Source of the DNA: Limnohabitans sp. MMS-10A-178
GTDB lineage: Bacteria > Pseudomonadota > Gammaproteobacteria > Burkholderiales > Burkholderiaceae_C
DNA length: 64,000 nucleotides
Reading direction: 5' to 3'
Assembly (NCBI RefSeq): GCF_003063375.1
Contig: NZ_NERY01000001.1
Location: 248,001 to 312,000, forward strand
Shown here in pieces: positions 1 to 64,000 of the stretch (positions are counted from its first letter, which is position 1; each line of letters begins with the position of its first letter). The translations under genes and the position numbers were made by a program. Below the pieces are notes generated by a model. It was not told the origin of the DNA. It made no database searches and saw only the letters and a program-made list of their open reading frames with translations.

Positions 1-135
1 CAGGGGCACCGCAAACTGCGTGGCATAAAAATGCGGCAGGTTGACGTACATGGGCAGCGCCACAAATGCCAATGGCAGCGCTAGCAAACCAGCACGAAAG
101 CTCAGGCCATGCGAAGCTTGGGGCTGCGAGCTCAT
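1..135 (-). CDS. Sugar-symporter-like (GPH/MFS) transporter, N-terminal 45 residues only
   Basis: Only the first 45 codons lie in the window; the gene continues beyond base 1. The start ATG (bases 135-133) overlaps the stop of the upstream gene in an ATGA arrangement, so it is the last visible gene of the minus-strand lipid operon. The fragment has a short hydrophilic start, then a first membrane segment around residues 13-30 ending in LPMYVNLPHFYA, which resembles the first helix of sodium:galactoside-symporter-like MFS proteins. Transporters of this type accompany CFA-synthase/DUF1365 clusters in other proteobacteria (family knowledge). Substrate unknown; a lipid or lipid-precursor role is only an inference from context. 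Confidence 0.6.
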   Translation of the reverse strand, partial: MSSQPQASHGLSFRAGLLALPLAFVALPMYVNLPHFYATQFAVPL

Positions 136-671
136 AGACCCTTCATCCATGCTTGGCGAATAGCCGGCGCAGAGGTCGACTCGTGCATCCAAATTCCAAA
201 AAAGAGTTGAGCAAACATCGGATCTTGAATGCGGCCCAGCACTTTGTCATTGAGCAAAAATTCGGCGCCAACATTGGGGACATAAACACCCAACAGGCGG
301 TCTCCCTTTTGAACATTGGGAAAAATATCTTGCATGGCTTTCAACCAGTTGCTTTCTTGTTCGCGAGAAAATGAGCCAACTTTGCGCATTTCATCTATGG
401 AGCGTTTTGCAATGGCCGCACCCTCCAAGCTTCTCAAGTAGGACAATTCCAAACCAAAAGAATGATCTGTATAGCTGGGAATTGAAAAGCCAGGGCGAAC
501 CCACAAGCGCGCGTCGTAAACGTCAAAACCCCAAACGGTCAAACGTTGTTGCTTTGAAGGTTTGGCGCCAGGAATTACGACTGACGAGGCTTGCACTGAA
601 AGGCCTACACACATACTGGCCCACAAAATGACCATGCTCGACAAGCTGCGCAAAGGCAAACGAAACCACAT
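132..671 (-). CDS. Exported chalcone-isomerase-like protein
   Basis: A 179-residue protein. The ATG at 671 sits one base after the stop of the methyltransferase gene and opens a clear Sec signal peptide (Arg-containing n-region, hydrophobic core, cleavage near LSVQA-SS around residue 29), so the longer upstream reading frame is rejected. The mature part (VWGFDVYDARLWV, then FGLELSYLRSLEGAAIA and a C-terminal LFFGIWMHE-type block) looks like the bacterial Chalcone_3 family. Members lie beside CFA-synthase/DUF1365 genes and are usually exported; the plant isomerase activity should not be assumed. It is translationally coupled on both sides (1-base gap upstream, 4-base overlap downstream). Exact biochemical role unknown. 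Confidence 0.75.
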   Translation of the reverse strand: MWFRLPLRSLSSMVILWASMCVGLSVQASSVVIPGAKPSKQQRLTVWGFDVYDARLWVRPGFSIPSYTDHSFGLELSYLRSLEGAAIAKRSIDEMRKVGSFSREQESNWLKAMQDIFPNVQKGDRLLGVYVPNVGAEFLLNDKVLGRIQDPMFAQLFFGIWMHESTSAPAIRQAWMKGL

Positions 672-672
672 A

Positions 673-1896
673 TCAGGCCCTTTTTTGCAAGGTAAATTGC
701 ACGACATCGGTGTTGGCTTCGTCGAAGGCGGCTTCACAATAGGCCAAATAAAACTCCCACAAGCGCAAGAACTTGGCATCAAAACCCAGCTTTAAAACTT
801 GCAACTCTTGCGCCATGAAATCATGCCGCCAACGCCTTAAAGTTTCTGCGTAGTCGGGGCCAAAGCTCAACTCATCAATCACCTCTAGGCCTGCCAAACG
901 TGCTTGTCGTCTGAATTCGGAGGGGCTTGGCAAGCATCCACCAGGGAAGATGTACTGCTGAATGAAATCCGTCGACTTCAAATAGCGGTCAAACAGAGCG
1001 TCGTCAATCACAATGCTTTGGATGCACGCTTTACCGCCCGTCTTGAGCATTTTGGCAATGGTTTGAAAGTACGTGGGCCAGTACTCTTTGCCAACCGCTT
1101 CAATCATCTCGATAGAGCACACGGCGTCGTAGGGGCCATCGTCAATGTCGCGGTAATCTTGTAAACGCAAATCTGTTTTTTCAAGTTTGCCGTTCGAGGC
1201 CATGCGTGCCTTGGCAAAAGCCAATTGTTCCGTAGACAAAGTCACGCCTGTCAAACTTGCACCAAAGTCTGAGGTGGCCATTTCGGCCAAGGCACCCCAG
1301 CCACAGCCAATTTCCAACACGCGCGAGCCTACACCCACATCGGTCATGCGCAAAGCACGGCGTACTTTGGCGCGCTGCGCTTCGGCCATGCTTTGATCAA
1401 AGTCGCCTTCAAACAAAGCCGAAGAGTAGTTCATGGTGCCATCTAACCAGAGCTCATAAAAAGCATTGCCCAAATCGTAATGCGCATGAATGTTTTTTCG
1501 GCTGTTGGCTTTGTGATTTCGATTCAGCAAGTGCTTGATGCGGTAGGCCATGCGACCCCACCAGGTGCCAAAAATCAAATCGTCTACCACGCGTCTGTTT
1601 TGAATCATGACGCGCAGCAAATCACTCAGAGAAGGCGTGCTCCAGTCGCCTGCAATGTACGACTCTGCAAACCCAATGTCGCCAGACTTCATGCTGGCTG
1701 TGAACGCATTCCAGTTTTGCAAACTGATGGCGGCATGCAGCGTGGAGGATTTCCCAAAGACTTTGGTGCTGCGGTCTGGAAACTGAACGGTGAGGGTGCC
1801 ATGCTCCATTTTTTCGAGGAGTTGCAAAACTCTGCGGACGGCCATGGGCGCAGATAAAGTATCAAAGGTTGGGCTGCTTGAGGTGCTAGTGTTCAT
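673..1896 (-). CDS. Cyclopropane-fatty-acyl-phospholipid synthase family methyltransferase
   Basis: 407 residues. The start chosen is ATG 1896, two bases after the DUF1365 stop; an upstream in-frame extension would overlap DUF1365 and is discarded. Residues 139-144 (HYDLGN) and the following NYSSALF block are typical of the CFA synthase family. VLEIGCGWG at about 193-201 is the SAM-binding loop, and SIEMIEAVG and YIFPGG further on fit the catalytic domain. The family transfers a methyl or methylene group from SAM to double bonds of membrane phospholipid acyl chains. Because it sits with DUF1365, an FAD oxidoreductase and a chalcone-isomerase-like protein, the product may be a modified (for example methylated or furan) fatty acid and not a plain cyclopropane; that is inference. 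Confidence 0.88.
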   Translation of the reverse strand: MNTSTSSSPTFDTLSAPMAVRRVLQLLEKMEHGTLTVQFPDRSTKVFGKSSTLHAAISLQNWNAFTASMKSGDIGFAESYIAGDWSTPSLSDLLRVMIQNRRVVDDLIFGTWWGRMAYRIKHLLNRNHKANSRKNIHAHYDLGNAFYELWLDGTMNYSSALFEGDFDQSMAEAQRAKVRRALRMTDVGVGSRVLEIGCGWGALAEMATSDFGASLTGVTLSTEQLAFAKARMASNGKLEKTDLRLQDYRDIDDGPYDAVCSIEMIEAVGKEYWPTYFQTIAKMLKTGGKACIQSIVIDDALFDRYLKSTDFIQQYIFPGGCLPSPSEFRRQARLAGLEVIDELSFGPDYAETLRRWRHDFMAQELQVLKLGFDAKFLRLWEFYLAYCEAAFDEANTDVVQFTLQKRA

Positions 1897-1898
1897 GT

Positions 1899-2729
1899 TC
1901 AGCTGGTTTTGGAAATGACTGTTGTAGATACTTGCGCGCGTGAAACGTCTTGAAGCGGCGGTTCTGGCTTGGCAAAAAATGGCACACGCTTTAACCAAAG
2001 GAGCAAGGCATGCCAGTGAATTCGAAACATCACGGCTACGGTAAACAAGGGATAACGCCAAAGGGTGCGGCGAATTTCTTCTTGTGTAGCGGGCACCAAG
2101 GTGCCACTGATGCTGGTTTGAATTAAGGGGCCATTGGCGTCGTCGTGGTCAACCCTGGCCACAAGCCGCTCCGATGCAGTTCGCATAAAGCGAAATCGAT
2201 ACTGACCGGAAACCTCACAAAAAGGCGACACATGAAATATTTTTTGGGCCAATTCAGTTTGGCCAAACTTGGGCTGGGGCAACAAATAACAGTGCCGTTC
2301 GCCAAAGGTGTTGTGAACTTCGGCCAAGATGGCGGCCAAGGTGTTGTCTGCTCTGTGGCAATACCAAAAGCTCACCGGCTTGAAGGTGTAGCCAAATACT
2401 CTGGGAAAAGTTTGCAGCCAAATTTCGCCATGGGCATCTTGAATGTTTTCTCTTTCAAGCAACTCTTCAATCCATCCCAGCGCGCCGCCCTGTTCTGGGG
2501 TTCTAGCATCACCGTGGTCAACGTCAAAAAACGAAAGCATGCCCGCTTGGTTGATGGCCAAGTCAGTTTTCTGGCCTTTGTCTAAACTCAATGGCCCAAC
2601 TTGGATGGCCTTCAAAGCCCTCATGGGCAACATCAAAAAGTAAGCGCTGTAATCAAAGGCGTGTTGTGTGGGTCGCAGGCGGACATGCCGCACTTGACCA
2701 TGGCCAATGAGCACGCCACCGGTGGTCAT
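1899..2729 (-). CDS. DUF1365 family protein
   Basis: 276 residues starting HGQVRHVRLRPTQHAFDYS, the signature opening of DUF1365; the FGYTFKPVSFWYCH block (about residues 110-125) and HNTFGERHCYLL are also characteristic. DUF1365 genes are almost always next to an FAD/NAD-binding amine-oxidase-like gene and a CFA-synthase-like gene, exactly the order seen here. Its start overlaps the stop of the FAD protein gene by four bases (ATGA) and its stop is two bases before the methyltransferase ATG, so all three are probably made together. Molecular function is not established; a role in modifying unsaturated membrane lipids is inferred from company. Confidence 0.88.
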   Translation of the reverse strand: MTTGGVLIGHGQVRHVRLRPTQHAFDYSAYFLMLPMRALKAIQVGPLSLDKGQKTDLAINQAGMLSFFDVDHGDARTPEQGGALGWIEELLERENIQDAHGEIWLQTFPRVFGYTFKPVSFWYCHRADNTLAAILAEVHNTFGERHCYLLPQPKFGQTELAQKIFHVSPFCEVSGQYRFRFMRTASERLVARVDHDDANGPLIQTSISGTLVPATQEEIRRTLWRYPLFTVAVMFRIHWHALLLWLKRVPFFAKPEPPLQDVSRAQVSTTVISKTS

Positions 2730-4021
2730 GCATGCACCTTTTTCAAAAGCTCGCGGGCCGCCGACAAGCCTGATTTCAAGCCATCTTCATGAAAACCATA
2801 GCCTAGCCATGCGCCTGCATACCACGTGTGTTGCTGGCCTTGAATGAGGTGCATATTGTGTTGTGCATCAATGGCGGCCAAGTCAAACACGGGGTGCGCG
2901 TATGCAATTGTTTGAATGGTTTTTTCGGGGTCAATGGCTTGGGTAGGGTTCAGCGACACCACCACCGCCTGCGAGTAAGGTAAAGGCTGCAACTTGTTCA
3001 ACAAATAGTGCAAGCAAACTCGCGTGCTTTCCAATTGATCGCTTGCAGCGCGCGCGTAATTCCAAGCGGCCCAAGCCTTGCGCCGGCTTGGCAAGACTTT
3101 TTCGTCGGTATGCAAAACCGCCACATTGTCTTGGTATCGAATGGCTGATAAATTTTTCACTTCGGCAGGACTGGGTTCTCTTAATAGACGCAGCGCTTGG
3201 TCGGAGTGAGTACAAATGACCACCTCATCAAATCGTTCTGCATGACCCTGTGTGATCACGCGCACACCTTGTTCGTCGCGCTCGATCAATTGAACAGGCG
3301 TGTTCAAGCGTTTGTCTGCGATCTTGCTGACTATTTTTTCAACATAGTTGCGCGATCCACCCTTTACAGTGAACCAGCGCGGTCGATTGGTCACTTGAAT
3401 CAGGCCATGGTTGTGACAAAACCGAATCATGGTGGCCACAGGAAAAGCCAACATTTGATCGGTGGGGCAACTCCAAATGCAGCCCATCATGGGCAGAAAA
3501 TACCAACTCTTGAAGGCATCACCAAAGCCATGCTGCTTTAAGAACTCAGAAAGTGGCTGACGCATTTCTCGTTCTGATTGTTGTTCTGCAATTTGCGTAC
3601 ACAGCTTGTTAAAGCGCACCACATCGAGCAACATCTTTAAAAACTTTGGCCGGCCTAAGTTGCGGCGCTGCGCAAACACCGTGTCTAAATTGCTACCACT
3701 CCACTCGAGTGTTTCCCGACCCCAAGCATTGGGCGCCTGAACAGAAAACGACATATCGGAGAGTGCGGTTTCAACACCCAACTCCTCAAACAACTTGATC
3801 AGGTTGGGATAGGTTCTTTCGTTGAAAACCAAAAACCCGGTGTCTACGCCATAGGTGAGCAAGCCATTTTCTGTTGGCAAACTAATGTCGACTGTGTTGG
3901 CGTGCCCGCCAAAATAAGCGCCCGCTTCCAACAAGGTGATGTCGGCCTTGCCTTGCAAGCTGTGTGCAACGCCTAGGCCCGAGATGCCTGAACCTACAAT
4001 GGCAATCTTTTTGTTTTTCAA
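2726..4021 (-). CDS. NAD(P)/FAD-dependent oxidoreductase (amine-oxidase fold)
   Basis: 431 residues. A dinucleotide-binding motif, GSGISG, lies at residues 10-15, followed by the acidic residue ending the second strand (LLEAG), and a C-terminal FAD-contact segment (WYAGAWLGYGFHEDGLKSG). The start codon read here is TTG at 4021, because no ATG precedes the Rossmann motif; the ribosome site (AGAAAGA) is weak, which suggests coupling to the upstream peroxidase gene 26 bases away. The family is related to squalene/phytoene desaturases and is the usual partner of DUF1365 and CFA-synthase-like genes. It probably acts on membrane acyl chains; substrate not determinable from sequence. Confidence 0.82.
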   Translation of the reverse strand: MKNKKIAIVGSGISGLGVAHSLQGKADITLLEAGAYFGGHANTVDISLPTENGLLTYGVDTGFLVFNERTYPNLIKLFEELGVETALSDMSFSVQAPNAWGRETLEWSGSNLDTVFAQRRNLGRPKFLKMLLDVVRFNKLCTQIAEQQSEREMRQPLSEFLKQHGFGDAFKSWYFLPMMGCIWSCPTDQMLAFPVATMIRFCHNHGLIQVTNRPRWFTVKGGSRNYVEKIVSKIADKRLNTPVQLIERDEQGVRVITQGHAERFDEVVICTHSDQALRLLREPSPAEVKNLSAIRYQDNVAVLHTDEKVLPSRRKAWAAWNYARAASDQLESTRVCLHYLLNKLQPLPYSQAVVVSLNPTQAIDPEKTIQTIAYAHPVFDLAAIDAQHNMHLIQGQQHTWYAGAWLGYGFHEDGLKSGLSAARELLKKVHA

Positions 4022-4047
4022 GGTTTGAATCTTTCTGACGTAACAAG

Positions 4048-4641
4048 TTAGGAGGCTTTTTGTCCTAAGCTTTTCTCAATCGCTTGCGTCAAGCCTTTGT
4101 TTTCGGGGCTTGTCATGCTGTTGTAGCTGTCAATCAAACGGCCATCACGGCCGATCAAATATTTGTAAAAGTTCCACTTAGGTCTTTGGCCTGGCTCTTT
4201 GGCGAGTTGTTTGAAAAAGGGCGCGGCCGCTTCGCCCGTCACAGAGGTTTTGGTGAACATGGGGAACTTCACGCCAAAGGTGTTTTCGCAAAACTCTGCA
4301 ATGTCTTGGTTAGAGGATTTTTCTTGCGCAAAGTCGTTAGAGGGAAAGCCCAAAACGACCAAGCCTTTGTCTTTGAATTTGCTGTGCAAGGCTTCGAGGC
4401 CCTTGTACTGCGATGTAAAACCACAGTAGCTGGCCGTATTCACCACCAAGATGACTTTGCCACTGTACTGACAAAGCGACTGAGGCTTTTCGTCTTGCAG
4501 TCTTGGAAAGGTGTGGTTTAACAAAGCAGGGCATGCCGCCGATGAGGCGACGTTGGTGGCGGGCGTCTGCGCCCAAACCATGGGCATGGCCAACACCCCA
4601 AGCAAGAAGAAGCAAGGTTTGAACGTGTTAAAACTTGGCAT
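4048..4641 (-). CDS. Exported glutathione peroxidase-like protein
   Basis: 197 residues with an N-terminal signal sequence (hydrophobic run FFLLGVLAMPMVWA, cleavage about residue 24). The thiol-peroxidase core follows: VVNTASYCGFT with the peroxidatic Cys at about 73, FPSNDFAQ carrying the conserved Gln near 105, and WNF near 156. It reduces peroxides, probably with thioredoxin-type donors in bacteria, and here outside the cytoplasm. It is the first gene of the minus-strand run that continues into the FAD protein, DUF1365, CFA-like methyltransferase, chalcone-isomerase-like protein and transporter. That placement suggests a membrane-lipid oxidative-stress operon. A second, unexported peroxidase of the family lies at 61800-62291. 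Confidence 0.87.
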   Translation of the reverse strand: MPSFNTFKPCFFLLGVLAMPMVWAQTPATNVASSAACPALLNHTFPRLQDEKPQSLCQYSGKVILVVNTASYCGFTSQYKGLEALHSKFKDKGLVVLGFPSNDFAQEKSSNQDIAEFCENTFGVKFPMFTKTSVTGEAAAPFFKQLAKEPGQRPKWNFYKYLIGRDGRLIDSYNSMTSPENKGLTQAIEKSLGQKAS

Positions 4642-4676
4642 AAACTGTCCATTCTGTTTTGTGACTGGACAGTTTA
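4641..4676. repeat. 10-bp inverted repeat (candidate operator) overlapping the peroxidase start
   Basis: TAAACTGTCC at 4641-4650 and its exact reverse complement GGACAGTTTA at 4667-4676 are separated by 16 bases. The dyad spans from the peroxidase start codon to the proposed -10 hexamer, which is where a dimeric repressor would block both polymerase and ribosome. On the plus strand it is followed by a T-run, but no plus-strand gene ends here, so a terminator role is unlikely. The cognate regulator is unknown. Confidence 0.6.
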
Positions 4677-4699
4677 CTTTTTTTTATTTAACTTGTCAC
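4671..4699 (-). promoter_or_regulatory. Candidate sigma-70 promoter of the peroxidase/lipid operon
   Basis: Read on the minus strand, GTGACA (4699-4694) and TAAACT (4676-4671) are separated by exactly 17 bases, and the spacer is strongly A-rich. The -10 hexamer lies inside the right arm of the inverted repeat, consistent with repression by a dimeric protein. Prediction by eye only. Confidence 0.45.
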
Positions 4700-4722
4700 G
4701 AACTGATTAAAGGCTTTTTTGA

Positions 4723-7458
4723 TTAGGGAAATACCGCCGCCCACAAGGCCAGAATGGCCTCTCTTTCAGCGTGCAAAGCGGCCTGGGAAACTTGCGTTGG
4801 CTCCTCATTCAACCGCGCCTTGTGTTGCACACGGCGCAACTCCCGGTAGGCCGATGCTGCCTTGAACCCCACGCCATGGGGCAACAAACCTGCTTTTTCT
4901 GCACTCTGAAGCAGAGCAATGTTGCCAACGTTGTGGGCCATTTCGGGGTGCTTGGCTGAGTGCATCAAAACCAAATACTGAACCGCAAACTCCGCATCGA
5001 CCATGCCACCAGGACTGTGTTTCACATCAAACAGTTCTGACTTGATCGCGTGGGCAGAGCGGACTCGGATGCGCATGGCCACAATTTCAGACTTCAATGC
5101 AGACTCATCGCGAGGGGCACTGATGACGGCGCGTTGAACCTCTTCAAACTGCTTGGCGATGTGCTCCTCGCCCATTACAAAGCGGGCCCGTGTCATGGCT
5201 TGGTGTTCCCAAGTCCAGGCTGTATTGCTGCCCCTTTGTTGTTGGTAATCGGCATACGCCGCGAAAGTGGTTACCAACAAACCTGAGCTTCCGTTGGGTC
5301 TCAGTGCGGTGTCAATTTCAAACAAGTCGCCTTCTGCAGTTTTGACCGTGAACCAATTGATGAGCTTTCTAACAAAGGCGCCATAGACCTCTTGAGCCCT
5401 TTCATCGGCGTCTTCGTAGACAAAGACAATGTCCAAATCACTGCCATACCCCAGCTCTTTGCCGCCCAATTTGCCATAGGCAATGATGCCAAATTGAGGC
5501 GCTTCACGGTGCCTGCTTTTCAGGCACGACCAACACCATTGCGCCGTGATGCGCAGCACTGCGTCGGCCATGGCGCTTAAATCGTCGGCCACCTGCTCAA
5601 CCGACAGGCGCCCTTCAACATCACGCGCCAAGGTTCGAAAAACCTCTGCGTGGTGAGCTCGGCGCAGCAAATTCAACAAGTTTTCCTCGTCATCTTCGCC
5701 TGTTCTTTTTAAGGCTGCTCGACGCGCTTGCAATTCAGCTTCAAAGTCTTGGGCCACAAACCTCTGTTGCAGCACATCGCCATTGGCCAGCTCATCAATC
5801 ACGCCGGGGTGTTGCACCAAATAACGCGCAGGCCATTTGGCGGCGCCCAAGAGTCGCAACAGGCGCTCGTGCACGGCAGGGCGCTCGAGCATCATGGCCA
5901 AGTAGCTTTCGCGGCGCATCAATGGCTCCATCCAGTCTGCCATTCGCACCACCGCATCCACTTCCACACGACCCTCTTTGAGCCACTGAGCCGTGCGCTG
6001 CAACAAGCGCATCAAACGAGCTCTGGCATCGTCTCTCAGGCCTTTGACTTTGGGGCTGTCTTGCCAATGTGCCAAGCGAGCTCGCGCCTCGCCTTTGAAC
6101 AAATCCAACACAGCCTCAAGTTCGGGGCGCTCACGGCCCGCTTGGGTTTGACAGGATTTACACTCCCGATCACCCCCCAGGAGAATGTCAAATTCATGCG
6201 CAACCACTTCACGGTGGGCGTCCAAATCTGACAGGAAGTCACAACCTTCGGTATACCCCATGGTGTTGGCTATCCATTGCAGATCTGCATCTTGTGTGGG
6301 TAAAACATGCGTTTGCTGATCATCCAAATACTGAATGCGATGCTCCACTTTTCGAAGGAAAACATACGCTTGTGTCAAAGCTTGCGCCGTTTCTAGGGGC
6401 ATCAGCCCCGCTTTGGCAATGCGTTGTAGCGCATCGACGGTGGGTCGGGTGCGAAGCTCTGGGAACTGCCCGCCTCGAACCACCTGCAAAAGTTGCACAG
6501 TGAATTCAATTTCCCGAATACCCCCGCGCGATAGCTTGACGTCATTGGCGCGCTCAGGATGACCTGCGCTCCTTTTGGCGGCATGATCGCGAATTTGTTG
6601 GTGCAAGGTTCTCAAAGACTCAAAGACGTTGTAATCGAGATAACGTCTAAATACAAACGGCAACACCACACTTCGAAGCTTGGCCGCAGAACCATTTTGA
6701 ACTGCGCTTCGGGGGGCAATCACTCTGCTCTTCATCCAAGCAAAACGCTCCCACTCGCGACCCTGAGCCATCAAATACTCTTCCAAGGCCCCCAAAGAGA
6801 CCACACTGGGGCCAGAGTTGCCATTGGGCCGCAGCGCCAAATCCATTCGAAATACAAAACCATGCTCGGTGGTATCGCCCACCAAGGTAAAGATGGCCTT
6901 GACGGCTCGGCTGAAATACTCATGGACGGAGATCTTGCCCAAGCCCTGAGCATTGCCTGCCGTCTCGCCGTCTTCATCGTAGACATAGATCAGGTCGATG
7001 TCGCTTGAAACATTGAGCTCTCGTGCACCCAGTTTGCCCATGCCCACCACCCAAAGCTGGGCTTTTTCGCCATTGGCGAGCAAAGGGGCACCATGCCTTG
7101 CGTCGAGGTCATGAAATGCCTGCTGGCAAGCCTCATCTAGCGCCAATTCCGCCAAATGGGTCACCGCCGTGGTAACGACGTCTAGAGGCGCGTCTTGCTC
7201 ACAGTCCATGGTGAGGAGGCGAGCCATGGTCCATTGGCGCAAGATTCTCATAGCGGGGCCAACCTCGTGGCCCTGCGCGCGCAGTTGTTGGTAGGCTTGC
7301 ATCAACAAACTTTGATGCGGCACCCCTGCTGGCAAGCTGGCAAAAGTATCTGCATAGCGTCTTTGAAGCCGCTGAAAAAATCGCGATCCTTCAGAGAGTG
7401 GTGCTGGGCGCTTTGAATCCATGACTTTGGCTGTCTCAAATGGGCTTGTGGCGGTCAT
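4723..7458 (-). CDS. glnE: Bifunctional glutamine synthetase adenylyltransferase/adenylyl-removase
   Basis: 911 residues, close to the usual length. Two nucleotidyltransferase domains are visible: an N-terminal one with GMGKLGARELNVSSDIDLIY (adenylyl-removing half) and a C-terminal one with YGKLGGKELGYGSDLDIVF (adenylylating half), each holding the G-S-D-x-D type metal ligands. Helical linkers carry LSRGGIREIEF and SPGGMVDAEF. GlnE attaches or removes AMP on glutamine synthetase in response to PII protein and glutamine, so it connects to glnK at 56254. Start ATG 7458 is used; a second in-frame ATG (7422) would leave more room for the divergent promoter. Divergent from the YhdP-like gene. Confidence 0.95.
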   Translation of the reverse strand: MTATSPFETAKVMDSKRPAPLSEGSRFFQRLQRRYADTFASLPAGVPHQSLLMQAYQQLRAQGHEVGPAMRILRQWTMARLLTMDCEQDAPLDVVTTAVTHLAELALDEACQQAFHDLDARHGAPLLANGEKAQLWVVGMGKLGARELNVSSDIDLIYVYDEDGETAGNAQGLGKISVHEYFSRAVKAIFTLVGDTTEHGFVFRMDLALRPNGNSGPSVVSLGALEEYLMAQGREWERFAWMKSRVIAPRSAVQNGSAAKLRSVVLPFVFRRYLDYNVFESLRTLHQQIRDHAAKRSAGHPERANDVKLSRGGIREIEFTVQLLQVVRGGQFPELRTRPTVDALQRIAKAGLMPLETAQALTQAYVFLRKVEHRIQYLDDQQTHVLPTQDADLQWIANTMGYTEGCDFLSDLDAHREVVAHEFDILLGGDRECKSCQTQAGRERPELEAVLDLFKGEARARLAHWQDSPKVKGLRDDARARLMRLLQRTAQWLKEGRVEVDAVVRMADWMEPLMRRESYLAMMLERPAVHERLLRLLGAAKWPARYLVQHPGVIDELANGDVLQQRFVAQDFEAELQARRAALKRTGEDDEENLLNLLRRAHHAEVFRTLARDVEGRLSVEQVADDLSAMADAVLRITAQWCWSCLKSRHREAPQFGIIAYGKLGGKELGYGSDLDIVFVYEDADERAQEVYGAFVRKLINWFTVKTAEGDLFEIDTALRPNGSSGLLVTTFAAYADYQQQRGSNTAWTWEHQAMTRARFVMGEEHIAKQFEEVQRAVISAPRDESALKSEIVAMRIRVRSAHAIKSELFDVKHSPGGMVDAEFAVQYLVLMHSAKHPEMAHNVGNIALLQSAEKAGLLPHGVGFKAASAYRELRRVQHKARLNEEPTQVSQAALHAEREAILALWAAVFP

Positions 7459-7498
7459 AATTCCCTGCCTAGGTCTTTATGTCCGAATTGTCATTGGA

Positions 7499-10400
7499 AT
7501 GCTGAAGTTGTCTGCCATCACCCGAATTACAAGCTCTGCTTTGCGTTTTGTCGCATGGCTCTTGTTGTTGGCTGGCTTTGTCTTGGGAATGGCATGGAGT
7601 GCGCTTCATTTTTGGATTGTGCCCCGAATTGAAAACTTCCGACCCAGTCTGGAAAAGATGGCCACTCAGGCCATCGGGGTTCCTGTTCAAATGGGTCAAC
7701 TGAGGGCGATTTCCACGGGTTGGATGCCCACTTTTGAAATTTACGATCTTGCACTCCTTGACCCAGAAGGAAGACGCGCACTCACTCTGCCCAAAGTTAT
7801 TTTTGCCATCAGCGTTCGATCGGTTTTGAACTTAGGGGTCGAGCAGTTGGTCATCGACTCCCCCACGCTGGACATTCGCAGAACCGCAAATGGCGAGTGG
7901 CGTGTTGCGGGTCTCAAGCTTAAAAAAGACAACTCCCCCGACTCAGCGGCAGCCGACTGGGTTTTTTCGCAAAAAGAAATCCTTGTTCAAAATGGCTCTG
8001 TGGTCTGGACCGATGAATTCAACCCCCTTGAAAGAGAAAAGCCGGCCTTGAATTTAAACCAGGTGTCTTGGGTCTTGCGCAATACCGCACGCCATCATTT
8101 GTGGCGACTTGATGCCACACCGCCCAATGGTTGGGGCGCGCCCTTCACACTCATGGGCGATTTACGGCGAGGGCTTTTATCGACACACGCTGGCCGAGTG
8201 AAAGACTGGAGCGGTCAACTTCATGCCGAGTTTTCAGATGTCGATTTGTCACAGCTAGGCCCCCACTTACCTTGGAAAGTCAATGCCACACAAGGACAAG
8301 GCGCTTTGCGAGTGTGGGTCGATTTGAAACTTGGCGACATTCAGCAAGCCACGGCCGATCTGGTGTTGGAAAACGCCAAGGCCCAACTCAGTCCCGAGCT
8401 GGAGGCCTTGTCGTTCAAACACATTGCGGGCCGGGTCTCTGCCAAAGCCAAGCCCCATGGTTTTGATTTCTCCACCGAAGGCTTGCGCTTTGACACAGCC
8501 GATGGCTTGCATTGGCCTGGTGGCAATGTCAGCCTCTCTTATTTAGAAGCAGATCAAGGCAACAGTGCGCAAGGCCGTTTTCAGGGCGACACTTTGGATT
8601 TGCTCGCACTTCGAAACATTGCCCTTCAATTGCCGCTGCCCCCATCCGCTCGGCAAACCCTTCAAGCCCACAAAGTTAGCGGCTTGGTCAACACACTGAA
8701 CCTTGAGTGGACCGAGAAAGTGATCGGTACCGAAAAAACATTCCAAGTGAACACGGCCAATGGCCGCTTCGACAATTTCTTTTTTGAAGCAGGAAAAAGC
8801 GGCACCGAATCCGAAAATTGGCCGGGCATTGAAAATGCCGATATCAGTTTTGACATGACTGCCGCTGGAGGCAACATCAAAGCATCCATCGACAAAGGCG
8901 CGCTTCAAATCAATCGACTGTTTGAAGACTCGAGAATTCCGCTAGACAAATTACAAGCCTCTGTGAAGTGGCAGCATGAAAAAAACCAACTGCTCATTCC
9001 CGACTGGCAGTTGAGTTTGAAAAACGCCGACGTTTCAGCAGATCTCAAAGGCAGCTGGAAACCCAGTGCACTAGAAGGCAGCTGGGGGGTTTTAGATTTG
9101 CAGGGCAACATTCAGCGTGCTGATGCCGCGCGCGTTCACCGATATTTGCCATTGAGCATTCCTCAAAACGTTAGGCACTATGTGCGGGACTCGGTTTTAA
9201 AAGGCGCGGTCCAAGGCGTTTCCGTCAAGGTCAAAGGCGACCTCCAACGTCTGCCCTTTGCCAACCCCAAAGACGGCGAATTTCGATTCGCGGGCAAAGT
9301 CAAAGATGTTCAATATGCCTATGCTTTGGCCAACAGCACTGAAGGCGTTTGGCCACCCATGAGTGAAGTGAATGGTGACATTGTTTTTGACAGACTCAAT
9401 TTCAAAGTCAATGGCGCGTCTGGCAAATGGGGCAACACGCCTTTCACACAAATCAAGGCCGAGATTCCCAGCCTCAGCGCGCCAGTGCTGGTCAATGTCC
9501 AAGGGGAGTCTAAAGCCAGCGCCAATGTTGTCTTGAATGATTTGCGTTTGTCACCCGTCAACCAAATGCTCAGCGGGGCACTGGCTCAGGCCAGCAGCAC
9601 GGGCACCGTGTCTTCGCGCTTGAAGTTGTCCTTGCCCTTGAGCTCGCTTGATAAATCAAGTGTTCAGGGATCGGTTGCCTTGAGTGGCAACGACGTGCGC
9701 ATTCAAAGCGACTTTCCCACCCTTGAAAAGGCTCAGGGCAGTATTCAATTTAGCGAAGCAGGGTTCAGTTTGGTTGGGGTAAACGCACAGTTTTTAGGCG
9801 GCCCCATCAAGCTTGAAGGAGGCTCCCGAAAACTCGCACCGCGCAGCACAGAGGCCAACCCATTCTTTCGCATTCAAGGTCAGGTTAGCGCAAGCGGTCT
9901 TCGACAGGCCAAAGAATTCAGCACACTCGGCCTTCTTGCTCAGCATGCCACTGGCGCTAGCGCCTACACCGCAAGCTTGGGATTCAAGGGTGGACACAGT
10001 GAGCTCAGTATTCAGTCACAACTTCAAGGCGTTTCCCTCAACTTGCCAGCACCATTTGGCAAACGTGCTGATGAGTCGACAAGCTTTAAATATGAAAGCG
10101 TGATTCAAAGTCTGAGCAATGTGTCGCCCTACAAAGCGCTGCGAGATCAATTGCAAATATCCTGGGGCTCCGGCTTGTCAGCCTCTTACTTGCGCGACTT
10201 GACGGGCACAGAGCCGCGCGTCATCCATGGTCGCGTGCAAGTGGGTCAAGCCATAGCGCCATCTACAAGCAACCCGTCTGAGTCTGGTGTGACGGCCGTT
10301 GTCAACCTTCCCTCGTTTTCCATTGACGAGTGGCTTCAAGTGATCTCCCCACCGAAGTCAAGCCCTGCTTCGCATTCAACACAAAATGCAGCACTCAGCT

Positions 10401-11530
10401 TGGCCACTTCTTCCTACCTTCCTTCTCGCATGTCGCTGAAGGCCAATGAAGTCACATTGCAGGGCCGCCAACTGCACAACGTCTCTGTCAACGGGTCTCG
10501 TGAAGGTGCTTTATGGCGCTCCAATTTAGATGCCAGAGAGTTCAGTGGCTACTTGGAGTATCGCCAGTCCAACAGTCAAAATGCGGGGCGTATTTACGCA
10601 CGCTTGGCTCGCCTGAGCTTGCCGCCCTCTGCCGATCAAACCGTGGAGTCCTTCCTAGAAGACTCCCCCGTGAGCATTCCAGCTTTGGACATTGTGGTGG
10701 ATGAGTTGGAGTTGCGTGGAAAAAAATTAGGCCGTGTCGAAATTGAAGCGGTCAATGCAGAGCCGGCACAAGCCAAGACAACGACTGGGCGTGAATGGCG
10801 TTTGAACAAGCTCAACATCACCACGCCTGAGGCCAGCTTCAAAGCCAGCGGCAAGTGGGCCACTGCGCGAGAGGGTGCTCAGCAAGCCAATACGGAAATG
10901 AATTTTCGCTTGGACATTTCAAATGCTGGCGAATTGTTGAACCGATTGGGCACAAAAGACGCGCTGCGAGGCGGGGCTGGTAAGTTAGAGGGCGACGTTC
11001 AATGGCAGGGCTCACCAATGACCTTTCACTATCCCAGCATGAGCGGCCGCTTTAACTTGAACATTGGCCGCGGGCAGTTTTTACAAGCAGAGCCGGGTGT
11101 TGCCAAGTTGTTGGGCGTGTTAAGTCTTCAAGCTCTGCCGCGCCGTTTGTTATTGGATTTCAGAGATGTGTTCAGTGCTGGTTTTGCGTTTGACACCATT
11201 CGGGGCGATGTCTTGATTCAACAAGGCATTGCTACCACTCGCAACCTTCAAATGAAGGGCGTCAATGCCGTGGTGCAAATGGATGGCAGCTCTGACATAG
11301 CGCGAGAAACACAAAACTTGCGTGTTTTAATTTTGCCCGAAGTCGATGCGGGCACCGCCTCTTTGTTGGCTGGCATTGCGCTCAATCCCGCTATCGGTTT
11401 GAGTACGTTTTTGGCCCAATTGATTCTCAAACAGCCATTGAGCCGCGTCAACACACAAGAGTTTTTGGTTGATGGCACATGGTCCGATCCCCGGGTGACC
11501 AAGGTTGTCAACAGCGCTGTGACCCCTTAA
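7499..11530 (+). CDS. YhdP/AsmA-like giant envelope protein (DUF3971 family)
   Basis: 1343 residues. The start chosen is ATG 7499, which places a single membrane helix at about residues 15-38 (LLLLAGFVLGMAWSALHFW) right at the N-terminus, as in the YhdP family; the 26-residue upstream extension is dropped. The rest is a long repetitive beta-rich body with recurring 'LxGxxxLxxxxxxIxxxPxL' patterns. The C-terminus (TSLLAGIALNPAIGLSTFL then VDGTWSDPRVTKV) is typical of YhdP/TIGR02099 proteins. Relatives form bridge-like tubes that move phospholipid from inner to outer membrane (family knowledge). It may share a short divergent promoter region with glnE. The 22-base gap to the kinase gene suggests read-through. 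Confidence 0.87.
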   Translation: MLKLSAITRITSSALRFVAWLLLLAGFVLGMAWSALHFWIVPRIENFRPSLEKMATQAIGVPVQMGQLRAISTGWMPTFEIYDLALLDPEGRRALTLPKVIFAISVRSVLNLGVEQLVIDSPTLDIRRTANGEWRVAGLKLKKDNSPDSAAADWVFSQKEILVQNGSVVWTDEFNPLEREKPALNLNQVSWVLRNTARHHLWRLDATPPNGWGAPFTLMGDLRRGLLSTHAGRVKDWSGQLHAEFSDVDLSQLGPHLPWKVNATQGQGALRVWVDLKLGDIQQATADLVLENAKAQLSPELEALSFKHIAGRVSAKAKPHGFDFSTEGLRFDTADGLHWPGGNVSLSYLEADQGNSAQGRFQGDTLDLLALRNIALQLPLPPSARQTLQAHKVSGLVNTLNLEWTEKVIGTEKTFQVNTANGRFDNFFFEAGKSGTESENWPGIENADISFDMTAAGGNIKASIDKGALQINRLFEDSRIPLDKLQASVKWQHEKNQLLIPDWQLSLKNADVSADLKGSWKPSALEGSWGVLDLQGNIQRADAARVHRYLPLSIPQNVRHYVRDSVLKGAVQGVSVKVKGDLQRLPFANPKDGEFRFAGKVKDVQYAYALANSTEGVWPPMSEVNGDIVFDRLNFKVNGASGKWGNTPFTQIKAEIPSLSAPVLVNVQGESKASANVVLNDLRLSPVNQMLSGALAQASSTGTVSSRLKLSLPLSSLDKSSVQGSVALSGNDVRIQSDFPTLEKAQGSIQFSEAGFSLVGVNAQFLGGPIKLEGGSRKLAPRSTEANPFFRIQGQVSASGLRQAKEFSTLGLLAQHATGASAYTASLGFKGGHSELSIQSQLQGVSLNLPAPFGKRADESTSFKYESVIQSLSNVSPYKALRDQLQISWGSGLSASYLRDLTGTEPRVIHGRVQVGQAIAPSTSNPSESGVTAVVNLPSFSIDEWLQVISPPKSSPASHSTQNAALSLATSSYLPSRMSLKANEVTLQGRQLHNVSVNGSREGALWRSNLDAREFSGYLEYRQSNSQNAGRIYARLARLSLPPSADQTVESFLEDSPVSIPALDIVVDELELRGKKLGRVEIEAVNAEPAQAKTTTGREWRLNKLNITTPEASFKASGKWATAREGAQQANTEMNFRLDISNAGELLNRLGTKDALRGGAGKLEGDVQWQGSPMTFHYPSMSGRFNLNIGRGQFLQAEPGVAKLLGVLSLQALPRRLLLDFRDVFSAGFAFDTIRGDVLIQQGIATTRNLQMKGVNAVVQMDGSSDIARETQNLRVLILPEVDAGTASLLAGIALNPAIGLSTFLAQLILKQPLSRVNTQEFLVDGTWSDPRVTKVVNSAVTP

Positions 11531-11551
11531 GCTTGACCAAAACCTTTGCAA

Positions 11552-13612
11552 ATGGCGCAAGCAGATTCACCTTCATTGCAAAACTCTCACATCCTGTGGC
11601 AGTTTTTCAAACAAATCACACGCTCCTTCACCGATCGTCGATTTTCATTGTGGATTGCCCTGGTGGTGCTGGTCGTCGCCCTGCTGGTCACGCTAGTTTG
11701 GCTTGCCGGTCGATATGAAGCCAGTCAATACCAAGATGAACTAGACCGCGACACAGCAGATGCCGCAAGTGAGATTCGAAATGGTTTTGATCAAAACGTT
11801 TTGATTTTGCAAAACCTGCATGCCAAAGCTCTTTCACAAAAGCTATGGCTAGCGGAAATGACAGACCTGTTGAGTCAAAACAGAGATTGGCTTCGCGTCG
11901 AAAAAAGAGACTTGCAAGGCCGCACGCTAGACGTGGTGTCATCGCCTCTCAAGCCTGACTTGTTCAATGACAAATCAGGGATGGGAGAGCACCCTGAAAC
12001 GCAGCAAGCTTGTTTGCGCGCGCGTCGATTGAATGGCCCTGCCTACTCCAGAAGCTACTTTGTACCTCAATCCAACGGCCGAGGCCTAGAGGTGATGGAG
12101 ATGTGTTTGCCCATGATCGATCGCGGCAACACAGCGGGGTTCACGCTTTTGACCTACAGCCTGCAAGAAGTTTTGTCTGCGAGGTTGGGTGAGACTTACG
12201 GTCAACGCAATCAGCTTTCTTTCGTCGAACCTGACGGCACACGCTTAGCGGTTCACGGCAGCTTGCCTCGCGCAAAACGCTTGTTCACCGCCAAGCAATT
12301 GCTCGACTTACCTGGCACCACTCTGATGCTTCGGATGGACGGTCGCCGTGCAGTACCCGACTTGTTGCCCAATATCTTGCCTGCCTTGGTAACGGCCATG
12401 TCCTTTGCACTGGTTTCGGTTTTGGTTTTGCTGGTCAAAGACTCACGCCGACGCTTGCAGGCAGAGCGAGACCTGGCCGACGCGCTGGCCTTTCGCAAGG
12501 CCATGGAAGACTCCTTGGTGACTGGCCTGAGAGCGCGCGATCTTCAAGGTCGGATCACTTATGTCAATCCCGCTTTTTGTCAGATGGTGGGCTTTGAAGC
12601 CGAAGCGCTCTTGGGAAAGTCTGCGCCCATGCCTTATTGGCCACCTGAAATGGTAGGCGAGTATCAACAACGTCAAGCTGTTCGACTGGCCGGCAATGCG
12701 CCTCCCAGAGAAGGCTTTGAATCGGTGTTTATTCGGCAAGATGGCACGCGTTTTCCGGTGCTCATTTTCGAGGCCCCTCTAATTAACGTGCTTGGCCAAC
12801 AAACAGGCTGGATGAGTGCTTTTTTGGACATCAGCGAACAGCGACGCATTGAAGAGCTTTCTCGCTCCAGTCAGGAGCGCTTGCAAGCCACGGCCAGACT
12901 TGCCACTGTGGGTGAAATGGCCTCCCTCTTGAGCCATGAGTTGAATCAGCCTTTATCGGCCATTTCGAGTTATGCCACCGGCTCCTTGAATCTTTTGCGG
13001 CACCCAGATAATGGCCAAGCGTCCCCCCAATTGAGCGATTTTCAAATGGCGTTTGAGCGAATTTCAGAGCAGGCCAGTCGCGCAGGTAAGGTGATCAACA
13101 GCGTGCACGATTTTGTCAGGCGCCGCGATCAAGACAAAGAAGTCGTCAAGCCCCAGGCCATTATTGATGCCGTCATGCCCTTGGTGCAACTTCAAGCACA
13201 CAAGCTTCATGTGCGCATTCAAACCGAATTAGACCCTCGCTTGCTACCCGTTCTGTGCGACCGCACCATGGTTGAACAAGTTCTTTTGAATCTAGCTCGC
13301 AATGGCATGCAGGCCATGGATCACCCAACTTGCCATCAACGCACCCTGACCTTGAAAGTCAAGCGCGGGGCTTCAAGCCAGTCACAAGCTTGGGTGGAGT
13401 TTTCAGTGCTTGACTTGGGACTGGGTATCTCTGCCGAAGTGGCGCAAAACTTGTTCACACCTTTTTTCACCACCAAAGCAGAAGGGATGGGCTTGGGACT
13501 TAGTTTGTGCCGCACGGTGGTTGAGCAACACGGTGGCCACTTGGAGTTTGAAGACAATAAGCCTTGCGGCACTCTTTTTCGATTTACCCTGCCGACGGCA
13601 TCTGAAATTTAA
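11552..13612 (+). CDS. Membrane PAS sensor histidine kinase (DctS/FixL type)
   Basis: 686 residues from ATG 11552 (a TTG six bases earlier is in frame but less likely). Membrane helix 1 is at about 32-53 and helix 2 at about 272-296, enclosing a roughly 220-residue periplasmic sensor. Then comes a PAS domain (about 315-420; GRITYVNPAFCQMVGFEAEALLG), a dimerisation box with the phospho-acceptor His in SHELNQPLSAISSYA (about 461), and an ATPase domain (LLNLARNGMQAM, LDLGLGIS, FFTTKAEGMGLGLSL). The layout matches DctS, the C4-dicarboxylate sensor of Rhodobacter, and FixL-class kinases. The partner regulator follows after 19 bases. The ligand cannot be read from the sequence, and no dicarboxylate transporter is nearby. 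Confidence 0.88.
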   Translation: MAQADSPSLQNSHILWQFFKQITRSFTDRRFSLWIALVVLVVALLVTLVWLAGRYEASQYQDELDRDTADAASEIRNGFDQNVLILQNLHAKALSQKLWLAEMTDLLSQNRDWLRVEKRDLQGRTLDVVSSPLKPDLFNDKSGMGEHPETQQACLRARRLNGPAYSRSYFVPQSNGRGLEVMEMCLPMIDRGNTAGFTLLTYSLQEVLSARLGETYGQRNQLSFVEPDGTRLAVHGSLPRAKRLFTAKQLLDLPGTTLMLRMDGRRAVPDLLPNILPALVTAMSFALVSVLVLLVKDSRRRLQAERDLADALAFRKAMEDSLVTGLRARDLQGRITYVNPAFCQMVGFEAEALLGKSAPMPYWPPEMVGEYQQRQAVRLAGNAPPREGFESVFIRQDGTRFPVLIFEAPLINVLGQQTGWMSAFLDISEQRRIEELSRSSQERLQATARLATVGEMASLLSHELNQPLSAISSYATGSLNLLRHPDNGQASPQLSDFQMAFERISEQASRAGKVINSVHDFVRRRDQDKEVVKPQAIIDAVMPLVQLQAHKLHVRIQTELDPRLLPVLCDRTMVEQVLLNLARNGMQAMDHPTCHQRTLTLKVKRGASSQSQAWVEFSVLDLGLGISAEVAQNLFTPFFTTKAEGMGLGLSLCRTVVEQHGGHLEFEDNKPCGTLFRFTLPTASEI

Positions 13613-13631
13613 GTCCCGCTAAAATCAAATC

Positions 13632-14276
13632 ATGCAACCTGCCCTCAACGCCTGTGTTTTCATTGTCGATGACGATGCCAGTGTTCGCGATGCAATGGCT
13701 TGGTTGCTTCGCTCTAGGCGCTTGATGAGCGAGTCTTTTTCCAGTGCCGATGCATTTGAAAAAATGCTGAAAGAAAAGTTTCCAGGCCAGCAAACGCCAG
13801 TCCCAACACAAGCCGGTTGCATCTTGTTAGATGTTCGAATGCCTGGTCAAAGTGGCTTGGCTCTGTTTGAAACTCTGATCGATAATGGCCTTGCCCACAC
13901 GTGGCCCGTGATTTTCTTAACAGGGCACGCCGATGTGCCAACAGCGGTAGACAGCGTGAAGCGGGGTGCCTTTGACTTTTGCGAAAAGCCCTTTTCTGAC
14001 AATGCTCTGGTTGACCGCGTGGAGCAAGCATTGGCCTTGTCTCAAGAACGGCTAACGGTTCATCAGCAAAGTGCAGGATTGGTCTCGCGACTAGATGAAC
14101 TCACTGAGCGCGAGCGTGATGTCATGCGCTTGGTGGTCGCGGGCATGCCCAACAAGCTCATTGCTGACCAACTGGACATCAGTGTGCGCACCGTGGAAGT
14201 TCACCGTTCGCGCGTTTTTGAAAAAATGGAAGTGAAGTCGGCCGTTGAGTTGGCCAACTTGCTGCGCGAGGTTTGA
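13632..14276 (+). CDS. FixJ/DctR-type response regulator
   Basis: 214 residues. Receiver domain: acidic pocket VDDDAS (12-17), phospho-acceptor Asp67 in LLDVRMPG, the T/K switch residues in FLTGHAD and EKPF (Lys119). Output: LuxR/FixJ helix-turn-helix (about 150-210; LTERERDVMRLVVAGMPNK, then RTVEVHRSRVFEKM). It pairs with the kinase immediately upstream, with a 19-base gap. No clear Shine-Dalgarno precedes the ATG; a TAAAAT at 13620-13625 could be a -10 giving a very short or leaderless second transcript, but coupling to the kinase mRNA is the simpler view. Targets unknown. Confidence 0.92.
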   Translation: MQPALNACVFIVDDDASVRDAMAWLLRSRRLMSESFSSADAFEKMLKEKFPGQQTPVPTQAGCILLDVRMPGQSGLALFETLIDNGLAHTWPVIFLTGHADVPTAVDSVKRGAFDFCEKPFSDNALVDRVEQALALSQERLTVHQQSAGLVSRLDELTERERDVMRLVVAGMPNKLIADQLDISVRTVEVHRSRVFEKMEVKSAVELANLLREV

Positions 14277-14305
14277 ATGAAAGCGCCCAGCAGCAGCTTT
14301 TCTTT

Positions 14306-14464
14306 TCATTCTTTGTCGGGCGCTTTGTCAGGTAATTTATTGGTGCGCTCTTCTTTGTCGTCTGGCCTGAGCTCGCCCTTGTCTCGACCCGAAAACATGG
14401 TCCACCAAACGATCAACACCAGCAGCACCAGCGCCAACAGCGCTTCTAACAGAATCAGGCCCAT
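14306..14464 (-). CDS. 52-residue single-helix membrane protein
   Basis: Short reading frame starting at ATG 14464 with a strong Shine-Dalgarno (AAGGAG) seven bases upstream. The product has one long hydrophobic helix (MGLILLEALLALVLLVLIVW, residues 1-20), then WWTMFSGR and a charged Asp/Lys/Glu-rich cytoplasmic-type tail. It lies between the response regulator and mltA on the opposite strand, and its start codon overlaps that of mltA by two bases (CATG). The strong ribosome site and protein-like composition argue that it is real. Function unknown. I recall similar small proteins in Comamonadaceae, but that is memory, not a search. Confidence 0.7.
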   Translation of the reverse strand: MGLILLEALLALVLLVLIVWWTMFSGRDKGELRPDDKEERTNKLPDKAPDKE

Positions 14465-15668
14465 GCAAAAACTCCTTCGATCGTGCATTGTAGGGAGCAT
14501 CTGCTTGAGCGTGTGTTGGCTCTTGACCGCTTGTTCTTCGCCAAAAAAGGCAACACCTATTCCGAGTGCGCCACCTCCTTTGACGCCGCCTGTTGCATCT
14601 AATCCCGCGCCTTCTGCCCCGCCCCCGCAAGCCACGATTGGCGAAACAACGCCGCCCGTATTGACAAGAGCCAAAAGCAAATGGGTTTTGGCAAACTGGG
14701 CAGACTTGCCCGGGCTGAATGCCGACAACTTCAATGAGGCTTGGCTGGCTTGGCGGCAAAACTGCACGCGCAACACGCCCAATTTGCCCCATTCCCAACA
14801 GCTTTGCGCTAACGTCAGGCGATTGGAGGGGCAGACCTCAGAAGCCCAAAGAGCCTGGTTGATGCAAAACTTCCAGCCCTATCGGGTAGAGAGTTTGAGT
14901 GCCTCGACATCTCCAGCAAACGGACTATTAACCGCCTATTTCGAACCTGTTTTGGAGGCCTCTCGCAGTGCAAAACCTGGGTTTTCCGTCCCCTTGTACG
15001 GTTTGCCTGCCAACCTCAAATCGCGTTCTCCTTGGTACAGCCGAGAAGAGATTTCTAAGTTGCCCGCGGCTCAAGCGGCCCTGAAAGGGAAAGAGATCGC
15101 TTTCATTGCCGACCCCGTCGATGCCATGGTCCTCCATATTCAAGGCTCTGGCCGGCTGTGGGTCACGCAAAACGATGGCAGCCGAAAGCAAATTCGATTG
15201 GCCTTTGCCGGCACCAATGACCACCCCTATCAAAGCATTGGCCGGTGGCTCCTTGATCAAAACCTGACCAAAGACGCCACTTGGCCTGGAATTAAATCGT
15301 GGCTTGCACAAAACCCCAAAAGAACCCAGGAGCTGATGTGGCGCAATCCGCGATTTGTGTTCTTTAAAGAAGAGGCCCTTACGGGGCCGGATGCTCTTTT
15401 GGGGCCCAAAGGGGCAATGGGCGTTCCGCTCACCGCTGAGCGGTCAATTGCGGTAGACCCCGGAAGCATTCCATACGGGTCTGCGGTCTGGCTTTCAAGC
15501 AGCGGCCCTCAAGTCTCACTCAATCGCTTGGTTTTTGCGCAAGACACGGGAAGTGCCATTTTGGGCGCTGTTCGGGCCGACTATTTCGCAGGCTCTGGGG
15601 ATGCCGCTGGAGAGTTGGCGGGGCGTCTCAAACAAGACATGAGAGCATGGGTTTTACTTCCAAGATAA
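14463..15668 (+). CDS. mltA: Membrane-bound lytic murein transglycosylase A
   Basis: 401 residues from ATG 14463. The N-terminus is a lipoprotein signal (two basic residues, hydrophobic core, lipobox LTAC with Cys about residue 24), followed by a Pro/Ala/Ser linker (about 30-60). The MltA barrel (GLLTAYFEPVLEASR, VLHIQGSGRLWV, AFAGTNDHPYQSIG) precedes the 3D domain with the catalytic Asp region (FAQDTGSAI, RADYFAGSGDAAGELAGR). It cleaves peptidoglycan to 1,6-anhydromuropeptides from the outer membrane. A 62-residue Ser-rich extension upstream is antisense to the small membrane protein gene and is rejected. The ribosome site is poor. The start overlaps the divergent small gene. Confidence 0.92.
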   Translation: MQKLLRSCIVGSICLSVCWLLTACSSPKKATPIPSAPPPLTPPVASNPAPSAPPPQATIGETTPPVLTRAKSKWVLANWADLPGLNADNFNEAWLAWRQNCTRNTPNLPHSQQLCANVRRLEGQTSEAQRAWLMQNFQPYRVESLSASTSPANGLLTAYFEPVLEASRSAKPGFSVPLYGLPANLKSRSPWYSREEISKLPAAQAALKGKEIAFIADPVDAMVLHIQGSGRLWVTQNDGSRKQIRLAFAGTNDHPYQSIGRWLLDQNLTKDATWPGIKSWLAQNPKRTQELMWRNPRFVFFKEEALTGPDALLGPKGAMGVPLTAERSIAVDPGSIPYGSAVWLSSSGPQVSLNRLVFAQDTGSAILGAVRADYFAGSGDAAGELAGRLKQDMRAWVLLPR

Positions 15669-15716
15669 GCTCAGTCCCTCTACACTGTTGATTCATGCTT
15701 TAGAAAGTGAAATACC

Positions 15717-18700
15717 ATGAACGCTCCATTGCCTGAACATTTGCGCCACGCGCTGGCAACCGTCACGCTAGATGACAAATACAGCTTGAAGTCGGGGCGC
15801 GCATTCATGAGTGGGGTTCAGGCCCTTGTTCGCTTGCCCATGCTGATCCAAGAGCGTGATGCCATGGCGGGTAAAAATACAGGCGCCTTGATCAGCGGTT
15901 ATCGGGGATCGCCCTTGGGTGGCTATGACCAAGCGCTCTGGAAAGCCAAATCCTATTTAGAAAAACACAACATTGTGTTTCAACCTGGGGTCAATGAAGA
16001 GCTGGCTGCAACCGCGCTCTGGGGCACTCAACAGATGGGCTTTGCGCCCCCAGGAACTCAAAAGTTTGATGGTGTGTTTGGCATTTGGTATGGCAAAGGT
16101 CCAGGCGTAGATCGCTGCTCCGATGTATTCAAACACGCCAACATGGCCGGCACCACCCCGTGGGGCGGTGTCTTGGCGGTGGCCGGCGACGACCATGTGG
16201 CCAAAAGCTCAACGGCCGCGCACCAAAGCGATCACATTTTCAAAGCGTGCGGCTTGCCTGTTTTCTTTCCCTCTTCTGTTCAAGAGGTTTTGGATTTGGG
16301 TGTGCATGCCATTGCCATGAGCCGGTTTGCAGGCGTCTGGTCTGGCATGAAAACCATCCAAGAAGTGGTGGAGTCCAGCGCCACAGCAGACATCAACGCC
16401 GATCGCGTGAAGATTGTTTTGCCTGAATTTGAAATGCCGCCTGGCGGTTTGCATATCAGGTGGCCCGATCCGGCACTTGACCAAGAAGCACGTTTGTTTG
16501 ATTACAAATGGTATGCAGCACTGGCCTACATCCGCGCCAATCGTTTGAATTACAACGCCATAGAGGGCCCCAACGATCGCTACGGCATCATGGCCAGTGG
16601 CAAAGCTTACAACGACACACGCCAAGCTTTGATTGATTTGGGTTTAGACACTGAAACTTGCCAGCGTCTGGGTATTCGGGTGCACAAGGTGTCAGTGGTT
16701 TGGCCATTAGAGGCTCACACCACGCGCGAGTTTGCAAAGGGCTTGAAAGAGATTTTGGTGGTGGAAGAAAAACGCCAAATCATTGAGTATCAACTTAAAG
16801 AAGAGTTGTACAACTGGCCAGACTCACAGCGGCCTCGCATTGTGGGCAAGTTTGATGAGCTAGAAGGCAACGATTCTGGTGGCGAATGGTCTGTGCCCAA
16901 TCCAACGGCTCACCGTTTGCTCAGAGCCAATGCTGATCTTACGCCTACGCTCATTGCCAAGGCCTTGGCCAAGCGCTTGATGAAGCTCGATTTGCCATCC
17001 GATGTATTGGCGCGCATGAATGCGCAACTCAGCATCATCGAAGCCAAAGAGCGCGCGCAAAATAGTTTGGTACTCAATCCTGCGGCAGATCGCATGCCAT
17101 GGTTCTGTTCTGGTTGCCCGCACAACACCAGCACCAAGGTGCCGGAAGGCTCTCGTGCCATGGCAGGTATTGGTTGCCATTTCATGAGTGTTTGGATGGA
17201 CCGCAGCACCGTGGGCTTTACCCAAATGGGCGGCGAAGGCACGCCCTGGATTGGGCAACAGCATTTCAGCCATGAGAATCATGTGTTTGCCAACATTGGC
17301 GATGGCACTTATTTTCACAGCGGTATTCTGGCCATTCGCCAAAGCATCGCTGCTGGCGTCAACATCACCTACAAAATTTTGTACAACGATGCCGTTGCCA
17401 TGACCGGTGGTCAACGTGTGGGTGAGCGCGCCGAAGGTCATACGGTTGTGCAAATTGCGCAAAGCATGCGGGCTGAAGGCGCTGTGATCATCAAAGTGGT
17501 TACAGACGAGCCCGAAAAATACAGTGGTGTTGCCCTTGCAGAAGGTGTGTTGGTGCATCACCGTGATGAGCTCGATGCCATTCAGCGTGAGCTGCGCGAG
17601 GTTAAAGGTTGCACGGTCATCATTTATGACCAAACATGCGCCACTGAAAAACGCCGTCGCCGCAAGCGTGGCACCATGGTTGATCCTGCCGTGCGCGTCA
17701 TGATCAATGAATTGGTTTGTGAGGGTTGCGGCGATTGTGGTGTGCAGTCCAACTGCTTGTCTGTTGAGCCACTTGAAACTGAGTTTGGCCGCAAGCGCAC
17801 CATCAACCAAAATTCTTGCAACAAAGACACCAGCTGCCTCAAAGGGTTTTGCCCCAGCTTTGTTTCTATTGAAGGTGGGCAACTGAAGAAAAAATCCAAG
17901 CAGCAAAAATTCAGCTTAGATTCGTTGCCTTCTTTACCTTTGCCTACGTTGCCAAACTTAGCAACAGCCACACAAGCTTATGGTGTGGTGGTGGCAGGTG
18001 TTGGCGGTACTGGCGTGATTACCATTGGTCAGCTGTTGGGAATGGCTGCCCACTTAGATGGCCTTGGCATCGTGACACAAGACTCCGCTGGTTTGGCTCA
18101 AAAGGGCGGTGCCACATGGAGTCATGTGCTGTTGGCTAAAAACCAAGATCAAATTCAAACCACGCGCGTCAGCATGGCCGCAGCCGATTTGATTTTGGGA
18201 TGCGATCCTATTGTGAGTGCGGGCAAAGAAACTTTATCGCGCATGATTGAGGGTAGAACTCGCGTTGCACTGAACTCGCACAGCACGCCTACAGCTGCTT
18301 TTGTTAAAAATACCCAATGGCAAAACCCGGCTGACAGTTGTGCTGCTGAAATTGCCGCGGCTGTTGGCATCAGTGGTTTGGCTGCATTTGATGCAGACCA
18401 GCTATCAAGCCAATTGATGGGCGACACCATTTACATCAACCCCATGATTTTGGGTTATGCATGGCAAAAAGGTTGGGTGCCATTGAGCCTTGATGCACTG
18501 AAGCGAGCCATTGAACTCAATGAAGTTGCGGTTGCTCAAAACTTAGCGGCCTTTGAATGGGGCCGCCATGCAGCACACCATTTGCCTGCTGTCCAAGCAT
18601 TGTTCACGCCTGTTCAAGTTATTTCATTGAAAAAGCGAGAAAAGTTAGAAGAACTTGTTGCTTCTCGCGTGGAATTTTTAACGGCTTATCAGAATGCAAG

Positions 18701-19271
18701 TTATGCCAAACAGTATGAAAATTTTGTGCTGAAAGTCAAAGCCAAAGAAAGCTCCGTTGGCCTTTCTTTGCTTTCAGAAACTGTGGCGCGTCAATTGTTC
18801 AAACTGATGGCTTACAAAGACGAGTACGAAGTGGCACGCTTGCACATCGACAAACAGTTCCTAGAACGCGTCAAATCGCAGTTTGAGGGTGATTTCAAGG
18901 TTTTCTACCACTTAGCCCCACCCCTACTAGCCAAACGCAATGAGAAGGGCCAGCTTCTCAAACAAAAAATGAGCCCTCACATGCTCTTGGCTTTCAAGCT
19001 GCTTGCGCCTTTGAAATTTTTGCGTGGCACTTCTTTGGATATCTTTGGTCGAACCGAAGAACGCCAGACAGAACGTGCATTGATTCAAGAGTACAAGGAC
19101 GCCATCGATGAGTTGTTGGTTTCTTTGAATTCAAAAAATCATGCACTGGCCGTCAAGATGGCAAATTTGCCAGACCAAATCAAAGGCTTTGGCCATGTCA
19201 AAGAAAGAAACTTGGCTGCAGTGATGGTTCAGTGGCAAAGCTGCATGGATGACTTCAGAAAAACAAATTAA
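15717..19271 (+). CDS. Indolepyruvate ferredoxin oxidoreductase-type 2-oxoacid oxidoreductase (fused subunits)
   Basis: 1184 residues in one chain. Order: N-terminal pyrimidine-type domain (SGYRGSPLGGYD near residue 60), the ThDP-pyrophosphate domain (GIGCHFM, then GDGTYFHSGILAIRQS and YNDAVAMTGGQ, about 480-570), a cysteine cluster CEGCGDCGVQSNC plus a further Cys set ending CLKGFCPSF (about 668-720), and a C-terminal gamma-like domain (GVGGTGVITIGQLLGMAA, AQKGGATWSHV). Such fusions occur in aerobic proteobacteria and oxidatively decarboxylate aryl or branched 2-oxoacids to acyl-CoA using ferredoxin. The gene stands alone, with its own terminator at 19340. The natural substrate is not evident. 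Confidence 0.92.
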   Translation: MNAPLPEHLRHALATVTLDDKYSLKSGRAFMSGVQALVRLPMLIQERDAMAGKNTGALISGYRGSPLGGYDQALWKAKSYLEKHNIVFQPGVNEELAATALWGTQQMGFAPPGTQKFDGVFGIWYGKGPGVDRCSDVFKHANMAGTTPWGGVLAVAGDDHVAKSSTAAHQSDHIFKACGLPVFFPSSVQEVLDLGVHAIAMSRFAGVWSGMKTIQEVVESSATADINADRVKIVLPEFEMPPGGLHIRWPDPALDQEARLFDYKWYAALAYIRANRLNYNAIEGPNDRYGIMASGKAYNDTRQALIDLGLDTETCQRLGIRVHKVSVVWPLEAHTTREFAKGLKEILVVEEKRQIIEYQLKEELYNWPDSQRPRIVGKFDELEGNDSGGEWSVPNPTAHRLLRANADLTPTLIAKALAKRLMKLDLPSDVLARMNAQLSIIEAKERAQNSLVLNPAADRMPWFCSGCPHNTSTKVPEGSRAMAGIGCHFMSVWMDRSTVGFTQMGGEGTPWIGQQHFSHENHVFANIGDGTYFHSGILAIRQSIAAGVNITYKILYNDAVAMTGGQRVGERAEGHTVVQIAQSMRAEGAVIIKVVTDEPEKYSGVALAEGVLVHHRDELDAIQRELREVKGCTVIIYDQTCATEKRRRRKRGTMVDPAVRVMINELVCEGCGDCGVQSNCLSVEPLETEFGRKRTINQNSCNKDTSCLKGFCPSFVSIEGGQLKKKSKQQKFSLDSLPSLPLPTLPNLATATQAYGVVVAGVGGTGVITIGQLLGMAAHLDGLGIVTQDSAGLAQKGGATWSHVLLAKNQDQIQTTRVSMAAADLILGCDPIVSAGKETLSRMIEGRTRVALNSHSTPTAAFVKNTQWQNPADSCAAEIAAAVGISGLAAFDADQLSSQLMGDTIYINPMILGYAWQKGWVPLSLDALKRAIELNEVAVAQNLAAFEWGRHAAHHLPAVQALFTPVQVISLKKREKLEELVASRVEFLTAYQNASYAKQYENFVLKVKAKESSVGLSLLSETVARQLFKLMAYKDEYEVARLHIDKQFLERVKSQFEGDFKVFYHLAPPLLAKRNEKGQLLKQKMSPHMLLAFKLLAPLKFLRGTSLDIFGRTEERQTERALIQEYKDAIDELLVSLNSKNHALAVKMANLPDQIKGFGHVKERNLAAVMVQWQSCMDDFRKTN

Positions 19272-19339
19272 TTTGAATTCTGAGTTTGTCTTTGTATTCT
19301 TCTTTTATATAGATTAATACATAGTAGTAGTAGATAAGG

Positions 19340-19373
19340 AGAGGCTTGTTCTGTGGACAAGTCTCTTTTTTCT
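19340..19373 (+). terminator. Rho-independent terminator after the oxidoreductase gene
   Basis: A 12-bp stem (AGAGGCTTGTTC with GGACAAGTCTCT, two G-U pairs in RNA) with a three-base loop, followed by a run of six T. It lies about 70 bases after the stop codon. The downstream arm also contains a one-mismatch DnaA-box (19352-19360), probably coincidental. Confidence 0.85.
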
Positions 19374-19469
19374 TTATAGATCAATGTATTGAATCATTTT
19401 GAAGCATGTGCACCAGCCTGCATGGGTGCTGTCTTCAAAATATGAACAACTTCTTCAAATTAAAAATTC

Positions 19470-19506
19470 TGTGGATAACCTCCCTGTTATCCCAAAACTA
19501 TCCACA
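19470..19506. other. Paired DnaA-box-like sequences in an AT-rich gap
   Basis: TGTGGATAA at 19470-19478 is a perfect DnaA box. CTATCCACA at 19498-19506 is a one-mismatch box in the opposite orientation. Between them lies GGATAAC-N6-GTTATCC (19473-19492), an exact inverted repeat. The whole 19374-19528 stretch between the two terminators is AT-rich and without a convincing gene. It might be a DnaA-binding site, an origin-related element, or chance. Confidence 0.45.
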
Positions 19507-19529
19507 TCTTTGTTCATTGACAAAGAAAT

Positions 19530-19551
19530 AAAAAAAGGCTTTTTAAAAGCC
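19530..19551 (-). terminator. Terminator of the pirin/old-yellow-enzyme unit
   Basis: On the minus strand GGCTTTTAAAAAGCC (19551-19537) forms a short hairpin followed by seven T (19536-19530). It begins nine bases after the pirin stop codon. Confidence 0.7.
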
Positions 19552-19559
19552 AAATTAAA

Positions 19560-20441
19560 TTACGATTTAAAAAGGCCTGCCCTAAAGTCATCAACAGCTT
19601 GCATCAATTCTTCTCTGGTGTTCATGACAAAGGGGCCGTATTGAGCGATGGGTTCGTTTAAAGCTTGGCCCGAAATTAACAATACTCTGGCACCAGGCGA
19701 TCCTTGAATTAGCACACCATTGCCTTCATTGCGAAGAATGGCCATTCGGTTTAACTCAATAGCAGTTGTTTCTTTTTCACTGACAACAGAAACTGAACCG
19801 CGATACACAAATAGGAAAGCATTGTGTTTTGGATTCAAAGCTTGCTCAAAGCTACTTTGTTTTTGGAAGTGAATGTCTAAAAAAAGAGTTTGTGTTGGAA
19901 AAAGAGAAGGTGACCGATGAACAGCCCCAAGTGTGCTATTTGACTCACCCGCAATGACACGCACTTTGACCGACTCATGGGACCATGTTTCTGGAATGCG
20001 ATCACTTTGAATATCGAGATAAGCAGGCTTGCACATTTTTTGGTGAGATGGCAAATTTAGCCAAAGCTGAAAGCCTTCCATAAGCCCCTCTTCTTGTTCA
20101 GGCATTTCACTGTGCACAACACCGCTGCCAGCAGTCATCCATTGAATACCACCATTTTGTAAAAGGCCTTCATTTCCTGCGCTGTCTTTGTGTCGCATGC
20201 GGCCGGAAATCATGTAAGTTACTGTTTCAAAACCACGGTGTGGATGATCTGGGAAGCCACCGCCATAGTCGTTCGGGTTGTCACTGCCAAAGTGATCGAG
20301 CATCAAGAACGGATCGAGCCGGCGCTGATGAGTTTGTGTGAGCACACGAGTGAGCTTCACGCCATCGCCATCGCGGGTTGCCTGACCAACGACTTGCTGC
20401 TCAACACTGCGACCCATCAATGGGGTTTGAATGATTTCCAT
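19560..20441 (-). CDS. Pirin family protein
   Basis: 293 residues from ATG 20441, one base after the stop of the upstream reductase gene; longer in-frame starts lie inside that gene and are not used. The N-terminal cupin holds the metal ligands of the family in FPDHPHRGFETVTYM, plus a His and Glu in GSGVVHSEMP. The C-terminal cupin domain (about 160-290) contains FLFVYRGSV and ARVLLISGQ. Bacterial pirins can act as quercetin dioxygenases or as redox-sensing partners of metabolic enzymes. Coupling to an old yellow enzyme hints at handling of electrophilic or aromatic compounds, by inference. Terminator follows at once. Confidence 0.93.
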   Translation of the reverse strand: MEIIQTPLMGRSVEQQVVGQATRDGDGVKLTRVLTQTHQRRLDPFLMLDHFGSDNPNDYGGGFPDHPHRGFETVTYMISGRMRHKDSAGNEGLLQNGGIQWMTAGSGVVHSEMPEQEEGLMEGFQLWLNLPSHQKMCKPAYLDIQSDRIPETWSHESVKVRVIAGESNSTLGAVHRSPSLFPTQTLFLDIHFQKQSSFEQALNPKHNAFLFVYRGSVSVVSEKETTAIELNRMAILRNEGNGVLIQGSPGARVLLISGQALNEPIAQYGPFVMNTREELMQAVDDFRAGLFKS

Positions 20442-20442
20442 G

Positions 20443-21567
20443 TCAAGAAATTGATAAGCTTGGATAGTCGGTATAGCCTTTTTCACCACCGCCATAGAAA
20501 GTAGCTCTTTCGGGCGTGTTGTAGGGGCCGTTTTGTCGAAGTCTGCTTGCCAAATCTGGGTTGGCGATGAAGGCTTTTCCAAAAGCAATCAAATCGGCAC
20601 CCTGGTTCAATGCGCTCTTGGCGAGCTCGCTGTCATAACCATTGTTGAGCATCCATGCGCCTTGGCCTCCCGCTTGTTGGTAAGCTGTTTTCAAGGCAGC
20701 GTAATCGAAGTTCGTTTCGCCTTGCTGATAATCGCGTGCAGCACCTGTAGAGCCTTCGATGGTGTGAACATAGGCCAAATTCAAAGGACCCAGAAAAGCT
20801 GCAACATGCTCAAACAGTTTCTGCGGCGAGGCATCGCTGGCATCGTTGGCCGGCGTGACAGGGGAGATTCGGATACCACATCGACCACCACCAATTTCTT
20901 GTGTAACAGCAGTCATGACTTCCTTCAAAAACCGAGTCCGATTTTCAATGCTACCGCCATAAGCATCTTGTCGGTGATTGCTGTCGGCTCTTAAAAATTG
21001 ATCGATCAAATAACCATTGGCGGCATGGACCTCAATGCCATCGAAACCCGCCAGGATGGCGTTTTTGGCTGCTTGCCGATAGTCTGCAACGATGCCAGGT
21101 ATTTCTGTCAATTCAAGCGCTCGCGGCATGGATGTTGGCTCAAAGCGAGGCACACCATTTTCAATGAGGACGGTTTTTGATTTGGCCACAATGGCAGAGG
21201 GCGCAACAGGTGCTTGATTGTTGGGCTGCAGGCTGGTGTGAGAAATGCGGCCCACATGCCAAAGCTGCATCACAATTTTTCCACCTTGAGCATGCACTGC
21301 GGCGGTGACGGGTTGCCAAGCTTTGACTTGCTCGGCAGACCAAATGCCGGGAACATCTGAATACCCTTGGCCTTGATGGCTGATGGCCGTTGCCTCTGTG
21401 ATGATGAGGCCAGCACCCGTTGCGGGGTTGGCGCGTTGCGCATAGTATTCAGCCATTAGAGCATTCGCCAACGCATGAGGCGCCCGATTGCGCGTGAGAG
21501 GAGCCATCACAATGCGGGTGGCAAGTTGCAATTGGCCGGCTTGACAGGGTTCAAATAAATTTTTCAT
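20443..21567 (-). CDS. nemA: Old yellow enzyme family alkene reductase
   Basis: 374 residues. FMN-binding barrel typical of NemA/OYE: NLFEPCQ start, TRIVMAPLTRNRA, LWHVGRISHTSLQP, then EVHAANGYLIDQFLR and YGGSIENRTRFL. It reduces activated C=C bonds (maleimides, enones) and nitro compounds with NAD(P)H. The start chosen, ATG 21567, gives the standard N-terminus; its ATG overlaps the ATG of the divergent permease gene by two bases (CATG), leaving no separate intergenic promoter. Upstream in-frame extension is rejected. Co-transcribed with pirin. No NemR-type regulator gene is adjacent. Confidence 0.9.
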   Translation of the reverse strand: MKNLFEPCQAGQLQLATRIVMAPLTRNRAPHALANALMAEYYAQRANPATGAGLIITEATAISHQGQGYSDVPGIWSAEQVKAWQPVTAAVHAQGGKIVMQLWHVGRISHTSLQPNNQAPVAPSAIVAKSKTVLIENGVPRFEPTSMPRALELTEIPGIVADYRQAAKNAILAGFDGIEVHAANGYLIDQFLRADSNHRQDAYGGSIENRTRFLKEVMTAVTQEIGGGRCGIRISPVTPANDASDASPQKLFEHVAAFLGPLNLAYVHTIEGSTGAARDYQQGETNFDYAALKTAYQQAGGQGAWMLNNGYDSELAKSALNQGADLIAFGKAFIANPDLASRLRQNGPYNTPERATFYGGGEKGYTDYPSLSIS

Positions 21568-22792
21568 GACGCAAAGCATACGGTTTTTCTCGGCGCTCTG
21601 GTTGGCAATTTGTATCTCTATGGCGGCGGCTGTTTCATTGGGCATCACGCGTTTTGCCTACGCGCTGCTTTTGCCGCCCATGCGTGAAGATTTATCTTGG
21701 ACCTACACCTTGTCAGGCAGCATGAACACTTTCAATGCGCTTGGCTATTTGATCGGGGCGCTGTTAACGCCGCGCATTTTGAGTCAGTGGGGTGCTGTGC
21801 GTGTTTTGATAGGCGGCGCTTTGATGGCTTCGTTGCTCATGGTTGCTACGGGGTTTTTTTCAGACACCAGCATTCTTTTGATTCAGCGTTTGTTGGCAGG
21901 TATGGCCAGTGCGGCGGTCTTTGTTTCTGGCGGATTGTTGGCGGCCAGGCTGGGTACGCACTTGCCCGCACAGTCTGGTTTGTTGTTGGGTATTTATTAC
22001 GGCGGAACGGGCCTGGGCATTTCTTTGTCTGCGGTGTTGGTGCCTATTGCCATGGATTTGGCCACTCAAAACGGGCAGCTTCATGAATGGGCGTGGGCTT
22101 GGTGGGCCTTGGGCCTTGCTTGCTTTGCCATGACCGTGTTGTTGTTTTTTATCCGCCGCTCGATGCTTCAATTTATGCCTGAAGTGAATGCGTCAACGAG
22201 CATTGACTCACAAGCTGAAAAGCGCGTGCGCAAAATGCATTGGCCAGAGTGGACATTTGGTTTGACAGCCTATGGGCTTTTTGGCGTGGGCTACATCGGT
22301 TACATGACCTTTGTGGTGGCGGTCTTGCGAGAGCAGGGTGCCAACGCCTCTCAGATCACATTTTTTTACGCCATGCTGGGTTTGGCCGTGTTGGCGTCGT
22401 CTCGGGTTTGGGCCAACTTGTTGAATCGCTACCAAGGCGGGCAGGCCTTGTCTATTTTGAGCGCCCTGCTCAGTGTTGCAACCGTTATCCCAGCGCTCAC
22501 ATCGGCGTGGCCTCTCATGATGGTGTCGGGTATTTTGTTTGGTGGCGTCTTTTTGTCGGTGGTTGCCTCTACCACGGCCATGGTCAAACACAACCTTGCG
22601 CCTTCACAGTGGGCGGCAGGCATCAGTGTGTTCACGGTGGTTTTTGCCGCAGGACAAATCGTGGGGCCTACGGTGGTCGGATGGATTGCTGATGGCCCTG
22701 GTGGACTTCAACGAGGACTGGTTTTTTCAGCGGCTGCGCTGTTGTTGGGCGCTTTGTTGGCTTGGCAACAAAAACCGATTCATCAAAGTTGA
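21566..22792 (+). CDS. YbfB/YjiJ-like MFS permease
   Basis: 408 residues, about 12 membrane helices. The first helix ends GITRFAYALLLPPMREDLSW, the signature of the YbfB/YjiJ (MFS_4) family; an AGMASAAVFVSGG block and a central charged loop (residues about 200-225) follow. Start ATG 21566 overlaps the reductase start on the other strand; a later in-frame ATG (21620) would cut into helix 1 and is less likely. No ribosome site is obvious. Substrate unknown. It converges with the aldolase gene, with a 7-base gap. Confidence 0.82.
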   Translation: MTQSIRFFSALWLAICISMAAAVSLGITRFAYALLLPPMREDLSWTYTLSGSMNTFNALGYLIGALLTPRILSQWGAVRVLIGGALMASLLMVATGFFSDTSILLIQRLLAGMASAAVFVSGGLLAARLGTHLPAQSGLLLGIYYGGTGLGISLSAVLVPIAMDLATQNGQLHEWAWAWWALGLACFAMTVLLFFIRRSMLQFMPEVNASTSIDSQAEKRVRKMHWPEWTFGLTAYGLFGVGYIGYMTFVVAVLREQGANASQITFFYAMLGLAVLASSRVWANLLNRYQGGQALSILSALLSVATVIPALTSAWPLMMVSGILFGGVFLSVVASTTAMVKHNLAPSQWAAGISVFTVVFAAGQIVGPTVVGWIADGPGGLQRGLVFSAAALLLGALLAWQQKPIHQS

Positions 22793-22799
22793 TTGGTGT

Positions 22800-23597
22800 T
22801 CAGACGTCGTACCCTGGATTTTCACGATCGAGCTTGCGAATTAACGATGGCCAAACAAAGTTGCCGCCCAAGCCGCCCGTCTGAACCTTCATGGCATGTG
22901 CTACGCCCGTTAAAACCTGCGGGTCGATGGCAATCAAGTCTGCCGCTTTGTTCTGACCTGACAAGGCGTCAACTTGAATGCGACATGAATTTTCAAACGT
23001 GTACATTTGTAAAAATGCGTCGGCAATCGTCTTGCCCACTGTGAGCAAGCCGTGGTTGCGCAGCATCAAATAGTTGGCGTCTGCCAAGTCTTTTTGCAGG
23101 CGCAACTTTTCTTCATCTCGAATGGCAACGCCCTCGTAGTCGTGATAGGCCAGTGACGCCAAAACAAACGTGCTTTGCTGGCTGATGGGCAGCACGCCTT
23201 CCTTTTGTGCGCTCACAGCCACGCCTGCGCGCGTATGCGTGTGAAGCACGCAGCCGGCCTCATGGCGTGCTTCATGCACTGCGCTGTGAATGACAAAACC
23301 AGCAGGGTTTACCGGGTGTGGGTTGTCTGCGTCAAGCTTGTTGCATTGCATGTCTACTTTGACAAGACTTGATGCGGTGATCTCATCAAACATCAAGCCG
23401 TAGGGGTTGATTAAAAACTGGTGTTCTTCCTCACTCACGCTGGTGGGCAATTTGGCGCTGATGTGCGTGAAAACCAAGTCGCTCCAGCCATACAAGGCCA
23501 CCAAGCGATAACAGGCGGCCAGGTCTACGCGCAAGGCCCATTCATCTGGGTGCATTTGATGGTCCATTTGATTCGTGGGTTTGGTGCTTTGTTTCAT
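22800..23597 (-). CDS. Class II aldolase/adducin family protein
   Basis: 265 residues with a perfect Shine-Dalgarno (AAGGAGG) before ATG 23597. Metal-binding HTHTRAGVAVSA (about residues 117-128) and a later MLRNHGLLTVG carry the zinc histidines of fuculose-phosphate-aldolase-like enzymes. Opening motif LAACYRLVALYGWSDLVFTHISAKL. The adducin-type subgroup (250-270 residues) is common in proteobacteria and often of unknown substrate; some act on sugar phosphates or sugar acids. No sugar pathway neighbours are present to help. Confidence 0.88.
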   Translation of the reverse strand: MKQSTKPTNQMDHQMHPDEWALRVDLAACYRLVALYGWSDLVFTHISAKLPTSVSEEEHQFLINPYGLMFDEITASSLVKVDMQCNKLDADNPHPVNPAGFVIHSAVHEARHEAGCVLHTHTRAGVAVSAQKEGVLPISQQSTFVLASLAYHDYEGVAIRDEEKLRLQKDLADANYLMLRNHGLLTVGKTIADAFLQMYTFENSCRIQVDALSGQNKAADLIAIDPQVLTGVAHAMKVQTGGLGGNFVWPSLIRKLDRENPGYDV

Positions 23598-23750
23598 GGT
23601 GCCTCCTTGAGTTCTAGGCCGAGCTTAGCGCGAGGGTGCTCTGATACGGGTCGCGCATGGAACACGCGATGCAGATAAAATCGAGCCCTTTGGCCATTGG
23701 CCCTTACGGCGCGAGCAGCGCCGGCCTTCAGTTGATGCACTGGTGATTTG

Positions 23751-25796
23751 ATGCTTTACCCACAAGAATTTGATGTGATCGTCGTTGGCGGCGGCCACGC
23801 CGGCACCGAAGCCGCATTGGCGGCTGCGCGCATGGGTTGTCAGACACTTTTGCTGTCTCACAACATTGAAACCTTGGGCCAGATGAGCTGCAACCCCTCT
23901 ATTGGCGGTATTGGCAAAGGCCACCTTGTGAAAGAGGTGGATGCCTTGGGTGGTGCCATGGGCATTGCAACAGATGAGGGCGGCATTCAGTTTCGAATTT
24001 TGAACAGCTCCAAAGGGCCTGCAGTTCGCGCAACGCGCGCTCAAGCCGATCGTATTTTGTACAAGGCCGCCATTCGCAGCCGCCTTGAAAACCAAGAAAA
24101 CTTGTGGCTTTTCCAGCAAGCGGTGGACGACCTCATGGTGGAGTCCAATGGCACAGAAGACCGTGTGGTGGGGGCTGTCACGCAAGTGGGTGTTCGCTTT
24201 CGTGCCAAAACGGTGGTTCTAACGGCCGGTACTTTTTTGGATGGCAAAATTCACGTAGGCTTAGAAAACTACTCAGCCGGCAGGGCAGGTGACCCTCCGG
24301 CGGTCAGTTTGTCTGCCCGCCTGAAAGAGCTGAAGTTGCCCCAGGGCCGCTTAAAAACGGGTACGCCCCCGCGGTTAGACGGCCGTACCATTGACTTTTC
24401 GAAATGCCAAGAACAGCCGGGCGACGGTATGCCAGGTGGCTTGAATGCTGATGCGGGTGTGCCAGTTTTCAGCTTCATGGGCCGCGCAGACATGCACCCA
24501 GCGCAGATGCCTTGTTGGATCACGCATACCAACGAGAGAACCCACGAGATCATTCGCTCCGGCTTTGACCGAAGCCCCATGTTCATGGGGAAAATTGAAG
24601 GTGTTGGACCTCGCTATTGCCCTAGCGTGGAGGACAAGATCAATCGATTTGCTGACAAAGACAGCCATCAAATTTTCTTGGAGCCCGAGGGCTTGACCAC
24701 CCACGAGTTTTATCCCAATGGCATTTCCACCAGTTTGCCATTTGACATTCAGTACGCATTGGTGAGGTCTATGAAGGGGCTGGAAAATGCCCACATCCTT
24801 CGGCCTGGTTATGCCATTGAGTATGACTACTTCGATCCGCGCTCCCTGAAGAGCAGTTTTGAAACACGCCAAATTGGCGGATTGTTTTTTGCTGGGCAAA
24901 TTAACGGCACCACAGGTTATGAAGAGGCTGCAGCGCAAGGCTTGTTTGCTGGCATCAATGCCGCACTTCAGTGCCGAGCTATGTCTGGCTTGGGCAATGA
25001 TATGGGCGGGGCATGGTTGCCAAGCCGTGATCAGGCTTACTTGGGCGTGCTGGTAGATGACCTGATTACCAAGGGTGTTACTGAACCCTACCGAATGTTT
25101 ACCAGCAGGGCAGAGTTTCGCTTGCAACTTCGGGAAGACAACGCAGACATGCGCTTGACAGAAGTGGGTCGAAAGTTGGGCTTGGTGGACGAAGCGCGCT
25201 GGACGTCTTTTTGCACAAAACGCGAGGCTGTTTCACGTGAAACAGAGCGGCTGAAGTCAACTTGGGTGAACCCGAGAAACTTGCCGGCGGCAGAATCGGA
25301 GCGAGTTCTTGGCAAGTCCATTGAGCACGAGCACAACCTGTTCGATTTGTTGAGGCGGCCTGGTGTTGCTTACGAAAGCCTGATGACTTTGGACGCCGAT
25401 CGTTTTGTGGCAGAGGCTGTTTCACGTGAAACACTTGGCGATCTTTCGGCTGCAGTGATTGAGCAGGTTGAGATAGCGGCCAAGTACTCGGGCTACATAG
25501 ATCGGCAAAAGATAGAGGTTGAGCGCGCGGCGCACTTTGAAAATCTTAAGTTGCCCGCGAAATTAGACTATCTTCAGGTGACCTCTTTGTCGATAGAGGC
25601 AAGGCAAAAACTGGCCAAGCACAGACCCGAAACCTTGGGCATGGCATCGAGAATCTCGGGCATTACCCCCGCAACCATTTCTTTGTTGTTGATTTATCTC
25701 AAAAGAGGTGGGTTCAAGGAGTTCATGGCGGTTAAGCCTGAGTCGCTGGAGTTTGAGGGCGCAAACTCAGAGGGCGCCGTGAGTCTGAAGTCATGA
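23751..25796 (+). CDS. mnmG: tRNA uridine-5-carboxymethylaminomethyl modification enzyme MnmG (GidA)
   Basis: 681 residues from ATG 23751. FAD-binding [19 protein letters not shown] (about 10-28), then [28 protein letters not shown] and [21 protein letters not shown], all hallmarks of GidA. With MnmE it installs cmnm5U at the wobble position of certain tRNAs. It overlaps rsmG by four bases (ATGA) and leads the mnmG-rsmG-lysE-parA-hydrolase-parB block. Two 16-bp parS palindromes are embedded in its 3' third, where both encode the peptide AVSRET. A possible -10 (GATAAAAT near 23665) lies in the 150-base leader, which also has small GC hairpins. Confidence 0.97.
25229..25244. other. parS centromere site 1 (inside mnmG)
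   Basis: TGTTTCACGTGAAACA, a perfect 16-bp palindrome identical to the consensus ParB-binding parS sequence. It is read in frame as part of AVSRET in MnmG. parA and parB lie 2-3 kb downstream. Confidence 0.95.
25418..25433. other. parS centromere site 2 (inside mnmG)
   Basis: A second perfect TGTTTCACGTGAAACA, 189 bases after the first and in the same reading frame phase, again encoding AVSRET. Two identical sites this close in coding sequence are not expected by chance. Confidence 0.95.
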
Positions 25797-26500
25797 CTGT
25801 CGGACCATCGCACCTGCTTAATATTCCCTTGGACCTTGCGCGCGGTATAGATGCCTTGGGTTTGCGGGTAACCGAGGCGCAGCAGCATCAGCTGTTGAGC
25901 TACATGGATCTGATTCAAAAATGGAACAAGGTCTATAACCTCACTGCGCTAAGAGGCCTCCAAGAAATACTGACTCACCATGTGCTAGACAGTTTGTCTG
26001 TCATTACGCCCTTGCTTCGGCACATTGAGCAAAACAAGTTATCCGAACAGCCAACTGTGAGTTTGTTGGATGTCGGCTCGGGGGGTGGTTTGCCAGGGGT
26101 TGTGATTGCTATCTGTTGCCCCTTTGTTCGCGTCACATGCGTCGACACCGTTTCAAAGAAGGCCGCATTCATTCAGCAGGCGGCTGCCAGTCTAAGGCTG
26201 CCTAATTTGCAGGGTGTTCACGCTCGCGTAGAAGGTTTGTCTGGGCCCTTTGATCTTATTTGCTCTCGGGCCTTTGCCTCGTTGCCAGACTTTGTGAGTT
26301 GGTCTTTGGGTGCTTTGGCCCATGATGGGGTTTGGATGGCCATGAAGGGCAAAACCCCCGAAGATGAAATGGCGGCTTTGCCTTCCTCGGCAAAAGTGTT
26401 TCACGTGGAACAGCTGAAAGTTCCCGGCTTGGAGGCCGATCGTTGCGTGGTTTGGATGAAAAAATCAGCAAGTTTGTCAGCTGCGGCAAGCTCGACTTGA
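25793..26500 (+). CDS. rsmG: 16S rRNA (guanine-527-N7)-methyltransferase RsmG (GidB)
   Basis: 235 residues. SAM-binding [16 protein letters not shown] (about 83-98), preceded by [11 protein letters not shown] and HHVLDSLSV and followed by [10 protein letters not shown], all conserved in GidB. It methylates G527 of 16S rRNA; loss in other bacteria gives low-level streptomycin resistance. The start overlaps the mnmG stop by four bases. The C-terminal part holds a parS-like sequence with one mismatch (26397-26412), encoded as VFHVEQ. Confidence 0.95.
26397..26412. other. parS-like site with one mismatch (inside rsmG)
   Basis: TGTTTCACGTGGAACA differs from consensus parS only at position 12 (A to G). 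It lies about 970 bases from parS site 2. It may be a weaker third ParB site. Confidence 0.75.
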
Positions 26501-26540
26501 GTTTCGCCCATTACACTTGGGCTTGATAAGAAAGCCTTTG

Positions 26541-27155
26541 ATGTTTGGAATTTCTGATTACGGTGCTTTTGTTGCCGCCTTTGTGTTGCTTTTGTTCTTG
26601 CCAGGCCCTGGAAACTTGGCCCTCATTACCTCTACCTCTCAAGGCGGCATCAAGGGTGGCTTTGCCTCAGTCATGGGCTTGCTCTTGGGCGATCAAATTT
26701 TGTTGTGGATGACTGTTGCAGGGGTGGCGGCACTTCTACAAACCTATCCCCATTTTTTCATGGCTTTGCAGTGGGTCGGTGCTGCTTACCTTGCCTGGCT
26801 TGGCTCTAAAATGCTTTTTGCAAAACCTGGTGAAGGGCCTTCCATCCAAATCACGCCGGGCAAGTACTTTAAGGAAACGATGCTGATTACCTTGCTCAAT
26901 CCCAAGGCCGTCATGTTCTATTTTGCCTTTTTCCCACAATTCATAGACCTAGAGCGCCACCAGGGAATGATTACCTTTGTATTCATGGCTTTGACCATTG
27001 CTGTTTTGGGATTTGTGTATTGTTTTGGAATGGTGCTCATTACCCACCACATGGCGGAGCGCCTTCGAGCCAATCCCAAATTTTCTGGATTCCTTCAAAA
27101 AGTTGCCGGATTGTTTTTGATTGGTTTTGGTATCAAATTGGCCCTCGGTAAATGA
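26541..27155 (+). CDS. LysE/RhtB family amino-acid exporter
   Basis: 204 residues from ATG 26541 (an earlier in-frame TTG is ignored). The family signature FLPGPGNLALITSTSQGG (about residues 19-36) comes with GLLLGDQ, and LNPKAVMFYFAFFPQF (about 115-130) is the conserved second-half motif. About six membrane helices. It exports amino acids or homoserine/threonine-like compounds. It sits between rsmG and parA on the same strand (40 bases and 28 bases away), so it probably rides in the segregation operon without a functional link. Confidence 0.9.
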   Translation: MFGISDYGAFVAAFVLLLFLPGPGNLALITSTSQGGIKGGFASVMGLLLGDQILLWMTVAGVAALLQTYPHFFMALQWVGAAYLAWLGSKMLFAKPGEGPSIQITPGKYFKETMLITLLNPKAVMFYFAFFPQFIDLERHQGMITFVFMALTIAVLGFVYCFGMVLITHHMAERLRANPKFSGFLQKVAGLFLIGFGIKLALGK

Positions 27156-27183
27156 ACGCACTCACTGAAAAAGAAGTTTAAAA

Positions 27184-27954
27184 ATGGCAAAAATTTTCTG
27201 TGTTGCAAATCAAAAAGGCGGTGTTGGTAAAACCACGTCTGCGGTGAACTTGGCTGCTGGTTTGGCCAAGGTGGGACAGCGTGTCTTGCTGGTTGACCTC
27301 GACCCTCAGGGCAACGCCACCATGGGCTCGGGTGTGGACAAGCGCCAGTTAGAACTCAGCGTTTATGACGTTTTGCTTGAGTCAGCCAGCATTCAAGAGG
27401 CGTCTATTTTTTCAGAGAAGTGTGGCTATCACGTCTTGGGCGCCAACCGCGAGTTGGCGGGCGCCGAGGTTGAATTGGTTGATCTTGAAAGACGCGATCA
27501 ACGCTTGAAGGCGGCATTGGAAGTAGTCGACAAAGATTTTGATTTTGTCTTGATTGATTGCCCGCCGTCTTTGTCCATGCTCACCTTGAATGGTTTGTGT
27601 GCGGCGCATGGTGTGATCGTGCCAATGCAGTGCGAATATTTTGCCCTTGAAGGTCTGACAGATTTGGTCAATACCATCAAGCAAGTTCATGCCAACTTGA
27701 ACCCCGATTTGAAGATCATTGGTTTGCTTCGAGTGATGTTTGATCCGCGAATTACCTTGCAACAGCAAGTGAGTGAGCAGTTGAAATCACACTTTGGCGA
27801 CAAGGTATTCAACACCGTAATTCCCCGAAATGTGCGTTTGGCCGAAGCCCCAAGCTATGGTTTGCCAGGCGTGGTGTTTGATCCTTCAGCCAAGGGCAGT
27901 CAGGCATTTGTGGAGTTTGCCAAAGAGTTGGTACAACGCATCCCAACACTCTGA
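27184..27954 (+). CDS. parA: Chromosome-partitioning ATPase ParA (Soj)
   Basis: 256 residues. Deviant Walker A KGGVGKTT at 11-18 with the signature Lys11, Walker A-prime DLDPQGNATMG (about 39-49), Walker B VLIDCPPSLSMLTLN (about 120-134). Short N-terminus without a DNA-binding extension, so the chromosomal (Soj/type Ib) kind and not the plasmid type Ia kind. It works with ParB and parS to move the origin region. Only a small hydrolase gene lies between it and parB. Confidence 0.97.
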   Translation: MAKIFCVANQKGGVGKTTSAVNLAAGLAKVGQRVLLVDLDPQGNATMGSGVDKRQLELSVYDVLLESASIQEASIFSEKCGYHVLGANRELAGAEVELVDLERRDQRLKAALEVVDKDFDFVLIDCPPSLSMLTLNGLCAAHGVIVPMQCEYFALEGLTDLVNTIKQVHANLNPDLKIIGLLRVMFDPRITLQQQVSEQLKSHFGDKVFNTVIPRNVRLAEAPSYGLPGVVFDPSAKGSQAFVEFAKELVQRIPTL

Positions 27955-27972
27955 GATCGTTGCTGAGTCATC

Positions 27973-28527
27973 ATGGCAAACCAAAAAGTACTTATATTGC
28001 CTGGTTGGCGAGGAAGCGGGCACTCACATTGGCAAATGCGCTGGGTCAATCAATATGCTTACCAAGTCGTAGATCAGCATGAGTGGATGCGCCCCCTTCG
28101 AGGTGATTGGCTAGCTCGATTGGAAGAGGTGATGTCTGATGTGAGTGAGTCGGTTTATTTGGTAGCACATGGTTTGGGCTGCATTCAAATTGCAGCCTGG
28201 GCTCAAATCTCTGCTCACAGTCACAAGGTGCATGGTGCCTTGTTGGTGGCTCCAAGCGATGTTGAAGCCTCGCACTTTCAAGATGTGCTTTCGAGTTGGC
28301 GACCCATTGAGCTGAAGGCCTTGCCATTCAAGTCCATTTTGATTGGCAGCCAAAACGACCTTGATTGCCGTGCAGAACGCGCAGCACATTTTGCAATGTT
28401 ATGGGGTGCGCAATATTTGAGTCTGGGTGAGTGTGGGCATCTGAATGCCGAATCCAATTTGGGCGATTGGCCAGAGGGCCACGCTTTGTTGAGTGAATTG
28501 ATGAAAGAAAAAGAACATGGTCACTAA
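27973..28527 (+). CDS. RBBP9/YdeN-like serine hydrolase
   Basis: 184 residues with the RBBP9/YdeN pattern: LPGWRGSGHSHWQ near the start, a nucleophile elbow at about residue 64 (VAHGLGC, where the usual Ser is replaced in the G-x-S-x-G position by Gly-Leu-Gly), an Asp near 130, and a C-terminal His in GECGHLNAES. The catalytic serine is not in the canonical place: the family shows VGHSLG and here it reads VAHGLG, so activity is doubtful. It overlaps parB by 11 bases and sits between parA and parB, an arrangement worth comparing with relatives. Confidence 0.75.
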   Translation: MANQKVLILPGWRGSGHSHWQMRWVNQYAYQVVDQHEWMRPLRGDWLARLEEVMSDVSESVYLVAHGLGCIQIAAWAQISAHSHKVHGALLVAPSDVEASHFQDVLSSWRPIELKALPFKSILIGSQNDLDCRAERAAHFAMLWGAQYLSLGECGHLNAESNLGDWPEGHALLSELMKEKEHGH

Positions 28528-29443
28528 AAAACCGAAAGGCTTAGGCCGCGGACTTGAGGCCTTACTTGGCCCCAAAGTGCAAAACGAAGCCAGCTCACCG
28601 CAAGCGGTTGAAGCCGCCGCCAATCGAAGCCCCAGTACCTTGGCGCTTAGCGAGTTGGTGCCCGGCATGTACCAACCGCGAACCCGCATGGACGAGGGTG
28701 CACTTTACGAATTGGCCGAGTCCATCAAAGCGCAAGGCATCATGCAGCCTATCTTGGTTCGCAAGCTAAGCGATGGCCCCAATGCTGGCAAATACGAAAT
28801 CATTGCGGGTGAGCGCCGTTTCCGCGCATCTCGCTTGGCGGGCTTGAACGAGGTGCCCGTGTTGGTTCGAGATGTGGCCAATGAAGCCGCGGCGGCCATG
28901 GCCTTGATTGAGAACATTCAACGCGAAGACCTCAACCCTTTAGAAGAGGCTCTTGGCCTGCAACGCCTAATTAAAGAGTTTGGACTCACTCACGAAACAG
29001 CCGCGCAAGCGGTTGGACGCTCTAGAAGTGCTGCCAGCAATTTGCTGCGTTTGTTAAATTTGGCCGAACCCGTGCAAACCATGTTGATGGCAGGCGACAT
29101 TGACATGGGCCACGCCCGCGCCTTGCTGGGTTTAGACAAGGCGGCTCAAATTACGGCCGCCAACCAAATTAGCGCTAAAAAAATGTCGGTGCGCGAAGCA
29201 GAAAGCTTGGTGAAAAAACTCAGCGCAGAGTTTTCTTTGGTTCAGCAAAAACCGAAAAAAGAAAAGTCGCGAGACATCAAACGCGTGGAAGAAGAGTTGT
29301 CAGATTTGTTGATGGCACAAGTGGAGGTGCGCGTTAAAAAACGCGTGAAGCGACACGGACGCTTTGAGGAAATGGGTGAGTTGTCGATTCAGTTTGGTTC
29401 TTTGGACGAACTCAATGGGCTGATTGAAAAACTTCGCGCATGA
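28517..29443 (+). CDS. parB: Chromosome-partitioning protein ParB (Spo0J)
   Basis: 308 residues. N-terminal KPKGLGRGLEALLG is the usual ParA-interaction start; the CTP-binding/clamp motif GERRFRA is at about 98-104, then the helix-turn-helix GLTHETAAQAVGRSRSAASNLLRLL (split here: GLTHETAAQAVGRSRS and AASNLLRLL) and a C-terminal dimerisation domain. It loads on parS and slides as a CTP clamp. It starts inside the end of the hydrolase gene. Its likely targets are the parS sites in mnmG 3 kb upstream. Confidence 0.97.
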   Translation: MVTKKPKGLGRGLEALLGPKVQNEASSPQAVEAAANRSPSTLALSELVPGMYQPRTRMDEGALYELAESIKAQGIMQPILVRKLSDGPNAGKYEIIAGERRFRASRLAGLNEVPVLVRDVANEAAAAMALIENIQREDLNPLEEALGLQRLIKEFGLTHETAAQAVGRSRSAASNLLRLLNLAEPVQTMLMAGDIDMGHARALLGLDKAAQITAANQISAKKMSVREAESLVKKLSAEFSLVQQKPKKEKSRDIKRVEEELSDLLMAQVEVRVKKRVKRHGRFEEMGELSIQFGSLDELNGLIEKLRA

Positions 29444-29491
29444 AGGTCAAGGTCAAGGCCAATGCCAAGGCTTAAACACTTTGACGCTATT

Positions 29492-29526
29492 AAAAAGGGC
29501 CTTATCGATTGATAAGGCCCTTTTTT
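29492..29526 (+). terminator. Strong terminator after parB, likely bidirectional
   Basis: GGGCCTTATC and GATAAGGCCC form a perfect 10-bp stem with a GATT loop, flanked by five or more A upstream and six T downstream. It separates parB (+) from the D-lactate dehydrogenase gene (-), whose stop codon lies at its edge, so it can serve both. Confidence 0.93.
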
Positions 29527-30950
29527 CAATGGAAGATTTTTCCAGGATTCATGATGTTGTGAGGGTCTAGCGCTTGCTTCAAAGTGCGCATCATGTTGAC
29601 GGCGCCCACCCCTGCCTCGGTCACCAGAAAATCCATTTTGTGCAGTCCAATGCCGTGCTCGCCTGTGCAAGTGCCGCCAAGGCGCAAGGCCCGGCTGACG
29701 AGTTTGTGATTCAAGTCTTCGGCAATTTCGCGCTCACTTGGAATTTCGGGGTCGATCAAATAGCCAAAGTGGAAGTTGCCATCGCCCACGTGGCCCACCA
29801 AAAAGTAGGGCAAGCCACTGGCTTCGGTTTCGGTCACAGAGTCAAGCAGGCAGTCGGCCAATTTGCTAATCGGCACACAGGTGTCGGTGCTGATGGCGCG
29901 GCAACCAGGCCGGCTTTGCAGCGCCGCAAAATATGCATTGTGTCTGGCCGTCCAAAGGCGTGTGCGTTCTTCGGGGGTGGTGGCCCATTCAAAGGCGTTG
30001 CCACCATGGTCGCTGGCAATTTCTTGAACTGTTTCGGCTTGCTCTTTCACGCCTGCAGGTGAGCCGTGAAACTCCATTAATAGCATGGGCTCTTCACGCA
30101 AACCCAACTTGGCATACGCGTTGACCATACGCACCGTGTTGTGATCGATCAACTCCACTCGCGCAATGGGAACACCAAGTTGGATCACTTGAATCACGGT
30201 TTGGACGGCTTTCTCAATACTGGGAAAAGAGCATATGGCTGCCGAAATGGCCTCGGGCAAGGGGAATAGGCGAACCGTCACTTCGGTCATCACGCCCAAG
30301 GTGCCCTCGCTGCCCACAAACAAACGCGTGAGGTCATAACCCGCGCTCGATTTTTTGGCGCGCGTGCCGGTGCGAATGATTTCGCCAGAAGCGGTGACCA
30401 CTTCAAGTGCCAACACGTTTTCGCGCATGGTGCCATAGCGCACGGCATTGGTGCCGCTGGCGCGGGTGGCGCTCATGCCGCCAAGGGTGGCATCTGCGCC
30501 TGGATCGATGGGGAAAAACAGCCCCGTTGACTTGATTTCTTCGTTCAACTGTTTGCGTGTGACCCCGGGTTGCACCGTGACAGTGAGATCTTCAGCGTTG
30601 ATGGACAAAACTTTGTTCATGCGCGTGAGGTCAATGCTGATACCGCCTTGAACGGCAAGCAAATGGCCTTCTAAAGATGAGCCCACACCAAAGGGAATGA
30701 CGGGAACCTTGTATTCGCTGGCCAACTTAACGGCATCGGCCACATCTTGTGTGCATTCGGCAAAGATCACCGCCGAGGGGGGAGGGACTGGCGCAAAGGC
30801 AGATTCATCGCGGCCATGTTGCTCCCGAATGACCAAGGCGGTTGAGCAGTTGTTGCCAAAGCGTGCTTTCAACGCGTCAATGAAAACCTGGGGGACAGGA
30901 CGAGCGTTGACGACGGGCGCCAAATGGGCGGCGTGAGTCGGTGCGTTCAT
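29526..30950 (-). CDS. FAD-linked D-lactate dehydrogenase (cytochrome type)
   Basis: 474 residues from ATG 30950; the 30-residue upstream extension is dropped. FAD-binding PCMH domain with VPFGVGSSLEGH, DPGADATLGGM and GTMRENVLALEVV, then the oxidase C-terminal domain with VGHVGDGNFHF and CTGEHGIGLHKMDFL. This pattern matches mitochondrial-type D-lactate dehydrogenase more than glycolate oxidase GlcD. It oxidises D-lactate (or a related 2-hydroxy acid) to the 2-oxo acid and passes electrons to the respiratory chain. Since glcE and glcF occur at 59-62 kb without glcD, an alternative role as a GlcD-like partner cannot be wholly excluded. Confidence 0.87.
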   Translation of the reverse strand: MNAPTHAAHLAPVVNARPVPQVFIDALKARFGNNCSTALVIREQHGRDESAFAPVPPPSAVIFAECTQDVADAVKLASEYKVPVIPFGVGSSLEGHLLAVQGGISIDLTRMNKVLSINAEDLTVTVQPGVTRKQLNEEIKSTGLFFPIDPGADATLGGMSATRASGTNAVRYGTMRENVLALEVVTASGEIIRTGTRAKKSSAGYDLTRLFVGSEGTLGVMTEVTVRLFPLPEAISAAICSFPSIEKAVQTVIQVIQLGVPIARVELIDHNTVRMVNAYAKLGLREEPMLLMEFHGSPAGVKEQAETVQEIASDHGGNAFEWATTPEERTRLWTARHNAYFAALQSRPGCRAISTDTCVPISKLADCLLDSVTETEASGLPYFLVGHVGDGNFHFGYLIDPEIPSEREIAEDLNHKLVSRALRLGGTCTGEHGIGLHKMDFLVTEAGVGAVNMMRTLKQALDPHNIMNPGKIFH

Positions 30951-31099
30951 GATGAAGCTCCAAATTGAAGGACGGTTGAAACAGGTGGCATGACATTGCT
31001 CAATGACCATGGTCAGGGAAATGTGGCCAAACTCGGTCAAAATCAGAGTTTACGCTGAGACTTGAATGATTGCATACTGTTTTACACAGGGGAAACACC

Positions 31100-31654
31100 A
31101 TGGGTAACCGACTGACACAAATTGCCACCCGAACCGGGGACGAAGGCACGACGGGCTTGGGCAACAACCAACGGGTGTCCAAAAACAGCTTGCGCGTACA
31201 TGCCATGGGCGATGTGGACGAGCTGAACTCGCACATCGGTTTGTTGCTTTGTGAAAACATGCCAGAGGATGTGCGCCACTTGTTGATTGAAGTGCAGCAC
31301 CAACTTTTCAATTTGGGTGGCGAGTTGTCCATTCCCGGTTTCGAGTTGTTAAAAACCGAGGCCGTGTTGGTTTTGGATGAAGCGCTAGAGAAATACAACT
31401 CGCAATTGCCCAAACTAGAAGAGTTCATTTTGCCGGCCGGCAACCGAGCCGCTTCGCAGGCGCACATCTGCCGCACGGTGGCTCGGCGTGCGGAGCGGGC
31501 CACTGTGGCGCTGGGCAACGAGGAGGCGCTGAACGAGGCGCCGCGCCAATACTTGAACCGAATTTCCGATTTGATGTTCGTGCTTTCACGGGTTTTAAAC
31601 AGAATGGACGGTGGAACCGATGTCTATTGGAAAAGCGAGCGCATGAAAAAGTAA
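31100..31654 (+). CDS. Cob(I)alamin adenosyltransferase, PduO type
   Basis: 184 residues from ATG 31100 with a good ribosome site (AGGGGA). ATP-binding start TRTGDEGTTGLG (about 8-19), GDVDELNSHIGLL (about 36-48), and the C-terminal CRTVARRAERATVAL and YLNRISDLMFVLSRV blocks are conserved in PduO-type enzymes. It converts cob(I)alamin to adenosylcobalamin. Cobalamin use fits the B12-dependent MetH in this window, although MetH uses methylcobalamin. Divergent from the D-lactate dehydrogenase gene. Confidence 0.93.
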   Translation: MGNRLTQIATRTGDEGTTGLGNNQRVSKNSLRVHAMGDVDELNSHIGLLLCENMPEDVRHLLIEVQHQLFNLGGELSIPGFELLKTEAVLVLDEALEKYNSQLPKLEEFILPAGNRAASQAHICRTVARRAERATVALGNEEALNEAPRQYLNRISDLMFVLSRVLNRMDGGTDVYWKSERMKK

Positions 31655-31762
31655 ATGCGCACAGAACCCAAGCTGCGAGGGCTCCAAGGCCGAAGAAGCT
31701 GTCGCCTAAGCGCAAGCATTGGGGGTTTTCAGGGTGACAGCAAGCTGCGCGCAAGCTAGGCT

Positions 31763-33973
31763 ATGGCCATGAACGCCAGCACCCCCAAGCCATTTTTATC
31801 GCCCTATCTTTCGTCGGTGTCAGACTTGCCCAAGCAAGCGCCGCAGGCACCGCACCCCTACATTCCGCAAATTCGCCTTTACCAAAACTGGTTGAGAGAA
31901 AACCGCGGCATTGTCTTTGATCATTACAAAGATCTGTGGCAGTGGTCCATCACTGAACTCGATGCATTTTGGCAAAGCATTTGGGATTACTTTGATGTTC
32001 AATCACCCACACCGCACACGGCGGTGTTGGCCAAGAATGCAATGCCAGGTGCCATTTGGTTTCCGGGCGCACAAGTTAACTATGCCAGTCAAGTGTTAAG
32101 GCATGTGCAGCCAGCGCATGCCGCAGGCTTTCCCGCTGTCATTGCCCAAAACGAAAAAGGTCAGCACCAAGAAATTTCATGGCCCGAGCTGCAACGCCAA
32201 GTAGCCTCCATGGCTTTGCACCTCAAAGCACAGGGCGTCCAACCGGGTGATCGGGTGGCCGCTTACTTGCCCAATATTCCGGAAGCCATGGTGGCCCTTT
32301 TGGCCACCGTGAGTGTGGGCGGCGTGTGGAGTATTTGCGCGCCCGACATGGGCACCTTGGCTGTGCTCGATCGTTTTAAACAGATTGAACCGAAGGTGCT
32401 GATTGCCTGTGATGGCGTGACTTATGGTGCCAAGGATTACGACCGCATGTCGGTGGTGCAAGAGCTCAAGGACGCGCTGCCAACGGTTCAGCATGTGATC
32501 TTGCATGACAACTTGGGAGTTGCAGATTTGGCCAGCAATGAAGTGGCGTCAGCCATTCGACTGTCTCAAACCACCTCAAAACACGGACCAGAAGTTGATG
32601 CATTCCAACCGATGGCATTGCCCTTCGATCATCCTTTGTGGATCGTTTATTCAAGTGGCACCACAGGTTTGCCCAAGCCCATTGTGCATGGTCATGGCGG
32701 CACTTTGATTGTGGCTTTGGCGCTCAAAATTTTGCACAACGACATCGGCTGTAGCTATCACATCAACAGCTGGGGCGAGCGCTTTCATTGGTACAGCTCT
32801 ACAGGCTGGGTCATGTGGAACGCGCAAGTGGGCGGCTTGATGAATGGCACCACCTGCGTCATCTATGACGGCAATCCTGGCGGTAGCAAAGACAATCCCG
32901 ACTGGAGCACACTGTGGCGTTTTGCAGCTGAAAACAAGGTGACATTTTTTGGTGCAGGCGCTGCCTTTTTTGCCAATTGTCAAAAGTCAGGTGTGGACCT
33001 CACAAAGTGTGGTGATTTGTCGCGCGTTCGCGCATTGGGCACAACGGGATCGCCCCTTTCTGCAGACACGCAAAATTGGGGCAACGACCAGTTTCAACGC
33101 ATCAAAGCACAACACCAAAACGTGCCGCACCTTCACCGCGAAACAGACGGCGATATTTGGTGGTGCAATATTTCAGGCGGTACCGATTTCTGTGGCGCGT
33201 TCATTGGTGGCAACCGTGAGTTGCCACAAGAAGCCGGTATGATGCAATGCCGCCTCCTGGGTTGTGCGGTGGAAGCATGGAATGAAGCGGGAGAACCCGT
33301 GCACGGCGAGGTGGGTGAGTTGGTGTGTGCACAGCCCATTCCCTCGATGCCATTGTATTTTTGGAATGACCAAAACAACACGCGGTATTTGGCGAGCTAT
33401 TTCGAAATGTACCCAGCAGGCCATGGACGCCAACCTGGCGGCGGCGATGCCGATGCTTCTTATGGTGGCGTGTGGCGGCATGGCGATTGGTTGCGCATTG
33501 GTGCTGCAGACCAAGGTCAAAACGGCGGTGAAGGCTGTGTCATTTTTGGCCGCAGCGATGCCACCATCAACCGCCATGGTTTGCGCATGGGCACCAGTGA
33601 GCTTTACAGCGCTGTAGAAGCATTGCCCGAAGTGATCGACAGCATGGTGGTTGATTTGGAATACTTGGGCCGTGAAAGCTACATGCCTTTGTTTGTGGTC
33701 TTAAGAGCTGGGCTGACCCTAGACGATGCGATGAAAAGCACCTTGAACAACGCTATCAAAACAGCCCTGAGCCCGCGCTTCATTCCGAACGAAATTTTTC
33801 AAGTATCTGAAATACCGCGCACCTTGTCTGGCAAAAAACAAGAGCTGCCCATTAAAAAACTCATGTTGGGCCAGCCCTTAGAAAAGGTGGTTAACAAAGA
33901 TGCGATGGCCAATCCAGCTTGCTTAGATTGGTATGTGGCGTTGGCCAAAAAACATTTGGCCAAAACGGTGTGA
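31763..33973 (+). CDS. Acetoacetate-CoA ligase
   Basis: 736 residues. The AMP-binding enzyme core has YSSGTTGLPKPIVHGHGG (about 294-312); specific acetoacetyl-CoA synthetase features are WFPGAQVNYASQVLR, GVWSICAPDMG, VLDRFKQIEPKVL and WYSSTGWVMWN. The C-terminal domain ends SGKKQELPIKKL with the catalytic Lys. It activates acetoacetate for polyhydroxybutyrate or ketone-body metabolism. It is longer than the usual 650-680 residues, partly through a Gly-rich insertion around residues 552-566 (GHGRQPGGGDADASYGG) before GVWRHGDW. A second ATG at 31769 is an alternative start. Ends 8 bases from the convergent dapD. Confidence 0.9.
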   Translation: MAMNASTPKPFLSPYLSSVSDLPKQAPQAPHPYIPQIRLYQNWLRENRGIVFDHYKDLWQWSITELDAFWQSIWDYFDVQSPTPHTAVLAKNAMPGAIWFPGAQVNYASQVLRHVQPAHAAGFPAVIAQNEKGQHQEISWPELQRQVASMALHLKAQGVQPGDRVAAYLPNIPEAMVALLATVSVGGVWSICAPDMGTLAVLDRFKQIEPKVLIACDGVTYGAKDYDRMSVVQELKDALPTVQHVILHDNLGVADLASNEVASAIRLSQTTSKHGPEVDAFQPMALPFDHPLWIVYSSGTTGLPKPIVHGHGGTLIVALALKILHNDIGCSYHINSWGERFHWYSSTGWVMWNAQVGGLMNGTTCVIYDGNPGGSKDNPDWSTLWRFAAENKVTFFGAGAAFFANCQKSGVDLTKCGDLSRVRALGTTGSPLSADTQNWGNDQFQRIKAQHQNVPHLHRETDGDIWWCNISGGTDFCGAFIGGNRELPQEAGMMQCRLLGCAVEAWNEAGEPVHGEVGELVCAQPIPSMPLYFWNDQNNTRYLASYFEMYPAGHGRQPGGGDADASYGGVWRHGDWLRIGAADQGQNGGEGCVIFGRSDATINRHGLRMGTSELYSAVEALPEVIDSMVVDLEYLGRESYMPLFVVLRAGLTLDDAMKSTLNNAIKTALSPRFIPNEIFQVSEIPRTLSGKKQELPIKKLMLGQPLEKVVNKDAMANPACLDWYVALAKKHLAKTV

Positions 33974-33980
33974 TTAAAAA

Positions 33981-34964
33981 TCAGTTCTTGTGTAAATCTG
34001 CGTTCAAGCTGCCCCAGCTTTCGGTGCGGGGAATGGCTTGCACCGCGCCCGATTGAGAATCGCGGCGGAACAAGATGCCATTGCGGCCAGACAACTCGCG
34101 CGCCTTGACCACACTGCCATCGGGCATTTTGACGCGCGTGCCGCCGGTGATGTAGCAACCGGCTTCCACCACGCAATCGTCACCCAATGAAATACCGATA
34201 CCAGAGTTGGCACCCAGCAAACAACGCTTGCCCACGGAGATAACCTCTTTGCCACCGCCCGACAAAGTGCCCATGATGGAGGCGCCGCCGCCCACATCGC
34301 TTTGATCATCCACCAAGACGCCTGCACTGATGCGGCCTTCCACCATCGATGCGCCCAAGGTGCCTGCGTTGAAGTTGCAAAAGCCTTCGTGCATGACGGT
34401 GGTACCAGAGGCCAAGTGTGCGCCCAAGCGCACGCGATCGACGTTGGCAATGCGCACGCCAGAGGGCACCACGTAGTCTGTCATGTAGGGGAACTTGTCG
34501 ACAGCTTTGACGTCAAACACCACGCGAGCTGCGCGTGCGCGCAAACGTGCGTCTTGCAAGTGGTCTAAGGGGCAAGGGCCCATCGATGTCCAGGCCACAT
34601 TGGCCAGCATGCCAAAGATGCCTGCCAAGTTGGCTTGGTGCGGTTTGACCAAACGGTGACTGAGCAAATGCAAACGCAAAAACACATCGTGCGTGTCTTT
34701 GGCCGGTTCTGCCAATGTGGCAATGCTGGTTTTGACGGCCACCACATTGACGCCGCGCAATTCGCAAGGGCCAAGCGTTTTGACAAAGGCCTCGCCCAAA
34801 TGCGCACGGGCATCGGCTTCGCTGAGAACCTGACTGCCATTTTCTTTCAAGCCTTCGGCCAGTTGAGGGGCGGGGTACCAAGTGTCTAACACGGTGCCGT
34901 CTTTGGCGATGGTTGCGAGGCCGTAGGCAATGGCGCCACTTTGAATCATGGGAGGGGTTTGCAT
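33981..34964 (-). CDS. dapD: Tetrahydrodipicolinate N-succinyltransferase, type 2
   Basis: 327 residues. The left-handed beta-helix C-terminal half ([62 protein letters not shown]) matches the longer DapD form known from Pseudomonas and actinobacteria (about 315-345 residues), not the 274-residue E. coli form. It makes N-succinyl-2-amino-6-oxopimelate from tetrahydrodipicolinate and succinyl-CoA in lysine and diaminopimelate synthesis. No other dap gene is nearby. An alternative start five codons in (MIQSGA) is possible. Confidence 0.83.
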
Positions 34965-35021
34965 GGAAGTGTGTAAAAAATCAAAAAAAGAGATTATCGG
35001 GCTTTGTGAGGTAGTTTGTCT

Positions 35022-36161
35022 TTAGCGCAACTCAGACAAGCCAATGCTTTGCTTTTTCAGCCATTCGCCTTGGGTATTTTGAAAGCCCAGTTGAATTTGC
35101 TGTTGCGGCCAATCTATTTCGATGAGCGCAAAGTGATTTTGTGTAATCAGTTCGCCCAAGCGATTGGGGCCTTGTTCTTTGGCAGAGGACCATGCGTGCG
35201 TCATGCCGCTTGAAGTGACCTCGTACAAAGGGTAGCTTTCGGGTTCTGCGTGTTTGTAAATGGCGCCGATGTGTCGATCGCCGGATAAAAACACCACGCC
35301 CTTGGCATGGGTTCGCTTGATGAGTTGTCGCAATCGCGTTTGCTCTAAAGGGAAGTTGTGCCAGCCTTCCCAGCCGTGACCCTCCACAATCACTTGCACG
35401 CTAGAAACAATCAATCGAAGATCAGCTGGCTGCTTCAATTGCGCTTCAAGCCATTGCCACTGAGCCTCCCCCAACATGGTTTTTTGGGGGTCTGTGTCAG
35501 GCACAAAGCGCTCTTTGCCAGGGACACCTCGCTGATCGGTGATGCGAAGCTTAGACCTGAACCAGCGAGTGTCCAATAAAACAACTTGGACGCGTCGGCC
35601 GATGGGCCCAAAAATGTGTGCGTGATAAAGCCCGGGGCGAGTTCTTCGGGGGTCTTCTGCGGGCAGACGCCAAAAGTCGAGGAAAGCATTTTTAGCCTCT
35701 TGCTTGTGCACGAACTCCTCACCGCCATCGTTCAAGCCAAAGTCATGATCGTCCCAAACGGCCAGGTGGGGGACGCTGGCACGCAAGGCAGCAAACCCAG
35801 GCTGAGCGGCTTGGGTCGCATAGGCATTTTCTAAATTCTGCAACTGCCACGGTTGGCTGCTTGCATAAACATTGTCGCCGCCAAAAATAAACAGGTCGGG
35901 CTTGGCGGCCAAGATACTTTGCCAAATGGGTTGCGGCTTTTTCTGATCAATGCAAGAGCCAAAAATAACTTTTTGAATTTGAGTGGGCCATGCAGGTAAA
36001 GAAGGTGAAGAAGGTAAAGCTCCGGGGTTCTCGGCTGCATGGCTACTTTTTCCCTGTGCACCAACCCCCAGGCTTGCCAGCATGGAGCTGAGAGCGCTGG
36101 CTTTTAAGAGTTGACGGCGGTTCAAGGGAGCTCCTAACTTTTGGGTATTCATTGAGGTCAT
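35022..36161 (-). CDS. PhoD-like exported phosphodiesterase/alkaline phosphatase D
   Basis: 379 residues with a Tat signal (NRRQLLKASALSSMLASLG, RR at about 15-16, cleavage about residue 36-43). Calcineurin-like metal-binding motifs follow: FGSCIDQ, FGGDNVYA, VWDDHDFG and FLSGDRHIGAIY. The family uses Fe/Ca to cleave phosphomono- and diesters, including teichoic-acid or phospholipid-type diesters, outside the cytoplasm, and is often induced by phosphate limitation. No Pho box was recognised upstream. Start ATG 36161 or the third-codon-later ATG 36152; both keep the RR motif. Confidence 0.87.
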   Translation of the reverse strand: MTSMNTQKLGAPLNRRQLLKASALSSMLASLGVGAQGKSSHAAENPGALPSSPSLPAWPTQIQKVIFGSCIDQKKPQPIWQSILAAKPDLFIFGGDNVYASSQPWQLQNLENAYATQAAQPGFAALRASVPHLAVWDDHDFGLNDGGEEFVHKQEAKNAFLDFWRLPAEDPRRTRPGLYHAHIFGPIGRRVQVVLLDTRWFRSKLRITDQRGVPGKERFVPDTDPQKTMLGEAQWQWLEAQLKQPADLRLIVSSVQVIVEGHGWEGWHNFPLEQTRLRQLIKRTHAKGVVFLSGDRHIGAIYKHAEPESYPLYEVTSSGMTHAWSSAKEQGPNRLGELITQNHFALIEIDWPQQQIQLGFQNTQGEWLKKQSIGLSELR

Positions 36162-36232
36162 GTGTTGGACGGCTGTGCCTGCGAATTCAAAATTGTCAAC
36201 ATGAACCTAAAGCCCATTTTATGACCGACCAG

Positions 36233-36264
36233 TTCAAGTTTTGGCATCGCTTGCTAAAATGCCA
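36233..36264 (+). promoter_or_regulatory. Promoter and probable self-operator of the TetR gene
   Basis: TTCAAG (36233-36238) and an extended -10 TGCTAAAAT (TAAAAT at 36255-36260) with a 16-base spacer. TGGCAT (36242-36247) and ATGCCA (36259-36264) form an exact inverted repeat covering the -10. The predicted transcription start falls within a base or two of the ATG at 36267, so the message may be leaderless. Confidence 0.5.
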
Positions 36265-36266
36265 TT

Positions 36267-36920
36267 ATGACAAGTACAACTGAGCCCCTCAAAAAATCAT
36301 TCAAAGTCCAAATGCTAGAGGCCAGAGAGACAGCCATCACGGCTTCTGTCAATCGCCTTTTGGCTGAGAAAGGCTTTGATGCCATGACCGTTGATGAGGT
36401 GGCCGCAGAGGTGGGCATTGCCAAAGCCAGCCTTTACAAGCATTTCAGCAGCAAGGAAGAGTTGGCTTGTGCGGCCATGGAGCAGGCCATGCAAAAAGCA
36501 CAAGCTTTTTTGGAGGAGCTGCAGGCCCAATCGATGGAGTCAGACAGTCAAAGCGCAAGCATTGCACTCAACAAACTCAAGGCCACCACGCGTTGGACAC
36601 TCGAGTTGAAGTTGGCCGGACAAATGCCAACCTTGCCCAGTCACAATTCCAGCTTGCGCGCTAGCCTCATGGCCAGTCGAACCTACATGGACGGCCTGAT
36701 GAATGTGAGTGATTTGCTCGGCACATGGATTGTTCAGGCGCAAAAAGAGGGTTACATCAATCCTGCGTTGCCACCCATTGCCGTGCTGTACACCTTGTAC
36801 GCACGCGCTTGCGACCCGGTGGTGGAGTTTCTCAAAATGAGCGAATTGCACAGCAATGAAGAAATCATTGAAATGGTGATGAGCACTTGCTTTGAAGGCT
36901 TGGCGGCAAGAAAAAACTGA
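36267..36920 (+). CDS. TetR/AcrR family transcriptional regulator
   Basis: 217 residues. The N-terminal helix-turn-helix, MTVDEVAAEVGIAKASLYKHF followed by SSKEEL, is clear at about residues 40-66 (the former motif split as MTVDEVAAEVGIAKAS plus LYKHF). The C-terminal ligand domain is alpha-helical and not assignable to a subfamily. No Shine-Dalgarno precedes the ATG. Divergent from the phosphatase gene, 105 bases away. The inverted repeat on its own promoter suggests autorepression; other targets are unknown. Confidence 0.9.
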   Translation: MTSTTEPLKKSFKVQMLEARETAITASVNRLLAEKGFDAMTVDEVAAEVGIAKASLYKHFSSKEELACAAMEQAMQKAQAFLEELQAQSMESDSQSASIALNKLKATTRWTLELKLAGQMPTLPSHNSSLRASLMASRTYMDGLMNVSDLLGTWIVQAQKEGYINPALPPIAVLYTLYARACDPVVEFLKMSELHSNEEIIEMVMSTCFEGLAARKN

Positions 36921-36927
36921 CAAGCCC

Positions 36928-37755
36928 TTAGACCGCAACACGCACTATTTTTTGCGGCTCAAATTTGACTTGCTCATTTTTGCGAGCATAACCAAAAGGG
37001 TTGGCAACCACTCTGCACCCCTGGTGAACATAATCATGAGCGCAGTGCAAATGACCATGTAACCACACCTGAGCTTTGGGCAAGAGGTGGTCAAGTGCAT
37101 TGCAAAAGCCAGCTGTGCCAGGTGTCAAACCGTAGCGTGGATCTGCGCTTTTCAAGCTGGGTGCGAAGTGTGTGATGACCACCGTGGGACCCTCAAAAGG
37201 CTCTGACAATGCATTTGTCAGCCAGGCTTGATCGGCTTGCGCTTTGGCTCTCACGGCCGCAGATAGAAATGGCTCACCATTCAAGGTGGTGCCAGTTTTG
37301 CGCAGGTAAAAATCAGCGGCACGCTCAGCTTTCTCGCGTGCTTTGAGCTGTTGGGTGAGGGGGCCGTTCAGGGGGACCAGCGCTTCAAAATCACTCCACA
37401 AAGTGCAAGCGATCAAGCGCACCCCTTTGAAAATCACCACGCCTTGATGCAAAAACGTGATGCCTAAGCGCTGGCATGTTTCGCGCAAGCGCTCGTCCGC
37501 CACTTCAAATGGCATCCCATCGTATTCGTGGTTGCCTGGCACAAAGAAAACAGGCACTGGCCATGCGGCCAAATCTTGTCGGGGAGAAAATCGAGCCAAA
37601 CCAAAATCGGTGTCCTGGTGATCTATCAACATTGAGCCATCTTGATAAGAACCGATGTCGCCTGCCAAGACCAAGACATCGGCCAAAGGCGAGGGTTCGG
37701 GTGTGAAGCGTGGGTGAGTTTCCAGATGTAAATCTGACAGCAGTTGAATGTTCAT
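36928..37755 (-). CDS. Calcineurin-like metallophosphoesterase
   Basis: 275 residues from ATG 37755, which overlaps the upstream LysR stop by four bases. Metal ligands in order: LLSDLHLE (about 4-11), LAGDIG (about 31-36), FVPGNHEYDG (about 67-76), ITHFAPS and WLHGHLHCAHDY near the C-terminus. This is a complete dimetal phosphoesterase signature. The substrate is unknown; coupling to a LysR regulator gene may be only positional. The longer upstream reading frame lies within the LysR gene and is rejected. Converges with the TetR gene. Confidence 0.88.
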   Translation of the reverse strand: MNIQLLSDLHLETHPRFTPEPSPLADVLVLAGDIGSYQDGSMLIDHQDTDFGLARFSPRQDLAAWPVPVFFVPGNHEYDGMPFEVADERLRETCQRLGITFLHQGVVIFKGVRLIACTLWSDFEALVPLNGPLTQQLKAREKAERAADFYLRKTGTTLNGEPFLSAAVRAKAQADQAWLTNALSEPFEGPTVVITHFAPSLKSADPRYGLTPGTAGFCNALDHLLPKAQVWLHGHLHCAHDYVHQGCRVVANPFGYARKNEQVKFEPQKIVRVAV

Positions 37756-38729
37756 GAGGGCCTTGCACTTTTGAAAACACCGTGCGCAATGTCGATCAGA
37801 ACTTCTCTTAACCAAACGTGTTCGTTTTGCGCCTGCTTGCGTCGGTGCCATACCGCATCGACGTGCAGGGTGGGCACTTTGAACGGCAGCTCGCACATGA
37901 ACAGTTCATGGGCGATGCCTGTGGTGGGTACAAAGTGTTTGGGCAGAACGGTTAGCAAATCAGAATTCACAACCACACGGCCTGCGGTAAAAAATTGGTT
38001 CACGGTCATGACCACACGGCGCTGTTTTCCAATGGATGCCAAGGCCTCATCAATAAAACCATAAGGGCGGCCAGAAAAGCTCACCAACAAATGTCGAGCA
38101 TTGCAAAACTCATCCAAACTGATGTTCTTTTGAGCCAAAGGATGCTGGCGCCGCATGACGCAAACATACTCACCGTCGTACAAGCGTTGGTGCTCGAATG
38201 CAACGGCCTCCCCCGATTGTGCTTTTGCGGTGAGGTCGGCCAATACAGCGGGGAAATAACCCAAAGCCAAATCGGCAGTCCCGTCGTTCAACATGTTTCT
38301 GGGGTCGCGCGTGGTCAGCGGCAAAACGCGAATAGAAACATTGGGCGCATGCTTTTCTAACACTTGACCCAGATCGCCCATCAGTTCTGCCGCAGTTGCA
38401 TCGGCCATCGCCAAGACAAAAGAATTGCGTGCTTCAGCAGGCACAAAGTGTTGAGGCACCAAGGCCGTTTGCAATTGGTCAAGTGCGGCCCTCACGTTGG
38501 GCCACAGCTGCAAAGCAAAGGGCGTGGGCGTGATGCCATGGCCATCGCGCCTAACCAGATCGTCGCCCAATGTTTCACGCAGTCGGCGCAGTGCATTGCT
38601 CACAGCGGGCTGGGTGATCGACAAATTGCGCGCCGCTTTGGTCAAGCTCTTTTCTGCCATGACCTCATCGAAGACCCGAAGTAAATTCAGGTCCAAGGTG
38701 CGAAAGTTGGTATGAACAGCTTCAATCAT
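37752..38729 (-). CDS. LysR-type transcriptional regulator
   Basis: 325 residues. The winged helix-turn-helix at about 9-68 starts FRTLDLNLLRVFDEVMAEKS and includes TKAARNLSITQPAVSNALRR; this N-terminus resembles NahR/NodD/LinR-type members. The substrate-binding domain (about 95-300) follows. It is read together with the phosphoesterase gene (ATGA overlap). The 156-base gap to the divergent membrane protein gene may hold its operator, but no clear T-N11-A dyad could be singled out. Effector unknown. Confidence 0.92.
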   Translation of the reverse strand: MIEAVHTNFRTLDLNLLRVFDEVMAEKSLTKAARNLSITQPAVSNALRRLRETLGDDLVRRDGHGITPTPFALQLWPNVRAALDQLQTALVPQHFVPAEARNSFVLAMADATAAELMGDLGQVLEKHAPNVSIRVLPLTTRDPRNMLNDGTADLALGYFPAVLADLTAKAQSGEAVAFEHQRLYDGEYVCVMRRQHPLAQKNISLDEFCNARHLLVSFSGRPYGFIDEALASIGKQRRVVMTVNQFFTAGRVVVNSDLLTVLPKHFVPTTGIAHELFMCELPFKVPTLHVDAVWHRRKQAQNEHVWLREVLIDIAHGVFKSARPS

Positions 38730-38885
38730 TTCTATTGTGAATGTTTAGCATCATAAATATAAAGTTGAATAACACTAGAGTAAACCCTATGATTCGTTCA
38801 TGGTCAAGCAAAAAGTGGGATTTTTCCCAAAGCTAAGGCCCAAACGCTAAGGCTCCGCATAGCCTTTCCTAACTAGGAAATCAAA

Positions 38886-39380
38886 ATGAAACACAACTTT
38901 GTTCACGTAGAGTATCCCCTCACACACCCAGGTGTTGACCGTGCCGAGCGGGCGGTTGCCAACATCAAACGCATGAGCGACAGTTTCAGCCCAACACGCA
39001 CCTTGGCAGCCATGCTTTTGGCGGCCATCGTGGTAGCGTTTGTGGTTGTGGCTGACCAAATGATGGCCACGTGGGCAGATGGCCATTTGCTGGCAGCATG
39101 GGTGACGCTTTGGGCGGTGGCCTTTGCCGCTGTCGGTTTGTTTGCTGGGGTGTCCAAATCACTGGCGATTCAAGCAAAGCAAGCCTTGAATGCTTGGTCT
39201 GCAAGCATGGCGCGCCGCCGCTCCGATGAGCGTCTGTGGGCAATTGCGCAAACGGATGCCCGCTTGATGTCTGAGTTGCAAAGTGCTTTGAGCCGCTCTG
39301 ACAAAGACTTGCCCTCACTTCAAAGCAGCACACAGCGCCGAGTTGAGCGCATGCTTGAAAACCGTCAGTACTATATTTAA
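38886..39380 (+). CDS. Two-helix membrane protein of unknown function
   Basis: 164 residues; I do not recognise a named family. It has a soluble N-terminus (about 1-38), two membrane helices (about 39-58, TLAAMLLAAIVVAFVVVA, and about 70-92, LLAAWVTLWAVAFAAVGLFAG), then a basic, helical, probably coiled cytoplasmic tail (AWSASMARRRSDERLWAIAQ) ending RRVERMLENRQYYI. Ribosome site AGGAAA is present and its own terminator follows, so it is a genuine single-gene unit. It is divergent from the LysR gene, so that regulator might control it (inference). Confidence 0.72.
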   Translation: MKHNFVHVEYPLTHPGVDRAERAVANIKRMSDSFSPTRTLAAMLLAAIVVAFVVVADQMMATWADGHLLAAWVTLWAVAFAAVGLFAGVSKSLAIQAKQALNAWSASMARRRSDERLWAIAQTDARLMSELQSALSRSDKDLPSLQSSTQRRVERMLENRQYYI

Positions 39381-39416
39381 TGGGCCGATTAATGAGCCGT
39401 ATTTTGGGCCGACGCG

Positions 39417-39441
39417 AAAGCCTCCTTCGGGAGGCTTTTTT
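39417..39441 (+). terminator. Terminator of the two-helix membrane protein gene
   Basis: AAAGCCTCC and GGAGGCTTT form a 9-bp stem with the stable TTCG tetraloop, followed by T's (six counting the end of the stem). It lies about 37 bases after the stop. Confidence 0.92.
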
Positions 39442-39458
39442 GATTTTGAAGTTGCGCC

Positions 39459-40340
39459 TCAGGCGGGTTCTTGAGAGTCAGAGTTGACTTTTTGCGAGGC
39501 CAAATAAATGCCCGGCAAAATGAAAGCGGCACCCACTGCATGGTGCCAACCCAAAGTTTCGCCCAAGAACAGCCAAGCCGCCAGGCCGCCATACAAAGGC
39601 CCCAGGTAAAGGCTTGTCGCCACACGACTCGCCCCCAAGGTTTTTTGACAAAAGCCGTAAGCCCAGTAAGCGCCCACTCCTGGGAAAATTGCTGCAGCAA
39701 TTACAAGTAATCCAGCATTTAAGCTCCATCCAGCATGCTGCGTCGCAGTCCACTCGATGATTGCAAAGGGTAGTAAAACCAGGCTGCCGCCCAGGCAAGT
39801 GGCTGCCAATCTCGCGGTTGAGCTCAATGGACTGGCCCACTTTTTAAGCAACAAAGCGTAGGCTGCCCAAGCCACCATGGCTATCACCACCAGGCCATCA
39901 CCCAAAACCCAAACGACTTGAGACAGTGCCACCCACTGGCCTTTGACCACCACATGCAAAACACCCAGCAAGGCGATGCCAACCCCAAGCGATTGTTTCC
40001 AAGTGAATGACTCTTTCAGTCCGAAGACAGCACCGAGGGTGATCAAGACTGGCGAGGCCGCATAGATCAATGCAATATTGATGGCCGTGGTTGTTTCTGC
40101 TGCCCAATAAACCCAGGCGCCGCAAATGAGCATGCCCAAACTGCCCAAGACCACATACTGCCGCCAAGCTTTCAGGGTGCTATGGCGCTCGTGCCAAAGC
40201 TCTTGGCGGGCAATCAAAGCCAAAATGAGACCGGCTAAAAACCAGCGCCCCAATGCCAAGACATGGGGACTGATGATGCCAGGTGCAATTCTGGCCACAA
40301 TGTAATTCACCGACCACAAGGCCGGTGTAATCCATATCAA
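39459..40340 (-). CDS. EamA/DMT-family permease
   Basis: 293 residues with about ten hydrophobic helices in two EamA repeats; ALWSVNYIVARIAPG at the start, and INIALIYAASPVLI and YLGPLYGGLAAWLFLGE near the ends of the repeats. The frame opens with TTG at 40340; no ATG or GTG exists upstream in frame within a reasonable distance, so either this TTG or an unusual codon is used, and the start is uncertain. It begins 35 bases after the pckG stop on the same strand. Substrate unknown (amino acids, purines and metabolites are typical of the superfamily). Confidence 0.82.
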   Translation of the reverse strand: MIWITPALWSVNYIVARIAPGIISPHVLALGRWFLAGLILALIARQELWHERHSTLKAWRQYVVLGSLGMLICGAWVYWAAETTTAINIALIYAASPVLITLGAVFGLKESFTWKQSLGVGIALLGVLHVVVKGQWVALSQVVWVLGDGLVVIAMVAWAAYALLLKKWASPLSSTARLAATCLGGSLVLLPFAIIEWTATQHAGWSLNAGLLVIAAAIFPGVGAYWAYGFCQKTLGASRVATSLYLGPLYGGLAAWLFLGETLGWHHAVGAAFILPGIYLASQKVNSDSQEPA

Positions 40341-40375
40341 AGCTTGCGCCAGTTTTTGGCGCGAGTCTGTGTTGA

Positions 40376-42248
40376 TCAGACCGCAGCCAAGCGTTGCTCC
40401 AACGCCGCTTTGGTGTCTAGCAATGCTTTTGGAAGTTTGTATGCCAATTGCTCAAAGTGTGTGGTGTGCAATTGGAACTCTTGCTGCCAGGCAGCTTTGT
40501 CAATGCTGGTCACAGTTTTGAACTGATCTGCTGTAAAGTTCAAACCTGTCCAGTTCAACTCGCCATAAGTGGGCGTGATGCCAAACATGGTCTCTTGACC
40601 TTGGGCCTGACCTTCCAAGCGGTCGATGATCCACTTCAAAACACGCATGTTGTCGCCATAACCTGGCCAGACAAACTTGCCAGCCTCGTCTTTGCGGAAC
40701 CAGTTGACGCAGTAAATGCTAGGCAACTTGAAACCGTCGGCCTGAATTTTGGCGCCCATGTCCAACCAGTGTTGGAAATAGTCGCTCATGTTGTAACCGC
40801 AGAAGGGGAGCATGGCGAAAGGATCGCGGCGAACCACGCCTTGTGCGCCAAAGGCAGCTGCCGTGGTCTCAGAACCCATGGTGGCTGCCATGTAAACACC
40901 TTCGGTCCAGCTGCGAGCTTCAGTGATCAATGGCACGGTGGTGGAGCGGCGGCCACCAAAGATGAAGGCGTCGATAGACACGCCAGCGGCATCGTCCCAG
41001 GCACTCGTCAAGTGCTGGGTTATTGATGGCAGACACGGTGAAACGCGCATTGGCGTGGGCTGCTTTGGCGCCTGTTTCTTTGCCAATCTGGGGTGTCCAG
41101 TCTTTGCCTTGCCAGTCGATCAAGTGATCGGGTACTTTGCCGGTGTCTTTGTCCATGCCTTCCCACCAGACATCGCCATCATCGGTCAATGCCACGTTGG
41201 TGAAAATCACGTTTTTGTCCAAGCTGGCCATGCAGTTGGGGTTGGTGTGGTGGTTGGTGCCTGGGGCCACACCAAAATAACCGGCTTCGGGGTTGATGGC
41301 CATCATCTTGCCGTTGGCTTGGGGTTTGATCCATGCAATGTCGTCGCCAATGGTGGTGACTTTCCAGCCGTTGAAGCCTTCAGGCGGCACCAACATAGAG
41401 AAGTTTGTTTTGCCGCAAGCGCTTGGGAAAGCCGCTGCCACATGGTACTTTTTGCCTTGTGGGTTGGTTACGCCCAAAATGAGCATGTGTTCGGCCAACC
41501 AACCTTGTTCGCGGCCCATGCTGGAGGCAATGCGCAAGGCCAAGCATTTTTTACCCAGCAAAGCATTGCCACCGTAGCCTGAGCCGTAAGACCAAATTTC
41601 GCGTGTTTCTGGGTAATGAACGATGTACTTCAAGCTTGGGTTGCAAGGCCAAGAGGTGGCGTCTTTGGCGCCATTGACCAAGGGTGCACCCACGGTGTGC
41701 AAGCAAGGCACGAATTCGCCATCTGCGCCGATCACATCAAACACAGCCTTGCCCATGCGGGTCATGAGCTTTTGGTTAACGGCCACGTAAGCGCTGTCGG
41801 TCAATTCAATGCCGATGTGGGCAATGTGTGAGCCCAAGGGTCCCATCGAGAATGGCACCACATACATGGTGCGGCCTTGCATGCAACCTTCAAACAAAGG
41901 GTGCAAGGTTTTGCGCATTTCTGCAGGAGCCATCCAATTGTTGGTGGGGCCGGCTTCTTCTTTCTTTTCAGTGCAAATGAAAGTGCGGTCTTCTACGCGG
42001 GCCACATCGGATGGGTCAGAGCAAGCCAAGAAGCTGCCAGGGCGCTTGGCGGGATTGAGTTTTTTGAAGGTTCCCTTGTCTACCAAAAGTTGGCAAAGTC
42101 GGTCGTACTCTTCTTCGGATCCGTCACACCAGTAGACATTGTCAGGCTTGCACAGGGCCGCCATTTCTGTCACCCAAGCAATCAGCTTGGGGTTTTTCAC
42201 ATAGTTGGGGGTGTTGAGGTTCAGGCCCTGCATCACTGGTGAGTTCAT
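40376..42248 (-). pseudogene. pckG: Phosphoenolpyruvate carboxykinase (GTP), one-base frameshift
   Basis: The two reading frames together give about 623 residues, the normal length of GTP-dependent PEPCK. The upstream frame (from ATG 42248) contains [19 protein letters not shown] and the kinase loop [13 protein letters not shown] (about 278-290). The downstream frame resumes at [19 protein letters not shown] and runs to 40376. Between NNPALDE and AWDD there is one extra base (an A on the plus strand at 41003); removing it restores a continuous protein with no other damage. So this is either a very recent null mutation, a programmed or phase-variable shift, or a sequencing error. The enzyme converts oxaloacetate to phosphoenolpyruvate for gluconeogenesis. 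Confidence 0.9.
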
Positions 42249-42272
42249 GGGAAAAGCTCCTAAGTTTAAAAA

Positions 42273-42325
42273 TCGTTTTTTGAAAAGCCCTTGTTGACGC
42301 CAACAATGAGCTTTTCAAAAAACGA
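42273..42325 (-). promoter_or_regulatory. Long hairpin in the pckG leader (candidate attenuator/switch)
   Basis: TCGTTTTTTGAAAAGC (42273-42288) and its exact reverse complement GCTTTTCAAAAAACGA (42310-42325) flank a smaller dyad, TTGTTG-ACGC-CAACAA (42291-42306). On the minus-strand RNA the hairpin is followed by a short U-run and then the pckG ribosome site. The 5' arm segment GAAAAGCTC is also perfectly complementary to GAGCTTTTC, which overlaps the Shine-Dalgarno (42252-42260). Two exclusive folds are therefore possible. Confidence 0.6.
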
Positions 42326-42333
42326 CACCCAGT

Positions 42334-42353
42334 CCCGTAACCTGCCCGTAACC
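42334..42353 (-). repeat. Two direct repeats, 11 bp apart, upstream of pckG
   Basis: On the minus strand GGTTACGGG occurs at 42353-42345 and again at 42342-42334, one DNA helical turn apart. They lie just after a possible -10 (TAAAAT, 42367-42362), so they could be a repressor site or part of the leader RNA. Upstream, 42368-42485 shows an imperfect TATGCA/TGCATA dyad near 42418-42435 and otherwise nothing I can name. Confidence 0.4.
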
Positions 42354-42485
42354 GGTCCCGAATTTTAAAGACGATGGCGGAAAAAGGGTGCTCTTAATGA
42401 TGAAAACCCTTCAAAATGTATGCAAAGCATGCATAACCCTAGTTTTTTGCTTGGGTTCCTAGGCGGTCTCTTTGTTGGGCGGGCG

Positions 42486-42513
42486 TAAAAAACCCGCCTT
42501 GAAGAAGGCGGGT
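42486..42513 (-). terminator. Terminator of the recQ / 44-residue protein unit
   Basis: On the minus strand ACCCGCCTT and AAGGCGGGT make a 9-bp stem with a CTTC loop followed by six T. It lies 22 bases after the stop of the small membrane protein gene. Confidence 0.92.
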
Positions 42514-42535
42514 AGGGCGATTTGAGATGGGCGTT

Positions 42536-42670
42536 TTAGGCCATGGCAATAGCAATGAAAGCCAGCAAAAAGATCAAAACTGCGCCAGCGACAGGGATCA
42601 CGACGGGAATGTGCTTCACGACACCTTCAACAGGATCTTGGGTTTCGTGTGAATCGTTGTGTGCGGACAT
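42536..42670 (-). CDS. 44-residue membrane protein downstream of recQ
   Basis: ATG at 42670 is preceded by TGAGG seven bases upstream. The protein begins MSAHNDSHETQDPVEGVVKH, then a single helix (IPVVIPVAGAVLIFLLAFIA) and ends AMA. The His/Asp/Glu-rich head plus one helix resembles the N-terminal anchor of cytochrome c5-type proteins, but no haem motif follows, so it is a separate micro-protein. It begins 26 bases after recQ and ends before a strong terminator, which supports real expression. Function unknown. Confidence 0.72.
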   Translation of the reverse strand: MSAHNDSHETQDPVEGVVKHIPVVIPVAGAVLIFLLAFIAIAMA

Positions 42671-42696
42671 GAAAAAACCTCATTTTGTTCAGCCGG

Positions 42697-44565
42697 CTAT
42701 TTTAGCTGAACTCGACATACCTGCAACACTTCCTGCCCGTAGGCCTCTAGCTTTTTCACACCAATGCCACTGATGCCGCGCAAATCGTCCAAATTTTGGG
42801 GGTTGGCTGAAGCGATGTGTGCCAGTGTGGCGTCGTGAAAAATGACATATGCGGGCAAATTATGTTCTTTGGCCACTTCTGCACGCCAAGACTTGAGGTT
42901 GATGTAGCGCACCAAATCGTCTTGGCTTAAATTGGCCGCTGCGGGTCCAGGCGCTTGGGGCTTGCGACCTTTTTTCTCGGGTTTGTGGCTCACAGACTCT
43001 CGCAGCAACACCTTGATGTCGCCTCGAAGCACCGCCCGAGAGCCTTCGGTCAGCTGCAAGGTATTGAACACTTGCCCCTGAACATTGAGAGCACCCATGG
43101 CTATGAGCTGGCGCAATACACCCCTAAGCTGTGTCTCGCTGAAATTGGCGCCAATGCCAAAAGTACTTAATTGCGAGTGGCCGAATTGGGTCATTTTTTC
43201 TGTGGACTTGCCGCGCAAGATATCCATGATGTGACCCGCTCCAAATGAAAAACCGCTGTGTTGCTCAGCCCGGAAAACGGTGGACAACAATTTTCGGGCG
43301 GCGTCGGTGCCATCCCAAACGGCGGGGGGATGAAGGCAGTTGTCGCAATTGCCACAGGGCTCGCTGTGTTCATCAAAATAAGCCAACAAGCGAACCCGGC
43401 GGCAGTCTGTGGCTTCGGCCAAAGCCAGCAAAGCATCCAACTTGCCACGCAACAGTTGTTTGAAGTTTTCTTCTGCAGGACTTTCATCAATCATGCGCCG
43501 TTGGTTGACCACGTCTTGCAGGCCGTAAGCCATCCAGGCGTCTGCGCGCAAGCCATCGCGGCCTGCGCGACCTGTTTCTTGATAGTAGCCTTCAATGTTT
43601 TTGGGCATGTCCAAGTGGGCCACGAATCGCACATCGGGTTTGTCAATGCCCATGCCAAAAGCGATGGTGGCCACCATGACCACGCCCTCGTCGCGCAAAA
43701 ACCGATTTTGGTGTTTTTGCCTGATGGCGGCATCCAAGCCTGCGTGATAGGGCAAGGCATCGATGCCCGCTTCTTTCAATAGTTCGGCTACCTCTTCCAC
43801 CCGCTTGCGTGATTGGCAATAAACCACGCCGGCCTCACCCTCATGTTCGCGCTCAATGAAGCGAAGCAGCTGGGTGCTGGCGTCTTTTTTCTCAACAATG
43901 GTGTAACGAATGTTGGGCCGGTCAAAGCTGCTGATAAAGAGGCGTGCGTCTTCCAGCTGCAAGCGCTCAATGATGTCGGCTCGCGTGAGCGCATCTGCTG
44001 TGGCAGTGAGGGCAACACGGGGCACATTGGCATAACGCTCGTGCAGCACTGTGAGGCCGCGGTATTCAGGCCGGAAGTCATGACCCCACTGACTCACACA
44101 ATGCGCTTCGTCGATGGCAAACAGGCTTAGAGCATTTTGGCTGTAAAGCGAATCGAGCAAAGCCAAAAAACGGGGCGTGGTGATTCTTTCGGGGGCGGCA
44201 TAAAGCAGGGTGATTTCGCCTCGGCGCAAGCGCTGCTCGATGGTTTGAGCCTCGTCCATGCTCAAGGTGGAGTTGAGGAAAGCAGCGCTAACGCCGGCTT
44301 CATGCAGCGCCCCAACTTGGTCGTGCATCAGGGCAATTAAGGGCGACACCACAATGGTGATGCCAAAGCCAGCGTTTTGCCTAGCAATGGCCGGAATTTG
44401 ATAGCACAAGCTTTTGCCGCCACCTGTGGGCATGAGCACCAGCGCGTCTTGCCCGCTGGTGACATGCTCAATGATGTCGCGCTGCGGCCCTCTGAACGAC
44501 TCATAGCCAAAGACCTCACTGAGGATGCTCAGAATATGGGGTGAAATGAGGACTTCGGTAGACAC
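42697..44565 (-). CDS. recQ: ATP-dependent DNA helicase RecQ
   Basis: 622 residues, with GTG as start (44565). Helicase motifs: [27 protein letters not shown] (Walker A), [20 protein letters not shown] (DEAH box), [14 protein letters not shown] and the [10 protein letters not shown] motif VI. Zinc-binding cysteines lie in [13 protein letters not shown], then the winged helix (about 410-500) and a C-terminal HRDC domain (about 545-620). It unwinds recombination intermediates 3' to 5'. The stop is followed closely by the 44-residue membrane protein gene. Confidence 0.96.
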
Positions 44566-44643
44566 GGCCTGTATTGTCTCCGAAGCCTTGTTGCACTTTG
44601 GATGGGAAGCGGGTGTATTTCAAGGTATTTGATTGCAATGCAC

Positions 44644-44671
44644 TTCAAGAGCCCCTGATGTTTTTTACAAT
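44644..44671 (+). promoter_or_regulatory. Candidate sigma-70 promoter of metH part 1
   Basis: TTCAAG (44644-44649), a 16-base spacer and TACAAT (44666-44671). The ATG follows seven bases after the -10, so transcription would start almost at the codon; the AAGGA before the ATG could then not serve as a ribosome site. Another upstream promoter is therefore possible. No riboswitch is visible here. Confidence 0.35.
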
Positions 44672-44677
44672 AAGGAC

Positions 44678-45724
44678 ATGAAACCTCTGAACTACACCCG
44701 CGCCCAAGCCTTGCCAGCCATTCTGGAAAAACGCATTGCCATTCTCGATGGCGCCATGGGCACCATGATCCAGCGCTTCAAATTGAGCGAAGCCGATTAC
44801 CGCGGTGAGCGCTTCAAAGATTTCCCCAAAGATGTGAAGGGCAACAACGAGTTGCTCAGCCTAACCCGCCCCGATGTCATTCGCGACATTCACGAAGGTT
44901 ACTTGGCGGCAGGTGCCGACATGATTGAAACCAATACCTTTGGTGCCACCACCATTGCGCAGGATGACTACCACATGGCCGACCTAGCCATTGAAATGAA
45001 CCGCGCCTCGGCCGCGTTGGCTCGCGCCGCCTGCGACAAGTTTTCAACCCCCGACAAACCGCGCTATGCGGTGGGTGCTTTAGGCCCAACACCCAAAACA
45101 GCCAGCATCAGTCCAGACGTGAACGACCCAGGTGCGCGCAATGTGGATTTTGAAAGCTTGCGCAAAGCCTATTACGAACAAACACAAGCCTTGGTGGAAG
45201 GCGGCGTGGATGTGTTGTTGGTGGAAACCATCTTCGACACCTTGAATGCCAAAGCGGCGTTGTTTGCCATTGAAGAATATTTCGCAGCCAGCGGCGAGCG
45301 CTTGCCCCTCATCATCAGCGGCACCGTGACCGATGCTTCTGGCCGAATTTTGAGCGGACAAACCGTCACAGCGTTTTGGCACAGCGTGCGCCATGCGCGC
45401 CCGTTGGCCATCGGCCTGAATTGCGCATTGGGCGCCACCTTGATGCGCCCCTACATTCAAGAGTTGGCCAAAGTGGCTGACGACACCTTCATCAGCTGCT
45501 ACCCCAACGCGGGCCTGCCCAACCCCATGAGCGACACAGGCTTTGATGAAACCCCCGATGTCACCAGCCGCTTGTTGCATGAGTTTGCGGCTGAAGGGCT
45601 GGTCAACATTGTGGGCGGTTGCTGCGGCACCACGCCAGAGCACATTGGCGCGATTGACAAAGCAGTCAGTCCGCTGGCACCTCGCGGATTGCATCTTGGG
45701 GCGTTTTACAAGGAAGCTGCTTGA
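44678..45724 (+). CDS. metH1: Methionine synthase part 1: homocysteine S-methyltransferase domain
   Basis: 348 residues from ATG 44678. [14 protein letters not shown] (about 18-31) opens the barrel; the zinc ligands are a Cys in GLNCALGA (about 247-250) and the pair in [11 protein letters not shown] (about 314-318). This equals the first third of E. coli MetH. It binds and activates homocysteine for methyl transfer from methylcobalamin, and must work with the second polypeptide (49692-52433). In relatives I know of, the two halves are normally adjacent; here 4 kb of cyanate genes intervene. Confidence 0.94.
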
Positions 45725-45778
45725 GTTGGTGCTTGCAACGCCAAGGGCGCACCAAACCGCAACGCGCCTAGCGATCGA

Positions 45779-45795
45779 TGCGCCGCTTTGGTGCG
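45779..45795. promoter_or_regulatory. NtrC-like dyad upstream of the cyanate operon
   Basis: TGCGCC-N5-GGTGCG fits the NtrC consensus TGCACC-N5-GGTGCA with two substitutions, and is about 90 bases upstream of the -24 element, a usual enhancer distance. Neighbouring GGTGC/GCACC repeats (45727-45755) form further partial dyads. A GGCCCT/AGGGCC hairpin at 45823-45840 lies between. Confidence 0.45.
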
Positions 45796-45880
45796 GTGCT
45801 TGATTTAAATTTGAAACGCTAAGGCCCTTTATACAGGGCCAAACTGCCACGACACATATTAAACAGGGCCGACTGCAAGT

Positions 45881-45896
45881 TGGCCCATTGTTTGCA
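45881..45896 (+). promoter_or_regulatory. Sigma-54-type (-24/-12) promoter of the cyanate operon
   Basis: TGGCCCA-N4-TTGCA: the invariant GG (45882-45883) and GC (45894-45895) are exactly 12 bases apart, as required for sigma-54. The predicted start is near 45907, leaving a short leader with ribosome site AGAGG before ATG 45931. Confidence 0.65.
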
Positions 45897-45930
45897 TAGT
45901 ACCTCTCGTCTTTACAGAAAAGAGGTTGCC

Positions 45931-47337
45931 ATGTCTGAGTTCTTTGATCCGTACAACGCCGATCGTCCCTTGATGCTGAAATGCAGTTGCGGTCGCGATC
46001 ACTCCCCCGCCGACCACTATGCAGAAGTTGCGGCCGATGCCGCAGCTGCTACATTGCGTGCGCGATCAGAAACCGCAGAGTTTGAGGCCTATAGCCAAGA
46101 GTTCATTGAAGCCACGTTAGTTAAAGCCTTGTTTCCACAAGACCAAGAGCGCCGCAACTTCTTGCGCGCGGTGGGTAAAAAAACCGCTATGGCCGCCATT
46201 GCCAGCGTGTTGCCTGTGGCCAGTCTGCAAGCCATGGCGCAAGAAAAAGGACCGCTTGAAAAACCAAACTTGAAGATTGGCTTTATTCCAATTACATGCG
46301 CCACGCCCCTCATCATGGCGCACCCATTGGGCTTCTACAGCAAGCAAGGCTTGAATGTTGAGGTGACCAAAACGGCTGGTTGGGCCTTGATTCGCGACAA
46401 GATGATCAACAAAGAATATGACGCGTCGCACTTTCTGTCGCCCATGCCTTTGGCCATCAGCATGGGGCTCGGTGCCAGCACCACGCCCATGAATGTGGCC
46501 ACCATTCAAAACGTCAATGGACAAGCCATTACCTTGAGCTTGAAGCACAAAGACAACCGTGATCCGAAGAACTGGAAGGGCTTTAAGTTTGGTGTGCCGT
46601 TTGATTACTCCATGCACAACTTCTTGTTGCGTTATTACTTGGCAGAAAACGGTTTGAACCCTGATACCGATGTACAAATTCGCGTTATTCCACCTGCAGA
46701 GATGGTGGCCAATTTGCGCGCAGGCAACATCGATGGCTTCTTAGGCCCCGATCCTTTCAACCAGCGCGCAGTGTTTGATGAGGTGGGTTTCATTCACATG
46801 CTTACCAAAGATCTTTGGAATGGCCATCCTTGCTGCGCATTTGGCACCAGCACTGAGTTCATCCAAAAAAATCCGAACACCTTTGCTGCGCTTTTCCGTG
46901 CGGTGCTCACGGCAGCCGCCATGGCACGCTTGCCAGGCAACCGCGAATTGATTGCCAAAGTGATTTCCCCCACGCAGTACTTGAACCAACCCGAAGCGGT
47001 GATCAGCCAAGTGTTAACGGGCAAGTTTGCCGATGGCTTGGGCAAGATTCAAAACGTGCCCGACCGTGCAGACTTTGACCCCATGCCTTGGCAGAGTTTG
47101 GCGGTGTGGATGCTGACGCAAATGAAGCGTTGGGGTTACATCAAAGGCAATGTGGATTACAAACAAATTGCCGAAAAAGTTTTCCTCATTACCGATGCGC
47201 GCAAGCACATGAAGGATTTGGGGCAAACCGTGCCACCTGGAGGCAACTACATCAAGCACAAGATCATGGGCAAAGAGTTTGATGCGGCCAAGCCCGAAGA
47301 GTATTTGAAAACCTTTGCCATTCACAAGATGGGCTGA
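45931..47337 (+). CDS. Cyanate/nitrate-type ABC transporter substrate-binding protein
   Basis: 468 residues from ATG 45931. The mature part belongs to the CmpA/NrtA family: LKIGFIPITCATPLIMAHPLGF, GWALIRDKMINKEYDASHF, FGVPFDYSMHNFLLRYYL, GNIDGFLGPDPFNQ. An unusual 72-residue N-terminal segment, containing KCSCGRDHSPADHY (Cys18, Cys20, His24, His29), precedes a twin-arginine motif RRNFLRA (74-80) and hydrophobic core ending AMA near 103. Given the downstream cyanase, the ligand is most likely cyanate (a CynA-like role), although nitrate-type binding cannot be excluded from sequence. Confidence 0.87.
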   Translation: MSEFFDPYNADRPLMLKCSCGRDHSPADHYAEVAADAAAATLRARSETAEFEAYSQEFIEATLVKALFPQDQERRNFLRAVGKKTAMAAIASVLPVASLQAMAQEKGPLEKPNLKIGFIPITCATPLIMAHPLGFYSKQGLNVEVTKTAGWALIRDKMINKEYDASHFLSPMPLAISMGLGASTTPMNVATIQNVNGQAITLSLKHKDNRDPKNWKGFKFGVPFDYSMHNFLLRYYLAENGLNPDTDVQIRVIPPAEMVANLRAGNIDGFLGPDPFNQRAVFDEVGFIHMLTKDLWNGHPCCAFGTSTEFIQKNPNTFAALFRAVLTAAAMARLPGNRELIAKVISPTQYLNQPEAVISQVLTGKFADGLGKIQNVPDRADFDPMPWQSLAVWMLTQMKRWGYIKGNVDYKQIAEKVFLITDARKHMKDLGQTVPPGGNYIKHKIMGKEFDAAKPEEYLKTFAIHKMG

Positions 47338-47343
47338 TCGATT

Positions 47344-48210
47344 GTGAACACCATTTCAATTAATTTCCGAGCGGCGCTTGTCTCTTGCTTGATCTTGGTT
47401 TTTTTCTTAGGTGCGTGGCAGCTTTCATCGCAAGGCCCATCAATTGGTGCTGCAACCAAGGCGGGCGCAACGGCAGAAGAAATTGAGTATCAAAAAATGA
47501 TGGGCAAAGACCCAGGCGCGAGCAAGAGCACGGGCTTTCCGCCGCCTGCAGAGGTTGCCAAGGCCGTAATCAAACAGCTTTCCAATCCGTTTTATGACAA
47601 CGGACCCAACGACAAAGGCATTGGCATTCAATTGGCGCATTCATTGGGCCGTGTCGGTTTGGGTTTTGCGTTGGCCGTGCTGGTTGCCTTGCCATTGGGT
47701 TTTTTAATTGGCATGTCGCCGCTCATGCAAAAAGCCTTTGATCCGTTCATCCAAGTGTTGAAACCTATCAGTCCGTTGGCATGGATGCCTTTAGCGCTTT
47801 ACACCTTGAAGGACTCCAGCATCAGCGGCATTTTTGTGATATTCATTTGCTCGGTCTGGCCCATGCTGATTAACACCGCATTTGGTGTTGCATCGGTCAA
47901 GCGTGAATGGTTGAACGTGGCCAACACCTTAGAAGTCAACCCATTGCGCAAAGCCTTCTTGGTGATCTTGCCAGCGGCAGCGCCCACCATTGTGACGGGC
48001 ATGCGCATCAGCATGGGGATTGCTTGGTTGGTGATTGTGGCCGCTGAAATGTTGGTGGGTGGCACGGGCATTGGTTACTTCGTTTGGAACGAGTGGAATA
48101 ACTTATCTCTGGTGAATGTGATTTTTGCAGTGCTGGTGATTGGTGTAGTAGGCATGTTGCTTGACATGGAGTTTTCAAAATTACAAAAAGGGGTGAGCTA
48201 TGTGGAATGA
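47344..48210 (+). CDS. ABC transporter permease for cyanate/nitrate-type uptake
   Basis: 288 residues starting with GTG 47344, six bases after the binding-protein stop. It has one N-terminal helix, a soluble loop (about 30-75), then the binding-protein-dependent permease domain with about five helices; the EAA-type loop reads NVANTLEVNPLRKAFLVILP and is preceded by PISPLAWMPLALY. It pairs with the ATPase, whose gene overlaps by 11 bases, to form the inner-membrane channel of a CynB/NrtB-type importer. Confidence 0.88.
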   Translation: MNTISINFRAALVSCLILVFFLGAWQLSSQGPSIGAATKAGATAEEIEYQKMMGKDPGASKSTGFPPPAEVAKAVIKQLSNPFYDNGPNDKGIGIQLAHSLGRVGLGFALAVLVALPLGFLIGMSPLMQKAFDPFIQVLKPISPLAWMPLALYTLKDSSISGIFVIFICSVWPMLINTAFGVASVKREWLNVANTLEVNPLRKAFLVILPAAAPTIVTGMRISMGIAWLVIVAAEMLVGGTGIGYFVWNEWNNLSLVNVIFAVLVIGVVGMLLDMEFSKLQKGVSYVE

Positions 48211-49033
48211 ACCCGGCGAGCGCACAGGCAATTTCGCACAGACCAACTTCTTGCAAATTGAAAAATTGGGCAAGGCCTATCAAGCCGACAAACCCGTTTT
48301 TGCGGATGTATCCTTTTCAGTGGCACGAGGCGAATTTGTTTGCATCATCGGTCATTCGGGCTGTGGCAAAACGACCATCTTGAATGTATTGGCTGGTTTG
48401 GATTCCGCCAGCGTCGGCCATGCCTTCATGGATGGCCGTGAAATTGCAGGTCCCAGTTTAGAGCGCGGCGTGGTGTTTCAAAGTCACGCGCTCATGCCGT
48501 GGTTGACCGTCAGACAAAACATTGCCTTTGCAGTGAAGTCTAAATGGCCTGATTGGAAAAGCGCGCAAGTCAATGAGCATGTTGAAAAGCATGTGGACAT
48601 GGTGGGCCTGTTGCCAGCCATCGATAAAAAGCCCAGCCAATTATCGGGTGGTATGAAGCAGCGCGTGGGTATTGCAAGGGCCTTTGCCATTCAACCGAGG
48701 ATGCTTTTATTGGATGAACCCTTTGGTGCTTTGGATGCGCTGACGCGCGGCACCATTCAAGATGAACTCATGGGCATTGTTCGCCAAACGCAGCAAACGG
48801 TTTTCATGATTACGCACGATGTGGACGAAGCCATTTTGCTGTCCGATCGAATTTTGCTTATGAGTAACGGCAGTGAAACCAGCGGCCGCTATGTGCCAGG
48901 CGGTTTGGCCGAGGTGGTGGTGAACAATTTGCCCAGAGACCGAACCCGATCGCAGTTGCATCACTTGCCCGGTTATTACGACATTCGAAATCACATTGTT
49001 GATTTCTTGGTCTCTCGCGCCAAGGCGCACTGA
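48200..49033 (+). CDS. ABC transporter ATP-binding protein for cyanate/nitrate-type uptake
   Basis: 277 residues. Walker A GHSGCGKTT (51-59), Q-loop near VVFQSHALMPWLTVRQNI, signature LSGGMKQRVGIARAF, Walker B MLLLDEPFGALD and switch His in MITHDVDEAILLSDR. The length and FQSHALMPWLT segment match NrtD/CynD/SsuB-like subunits. Starts inside the permease gene with a good ribosome site (GGGGTGAG). The cyanase gene follows 57 bases later. Confidence 0.92.
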   Translation: MWNEPGERTGNFAQTNFLQIEKLGKAYQADKPVFADVSFSVARGEFVCIIGHSGCGKTTILNVLAGLDSASVGHAFMDGREIAGPSLERGVVFQSHALMPWLTVRQNIAFAVKSKWPDWKSAQVNEHVEKHVDMVGLLPAIDKKPSQLSGGMKQRVGIARAFAIQPRMLLLDEPFGALDALTRGTIQDELMGIVRQTQQTVFMITHDVDEAILLSDRILLMSNGSETSGRYVPGGLAEVVVNNLPRDRTRSQLHHLPGYYDIRNHIVDFLVSRAKAH

Positions 49034-49090
49034 CTTTCTCACTGATTTTTCACTGACTTTATATCTCAACTCATTTTCACGAGGAACATC

Positions 49091-49534
49091 ATGAATCGCT
49101 TAGACGTGACAGAAAAAATCATCAGCACCAAGGTGTCCAAGGGCATCAAGTGGTCTGATGTGGCCGACAAAGTGGGACTGTCTAAAGAATGGGTCACGGC
49201 CGCTTGCCTGGGCCAAATGACCTTGGATACCCCACAAGCCAAGATCATTGGCAAGATTTTTGGCCTGACAGCCGAAGAACAAAAGTGGCTGCAAGTGGTG
49301 CCCTACAAAGGCTCTTTACCTACCGCTGTGCCCACAGATCCTCTTATCTACCGCTGGTATGAAATTGTGAGTGTCTACGGCACCACCATCAAAGAACTGA
49401 TTCACGAAGAGTTTGGCGACGGCATCATGAGCGCCATTGACTTCAGCATGGATATCGTGCGCCAGCCCGACCCCAAAGGGGACCGGGTGAACGTGGTCTT
49501 ATCGGGCAAATTCCTGCCTTATAAGCAGTATTGA
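49091..49534 (+). CDS. cynS: Cyanate hydratase (cyanase)
   Basis: 147 residues, slightly shorter than the E. coli enzyme (156). The N-terminal helical domain (1-75) includes WSDVADKVGLSKEWVTAACLG; the catalytic domain carries Arg88, Glu91 and Ser114, equivalent to the E. coli catalytic Arg96, Glu99 and Ser122, in LIYRWYEI and GIMSAIDF. It converts cyanate plus bicarbonate to carbamate and CO2, yielding ammonia. It is last in the cyanate importer operon, so uptake and degradation are co-regulated. Ribosome site GAGGA precedes the ATG. The cell thus can use cyanate as nitrogen source and detoxify it. Confidence 0.97.
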   Translation: MNRLDVTEKIISTKVSKGIKWSDVADKVGLSKEWVTAACLGQMTLDTPQAKIIGKIFGLTAEEQKWLQVVPYKGSLPTAVPTDPLIYRWYEIVSVYGTTIKELIHEEFGDGIMSAIDFSMDIVRQPDPKGDRVNVVLSGKFLPYKQY

Positions 49535-49573
49535 TGCGCCAAACGCCTTGGGCGTGGTTAAAATAGCCACTTC

Positions 49574-49689
49574 CCAAGGAGCGTTGCAGCCCGCCAGCCA
49601 CATTGGCCGCGGGTCAGGCTTGGGGCTTCAAGCGGGGCTTTGCCCTATCTCATTTGCAAACTACGCTCACCTGCGATCCAAGGGGTGAG
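49574..49689 (+). ncRNA. SAH (S-adenosylhomocysteine) riboswitch with expression platform
   Basis: Conserved blocks appear in order: CCAAGGAGCGTTGCA (49574-49588), CAGGCTTGG (49615-49623) pairing with CCAAG, and AAACTACGCTCACC (49658-49671), whose ACGCTC pairs with GAGCGT. An internal hairpin (CCCGC/GCGGG plus GCCA/TGGC) sits between. CTCACC (49666-49671) can otherwise pair with GGTGAG (49684-49689), which overlaps the ribosome site of metH part 2. This predicts translation ON when SAH is bound, as known for this class. A TAAAAT -10-like element lies at 49559-49564. Confidence 0.9.
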
Positions 49690-49691
49690 TT

Positions 49692-52433
49692 TTGTTTGAT
49701 ACTGTTTCTCCATTAAAGCTGTCGGGCCTTGAGCCGGTCTCGATTGGTACGAACTCTTTGTTTGTGAACATTGGTGAGCGCACCAACGTCACGGGCTCGA
49801 AGGCCTTCGCCCGCATGATCTTGAATGGCGAGTACGAGCAAGCTTTGGCCGTGGCCCGTCAGCAAGTCGAGAACGGCGCGCAAATCATTGACATCAACAT
49901 GGACGAAGCCATGTTGGACAGTCAAGCGGCCATGGTGCGATTTTTGAATCTCATTGCTTCTGAGCCCGACATTGCCCGCGTTCCCATCATGATCGACTCC
50001 TCCAAATGGAGCGTGATGGAAGCAGGTCTGCGTTGCATTCAAGGCAAAGGCATTGTCAACTCCATCAGCATGAAAGAGGGCGTAGACGTCTTCAAGCAAC
50101 AAGCACAGCTGATCAAGCGCTATGGCGCCGCGGCAGTGGTCATGGCCTTTGATGAAAAAGGCCAGGCCGATACCTACCAGCGCAAAATAGAAATTTGCGA
50201 ACGCGCGTATCGCGTGTTGGTCGATGAGGTCGACTTCCCACCCGAAGACATTATTTTTGATCCCAACATTTTTGCCATAGCCACCGGCATTGAGGAACAC
50301 GACAACTATGCGGTGGACTTCATTGAAGCCACACGTTGGATCAAACAAAACTTACCGGGCGCCAAAGTGTCGGGCGGTGTGTCCAATGTGTCGTTCAGCT
50401 TCCGCGGCAACGACCCTGTGCGCGAAGCCATTCACACCGTGTTTTTGTACCACGCCATTCAGGCGGGCATGGACATGGGCATTGTCAATGCCGGCATGGT
50501 GGGCGTGTACGACGAACTCGAGCCCGAACTGCGCGCGCGCGTAGAAGACGTGGTGTTGAATCGACGGCCTGATGCCGGTGAGCGTTTGGTGGAAGTGGCC
50601 GAGAACGCCAAAGGCGCAGCCAAAGACGACTCACAAAAGCTGGCTTGGCGCGGTACGCCTGATGCTCCTGTAGCGGTATCGGCGCGTTTGTCGCACGCCT
50701 TGGTGCACGGCATTACTGACTTCATCACCGAAGACACAGAAGAAGCCTATCAAGAAATTTTGGCCAAGAACGGCAGGCCGCTGCATGTGATTGAAGGCCC
50801 GCTCATGGATGGCATGAATGTGGTGGGTGATTTGTTTGGCCAAGGCAAGATGTTCTTGCCGCAAGTGGTCAAGTCGGCGCGCGTGATGAAGCAAGCGGTG
50901 GCGCACTTGGTGCCCTACATTGAAGAAGAAAAGCGCCAGCAAGAAGCCGCTGGCCAAGACGTGAAGTCCAAAGGCAAGATTGTGATTGCCACCGTGAAGG
51001 GCGACGTGCACGACATTGGCAAAAACATTGTGACGGTGGTACTTCAGTGCAACAATTTTGACGTGGTCAACATGGGTGTGATGGTGCCATGTCACGAAAT
51101 TTTGGCCAAGGCCAAAGAAGAAAATGCCGACATCATTGGCTTGTCTGGGCTGATTACGCCCAGCTTGGAAGAGATGCAGTACGTAGCCAGCGAGATGCAA
51201 AAAGATGCGCATTTCCGCTTGCGCAAAATGCCTTTGCTCATTGGTGGCGCCACCACCAGCCGCGTGCACACTGCCGTCAAAATTGCACCGCACTACGAAG
51301 GCCCGGTGGTGTATGTGCCCGATGCCTCGCGCAGTGTGAGCGTGGCCCAAGGCTTGTTGTCAGACCAAGCTGCCACCTACATTGACGAGCTGAATGCCGA
51401 CTACGCCAAAGTGCGTGAATTGCATGCCAATAAAAAACAAACGCCCATGTGGGCACTGGCCAAAGCGCGCAGCAACAAAACAAACATCGACTGGACAAAT
51501 TTCAAATCGCCCACGCCCAAGTTCATTGGTCGCCGTGTGTTCAAGAATTTTGATTTGGCCGAGTTGGCACGCTACATTGACTGGGGCCCCTTCTTTCAGA
51601 CGTGGGATTTGGCGGGACCTTACCCTGCCATTTTGAAAGACGAAGTAGTGGGCGTTGAAGCGCAAAAAGTTTTCAATGATGCACAGAAAATGTTGCAAAA
51701 AATCATTGAAGGACGCTGGATCACGGCGCACGGTGTGATGGGCTTGTACCCCGCCAACAGCGTGAACCACGACGACATTGCTTTGTATGCCGATGAGTCG
51801 CGCCAATCGCCTGTGCTCACTTGGCATGGCTTGCGCCAACAAACAGAAAAGCAGCCTGGAAAACCTAGCCGTTGCTTGGCAGATTTTGTAGCGCCACAAT
51901 TAGATGCAAAAGGTCAGCCCACCAAGTTGCAAGATTACGTAGGCGTGTTTGCAGTGACTGCTGGCATCGGTATTGAAAAACGCGAACAAGCTTTTGAAGC
52001 GGCGCACGATGACTACAGCGCCATCATGCTCAAAGCCTTGGCCGACAGATTTGCAGAAGCCTTTGCAGAGTGCCTTCACGAGCGTGTTCGCAAAGACTTG
52101 TGGGGCTATGCTGCGCAAGAAAATGCATCGCTCGAAGATTTGGTTGCCGAGAAATACCAAGGCATCCGGCCTGCGCCTGGCTACCCTGCATGTCCAGACC
52201 ACTCAGTCAAAAAGCAAATGTTTGAACTCTTGCAATGCGACGAGATTGGCATGGGGCTGACAGAGAGTTTGGCCATGACGCCGGCTGCGAGCGTGTCAGG
52301 TTTTTACCTGGGCCACCCCGATAGCCAATACTTCAACGTGGGCAAGGTGAGCGAAGACCAAGTGCATGATTTGGCAAAACGCCAGAACTTGAAAGTGTCA
52401 GACATTCAGCGATTGTTGGCGCCCAATTTGTGA
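49692..52433 (+). CDS. metH2: Methionine synthase part 2: pterin, cobalamin and activation domains
   Basis: 913 residues, start codon TTG 49692 six bases after AGGGG. Order: folate-binding barrel ([15 protein letters not shown] at about 26-40, [14 protein letters not shown]), helical cap and B12 domain with the cobalt-ligand motif [10 protein letters not shown] (about 438-447; D-x-H-x-x-G), [12 protein letters not shown], and the SAM-dependent reactivation domain (about 600-913; [12 protein letters not shown] and [15 protein letters not shown]). It completes MetH with the product of 44678-45724. The gene is under an SAH riboswitch, unlike part 1. Its last 28 bases overlap the 3' end of the convergent MFS gene. 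Confidence 0.96.
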
Positions 52434-53707
52434 GCGCTTTGATGAGCGCTAATTTGCGCCAGCCACAAGCACGCAACACCCAAAACGCCAGCAAGCAAAA
52501 GCCAGCGCAAGCCATGTGTGTAGCCCACCTCGGGCGTCCACAACAAACCTAAAGCCAAGGGCGCTGCTGCGCGGCCTAAAGCCAAAGGCAGGCCCAACAT
52601 GCCATTGAGTTGGCCCACATGGTCGCGGCTGACATATTGCGCCATGGCGGTGCCCTTGACAATGGTGTTTAGGCCATTGCCCAAACCGTAGAAGGTGACA
52701 AACATCAAAGCAGCCCAAGGCTCCAAACCACCTGCCACTAAAAACAACAAGCCCAAAGGCACCAAACAAGGAATCCATTTATTGGCGGTATGAACATCTA
52801 AATGTTTTTCAAAGACAAACAACAATAATCGCCCCAACACTTGAATGACACCAATTGAGGCTGGAATGGCGATGACCCATGCGGGTGACAAATGTGCCTC
52901 TTCCAACAAACTCACCATGTGTGCTGGAAGTGCAGAGCTGACGCTGAAAGTTAAAAACATGAAGCAGGCAAGCAGCCAAAAAGGTGCGCGTTTTAAGTGA
53001 ACACCGATGGCATCTGCTGGAATTTGTGGGGGCTGTAACTCAGGATTGCACGGCCCCTGAATTTCGAGTTTTTGATTCTCTTCAGCACTTTTCTTGCCAT
53101 GGGCATGGCGCAAGAACCAAAAGTGCAAAGGCCAACAAATAAACCAATGCAACATGGCCAATACCCACAAGGCATGGCGCCAACCCAAAGATTGAATCAA
53201 CCACGAAGACAGCGGAATGAACACCGTACTGGCCAGCCCCCCCAAGAATGTCATGATGATGATGCCCCGCCTAAAATCGTTGGGAAATCTGCGGGTGACG
53301 ATGGCGAAAACAGGTGAATACAGAGTGGCCGACATGCCGATACCCAAGGCCAGCCATACGCCATAAAACCCCAGCAAGGAGTCGATGAAGCTGTGGGCCA
53401 GCAAACAAGCACCCACCCACACAGAACCCCAAGTCATGACCTTGCGCTCATGACCTTGATCAATCCAACGCCCAATGGGGTAAGCCATCAAACCATCGGC
53501 CAAGAGGGCCAAGCTAAAACCCAATGACACTTCGGCACGGGTCAGTCCTAATTCGCGCTCGACCGGCCCCATCAACAAAGAGAAAGTGTAGAAAACGCTG
53601 CCCCATGTGATGAGTTGGGCCCATGACAGCCAAACGGAAAAAGAACCCAAAGAGGGTGCTTCAAAATTTGGTTTTGATATTTCCCAAAAATGCCTGAATA
53701 TGCGCAT
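52406..53707 (-). CDS. MFS transporter
   Basis: 433 residues from ATG 53707, seven bases after the yifB stop; the 32-residue upstream extension overlaps yifB and is dropped. About 12 helices. The first half holds [21 protein letters not shown] and [15 protein letters not shown] (the loop 2-3 motif); the second half [20 protein letters not shown]. The pattern resembles the OFA/monocarboxylate-like MFS branch. The 3' end overlaps metH part 2 by 28 bases, tail to tail. Substrate unknown. Confidence 0.85.
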
Positions 53708-53714
53708 GTCTGCA

Positions 53715-55283
53715 TTATCGGTCTGCTTCAATGGGTCTGCGGTACTGCACCGCTTCTGCCAAATCCGATATTTCAATTTCGGCTTTGCTCGACAGATCGG
53801 CAATGGTTCTGGCGACTTTCAAGACACGATGCGTGCCTCTACCGCTCCATCCAAAATGTGCAGCAACTTGTTGAAGGTATGTCGAAGCCTCTGACGACAA
53901 TGCGCAATGCATATCTAGCAGAGCACCGCTGAGCAACTGGTTAGCGCATCCTTGCCTCTGTTGGGCAAAGCGGCTTGCTTGCAGGCATCTGCCCCTGATG
54001 ATGGCAGTGCTTTCTGCGGCAGGCGCATGGATCAAAAGATTGGCATCTTGGCTAGGAACTTCAATGTGCAAGTCAATTCGGTCTAACAAAGGGCCGCTGA
54101 TTTTTCGCATGTACCTTTGAACTTGATCGGGCGTGCATCGGCACAAAGGCCCATTGTGTTGACCCGAACGGACCTGACCCGCATAACCACATGGGCAAGG
54201 GTTCATGGCCGCAATCAACTGGAACCTGGCAGGGAACTCGGCCCGCATGGCGGCCCGCGAAATGGTCACGCTGCCCGATTCAAGTGGCTCGCGCAGTGCT
54301 TCTAGGGCAGACCTTGGAAACTCTGGCAGCTCATCTAAAAATAAGACGCCATGATGAGCCAGAGAAATTTCCCCAGGCCGCGGTGGCGAGCCACCGCCAA
54401 CCAAAGCCACCGCACTGGCTGAATGGTGTGGATGGCGCGTAGGCCGCTTTGCCCAATGTGCAAGATCAAACCTTCCTGCGAGGCTGGCAATGGCAGCCGC
54501 TTCTAATGCTTCGCTCACATCGAGAGGCGAAAGCAAACCCGAAAAACGATGGGCCAGCATAGACTTGCCCGACCCTGGCGGGCCCATCATCAACAAGCTG
54601 TGACCCCCGGCCGCAGCGATTTCAAGTGCACGTTTGGCCCCTGCCTGTCCTTTCACATCGGCCAAATCGAGTACCTGCGCCATGGTTTGTGTGGGCAGTG
54701 CGCTGGGCTCTAACTTTGCCCAGCCCTGGTCGTCTTGAATGTCAGCAACTTCATGCTTTGAGTCCGCTAGGGCAAACCGTTTGGCCACAGCCTTTAAGCT
54801 TTTAGCTCGATAAACAATGACATCCGGCACCAGCGATGCTTCTTCTGCGCTACCTGGCGGCAGCACCAGGCCTCGGCCTTTGGGTTGTTGGTGCATGGCC
54901 AAGCCCATGATCAACCCACCTTTGACGGGTCGCAAAGCGCCAGACAAAGACAGCTCGCCGGCAAATTCAAAGTGCTTGAACTCATGGTCATCGATTTGTC
55001 CGCTGGCGGCCAAGATGCCCAATGCAATGGGCAGGTCAAAGCGCCCAGAGTCTTTGGGTAGATCGGCGGGTGCCAGGTTCACGGTGATGCGCTGGTTGTT
55101 TGGGAAATCAAAACCAGAGTTTTGCAGCGCAGAGCGAACGCGTTCACGAGCTTCTTTTACTTCAACATCTGCCAGGCCCACCAAAGTAAAGCTGGGCAAA
55201 CCATTGGCAAGGTGCACCTCAACAGTGACTGGCGGTGATTGAAGACCCAGCAAAGCTCGACTTTGCACCAAAGACAGACGCAT
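53715..55283 (-). CDS. YifB/ComM-family Mg-chelatase-like AAA+ ATPase
   Basis: 522 residues from ATG 55283 with ribosome site AAGGAG. The N-terminal Lon-like domain (VEVHLANGLPSFTLVGLAD, NLAPADLPKDSGRFDLPIALG) precedes an AAA+ module with MMGPPGSGKSMLA (Walker A), FLDELPEF (Walker B) and MNPCPCGY, ending in the Mg_chelatase C-terminal domain (GRGTHRVLKVARTIADL). ComM-type members are helicases promoting branch migration during natural transformation. Whether this organism is competent cannot be judged here. Confidence 0.93.
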   Translation of the reverse strand: MRLSLVQSRALLGLQSPPVTVEVHLANGLPSFTLVGLADVEVKEARERVRSALQNSGFDFPNNQRITVNLAPADLPKDSGRFDLPIALGILAASGQIDDHEFKHFEFAGELSLSGALRPVKGGLIMGLAMHQQPKGRGLVLPPGSAEEASLVPDVIVYRAKSLKAVAKRFALADSKHEVADIQDDQGWAKLEPSALPTQTMAQVLDLADVKGQAGAKRALEIAAAGGHSLLMMGPPGSGKSMLAHRFSGLLSPLDVSEALEAAAIASLAGRFDLAHWAKRPTRHPHHSASAVALVGGGSPPRPGEISLAHHGVLFLDELPEFPRSALEALREPLESGSVTISRAAMRAEFPARFQLIAAMNPCPCGYAGQVRSGQHNGPLCRCTPDQVQRYMRKISGPLLDRIDLHIEVPSQDANLLIHAPAAESTAIIRGRCLQASRFAQQRQGCANQLLSGALLDMHCALSSEASTYLQQVAAHFGWSGRGTHRVLKVARTIADLSSKAEIEISDLAEAVQYRRPIEADR

Positions 55284-55293
55284 ACCAGCTCCT

Positions 55294-55310
55294 TGCACCA
55301 AGTTAGTGCA
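55294..55310. promoter_or_regulatory. NtrC-binding-site-like dyad, distal
   Basis: TGCACC-N5-AGTGCA, one base from the NtrC consensus TGCACC-N5-GGTGCA; an overlapping weaker copy (TGCACC-N5-GGTGGC) runs 55307-55323. About 125-140 bases upstream of the -24 element, the classical enhancer position. Confidence 0.65.
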
Positions 55311-55411
55311 CCAAAGGGGTGGCTTTTGACAAGCCATACCTAGGGTGGTGCAAAAGTCATTGGAACACCGAACTGATGAAAACGGCGCATTTAAGGGGGA
55401 TAACATTGGCT

Positions 55412-55428
55412 TGCACTGGTGCAGTGCA
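55412..55428. promoter_or_regulatory. NtrC-binding-site-like dyad, proximal
   Basis: TGCACT-N5-AGTGCA is a perfect inverted repeat with NtrC spacing, only five bases upstream of the -24 element. Such promoter-proximal sites may modulate activation. Confidence 0.55.
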
Positions 55429-55432
55429 GCAT

Positions 55433-55448
55433 TGGCATGCTAAATGCT
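55433..55448 (+). promoter_or_regulatory. Sigma-54-type (-24/-12) promoter of the porin-glnK-amtB operon
   Basis: TGGCATG-N4-ATGCT, with GG (55434-55435) and GC (55446-55447) exactly 12 bases apart. Predicted start near 55459; ATG at 55488. Together with the two NtrC-like dyads this is a textbook nitrogen-starvation promoter. Confidence 0.75.
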
Positions 55449-55487
55449 AAGTTTCCAATGTCTATTCATAACTTTCAGGATCTACCA

Positions 55488-56228
55488 ATGAAAAAAATCG
55501 TTTCCCCCCTCTTGCTGGCCATGTCTTTGGCAAGCGCTGGCAGCGCAATGGCCCAAACGGCGCCTGCAGCACCAGAATCAAGCTTGTCTTTCAATGTGGG
55601 CGCGGTCAGTGATTACCGTTATCGTGGTATTTCGCAAAGCCGCCTCGACCCTGCAGTTCAGGGCGGTGCCGACTATGCTGACAAGAGCGGTTTTTATTTG
55701 GGTGTTTGGGGTTCCAGCATCAAATGGATCAAAGACGCTGGTGGTGACTCCAACATGGAAGTTGACATTTATGGCGGCTACAAATTCACAGTTGGCGACA
55801 TTGGCTATGACTTGGGTTTCTTGCGCTATGAGTACTCAGGCAACAAGCTGACACCAAGTGCCAACACCAACGAGTTGTATGGCGCCGTCACCATGGGCCC
55901 CCTGACTGCAAAGTATTCACAAAGCACGGGCAACCTGTTTGGTTTTGCAAACAGCAAGGGAAGCACCTACTTGGACTTAACCGCCACATTTGATTTGGGC
56001 GGCGGCTACACATTGGCGCCTCACTTGGGTCGTCAAACCGTCAAGGGTACTGACAACGGCAAGTATTCCTACACAGACTATGCACTGACATTGGGCAAAG
56101 ATTTGGGCAATGGCCTGACAGCCTCTGCTGCCGTGATTGGCACTGATGCTGAAAAAGGCTCTTATGTATATGGCACCAAGCAACTCGGCAAAGCCGGTGT
56201 GGTTGTTGGTCTCAAATACGCGTTTTAA
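55488..56228 (+). CDS. TorF-family putative porin
   Basis: 246 residues from ATG 55488. Signal peptide (MKKIVSPLLLAMSLASAGSA, cleavage AMA-QT about residue 22), then a beta-rich outer-membrane domain: LSFNVGAVSDYRYRGISQSR (about 34-53) is the hallmark of the TorF/TIGR02001 (Gcw_chp) family, and the chain ends with an aromatic residue (LKYAF), as outer-membrane barrels do. First gene of the operon with glnK (25 bases downstream) and amtB, and expressed from the sigma-54-type promoter. It probably admits ammonium or small nitrogen compounds across the outer membrane; that is inference from its operon. Confidence 0.87.
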   Translation: MKKIVSPLLLAMSLASAGSAMAQTAPAAPESSLSFNVGAVSDYRYRGISQSRLDPAVQGGADYADKSGFYLGVWGSSIKWIKDAGGDSNMEVDIYGGYKFTVGDIGYDLGFLRYEYSGNKLTPSANTNELYGAVTMGPLTAKYSQSTGNLFGFANSKGSTYLDLTATFDLGGGYTLAPHLGRQTVKGTDNGKYSYTDYALTLGKDLGNGLTASAAVIGTDAEKGSYVYGTKQLGKAGVVVGLKYAF

Positions 56229-56238
56229 ATTAGCTTAA

Positions 56239-56592
<354 letters not shown>

Positions 56593-56615
56593 TGTCCCTG
56601 AAAGAGAGAACAAAA

Positions 56616-58154
56616 ATGAAAAAACTATTTGCCTCCCTCGCGTTGGGATTGTCCTTGTGCTTCGGTGGTGCTGCGTTTGCTCAAACTGCACCTGCCCCTG
56701 AAGCCAAAGTGGAAGCGAAAGCTGAGGCGAAAGCCGATGCTGCCGCTACAGCTACAGCTACAGCGCCTGCACCAGCACCAGCTTCTGCGCCCGCAGCCGC
56801 TGAAGCTGCTCCCGTCTTGGTCCCCAACAAAGGCGACACGGCTTGGATGATGGTCTCCACCATCCTCGTCATCATGATGGTGGTGCCAGGTTTGGCCCTG
56901 TTCTATGGCGGCTTGGTACGCAGCAAAAATATGCTGTCGGTACTCATGCAAGTCATGGTCACCTTCTCTTTAATCACCGTCTTGTGGTTCACTTATGGCT
57001 ACAGTTTGGCGTTCACAGAAGGCAACGCCTTCATTGGTGGCCTTGACCGTTTGTTCATGAAAGGCATCTGGGACAACGCAGCAGGTACTTTTGCCAATGC
57101 CGCTACATTCAGCAAAGGTGTGGTCATTCCAGAAATCACTTTCGCTGGATTCCAAGCCACTTTCGCTGGCATCACGTGCGCATTGATTGTGGGTGCCTTT
57201 GCAGAGCGCATTAAGTTCTCTGCAGTCTTGCTCTTCATGACTTTGTGGTTCACTTTCAGCTACTTGCCTATTGCCCACATGGTGTGGTTCTGGATGGGTC
57301 CTGACGCTTACGCCACCAAAGAAGTGGTTGACGAGATGACGGGCAAAGCTGGTTTGATCTGGCAGTGGGGTGCGCTTGATTTTGCTGGCGGTACCGTTGT
57401 GCACATCAACGCAGCTGTGGCTGGTTTGGTTGGCGCCTTCATGATCGGCAAACGTGTTGGATATGGCCGCGAAGCCATGACACCTCACTCTTTGACATTG
57501 ACCATGGTCGGTGCCTCTTTGCTGTGGGTGGGCTGGTTTGGTTTCAATGCTGGCTCTGCTTTGGAAGCCAATGGTTTTGCCGCTCTTGCTTTCGCCAATA
57601 CCTTGTTGGCAACGGCCGCTGCTGTGTTGGCCTGGTGTGTGGGTGAAGCCCTCATGCGCGGCAAAGCTTCGATGTTGGGTGCGGCTTCGGGTGCAGTGGC
57701 TGGTTTGGTGGCCATCACGCCAGCTGCTGGCAACGTCGGTATTGGCGGCGCCTTGGTTATTGGCATCGTGGCAGGCTTTGCATGCTTGTGGGGCGTCAAT
57801 GGCCTGAAGAAAATGTTGGGCGCTGATGACTCCTTGGATGTCTTCGGTGTGCACGGTGTGGGCGGTATTGTGGGCGCCTTGCTAACGGGTGTATTCAATT
57901 CCCCCGCCTTGGGTGGCCCTGGCTTTGTTGCCGACTGGGTAACCGTCACCATGGTCACTGCTGATGATTACTCCATTGCTGCACAAGTTTGGACACAAGC
58001 CAAAGCCGTGTTGCTCACCATTGTGTGGTCTGGCGTGGTTTCTCTGATTGCGTTCAAACTCGTTGACATGACAGTGGGTCTGCGCGTCTCTGAAGAAGCC
58101 GAGCGCGAAGGCTTGGACATCAGCTCACACGGCGAAACTGCTTATCACAGCTAA
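56616..58154 (+). CDS. amtB: Ammonium transporter AmtB
   Basis: 512 residues from ATG 56616 (an ATG overlapping the glnK stop at 56592 would add eight residues). Signal peptide to about residue 22 (FGGAAFA-Q), then an Ala/Pro/Lys-rich low-complexity linker (about 23-68) before DTAWMMVSTILVIMMVVPGL, the first channel helix. PGLALFYGGLVRSKNM, HMVWFWMGPDA, DFAGGTVVHINAAVAGLVGA and HGVGGIVGALLTGVF are Amt signatures, including both pore histidines. It conducts ammonium and is gated by GlnK. Codons in the linker form a GCTACA repeat. Confidence 0.95.
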   Translation: MKKLFASLALGLSLCFGGAAFAQTAPAPEAKVEAKAEAKADAAATATATAPAPAPASAPAAAEAAPVLVPNKGDTAWMMVSTILVIMMVVPGLALFYGGLVRSKNMLSVLMQVMVTFSLITVLWFTYGYSLAFTEGNAFIGGLDRLFMKGIWDNAAGTFANAATFSKGVVIPEITFAGFQATFAGITCALIVGAFAERIKFSAVLLFMTLWFTFSYLPIAHMVWFWMGPDAYATKEVVDEMTGKAGLIWQWGALDFAGGTVVHINAAVAGLVGAFMIGKRVGYGREAMTPHSLTLTMVGASLLWVGWFGFNAGSALEANGFAALAFANTLLATAAAVLAWCVGEALMRGKASMLGAASGAVAGLVAITPAAGNVGIGGALVIGIVAGFACLWGVNGLKKMLGADDSLDVFGVHGVGGIVGALLTGVFNSPALGGPGFVADWVTVTMVTADDYSIAAQVWTQAKAVLLTIVWSGVVSLIAFKLVDMTVGLRVSEEAEREGLDISSHGETAYHS

Positions 58155-58190
58155 GCCATCCTAATTTCCGAGAAGTTAGTCTCCAAGTTC

Positions 58191-58216
58191 AAAGCCCGCT
58201 TCGGCGGGCTTTTTTT
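58191..58216 (+). terminator. Terminator of the porin-glnK-amtB operon
   Basis: AAAGCCCGC and GCGGGCTTT form a 9-bp stem with a TTCG loop, followed by four more T's. It starts 37 bases after the amtB stop. Confidence 0.93.
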
Positions 58217-58324
58217 CGTCTGCCAACAGGTTTAAACCATTTGCATGGCGTTCTTAATTCACAATCTAGAGCTCAAAGTTCAAAGTTCGAATTTCAAACT
58301 ACGACCGCCTGCACGACGAGAAAC

Positions 58325-59272
58325 ATGACAACGCCCATCATCAAGCCGCAATGGCATCGCATCACCTCCGACGCCGATGGTTTGGGAGAGTCGCCCTTTT
58401 GGCATCCTGCAGAAAATCGTTTGTACTGGGTCGACATCCCTGGCAAGCGTTTGCGCCGAATGAGCGTGTCTGACGATTTGTCATGCGGGCAAGTGCCTGA
58501 CACGTGGTCACTTGATGAGGAGCCCGGTTGTTTTGCCCCAGCCGTTCACGGGGGCTGGGTCATTGCCTTGCGAAGTGGGGTATACCGTGCCAAATCTTGG
58601 GGCGGCGCCTTGCAAAAGTTGGCGGCCGCACCTTACGATGTTTCGCGCTTGCGTTTCAATGATGGCAAGTGTGATCCTGCGGGCAACTTTTGGATTGGTT
58701 CCATGTACGAGCCGCGCGATCAAGCCGCTGCTGTTTTGTATGCCTTGAAAGCCGATGGTCAATTGGCTGCCAAGGCCAAAGACGCTACGGTAGCCAATGG
58801 TTTGGCGTGGTCCCCTGACAGTAAAACAATCTATTGGTCTGACACAGGCGCACATTGCATCAGGGCTTGGGACTACGACCCTGACACGCAGGCCATGAGT
58901 CGAGAGCGTGTGTTTGCCCAATTCCCACAGAAGCCCAAAGACTGGGCTTACGGGACTGCCAGCGCACAGGCCTATTGGGGTCGACCCGATGGGGCCGCTG
59001 TAGATGCACAAGGCAATTACTATTCGGCCATGTACGAGGGGCAACGCTTGGCCAAGTTTGCGCCAGATGGTCGTTGCTTGGCTTGGATTGAGACGCCTGT
59101 TCAGTGCCCCACAATGCCCTGCTTTGGCGGCGCAGACCTGCGCACCTTGTTCATCACGACATCGGCCCATGGCCGAAGTGCAGTGGAGTTGCAGGCTTTG
59201 CCCCATTCAGGCTGCATTTTTGCCATGCGTGTTGATACGCCAGGGCAAGCTGTGAGTTTTTTCAAAAACTGA
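58325..59272 (+). CDS. SMP-30/gluconolactonase-like lactonase
   Basis: 315 residues from ATG 58325 (the 28-residue upstream extension has no protein character). Six-bladed propeller family markers: LGESPFWHPAENRLYWVDIPG (split here: LGESPFWHPAE and LYWVDIPG; metal-binding Glu in GESP), RFNDGKCDPAGNFWIGSM (Asn/Asp metal ligands) and NGLAWSPDSKTIYWSDTG. It hydrolyses sugar lactones such as gluconolactone or related aldonolactones. No sugar operon surrounds it; glcE follows 72 bases later, perhaps with its own promoter. Confidence 0.88.
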   Translation: MTTPIIKPQWHRITSDADGLGESPFWHPAENRLYWVDIPGKRLRRMSVSDDLSCGQVPDTWSLDEEPGCFAPAVHGGWVIALRSGVYRAKSWGGALQKLAAAPYDVSRLRFNDGKCDPAGNFWIGSMYEPRDQAAAVLYALKADGQLAAKAKDATVANGLAWSPDSKTIYWSDTGAHCIRAWDYDPDTQAMSRERVFAQFPQKPKDWAYGTASAQAYWGRPDGAAVDAQGNYYSAMYEGQRLAKFAPDGRCLAWIETPVQCPTMPCFGGADLRTLFITTSAHGRSAVELQALPHSGCIFAMRVDTPGQAVSFFKN

Positions 59273-59344
59273 ATTGACCTATTTCATTAGAGCAAAACTG
59301 CTTGAAAATGTCCTAAACAAGATACAGACGTTTACCATTGCCAC

Positions 59345-60556
59345 ATGAATTCAAGCCCACCCAACCTGCCAACGCTTTTGGAGACCATCCGTTCTGCCAG
59401 CGTAGAGCCTGAAGGCCGCCGACCCACATTTCGCATTCATGGCTCTGGCAGCCATGATTTTTATGGCGAATCCTTAGAGGGCGAATTGTTGGAAACGTGC
59501 GGCCTACAGGGCATTTCGCAGTACGAACCCAGTGAACTGGTGGTCACGGTGGCTGCGGGCACGCCTCTGCAGGAGTTAGAGGCTGCACTAGCAGACCAGG
59601 GGCAGTGCTTGGCTTTTGAGCCGCCTCACTTCCAAAGAGCTACTCAATCAGCCCCTTCCGCCAAACCAGCCACGGTGGGCGGCATGGTGGCCTCTGGCCT
59701 GAGTGGCCCTGCGAGGGCCAGCGTGGGTTCGGTTCGAGACTTTGTGCTAGGGCTACGGTTTATCAATGGCCGCGGCGAACACCTGAGCTTCGGTGGCCAA
59801 GTCATGAAGAATGTGGCCGGTTATGACGTGAGCCGTTTGTTGGCCGGCAGTTGGGGCACCTTGGGCCTGATCACCGAAGTTTCTTTGAAGGTCTTGCCCA
59901 TGGCGCCTGCCGAAGCCTTTTTGATGTGCCAGCTGCCGCAAGACAAAGCACTCAATTTGCTACATCAGTGGGGGGGTCAACCTTTGCCCTTGAATGCCAG
60001 TTGCTGGGTTAAAGACACAACGCAAGCTGGCGCGCCCGAGTTTTTGTTCGTGCGTTTGCGAGGCGCACACGCAGCAGTGCAATCTGCCAAGCTGCGCATG
60101 TCGCAAGATGTGGCCAAGTTACAAAGTGAATTGATAGAACAAACTGCCGAAGCAGCAAGCCATGATTGGGTCTTGGCCCGAGATCAGCGTTTGCCATTTT
60201 TCACAGAACACGCCGCTTCTGAAGACTTGGCTTTGTGGCGATTGTCGGTTCCCCAAACTGCGCCAGTCATAAACTTGCCCATCACGGCCAGTGGCACTTT
60301 GATAGAGTGGCATGGTGCTCAGCGTTGGGTGTGGGCGCCGCTCAGCCAAGCATCTAATATTAGGCACGCAGTTGCAGCCGTGGGTGGACAAGCCACGGTT
60401 TTTCGTCGGCCGCAACAGGCCAGTGCGGCTATGCGCCTCGCCACGCCCGTCTTCACACCGCTTGACCCGGTGCAACAACGCATTCAACAAGCGTTGAAAC
60501 ACGAATTCGATCCTGCGGGCATCTTTGGTCCGCGCAGACTGAACGCGCATTTCTGA
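59345..60556 (+). CDS. glcE: Glycolate oxidase FAD-binding subunit GlcE
   Basis: 403 residues, somewhat longer than the roughly 350-370 usual. FAD-binding PCMH features: FRIHGSGSHDFYG, ELVVTVAAGTPLQELEAAL, PATVGGMVASGLSGPARAS, VGSVRDFVLGLRFINGRGE, KNVAGYDVSRLLAGSWGTLG. C-terminus DPAGIFGPRRLN is typical. It forms the glycolate oxidase complex with GlcD and GlcF, oxidising glycolate to glyoxylate with electrons to the respiratory chain. glcF follows after 8 bases. glcD is not in the neighbourhood. Confidence 0.92.
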   Translation: MNSSPPNLPTLLETIRSASVEPEGRRPTFRIHGSGSHDFYGESLEGELLETCGLQGISQYEPSELVVTVAAGTPLQELEAALADQGQCLAFEPPHFQRATQSAPSAKPATVGGMVASGLSGPARASVGSVRDFVLGLRFINGRGEHLSFGGQVMKNVAGYDVSRLLAGSWGTLGLITEVSLKVLPMAPAEAFLMCQLPQDKALNLLHQWGGQPLPLNASCWVKDTTQAGAPEFLFVRLRGAHAAVQSAKLRMSQDVAKLQSELIEQTAEAASHDWVLARDQRLPFFTEHAASEDLALWRLSVPQTAPVINLPITASGTLIEWHGAQRWVWAPLSQASNIRHAVAAVGGQATVFRRPQQASAAMRLATPVFTPLDPVQQRIQQALKHEFDPAGIFGPRRLNAHF

Positions 60557-60564
60557 GGCTCAAA

Positions 60565-61806
60565 ATGCAAACCCAACTCGCACCTGAGTTTCAAAACACC
60601 CTGATCGGCAAAGAGGCCGAGGCCATTTTGCGCCAATGTGTGCATTGTGGTTTCTGCTCTGCCACCTGCCCCACCTATCAATTGATGGGCGATGAATTGG
60701 ACGGGCCGCGAGGCCGCATCTACCTCATGAAGCAAGTGTTTGAAGGGGCAGAGCCCACCCGCAAAACACAATTGCATCTCGACCGCTGCCTCACGTGTCG
60801 CAATTGCGAAAGCACCTGCCCTAGCGGTGTTGAATATGGACATTTGGTTGACCTCGGCCGCAAGGTGGTCGATGCCAAAGTGCCAAGGCCCGTGAAGGAG
60901 CGTGCACTGCGTTGGGTGCTCAAGGAAGGGCTTACTTCTGCGCTGTTTGCACCGGCCATGAAGCTGGGACAAAGTGTTCGAGAACTGTTGCCGGCCGCTT
61001 TGAAGGCCAAAGTTCCAGCGCCACAAAATGCAGGTGCGTGGCCCCAAAAAACGCATGCACGCAAGGTCTTGATGTTGGCCGGTTGCGTGCAGCCCGCCAT
61101 GATGCCCAACATCAACACAGCAACAGCGCGCGTGCTCAATGCTTGTGGCATTCAGGTGGTCGTGCCGCCAGCGGCAGGCTGCTGCGGCGCTGTGAAGTTT
61201 CACTTGAACGATCAAGTGGGTGGTTTGGATCACATGCGTCACAACATCGATGCTTGGTGGCCATGGGTTGAGCAAGGTGTCGAAGCCATTGTGATGAATG
61301 TTTCAGGCTGTGGCGTCACTGTGAAAGAGTATGGTCACTTGCTACAACATGACGTGCAATATGCAGAAAAGGCAAAACGCATTTCTGAACTCACCCGTGA
61401 CTTGAGCGAGTTGTTGCCCATGTGTTTGCCTGAGCTGCAAAAGAAATTAAAGCCCGAGCAAATTGCGCAAGTTGGCCTTCTTGCCTACCACCCGCCATGC
61501 ACACTACAGCATGGCCAACAACTCAAAGGTGGGGTAGAGACCCAACTGGGCCAGCTGGGCTTCAAGTTGCGCGTGGCCGACAACGAGTCACATTTGTGTT
61601 GCGGCTCGGCCGGCACCTATTCTGTGCTTCAAGCCGACACAGCCTATGCCTTGCGCGATCGCAAACTGGGGCATCTCAACAAGTTGCAGCCCACAGCTAT
61701 TTTGAGCGCCAACATTGGCTGCATTACCCATTTGCAAAGTGGCGCCGATGTGCCTGTCAGGCACTGGGTGGAGCTGGTGGATGAGGTGCTGTCAAAAAGT
61801 CAGTGA
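60565..61806 (+). CDS. glcF: Glycolate oxidase iron-sulfur subunit GlcF
   Basis: 413 residues. Two 4Fe-4S clusters: CVHCGFCSATCPTY (about 21-34) and CLTCRNCESTCPSG (about 73-86). Then two CCG domains: AGCCGAVKFHL and MNVSGCGVTVKEY, then YHPPCTLQHGQ and CCGSAGTYSVL. This is the electron-transfer subunit that passes glycolate electrons onward. The last seven bases overlap the convergent peroxidase gene. Confidence 0.95.
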   Translation: MQTQLAPEFQNTLIGKEAEAILRQCVHCGFCSATCPTYQLMGDELDGPRGRIYLMKQVFEGAEPTRKTQLHLDRCLTCRNCESTCPSGVEYGHLVDLGRKVVDAKVPRPVKERALRWVLKEGLTSALFAPAMKLGQSVRELLPAALKAKVPAPQNAGAWPQKTHARKVLMLAGCVQPAMMPNINTATARVLNACGIQVVVPPAAGCCGAVKFHLNDQVGGLDHMRHNIDAWWPWVEQGVEAIVMNVSGCGVTVKEYGHLLQHDVQYAEKAKRISELTRDLSELLPMCLPELQKKLKPEQIAQVGLLAYHPPCTLQHGQQLKGGVETQLGQLGFKLRVADNESHLCCGSAGTYSVLQADTAYALRDRKLGHLNKLQPTAILSANIGCITHLQSGADVPVRHWVELVDEVLSKSQ

Positions 61807-62291
61807 GTGCTAGTCAGAGCCGCTTCAATGTCTTGTGCCATTTTTTCTGGCTTGTCCATGGAAGCGTAGCGCTTGATCACGCGGCCATCGCGCCCAACCA
61901 AAAACTTGGTGAAATTCCACTTAATGGCTTTGCTGCCCAATAGGCCGGGTGCTTCGGCGCACAGCCATTGGTAAAGTGGGTGTGCATCAGGCCCATTCAC
62001 ATTGATTTTTTCCAGCATGGTGAAACTCACGCCGTAATTGACTTGGCAATATTGCGCGATGGCTTGATTGCTGCCGGGGTCTTGGTTGCCAAATTGGTTG
62101 CAGGGAAAGCCCAACACCGCCAGGCCTTGGTCTTTGTAGGCTTGATGAACTTTTTCGAGTCCTGCAAATTGAGGTGTGAAGCCGCAAGCACTGGCGGTGT
62201 TCACAATGAGCATGACTTTGCCGCGCAATTGACTCAGCGCCAAGCTTTGGCCGTTCATTTGAGTGGCTTCAAAATCGTAGATTGTTTTCAC
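61800..62291 (-). CDS. Glutathione peroxidase (cytoplasmic)
   Basis: 163 residues, no signal peptide, start codon GTG 62291. Peroxidatic Cys36 in VNTASACGFTPQ, Gln70 in FPCNQFGNQDP, Trp125 in KWNFTKFLVG: the complete catalytic set, closer to the BtuE/GPx consensus than the exported copy at 4048. It reduces hydrogen and lipid peroxides. Its 3' end overlaps glcF by seven bases; glycolate oxidation can generate reactive oxygen, so co-location may matter, but they are convergent and not co-transcribed. Confidence 0.93.
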   Translation of the reverse strand: MKTIYDFEATQMNGQSLALSQLRGKVMLIVNTASACGFTPQFAGLEKVHQAYKDQGLAVLGFPCNQFGNQDPGSNQAIAQYCQVNYGVSFTMLEKINVNGPDAHPLYQWLCAEAPGLLGSKAIKWNFTKFLVGRDGRVIKRYASMDKPEKMAQDIEAALTSTH

Positions 62292-62339
62292 AGGATGCGC
62301 CTTTAAAAAGCAAAGTCAAATGAACAACAGGCTAAACGC

Positions 62340-63623
62340 TCAACCATGCAGGTTGTCATTTTTAGCCACTTCAATCAAATGATTCACCTCTTCACTGTGC
62401 TCGCGCAAGTTGCGTTCGTGCCAGCGTTGGATGAGCCACATGCAAAAGGCCACCACAAAACCAAATGCCGTGATGGCGCCAAAGGCAGAGAGCCCCATGC
62501 CGGTAGAGAAAGTGTATAAGCCGCCCAACAACAAAATACAGGCCTGCTCATTGAAATTTTGAACTGCAATTGAGCGTCCAGCTCCCATCAGGTTGTGGCC
62601 ACGGTGTTGCAGCAAGGCATTCATGGGCACCACCAAAAAGCCACCCAAGGCGCCCAGCAATATGAGGAAAGGCGCCGCTACCCAAACGTTGTCAATGAAG
62701 TTCATGCCCATCACCAAAACGCCCATGCCAATGCCCAATGGCATCACCATTGTGGCTTGGTGCAGTTTCATGCGCATAGAGGCAACCACTGCACCCACTG
62801 CTGTGCCAATGGCCACGACACCCACCAAGCTCGAAGCTTGTGTGGTGGAGTAACCCAAAGCGGCGGCACTCCAAGCCAAGACGATGTAACGCAAGTTGCC
62901 CGAGACGCCCCAAAACAAGGTGGTGGTAGACAAAGAAATTTGTCCCAATTTGTCATTCCACAAACGTGAATTGCAACCCCAGAAATCGGGCAGCAAGGCC
63001 ACTAAGTTCTTAGGCATTGGGCGCATCTCGACACCGGTGTTGGGAATGCGGGTGTTGAACCAAGCGGCCAAAGCATACAGAGAAATTAAAAGCAGAATGG
63101 CAGCTTCAGGCCCTGTATCGATGCCGGTATCAATGAACGGCATGTTGAAGCCCAACAAGAACTCAGTCACATTGGGGCCTACCAATTGGCCACCAATCAA
63201 AACACCCAAGATGATCGAGGCAATGGTCAAGCCTTCAATCCATCCGTTGGCTTTGACCAATTGAGAGGATGGCAGCAGCTCAGTCAAGATGCCGTATTTG
63301 GCGGGTGAGTAGGCTGCAGCGCCCAAGCCCACGATGGCATACGCCAGAAGTGGGTGCGTGCCAAACAGCATCATCAAGCAACCCACCACTTTGATGGCGT
63401 TGCTGATGAACATGACCTCACCTTTGGGCCTGGAGTCGGCAAAGGCCCCCACAAAGGGCGCGAGCACCACATAAAAGAGTGCGAACATGGGCACCAAAGC
63501 CGCACGTTGCCATTCGGCACCACCACTGATGCGAATGAGTTCAACCGCTGCGACAAAAAGTGCATTGTCGGCCAGCGAGCTGAAAAACTGGGCCGACATG
63601 ATGGTGTAAAAACCGCGCTTCAT
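62340..63623 (-). CDS. lplT: Lysophospholipid transporter LplT
   Basis: 427 residues, about 12 helices. The N-terminus MKRGFYTIMSAQFFSSLADN and LAPFVGAFADSRPKGEVMFISN, AAAYSPAKYGILTELLP and LVKANGWIEGLTIASIILG are conserved in LplT. The C-terminal half includes GALGGFLVVPMNALLQHRGH. LplT flips lysophospholipids to the cytoplasmic side for re-acylation. Divergent from alr, a gene pair found in many Burkholderiales; 171 bases lie between with no named element. Confidence 0.93.
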   Translation of the reverse strand: MKRGFYTIMSAQFFSSLADNALFVAAVELIRISGGAEWQRAALVPMFALFYVVLAPFVGAFADSRPKGEVMFISNAIKVVGCLMMLFGTHPLLAYAIVGLGAAAYSPAKYGILTELLPSSQLVKANGWIEGLTIASIILGVLIGGQLVGPNVTEFLLGFNMPFIDTGIDTGPEAAILLLISLYALAAWFNTRIPNTGVEMRPMPKNLVALLPDFWGCNSRLWNDKLGQISLSTTTLFWGVSGNLRYIVLAWSAAALGYSTTQASSLVGVVAIGTAVGAVVASMRMKLHQATMVMPLGIGMGVLVMGMNFIDNVWVAAPFLILLGALGGFLVVPMNALLQHRGHNLMGAGRSIAVQNFNEQACILLLGGLYTFSTGMGLSAFGAITAFGFVVAFCMWLIQRWHERNLREHSEEVNHLIEVAKNDNLHG

Positions 63624-63794
63624 GAAATCATGCTGTGTTTCGAGAGAGCAAAAAAACCGAACTCGAAATTATGAAAGTTGATGAAAGCAACACCTTCAAT
63701 GCAAGTGTTGGCGTAAGTTTCTGTTATATCACGCTATGAAGTGACACAATCTAGGCTTCTTCCCTTGTGATTGATTTCAGTTTAACGATCTGAC

Positions 63795-64000
63795 ATGCCA
63801 AGACCGATTCAGGCCACCATCGACCTTCAAGCTTTGCGACACAATCTCGCGCAAATGAAATCAGCCGCACCCGATGCTTTGGTGTGGGCGGTTGTGAAAG
63901 CCAATGCGTATGGCCATGGCATTGAGCGGGTCTTGCAAGGCTTGCGTGCAGCGGACGGCCTTGCCCTGCTTGATTTGGCAGACGCAGAGCGTGTTCGGCA
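63795..64000 (+). CDS. alr: Alanine racemase, N-terminal fragment
   Basis: The first 68 codons are in the window and run off its end. [20 protein letters not shown] opens the PLP barrel, and [10 protein letters not shown] contains the Schiff-base Lys35. Alr makes D-alanine for peptidoglycan. The divergent arrangement with lplT supports the assignment. No Shine-Dalgarno is obvious before the ATG (GATCTGAC only). Confidence 0.93.

Follow-up and report, generated by a model that had tools for sequence, protein, structure and literature searches.

A predicted chromosomal parS centromere inside mnmG and rsmG of a Limnohabitans-like bacterium

Introduction

Why would three near-identical palindromes sit inside the coding sequences of mnmG and rsmG, a short way upstream of parA and parB? 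The DNA analyzed here (the window, a stretch of 64,000 nt from a freshwater, Limnohabitans-like bacterium, a genus that NCBI taxonomy places in the Comamonadaceae) carries the 16-mer TGTTTCACGTGAAACA twice exactly, at 25229-25244 (site A) and 25418-25433 (site B), both in mnmG and spaced by 189 bp. It carries a copy with one mismatch, TGTTTCACGTGGAACA, at 26397-26412 (site C), in rsmG near the end of the gene. All three are placed on the plus strand. A sequence-only reading of the window had reported these copies as parS sites, and a pattern search found them as described. The palindromes are, with a probability of about 0.93, the chromosomal parS centromere of this bacterium, lying within genes, and they are predicted to bind ParB, to let it spread and to serve in segregation.

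The sites and the genes around them

The gene mnmG (gidA; 23751..25796, plus strand) scores 865.8 bits against TIGR00136 (cut-off 524.85), and its open frame has a TTG at 23748 and an ATG at 23751. Sites A and B both translate as A-V-S-R-E-T in MnmG, as the sequence-only reading had said; counted from the TTG at 23748, the valine is V495 in site A and V558 in site B. Site C is hosted by rsmG (gidB; 25793..26500, plus strand; TIGR00138, 154.2 bits, cut-off 99.5), translates as V-F-H-V-E-Q and is a conserved variant with G at position 12. In the same direction follow a LysE/LeuE-type exporter gene between rsmG and parA (26541..27155, plus strand; NF008201, 155.5 bits, below the cut-off of 165), parA for a ParA/Soj-type ATPase (27184..27954, plus strand; ParA-family NCBIfam matches, the best being NF041546 with 109.1 bits, below its cut-off of 180), an open reading frame without an NCBIfam match (27973..28527, plus strand) and parB of the ParB/Spo0J family (28517..29443, plus strand; TIGR00180, 189.5 bits, cut-off 58.45).

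A chromosomal-type parA and parB are therefore close by, ParB over its family cut-off and ParA by superfamily matches only. Among NCBIfam models, Noc gives ParB its top score (220.3 bits, short of the 315 that this model requires), and the best solved relatives of ParB are the ParB/Spo0J chains 7bnk, 1vz0, 4umk and 6t1f. The sites had been placed 1-3 kb upstream of both genes; upstream they are, but the distances come to 0.8-2.0 kb for parA and 2.1-3.3 kb for parB. The gap between parA and parB, 27955-28516 in the window, is longer than 300 bp in 70/80 family genomes with both genes fetched, compared to 1/24 in the order panel.

The sites are the sole strong cluster in the genome. When the 2,885,081 bp of its 5 contigs were searched for the 16-mer, a check proposed by the sequence-only reading, these three stood alone at one mismatch or fewer, and 3 further matches had two mismatches. 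A genome-wide control with the backward pattern, which compares match counts and not clusters, gave 3 matches at up to two mismatches, 1 of these at up to one. The window itself holds one additional match with two mismatches, at 5018; it was considered as a fourth parS and dropped, since two-mismatch matches are at the background level of this control. In shuffled windows, 0.41 matches are expected at up to three mismatches, and four or more occurred in 0/100 shuffles. The gene dnaA (C1:183911-185251) is on the same contig, about 88 kb from the sites, so that the cluster is near the replication origin insofar as dnaA, the only marker of the origin used in this assembly of 5 contigs, stands in for it. 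In sequence, each of the three sites agrees with the 16-bp palindrome of parS or with one of its known variants at positions 5 and 12. In 16 hand-picked genomes, of which 15 are single-contig, the GTTYCACGTGRAAC matches are all confined to a single stretch no longer than 8.6 kb, at a distance of about 15-288 kb from dnaA, and every genome has at least one of them inside its mnmG match.

Genomes compared

Relatives were compared in an alignment of 275 mnmG genes: that of the window, 33 from the same genus, 138 from the family, 23 from the order (one per other family) and 80 named loci. The named loci, taken as the best 80 of at least 592, lean towards near relatives; the nearest mnmG among them belongs to a Limnohabitans MAG (93% identity). 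Apart from the window's own genome and one more of the genus, the family panel drew on 148 genomes, from which 1 without a match and 9 that were weak, broken or late-listed were left out. Rows that were too short were dropped for 2/35 same-genus and 1/24 order genomes, and 23/274 rsmG matches were dropped for a stop or their length by a crude frame rule. Outside the order, 73 class genomes other than the window's own had a match; omitting 4 broken ones left a class panel of 69. The 20 class genomes discussed below and the 16 genomes used for origin distances were picked by hand and are mostly complete or near-complete assemblies.

Constraint on the codons of sites A and B

Matches to the 14-bp core inside mnmG, at one mismatch or fewer, all fall on just two alignment columns in the 275 genes (which include the best 80 of at least 592 named loci): 205 genes have one at the column of site A and 157 at that of site B. 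They share one reading frame, in which the exact core reads VSRET. The exact core is present in the family panel at site A in 112/138 genes and at site B in 89/138, and it is absent from both places in 23/23 mnmG genes of the order panel.

The spelling of this peptide is nearly invariant. Among family genes with VSRET at site A, 112/113 read GTT TCA CGT GAA, where the codon use of the individual genes predicts 0.06; for site B, the parS spelling is found in 89/90, against 0.04 predicted. Third-position G+C in this panel ranges from 57 to 95% across genes. The same spelling appears in 32/33 (A) and 33/33 (B) same-genus genomes, and in 57/57 and 23/23 of the named loci (the best 80 of at least 592). 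At both sites, every other conserved column of V, S or R has a higher synonymous entropy than the site's own column for that residue; for E, this holds for all other columns compared to site A and for all but one compared to site B. These rows are mutually related, and counting the minimum codon changes on a tree (FastTree, site columns excluded) lessens the effect of kinship without removing it. On this tree, V, S, R and E changed 1, 1, 2 and 0 times at site A, compared to medians of 45.5, 54, 63 and 46 at other codons for the same residues, and 1, 0, 0 and 0 times at site B, compared to 31, 42.5, 44 and 34. The codon for T reaches beyond the 14-bp core with its third base and changes freely (33 times at A, 54 at B). 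Three genes keep VSRET with other codons: at site A, L261 (3 core mismatches) and L011 (1), and at site B, L038 (1).

The mutual constraint of protein and centromere that the sequence-only reading had proposed is thus seen at the DNA level across the family, and the free synonymous variation in mnmG that would have spoken against it did not occur. The residues respond as well. At site B, the amino-acid changes compatible with parS are VSRGT (5 genes) and VPRET (4), and a synonymous change keeping VSRET is found once; at site A, genes without parS have a drifting peptide (VARET, IERET, LAREQ and others). Since VSRET is missing at site A in 25/138 family genes, and an intragenic site is missing in 4/138 family genomes, all 4 of which have one upstream of mnmG, no single site is indispensable.

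What did the sites replace in the protein? Site A brought no insertion, with 22 residues between its anchors in 275/275 mnmG genes (including the best 80 of at least 592 named loci). Where it lies, the gidA chains with solved structures, 3cp2 and 3ces (E. coli), read IERER, and many relatives read IEREx or VAREx. A structure model of MnmG built from 36 sequences (mean pLDDT 79) puts site A within a helix, 481-503, with a pLDDT of 94 for residues 491-500. As modeled, site A is an entry into a long helix by substitution, without insertion. The linker at site B has 38 residues in the genus, a median of 43 in family genes with the site and a median of 28 in the order panel. Family genes without site B also have a long linker (median 40 vs 43), so length does not track the site, and an arrival of site B together with an insertion was dropped as an explanation.

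The variant site in rsmG

Site C had been called a near-site with one mismatch. The mismatch is there, but the label undersells it, as GTTYCACGTGGAAC is the family-wide variant. The family panel has GTTTCACGTGGAAC in 104/116 genes with FHVE and the symmetrical variant GTTCCACGTGGAAC in the other 12/116, while FHVE is missing in 9/125 scored family rsmG genes. The residue after FHV is E in 179/179 rsmG rows. Over 177 rows, no codon change was counted at H, V or E, and F has 14, all within a tolerated TTT/TTC switch, compared to a median of 50 over 87 other columns. Judged from these alignments, the single mismatch is a fixed feature and not decay. That an ancestral glutamate forced the mismatch was only partly borne out: E is found at that place in 22/72 rows without FHV (4/22 in the order panel), and K in none. 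In five genomes of the same genus (L017, L019, L022, L027 and L028), an extra exact site lies about 90-180 bp downstream of site C.

Natural variation and ParB specificity

The sites can also be set beside what is known of ParB binding. When all sites with up to two core mismatches are pooled (206 at A, 158 at B, 179 at C), positions 1 and 16 are highly variable. Changes at position 5 occur in 2 (A), 4 (B) and 15 (C) genes, the 2 at A being T-to-G transversions in VARET genes, and changes at position 12 in 0, 5 and 179. Core changes outside 5 and 12 amount to seven in all (3 at A, 4 at B, 0 at C). In the available text on B. cenocepacia, symmetric changes in parSc1 abolish ParBc1 binding in vitro except at 1-16 and for the transition at 5-12, and some single-arm changes elsewhere, such as T3C, were still bound well (PMC5450999). 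Natural variation as read from the alignments is thus mostly at 1/16 and 5/12, the positions that ParBc1, a protein from another genus, tolerates.

Distribution and possible origin of the arrangement

In the order panel, 20/23 genomes carry a site in the 500 bp upstream of mnmG; sites inside mnmG or rsmG were found in none. Among the named loci (the best 80 of at least 592), 13/13 Oxalobacteraceae have upstream sites only, 19/20 Comamonadaceae have intragenic sites without an upstream one, and, unlike the A+B+C pattern of the window, 19/23 Burkholderiaceae have site A plus an intergenic upstream site, without B or C. In the family panel, 30/138 have an upstream site as well and 4/138 the upstream kind only. 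Two oddities were seen among the named loci. A MAG labelled Methylobacillus (L104, among the best 80 of at least 592) has the Comamonadaceae pattern A+B+C and is possibly a mislabelled bin, and a Pandoraea horticolens locus (L106:6984-7911) carries a set of six parS-like sites ahead of mnmG that resembles a tandem parS array, with spacings of about 232 bp among the first four.

Outside the order, the stretches fetched around mnmG have sites in 0/69 class genomes, with nothing nearer than 2 mismatches, and the idea of mnmG-associated sites as a general feature of the class was rejected on these stretches. The 20 picked Gammaproteobacteria outside Burkholderiales all have sites elsewhere. Two lie in recF in 15 of the 20 and one in 2, recF being outside the fetched stretch in 3 (the gene was identified by NCBIfam in 3 of the genomes and by tblastn to one of these in the rest). 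Each recF site reads FHVE or FHVK. The paired ones (L356-L373) are 612-651 bp apart, the first mostly reading DWGxFHVE and the second FHVE or FHVK near the gene end.

On the unrooted tree, the fewest state changes are 20 for site A, 37 for B, 8 for C, 17 for the upstream site and 2 for "any intragenic site". These sequence-based counts fit a move from intergenic to coding DNA with redundancy among sites; the direction is our inference, for which unrooted counts are no proof. Compensation between the loss of intragenic sites and an upstream site looked suggestive in the tables (4/138), and too few independent pairs bear on it: 1 supported pair for loss and 6 for few intragenic sites, without significance. 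A tentative picture, to which we would give somewhat less than even odds, is that the centromere shifted stepwise into coding sequence from its intergenic place before mnmG, passing a stage that had both kinds of site (Burkholderia, Ralstonia, Cupriavidus), that this was favored because genic ParB loading spares promoters, that Gammaproteobacteria separately took to recF, and that bacterial centromeres may repeatedly dictate stretches of unrelated housekeeping proteins.

Other explanations

Could the palindromes be something other than a centromere? If AVSRET and FHVEQ were merely conserved peptides, the palindromes would be a by-product of codon choice. Both peptides do belong to conserved proteins, and part of the relatives without parS share the R-E of site A and the E of site C. 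However, ordinary protein conservation does not freeze the codons of V, S, R and E while the T codon varies at its third base, on the border of the 14-bp core, nor does it let the site A peptide drift without parS and site B take residue changes that keep parS; with free spelling of VSRET in only 1/113 (A) and 1/90 (B) family genes, this explanation can be given almost no weight. It is also very unlikely that the palindromes serve some other DNA-binding factor, be it a regulator or a CACGTG-recognizing restriction system. That core is common to regulators and restriction systems, but here all 14 bp are conserved, and the genome's only cluster adjoins parAB, near dnaA. The conserved bases match canonical parS and its reported tolerance (PMC5450999).

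An improbable though less remote idea is that ParB loading in mnmG-rsmG regulates these genes, coupling RNA modification to segregation on purpose. In P. aeruginosa, native ParB represses genes adjoining the intergenic parS3/4, and ParB in excess lowers all genes adjoining parS1-4, the intragenic ones included; the native protein, in the portion of the report available, has no effect beside the intragenic parS1/2 (PMC5521831). That pattern suggests a possible reason for favoring an intragenic place. The hosts, moreover, vary by clade (upstream of mnmG, mnmG, rsmG, recF). Since sites are upstream of mnmG in 20/23 other families of the order and in recF in 15/20 other, picked Gammaproteobacteria, the functional link between tRNA/rRNA modification and segregation that the sequence-only reading had drawn is not supported; the link is the position of the genes near parAB and the origin, not their function.

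Relation to known systems

The centromere reading has precedents, as parS inside genes is already known from Pseudomonas, Bacillus and Caulobacter (PMC4368675, PMC5521831, PMC5815017, PMC4442127). As far as the available portions of these reports go, parS1 and parS2 of P. aeruginosa are within recF, an origin-proximal gene, and 9/10 parS of PAO1 are predicted in coding sequences (PMC4368675, PMC5521831, PMC3909081). The window resembles this case in having parS in origin-proximal coding sequence and differs in that its hosts are mnmG and rsmG, none of its sites being in recF, and that two of its sites are canonical, whereas the Pseudomonas motif is TGTTCCACGTGGAACA (PMC5450999). The same 16-bp canonical motif is that of parSc1/ParBc1 on chromosome 1 of B. 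cenocepacia (PMC5450999); the literature checked on that system makes no mention of gidA in its main text. In Caulobacter crescentus, sites also cluster in genes near the origin, genes essential or costly enough to keep the authors from ablation, and in the text available, only the half-site GTGAAA is described as conserved among them (PMC5815017). Bacillus subtilis has an intragenic site too, parS-359, whose host is parB itself (PMC4442127). No description of parS in mnmG or rsmG was found in the literature searched, mainly non-subscription, and an earlier mention is possible.

What would the centromere do?

Homology and the published systems point to the following course of events. ParB, encoded 2-3 kb downstream, would bind the three sites and close into a CTP-dependent clamp; the clamp would spread across the mnmG-rsmG-parA region, and ParA would move the ParB-parS complex, so that the origin region is segregated. 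Since the sites lie within reading frames, selection on the DNA would fix codons and in part residues of both proteins, VSRET twice in MnmG and FHVE in RsmG.

One stretch of DNA that would act as both centromere and code is a clean natural experiment, with about 200 genomes amounting to a mutational scan of parS that agrees largely with the in vitro map of ParB specificity. It would also explain odd conserved peptides in MnmG and RsmG that would be mistaken for functional motifs if the proteins alone were analyzed. In these bacteria, mutants with mnmG or rsmG deleted or recoded may be impaired in segregation, and their division phenotypes could be effects in cis.
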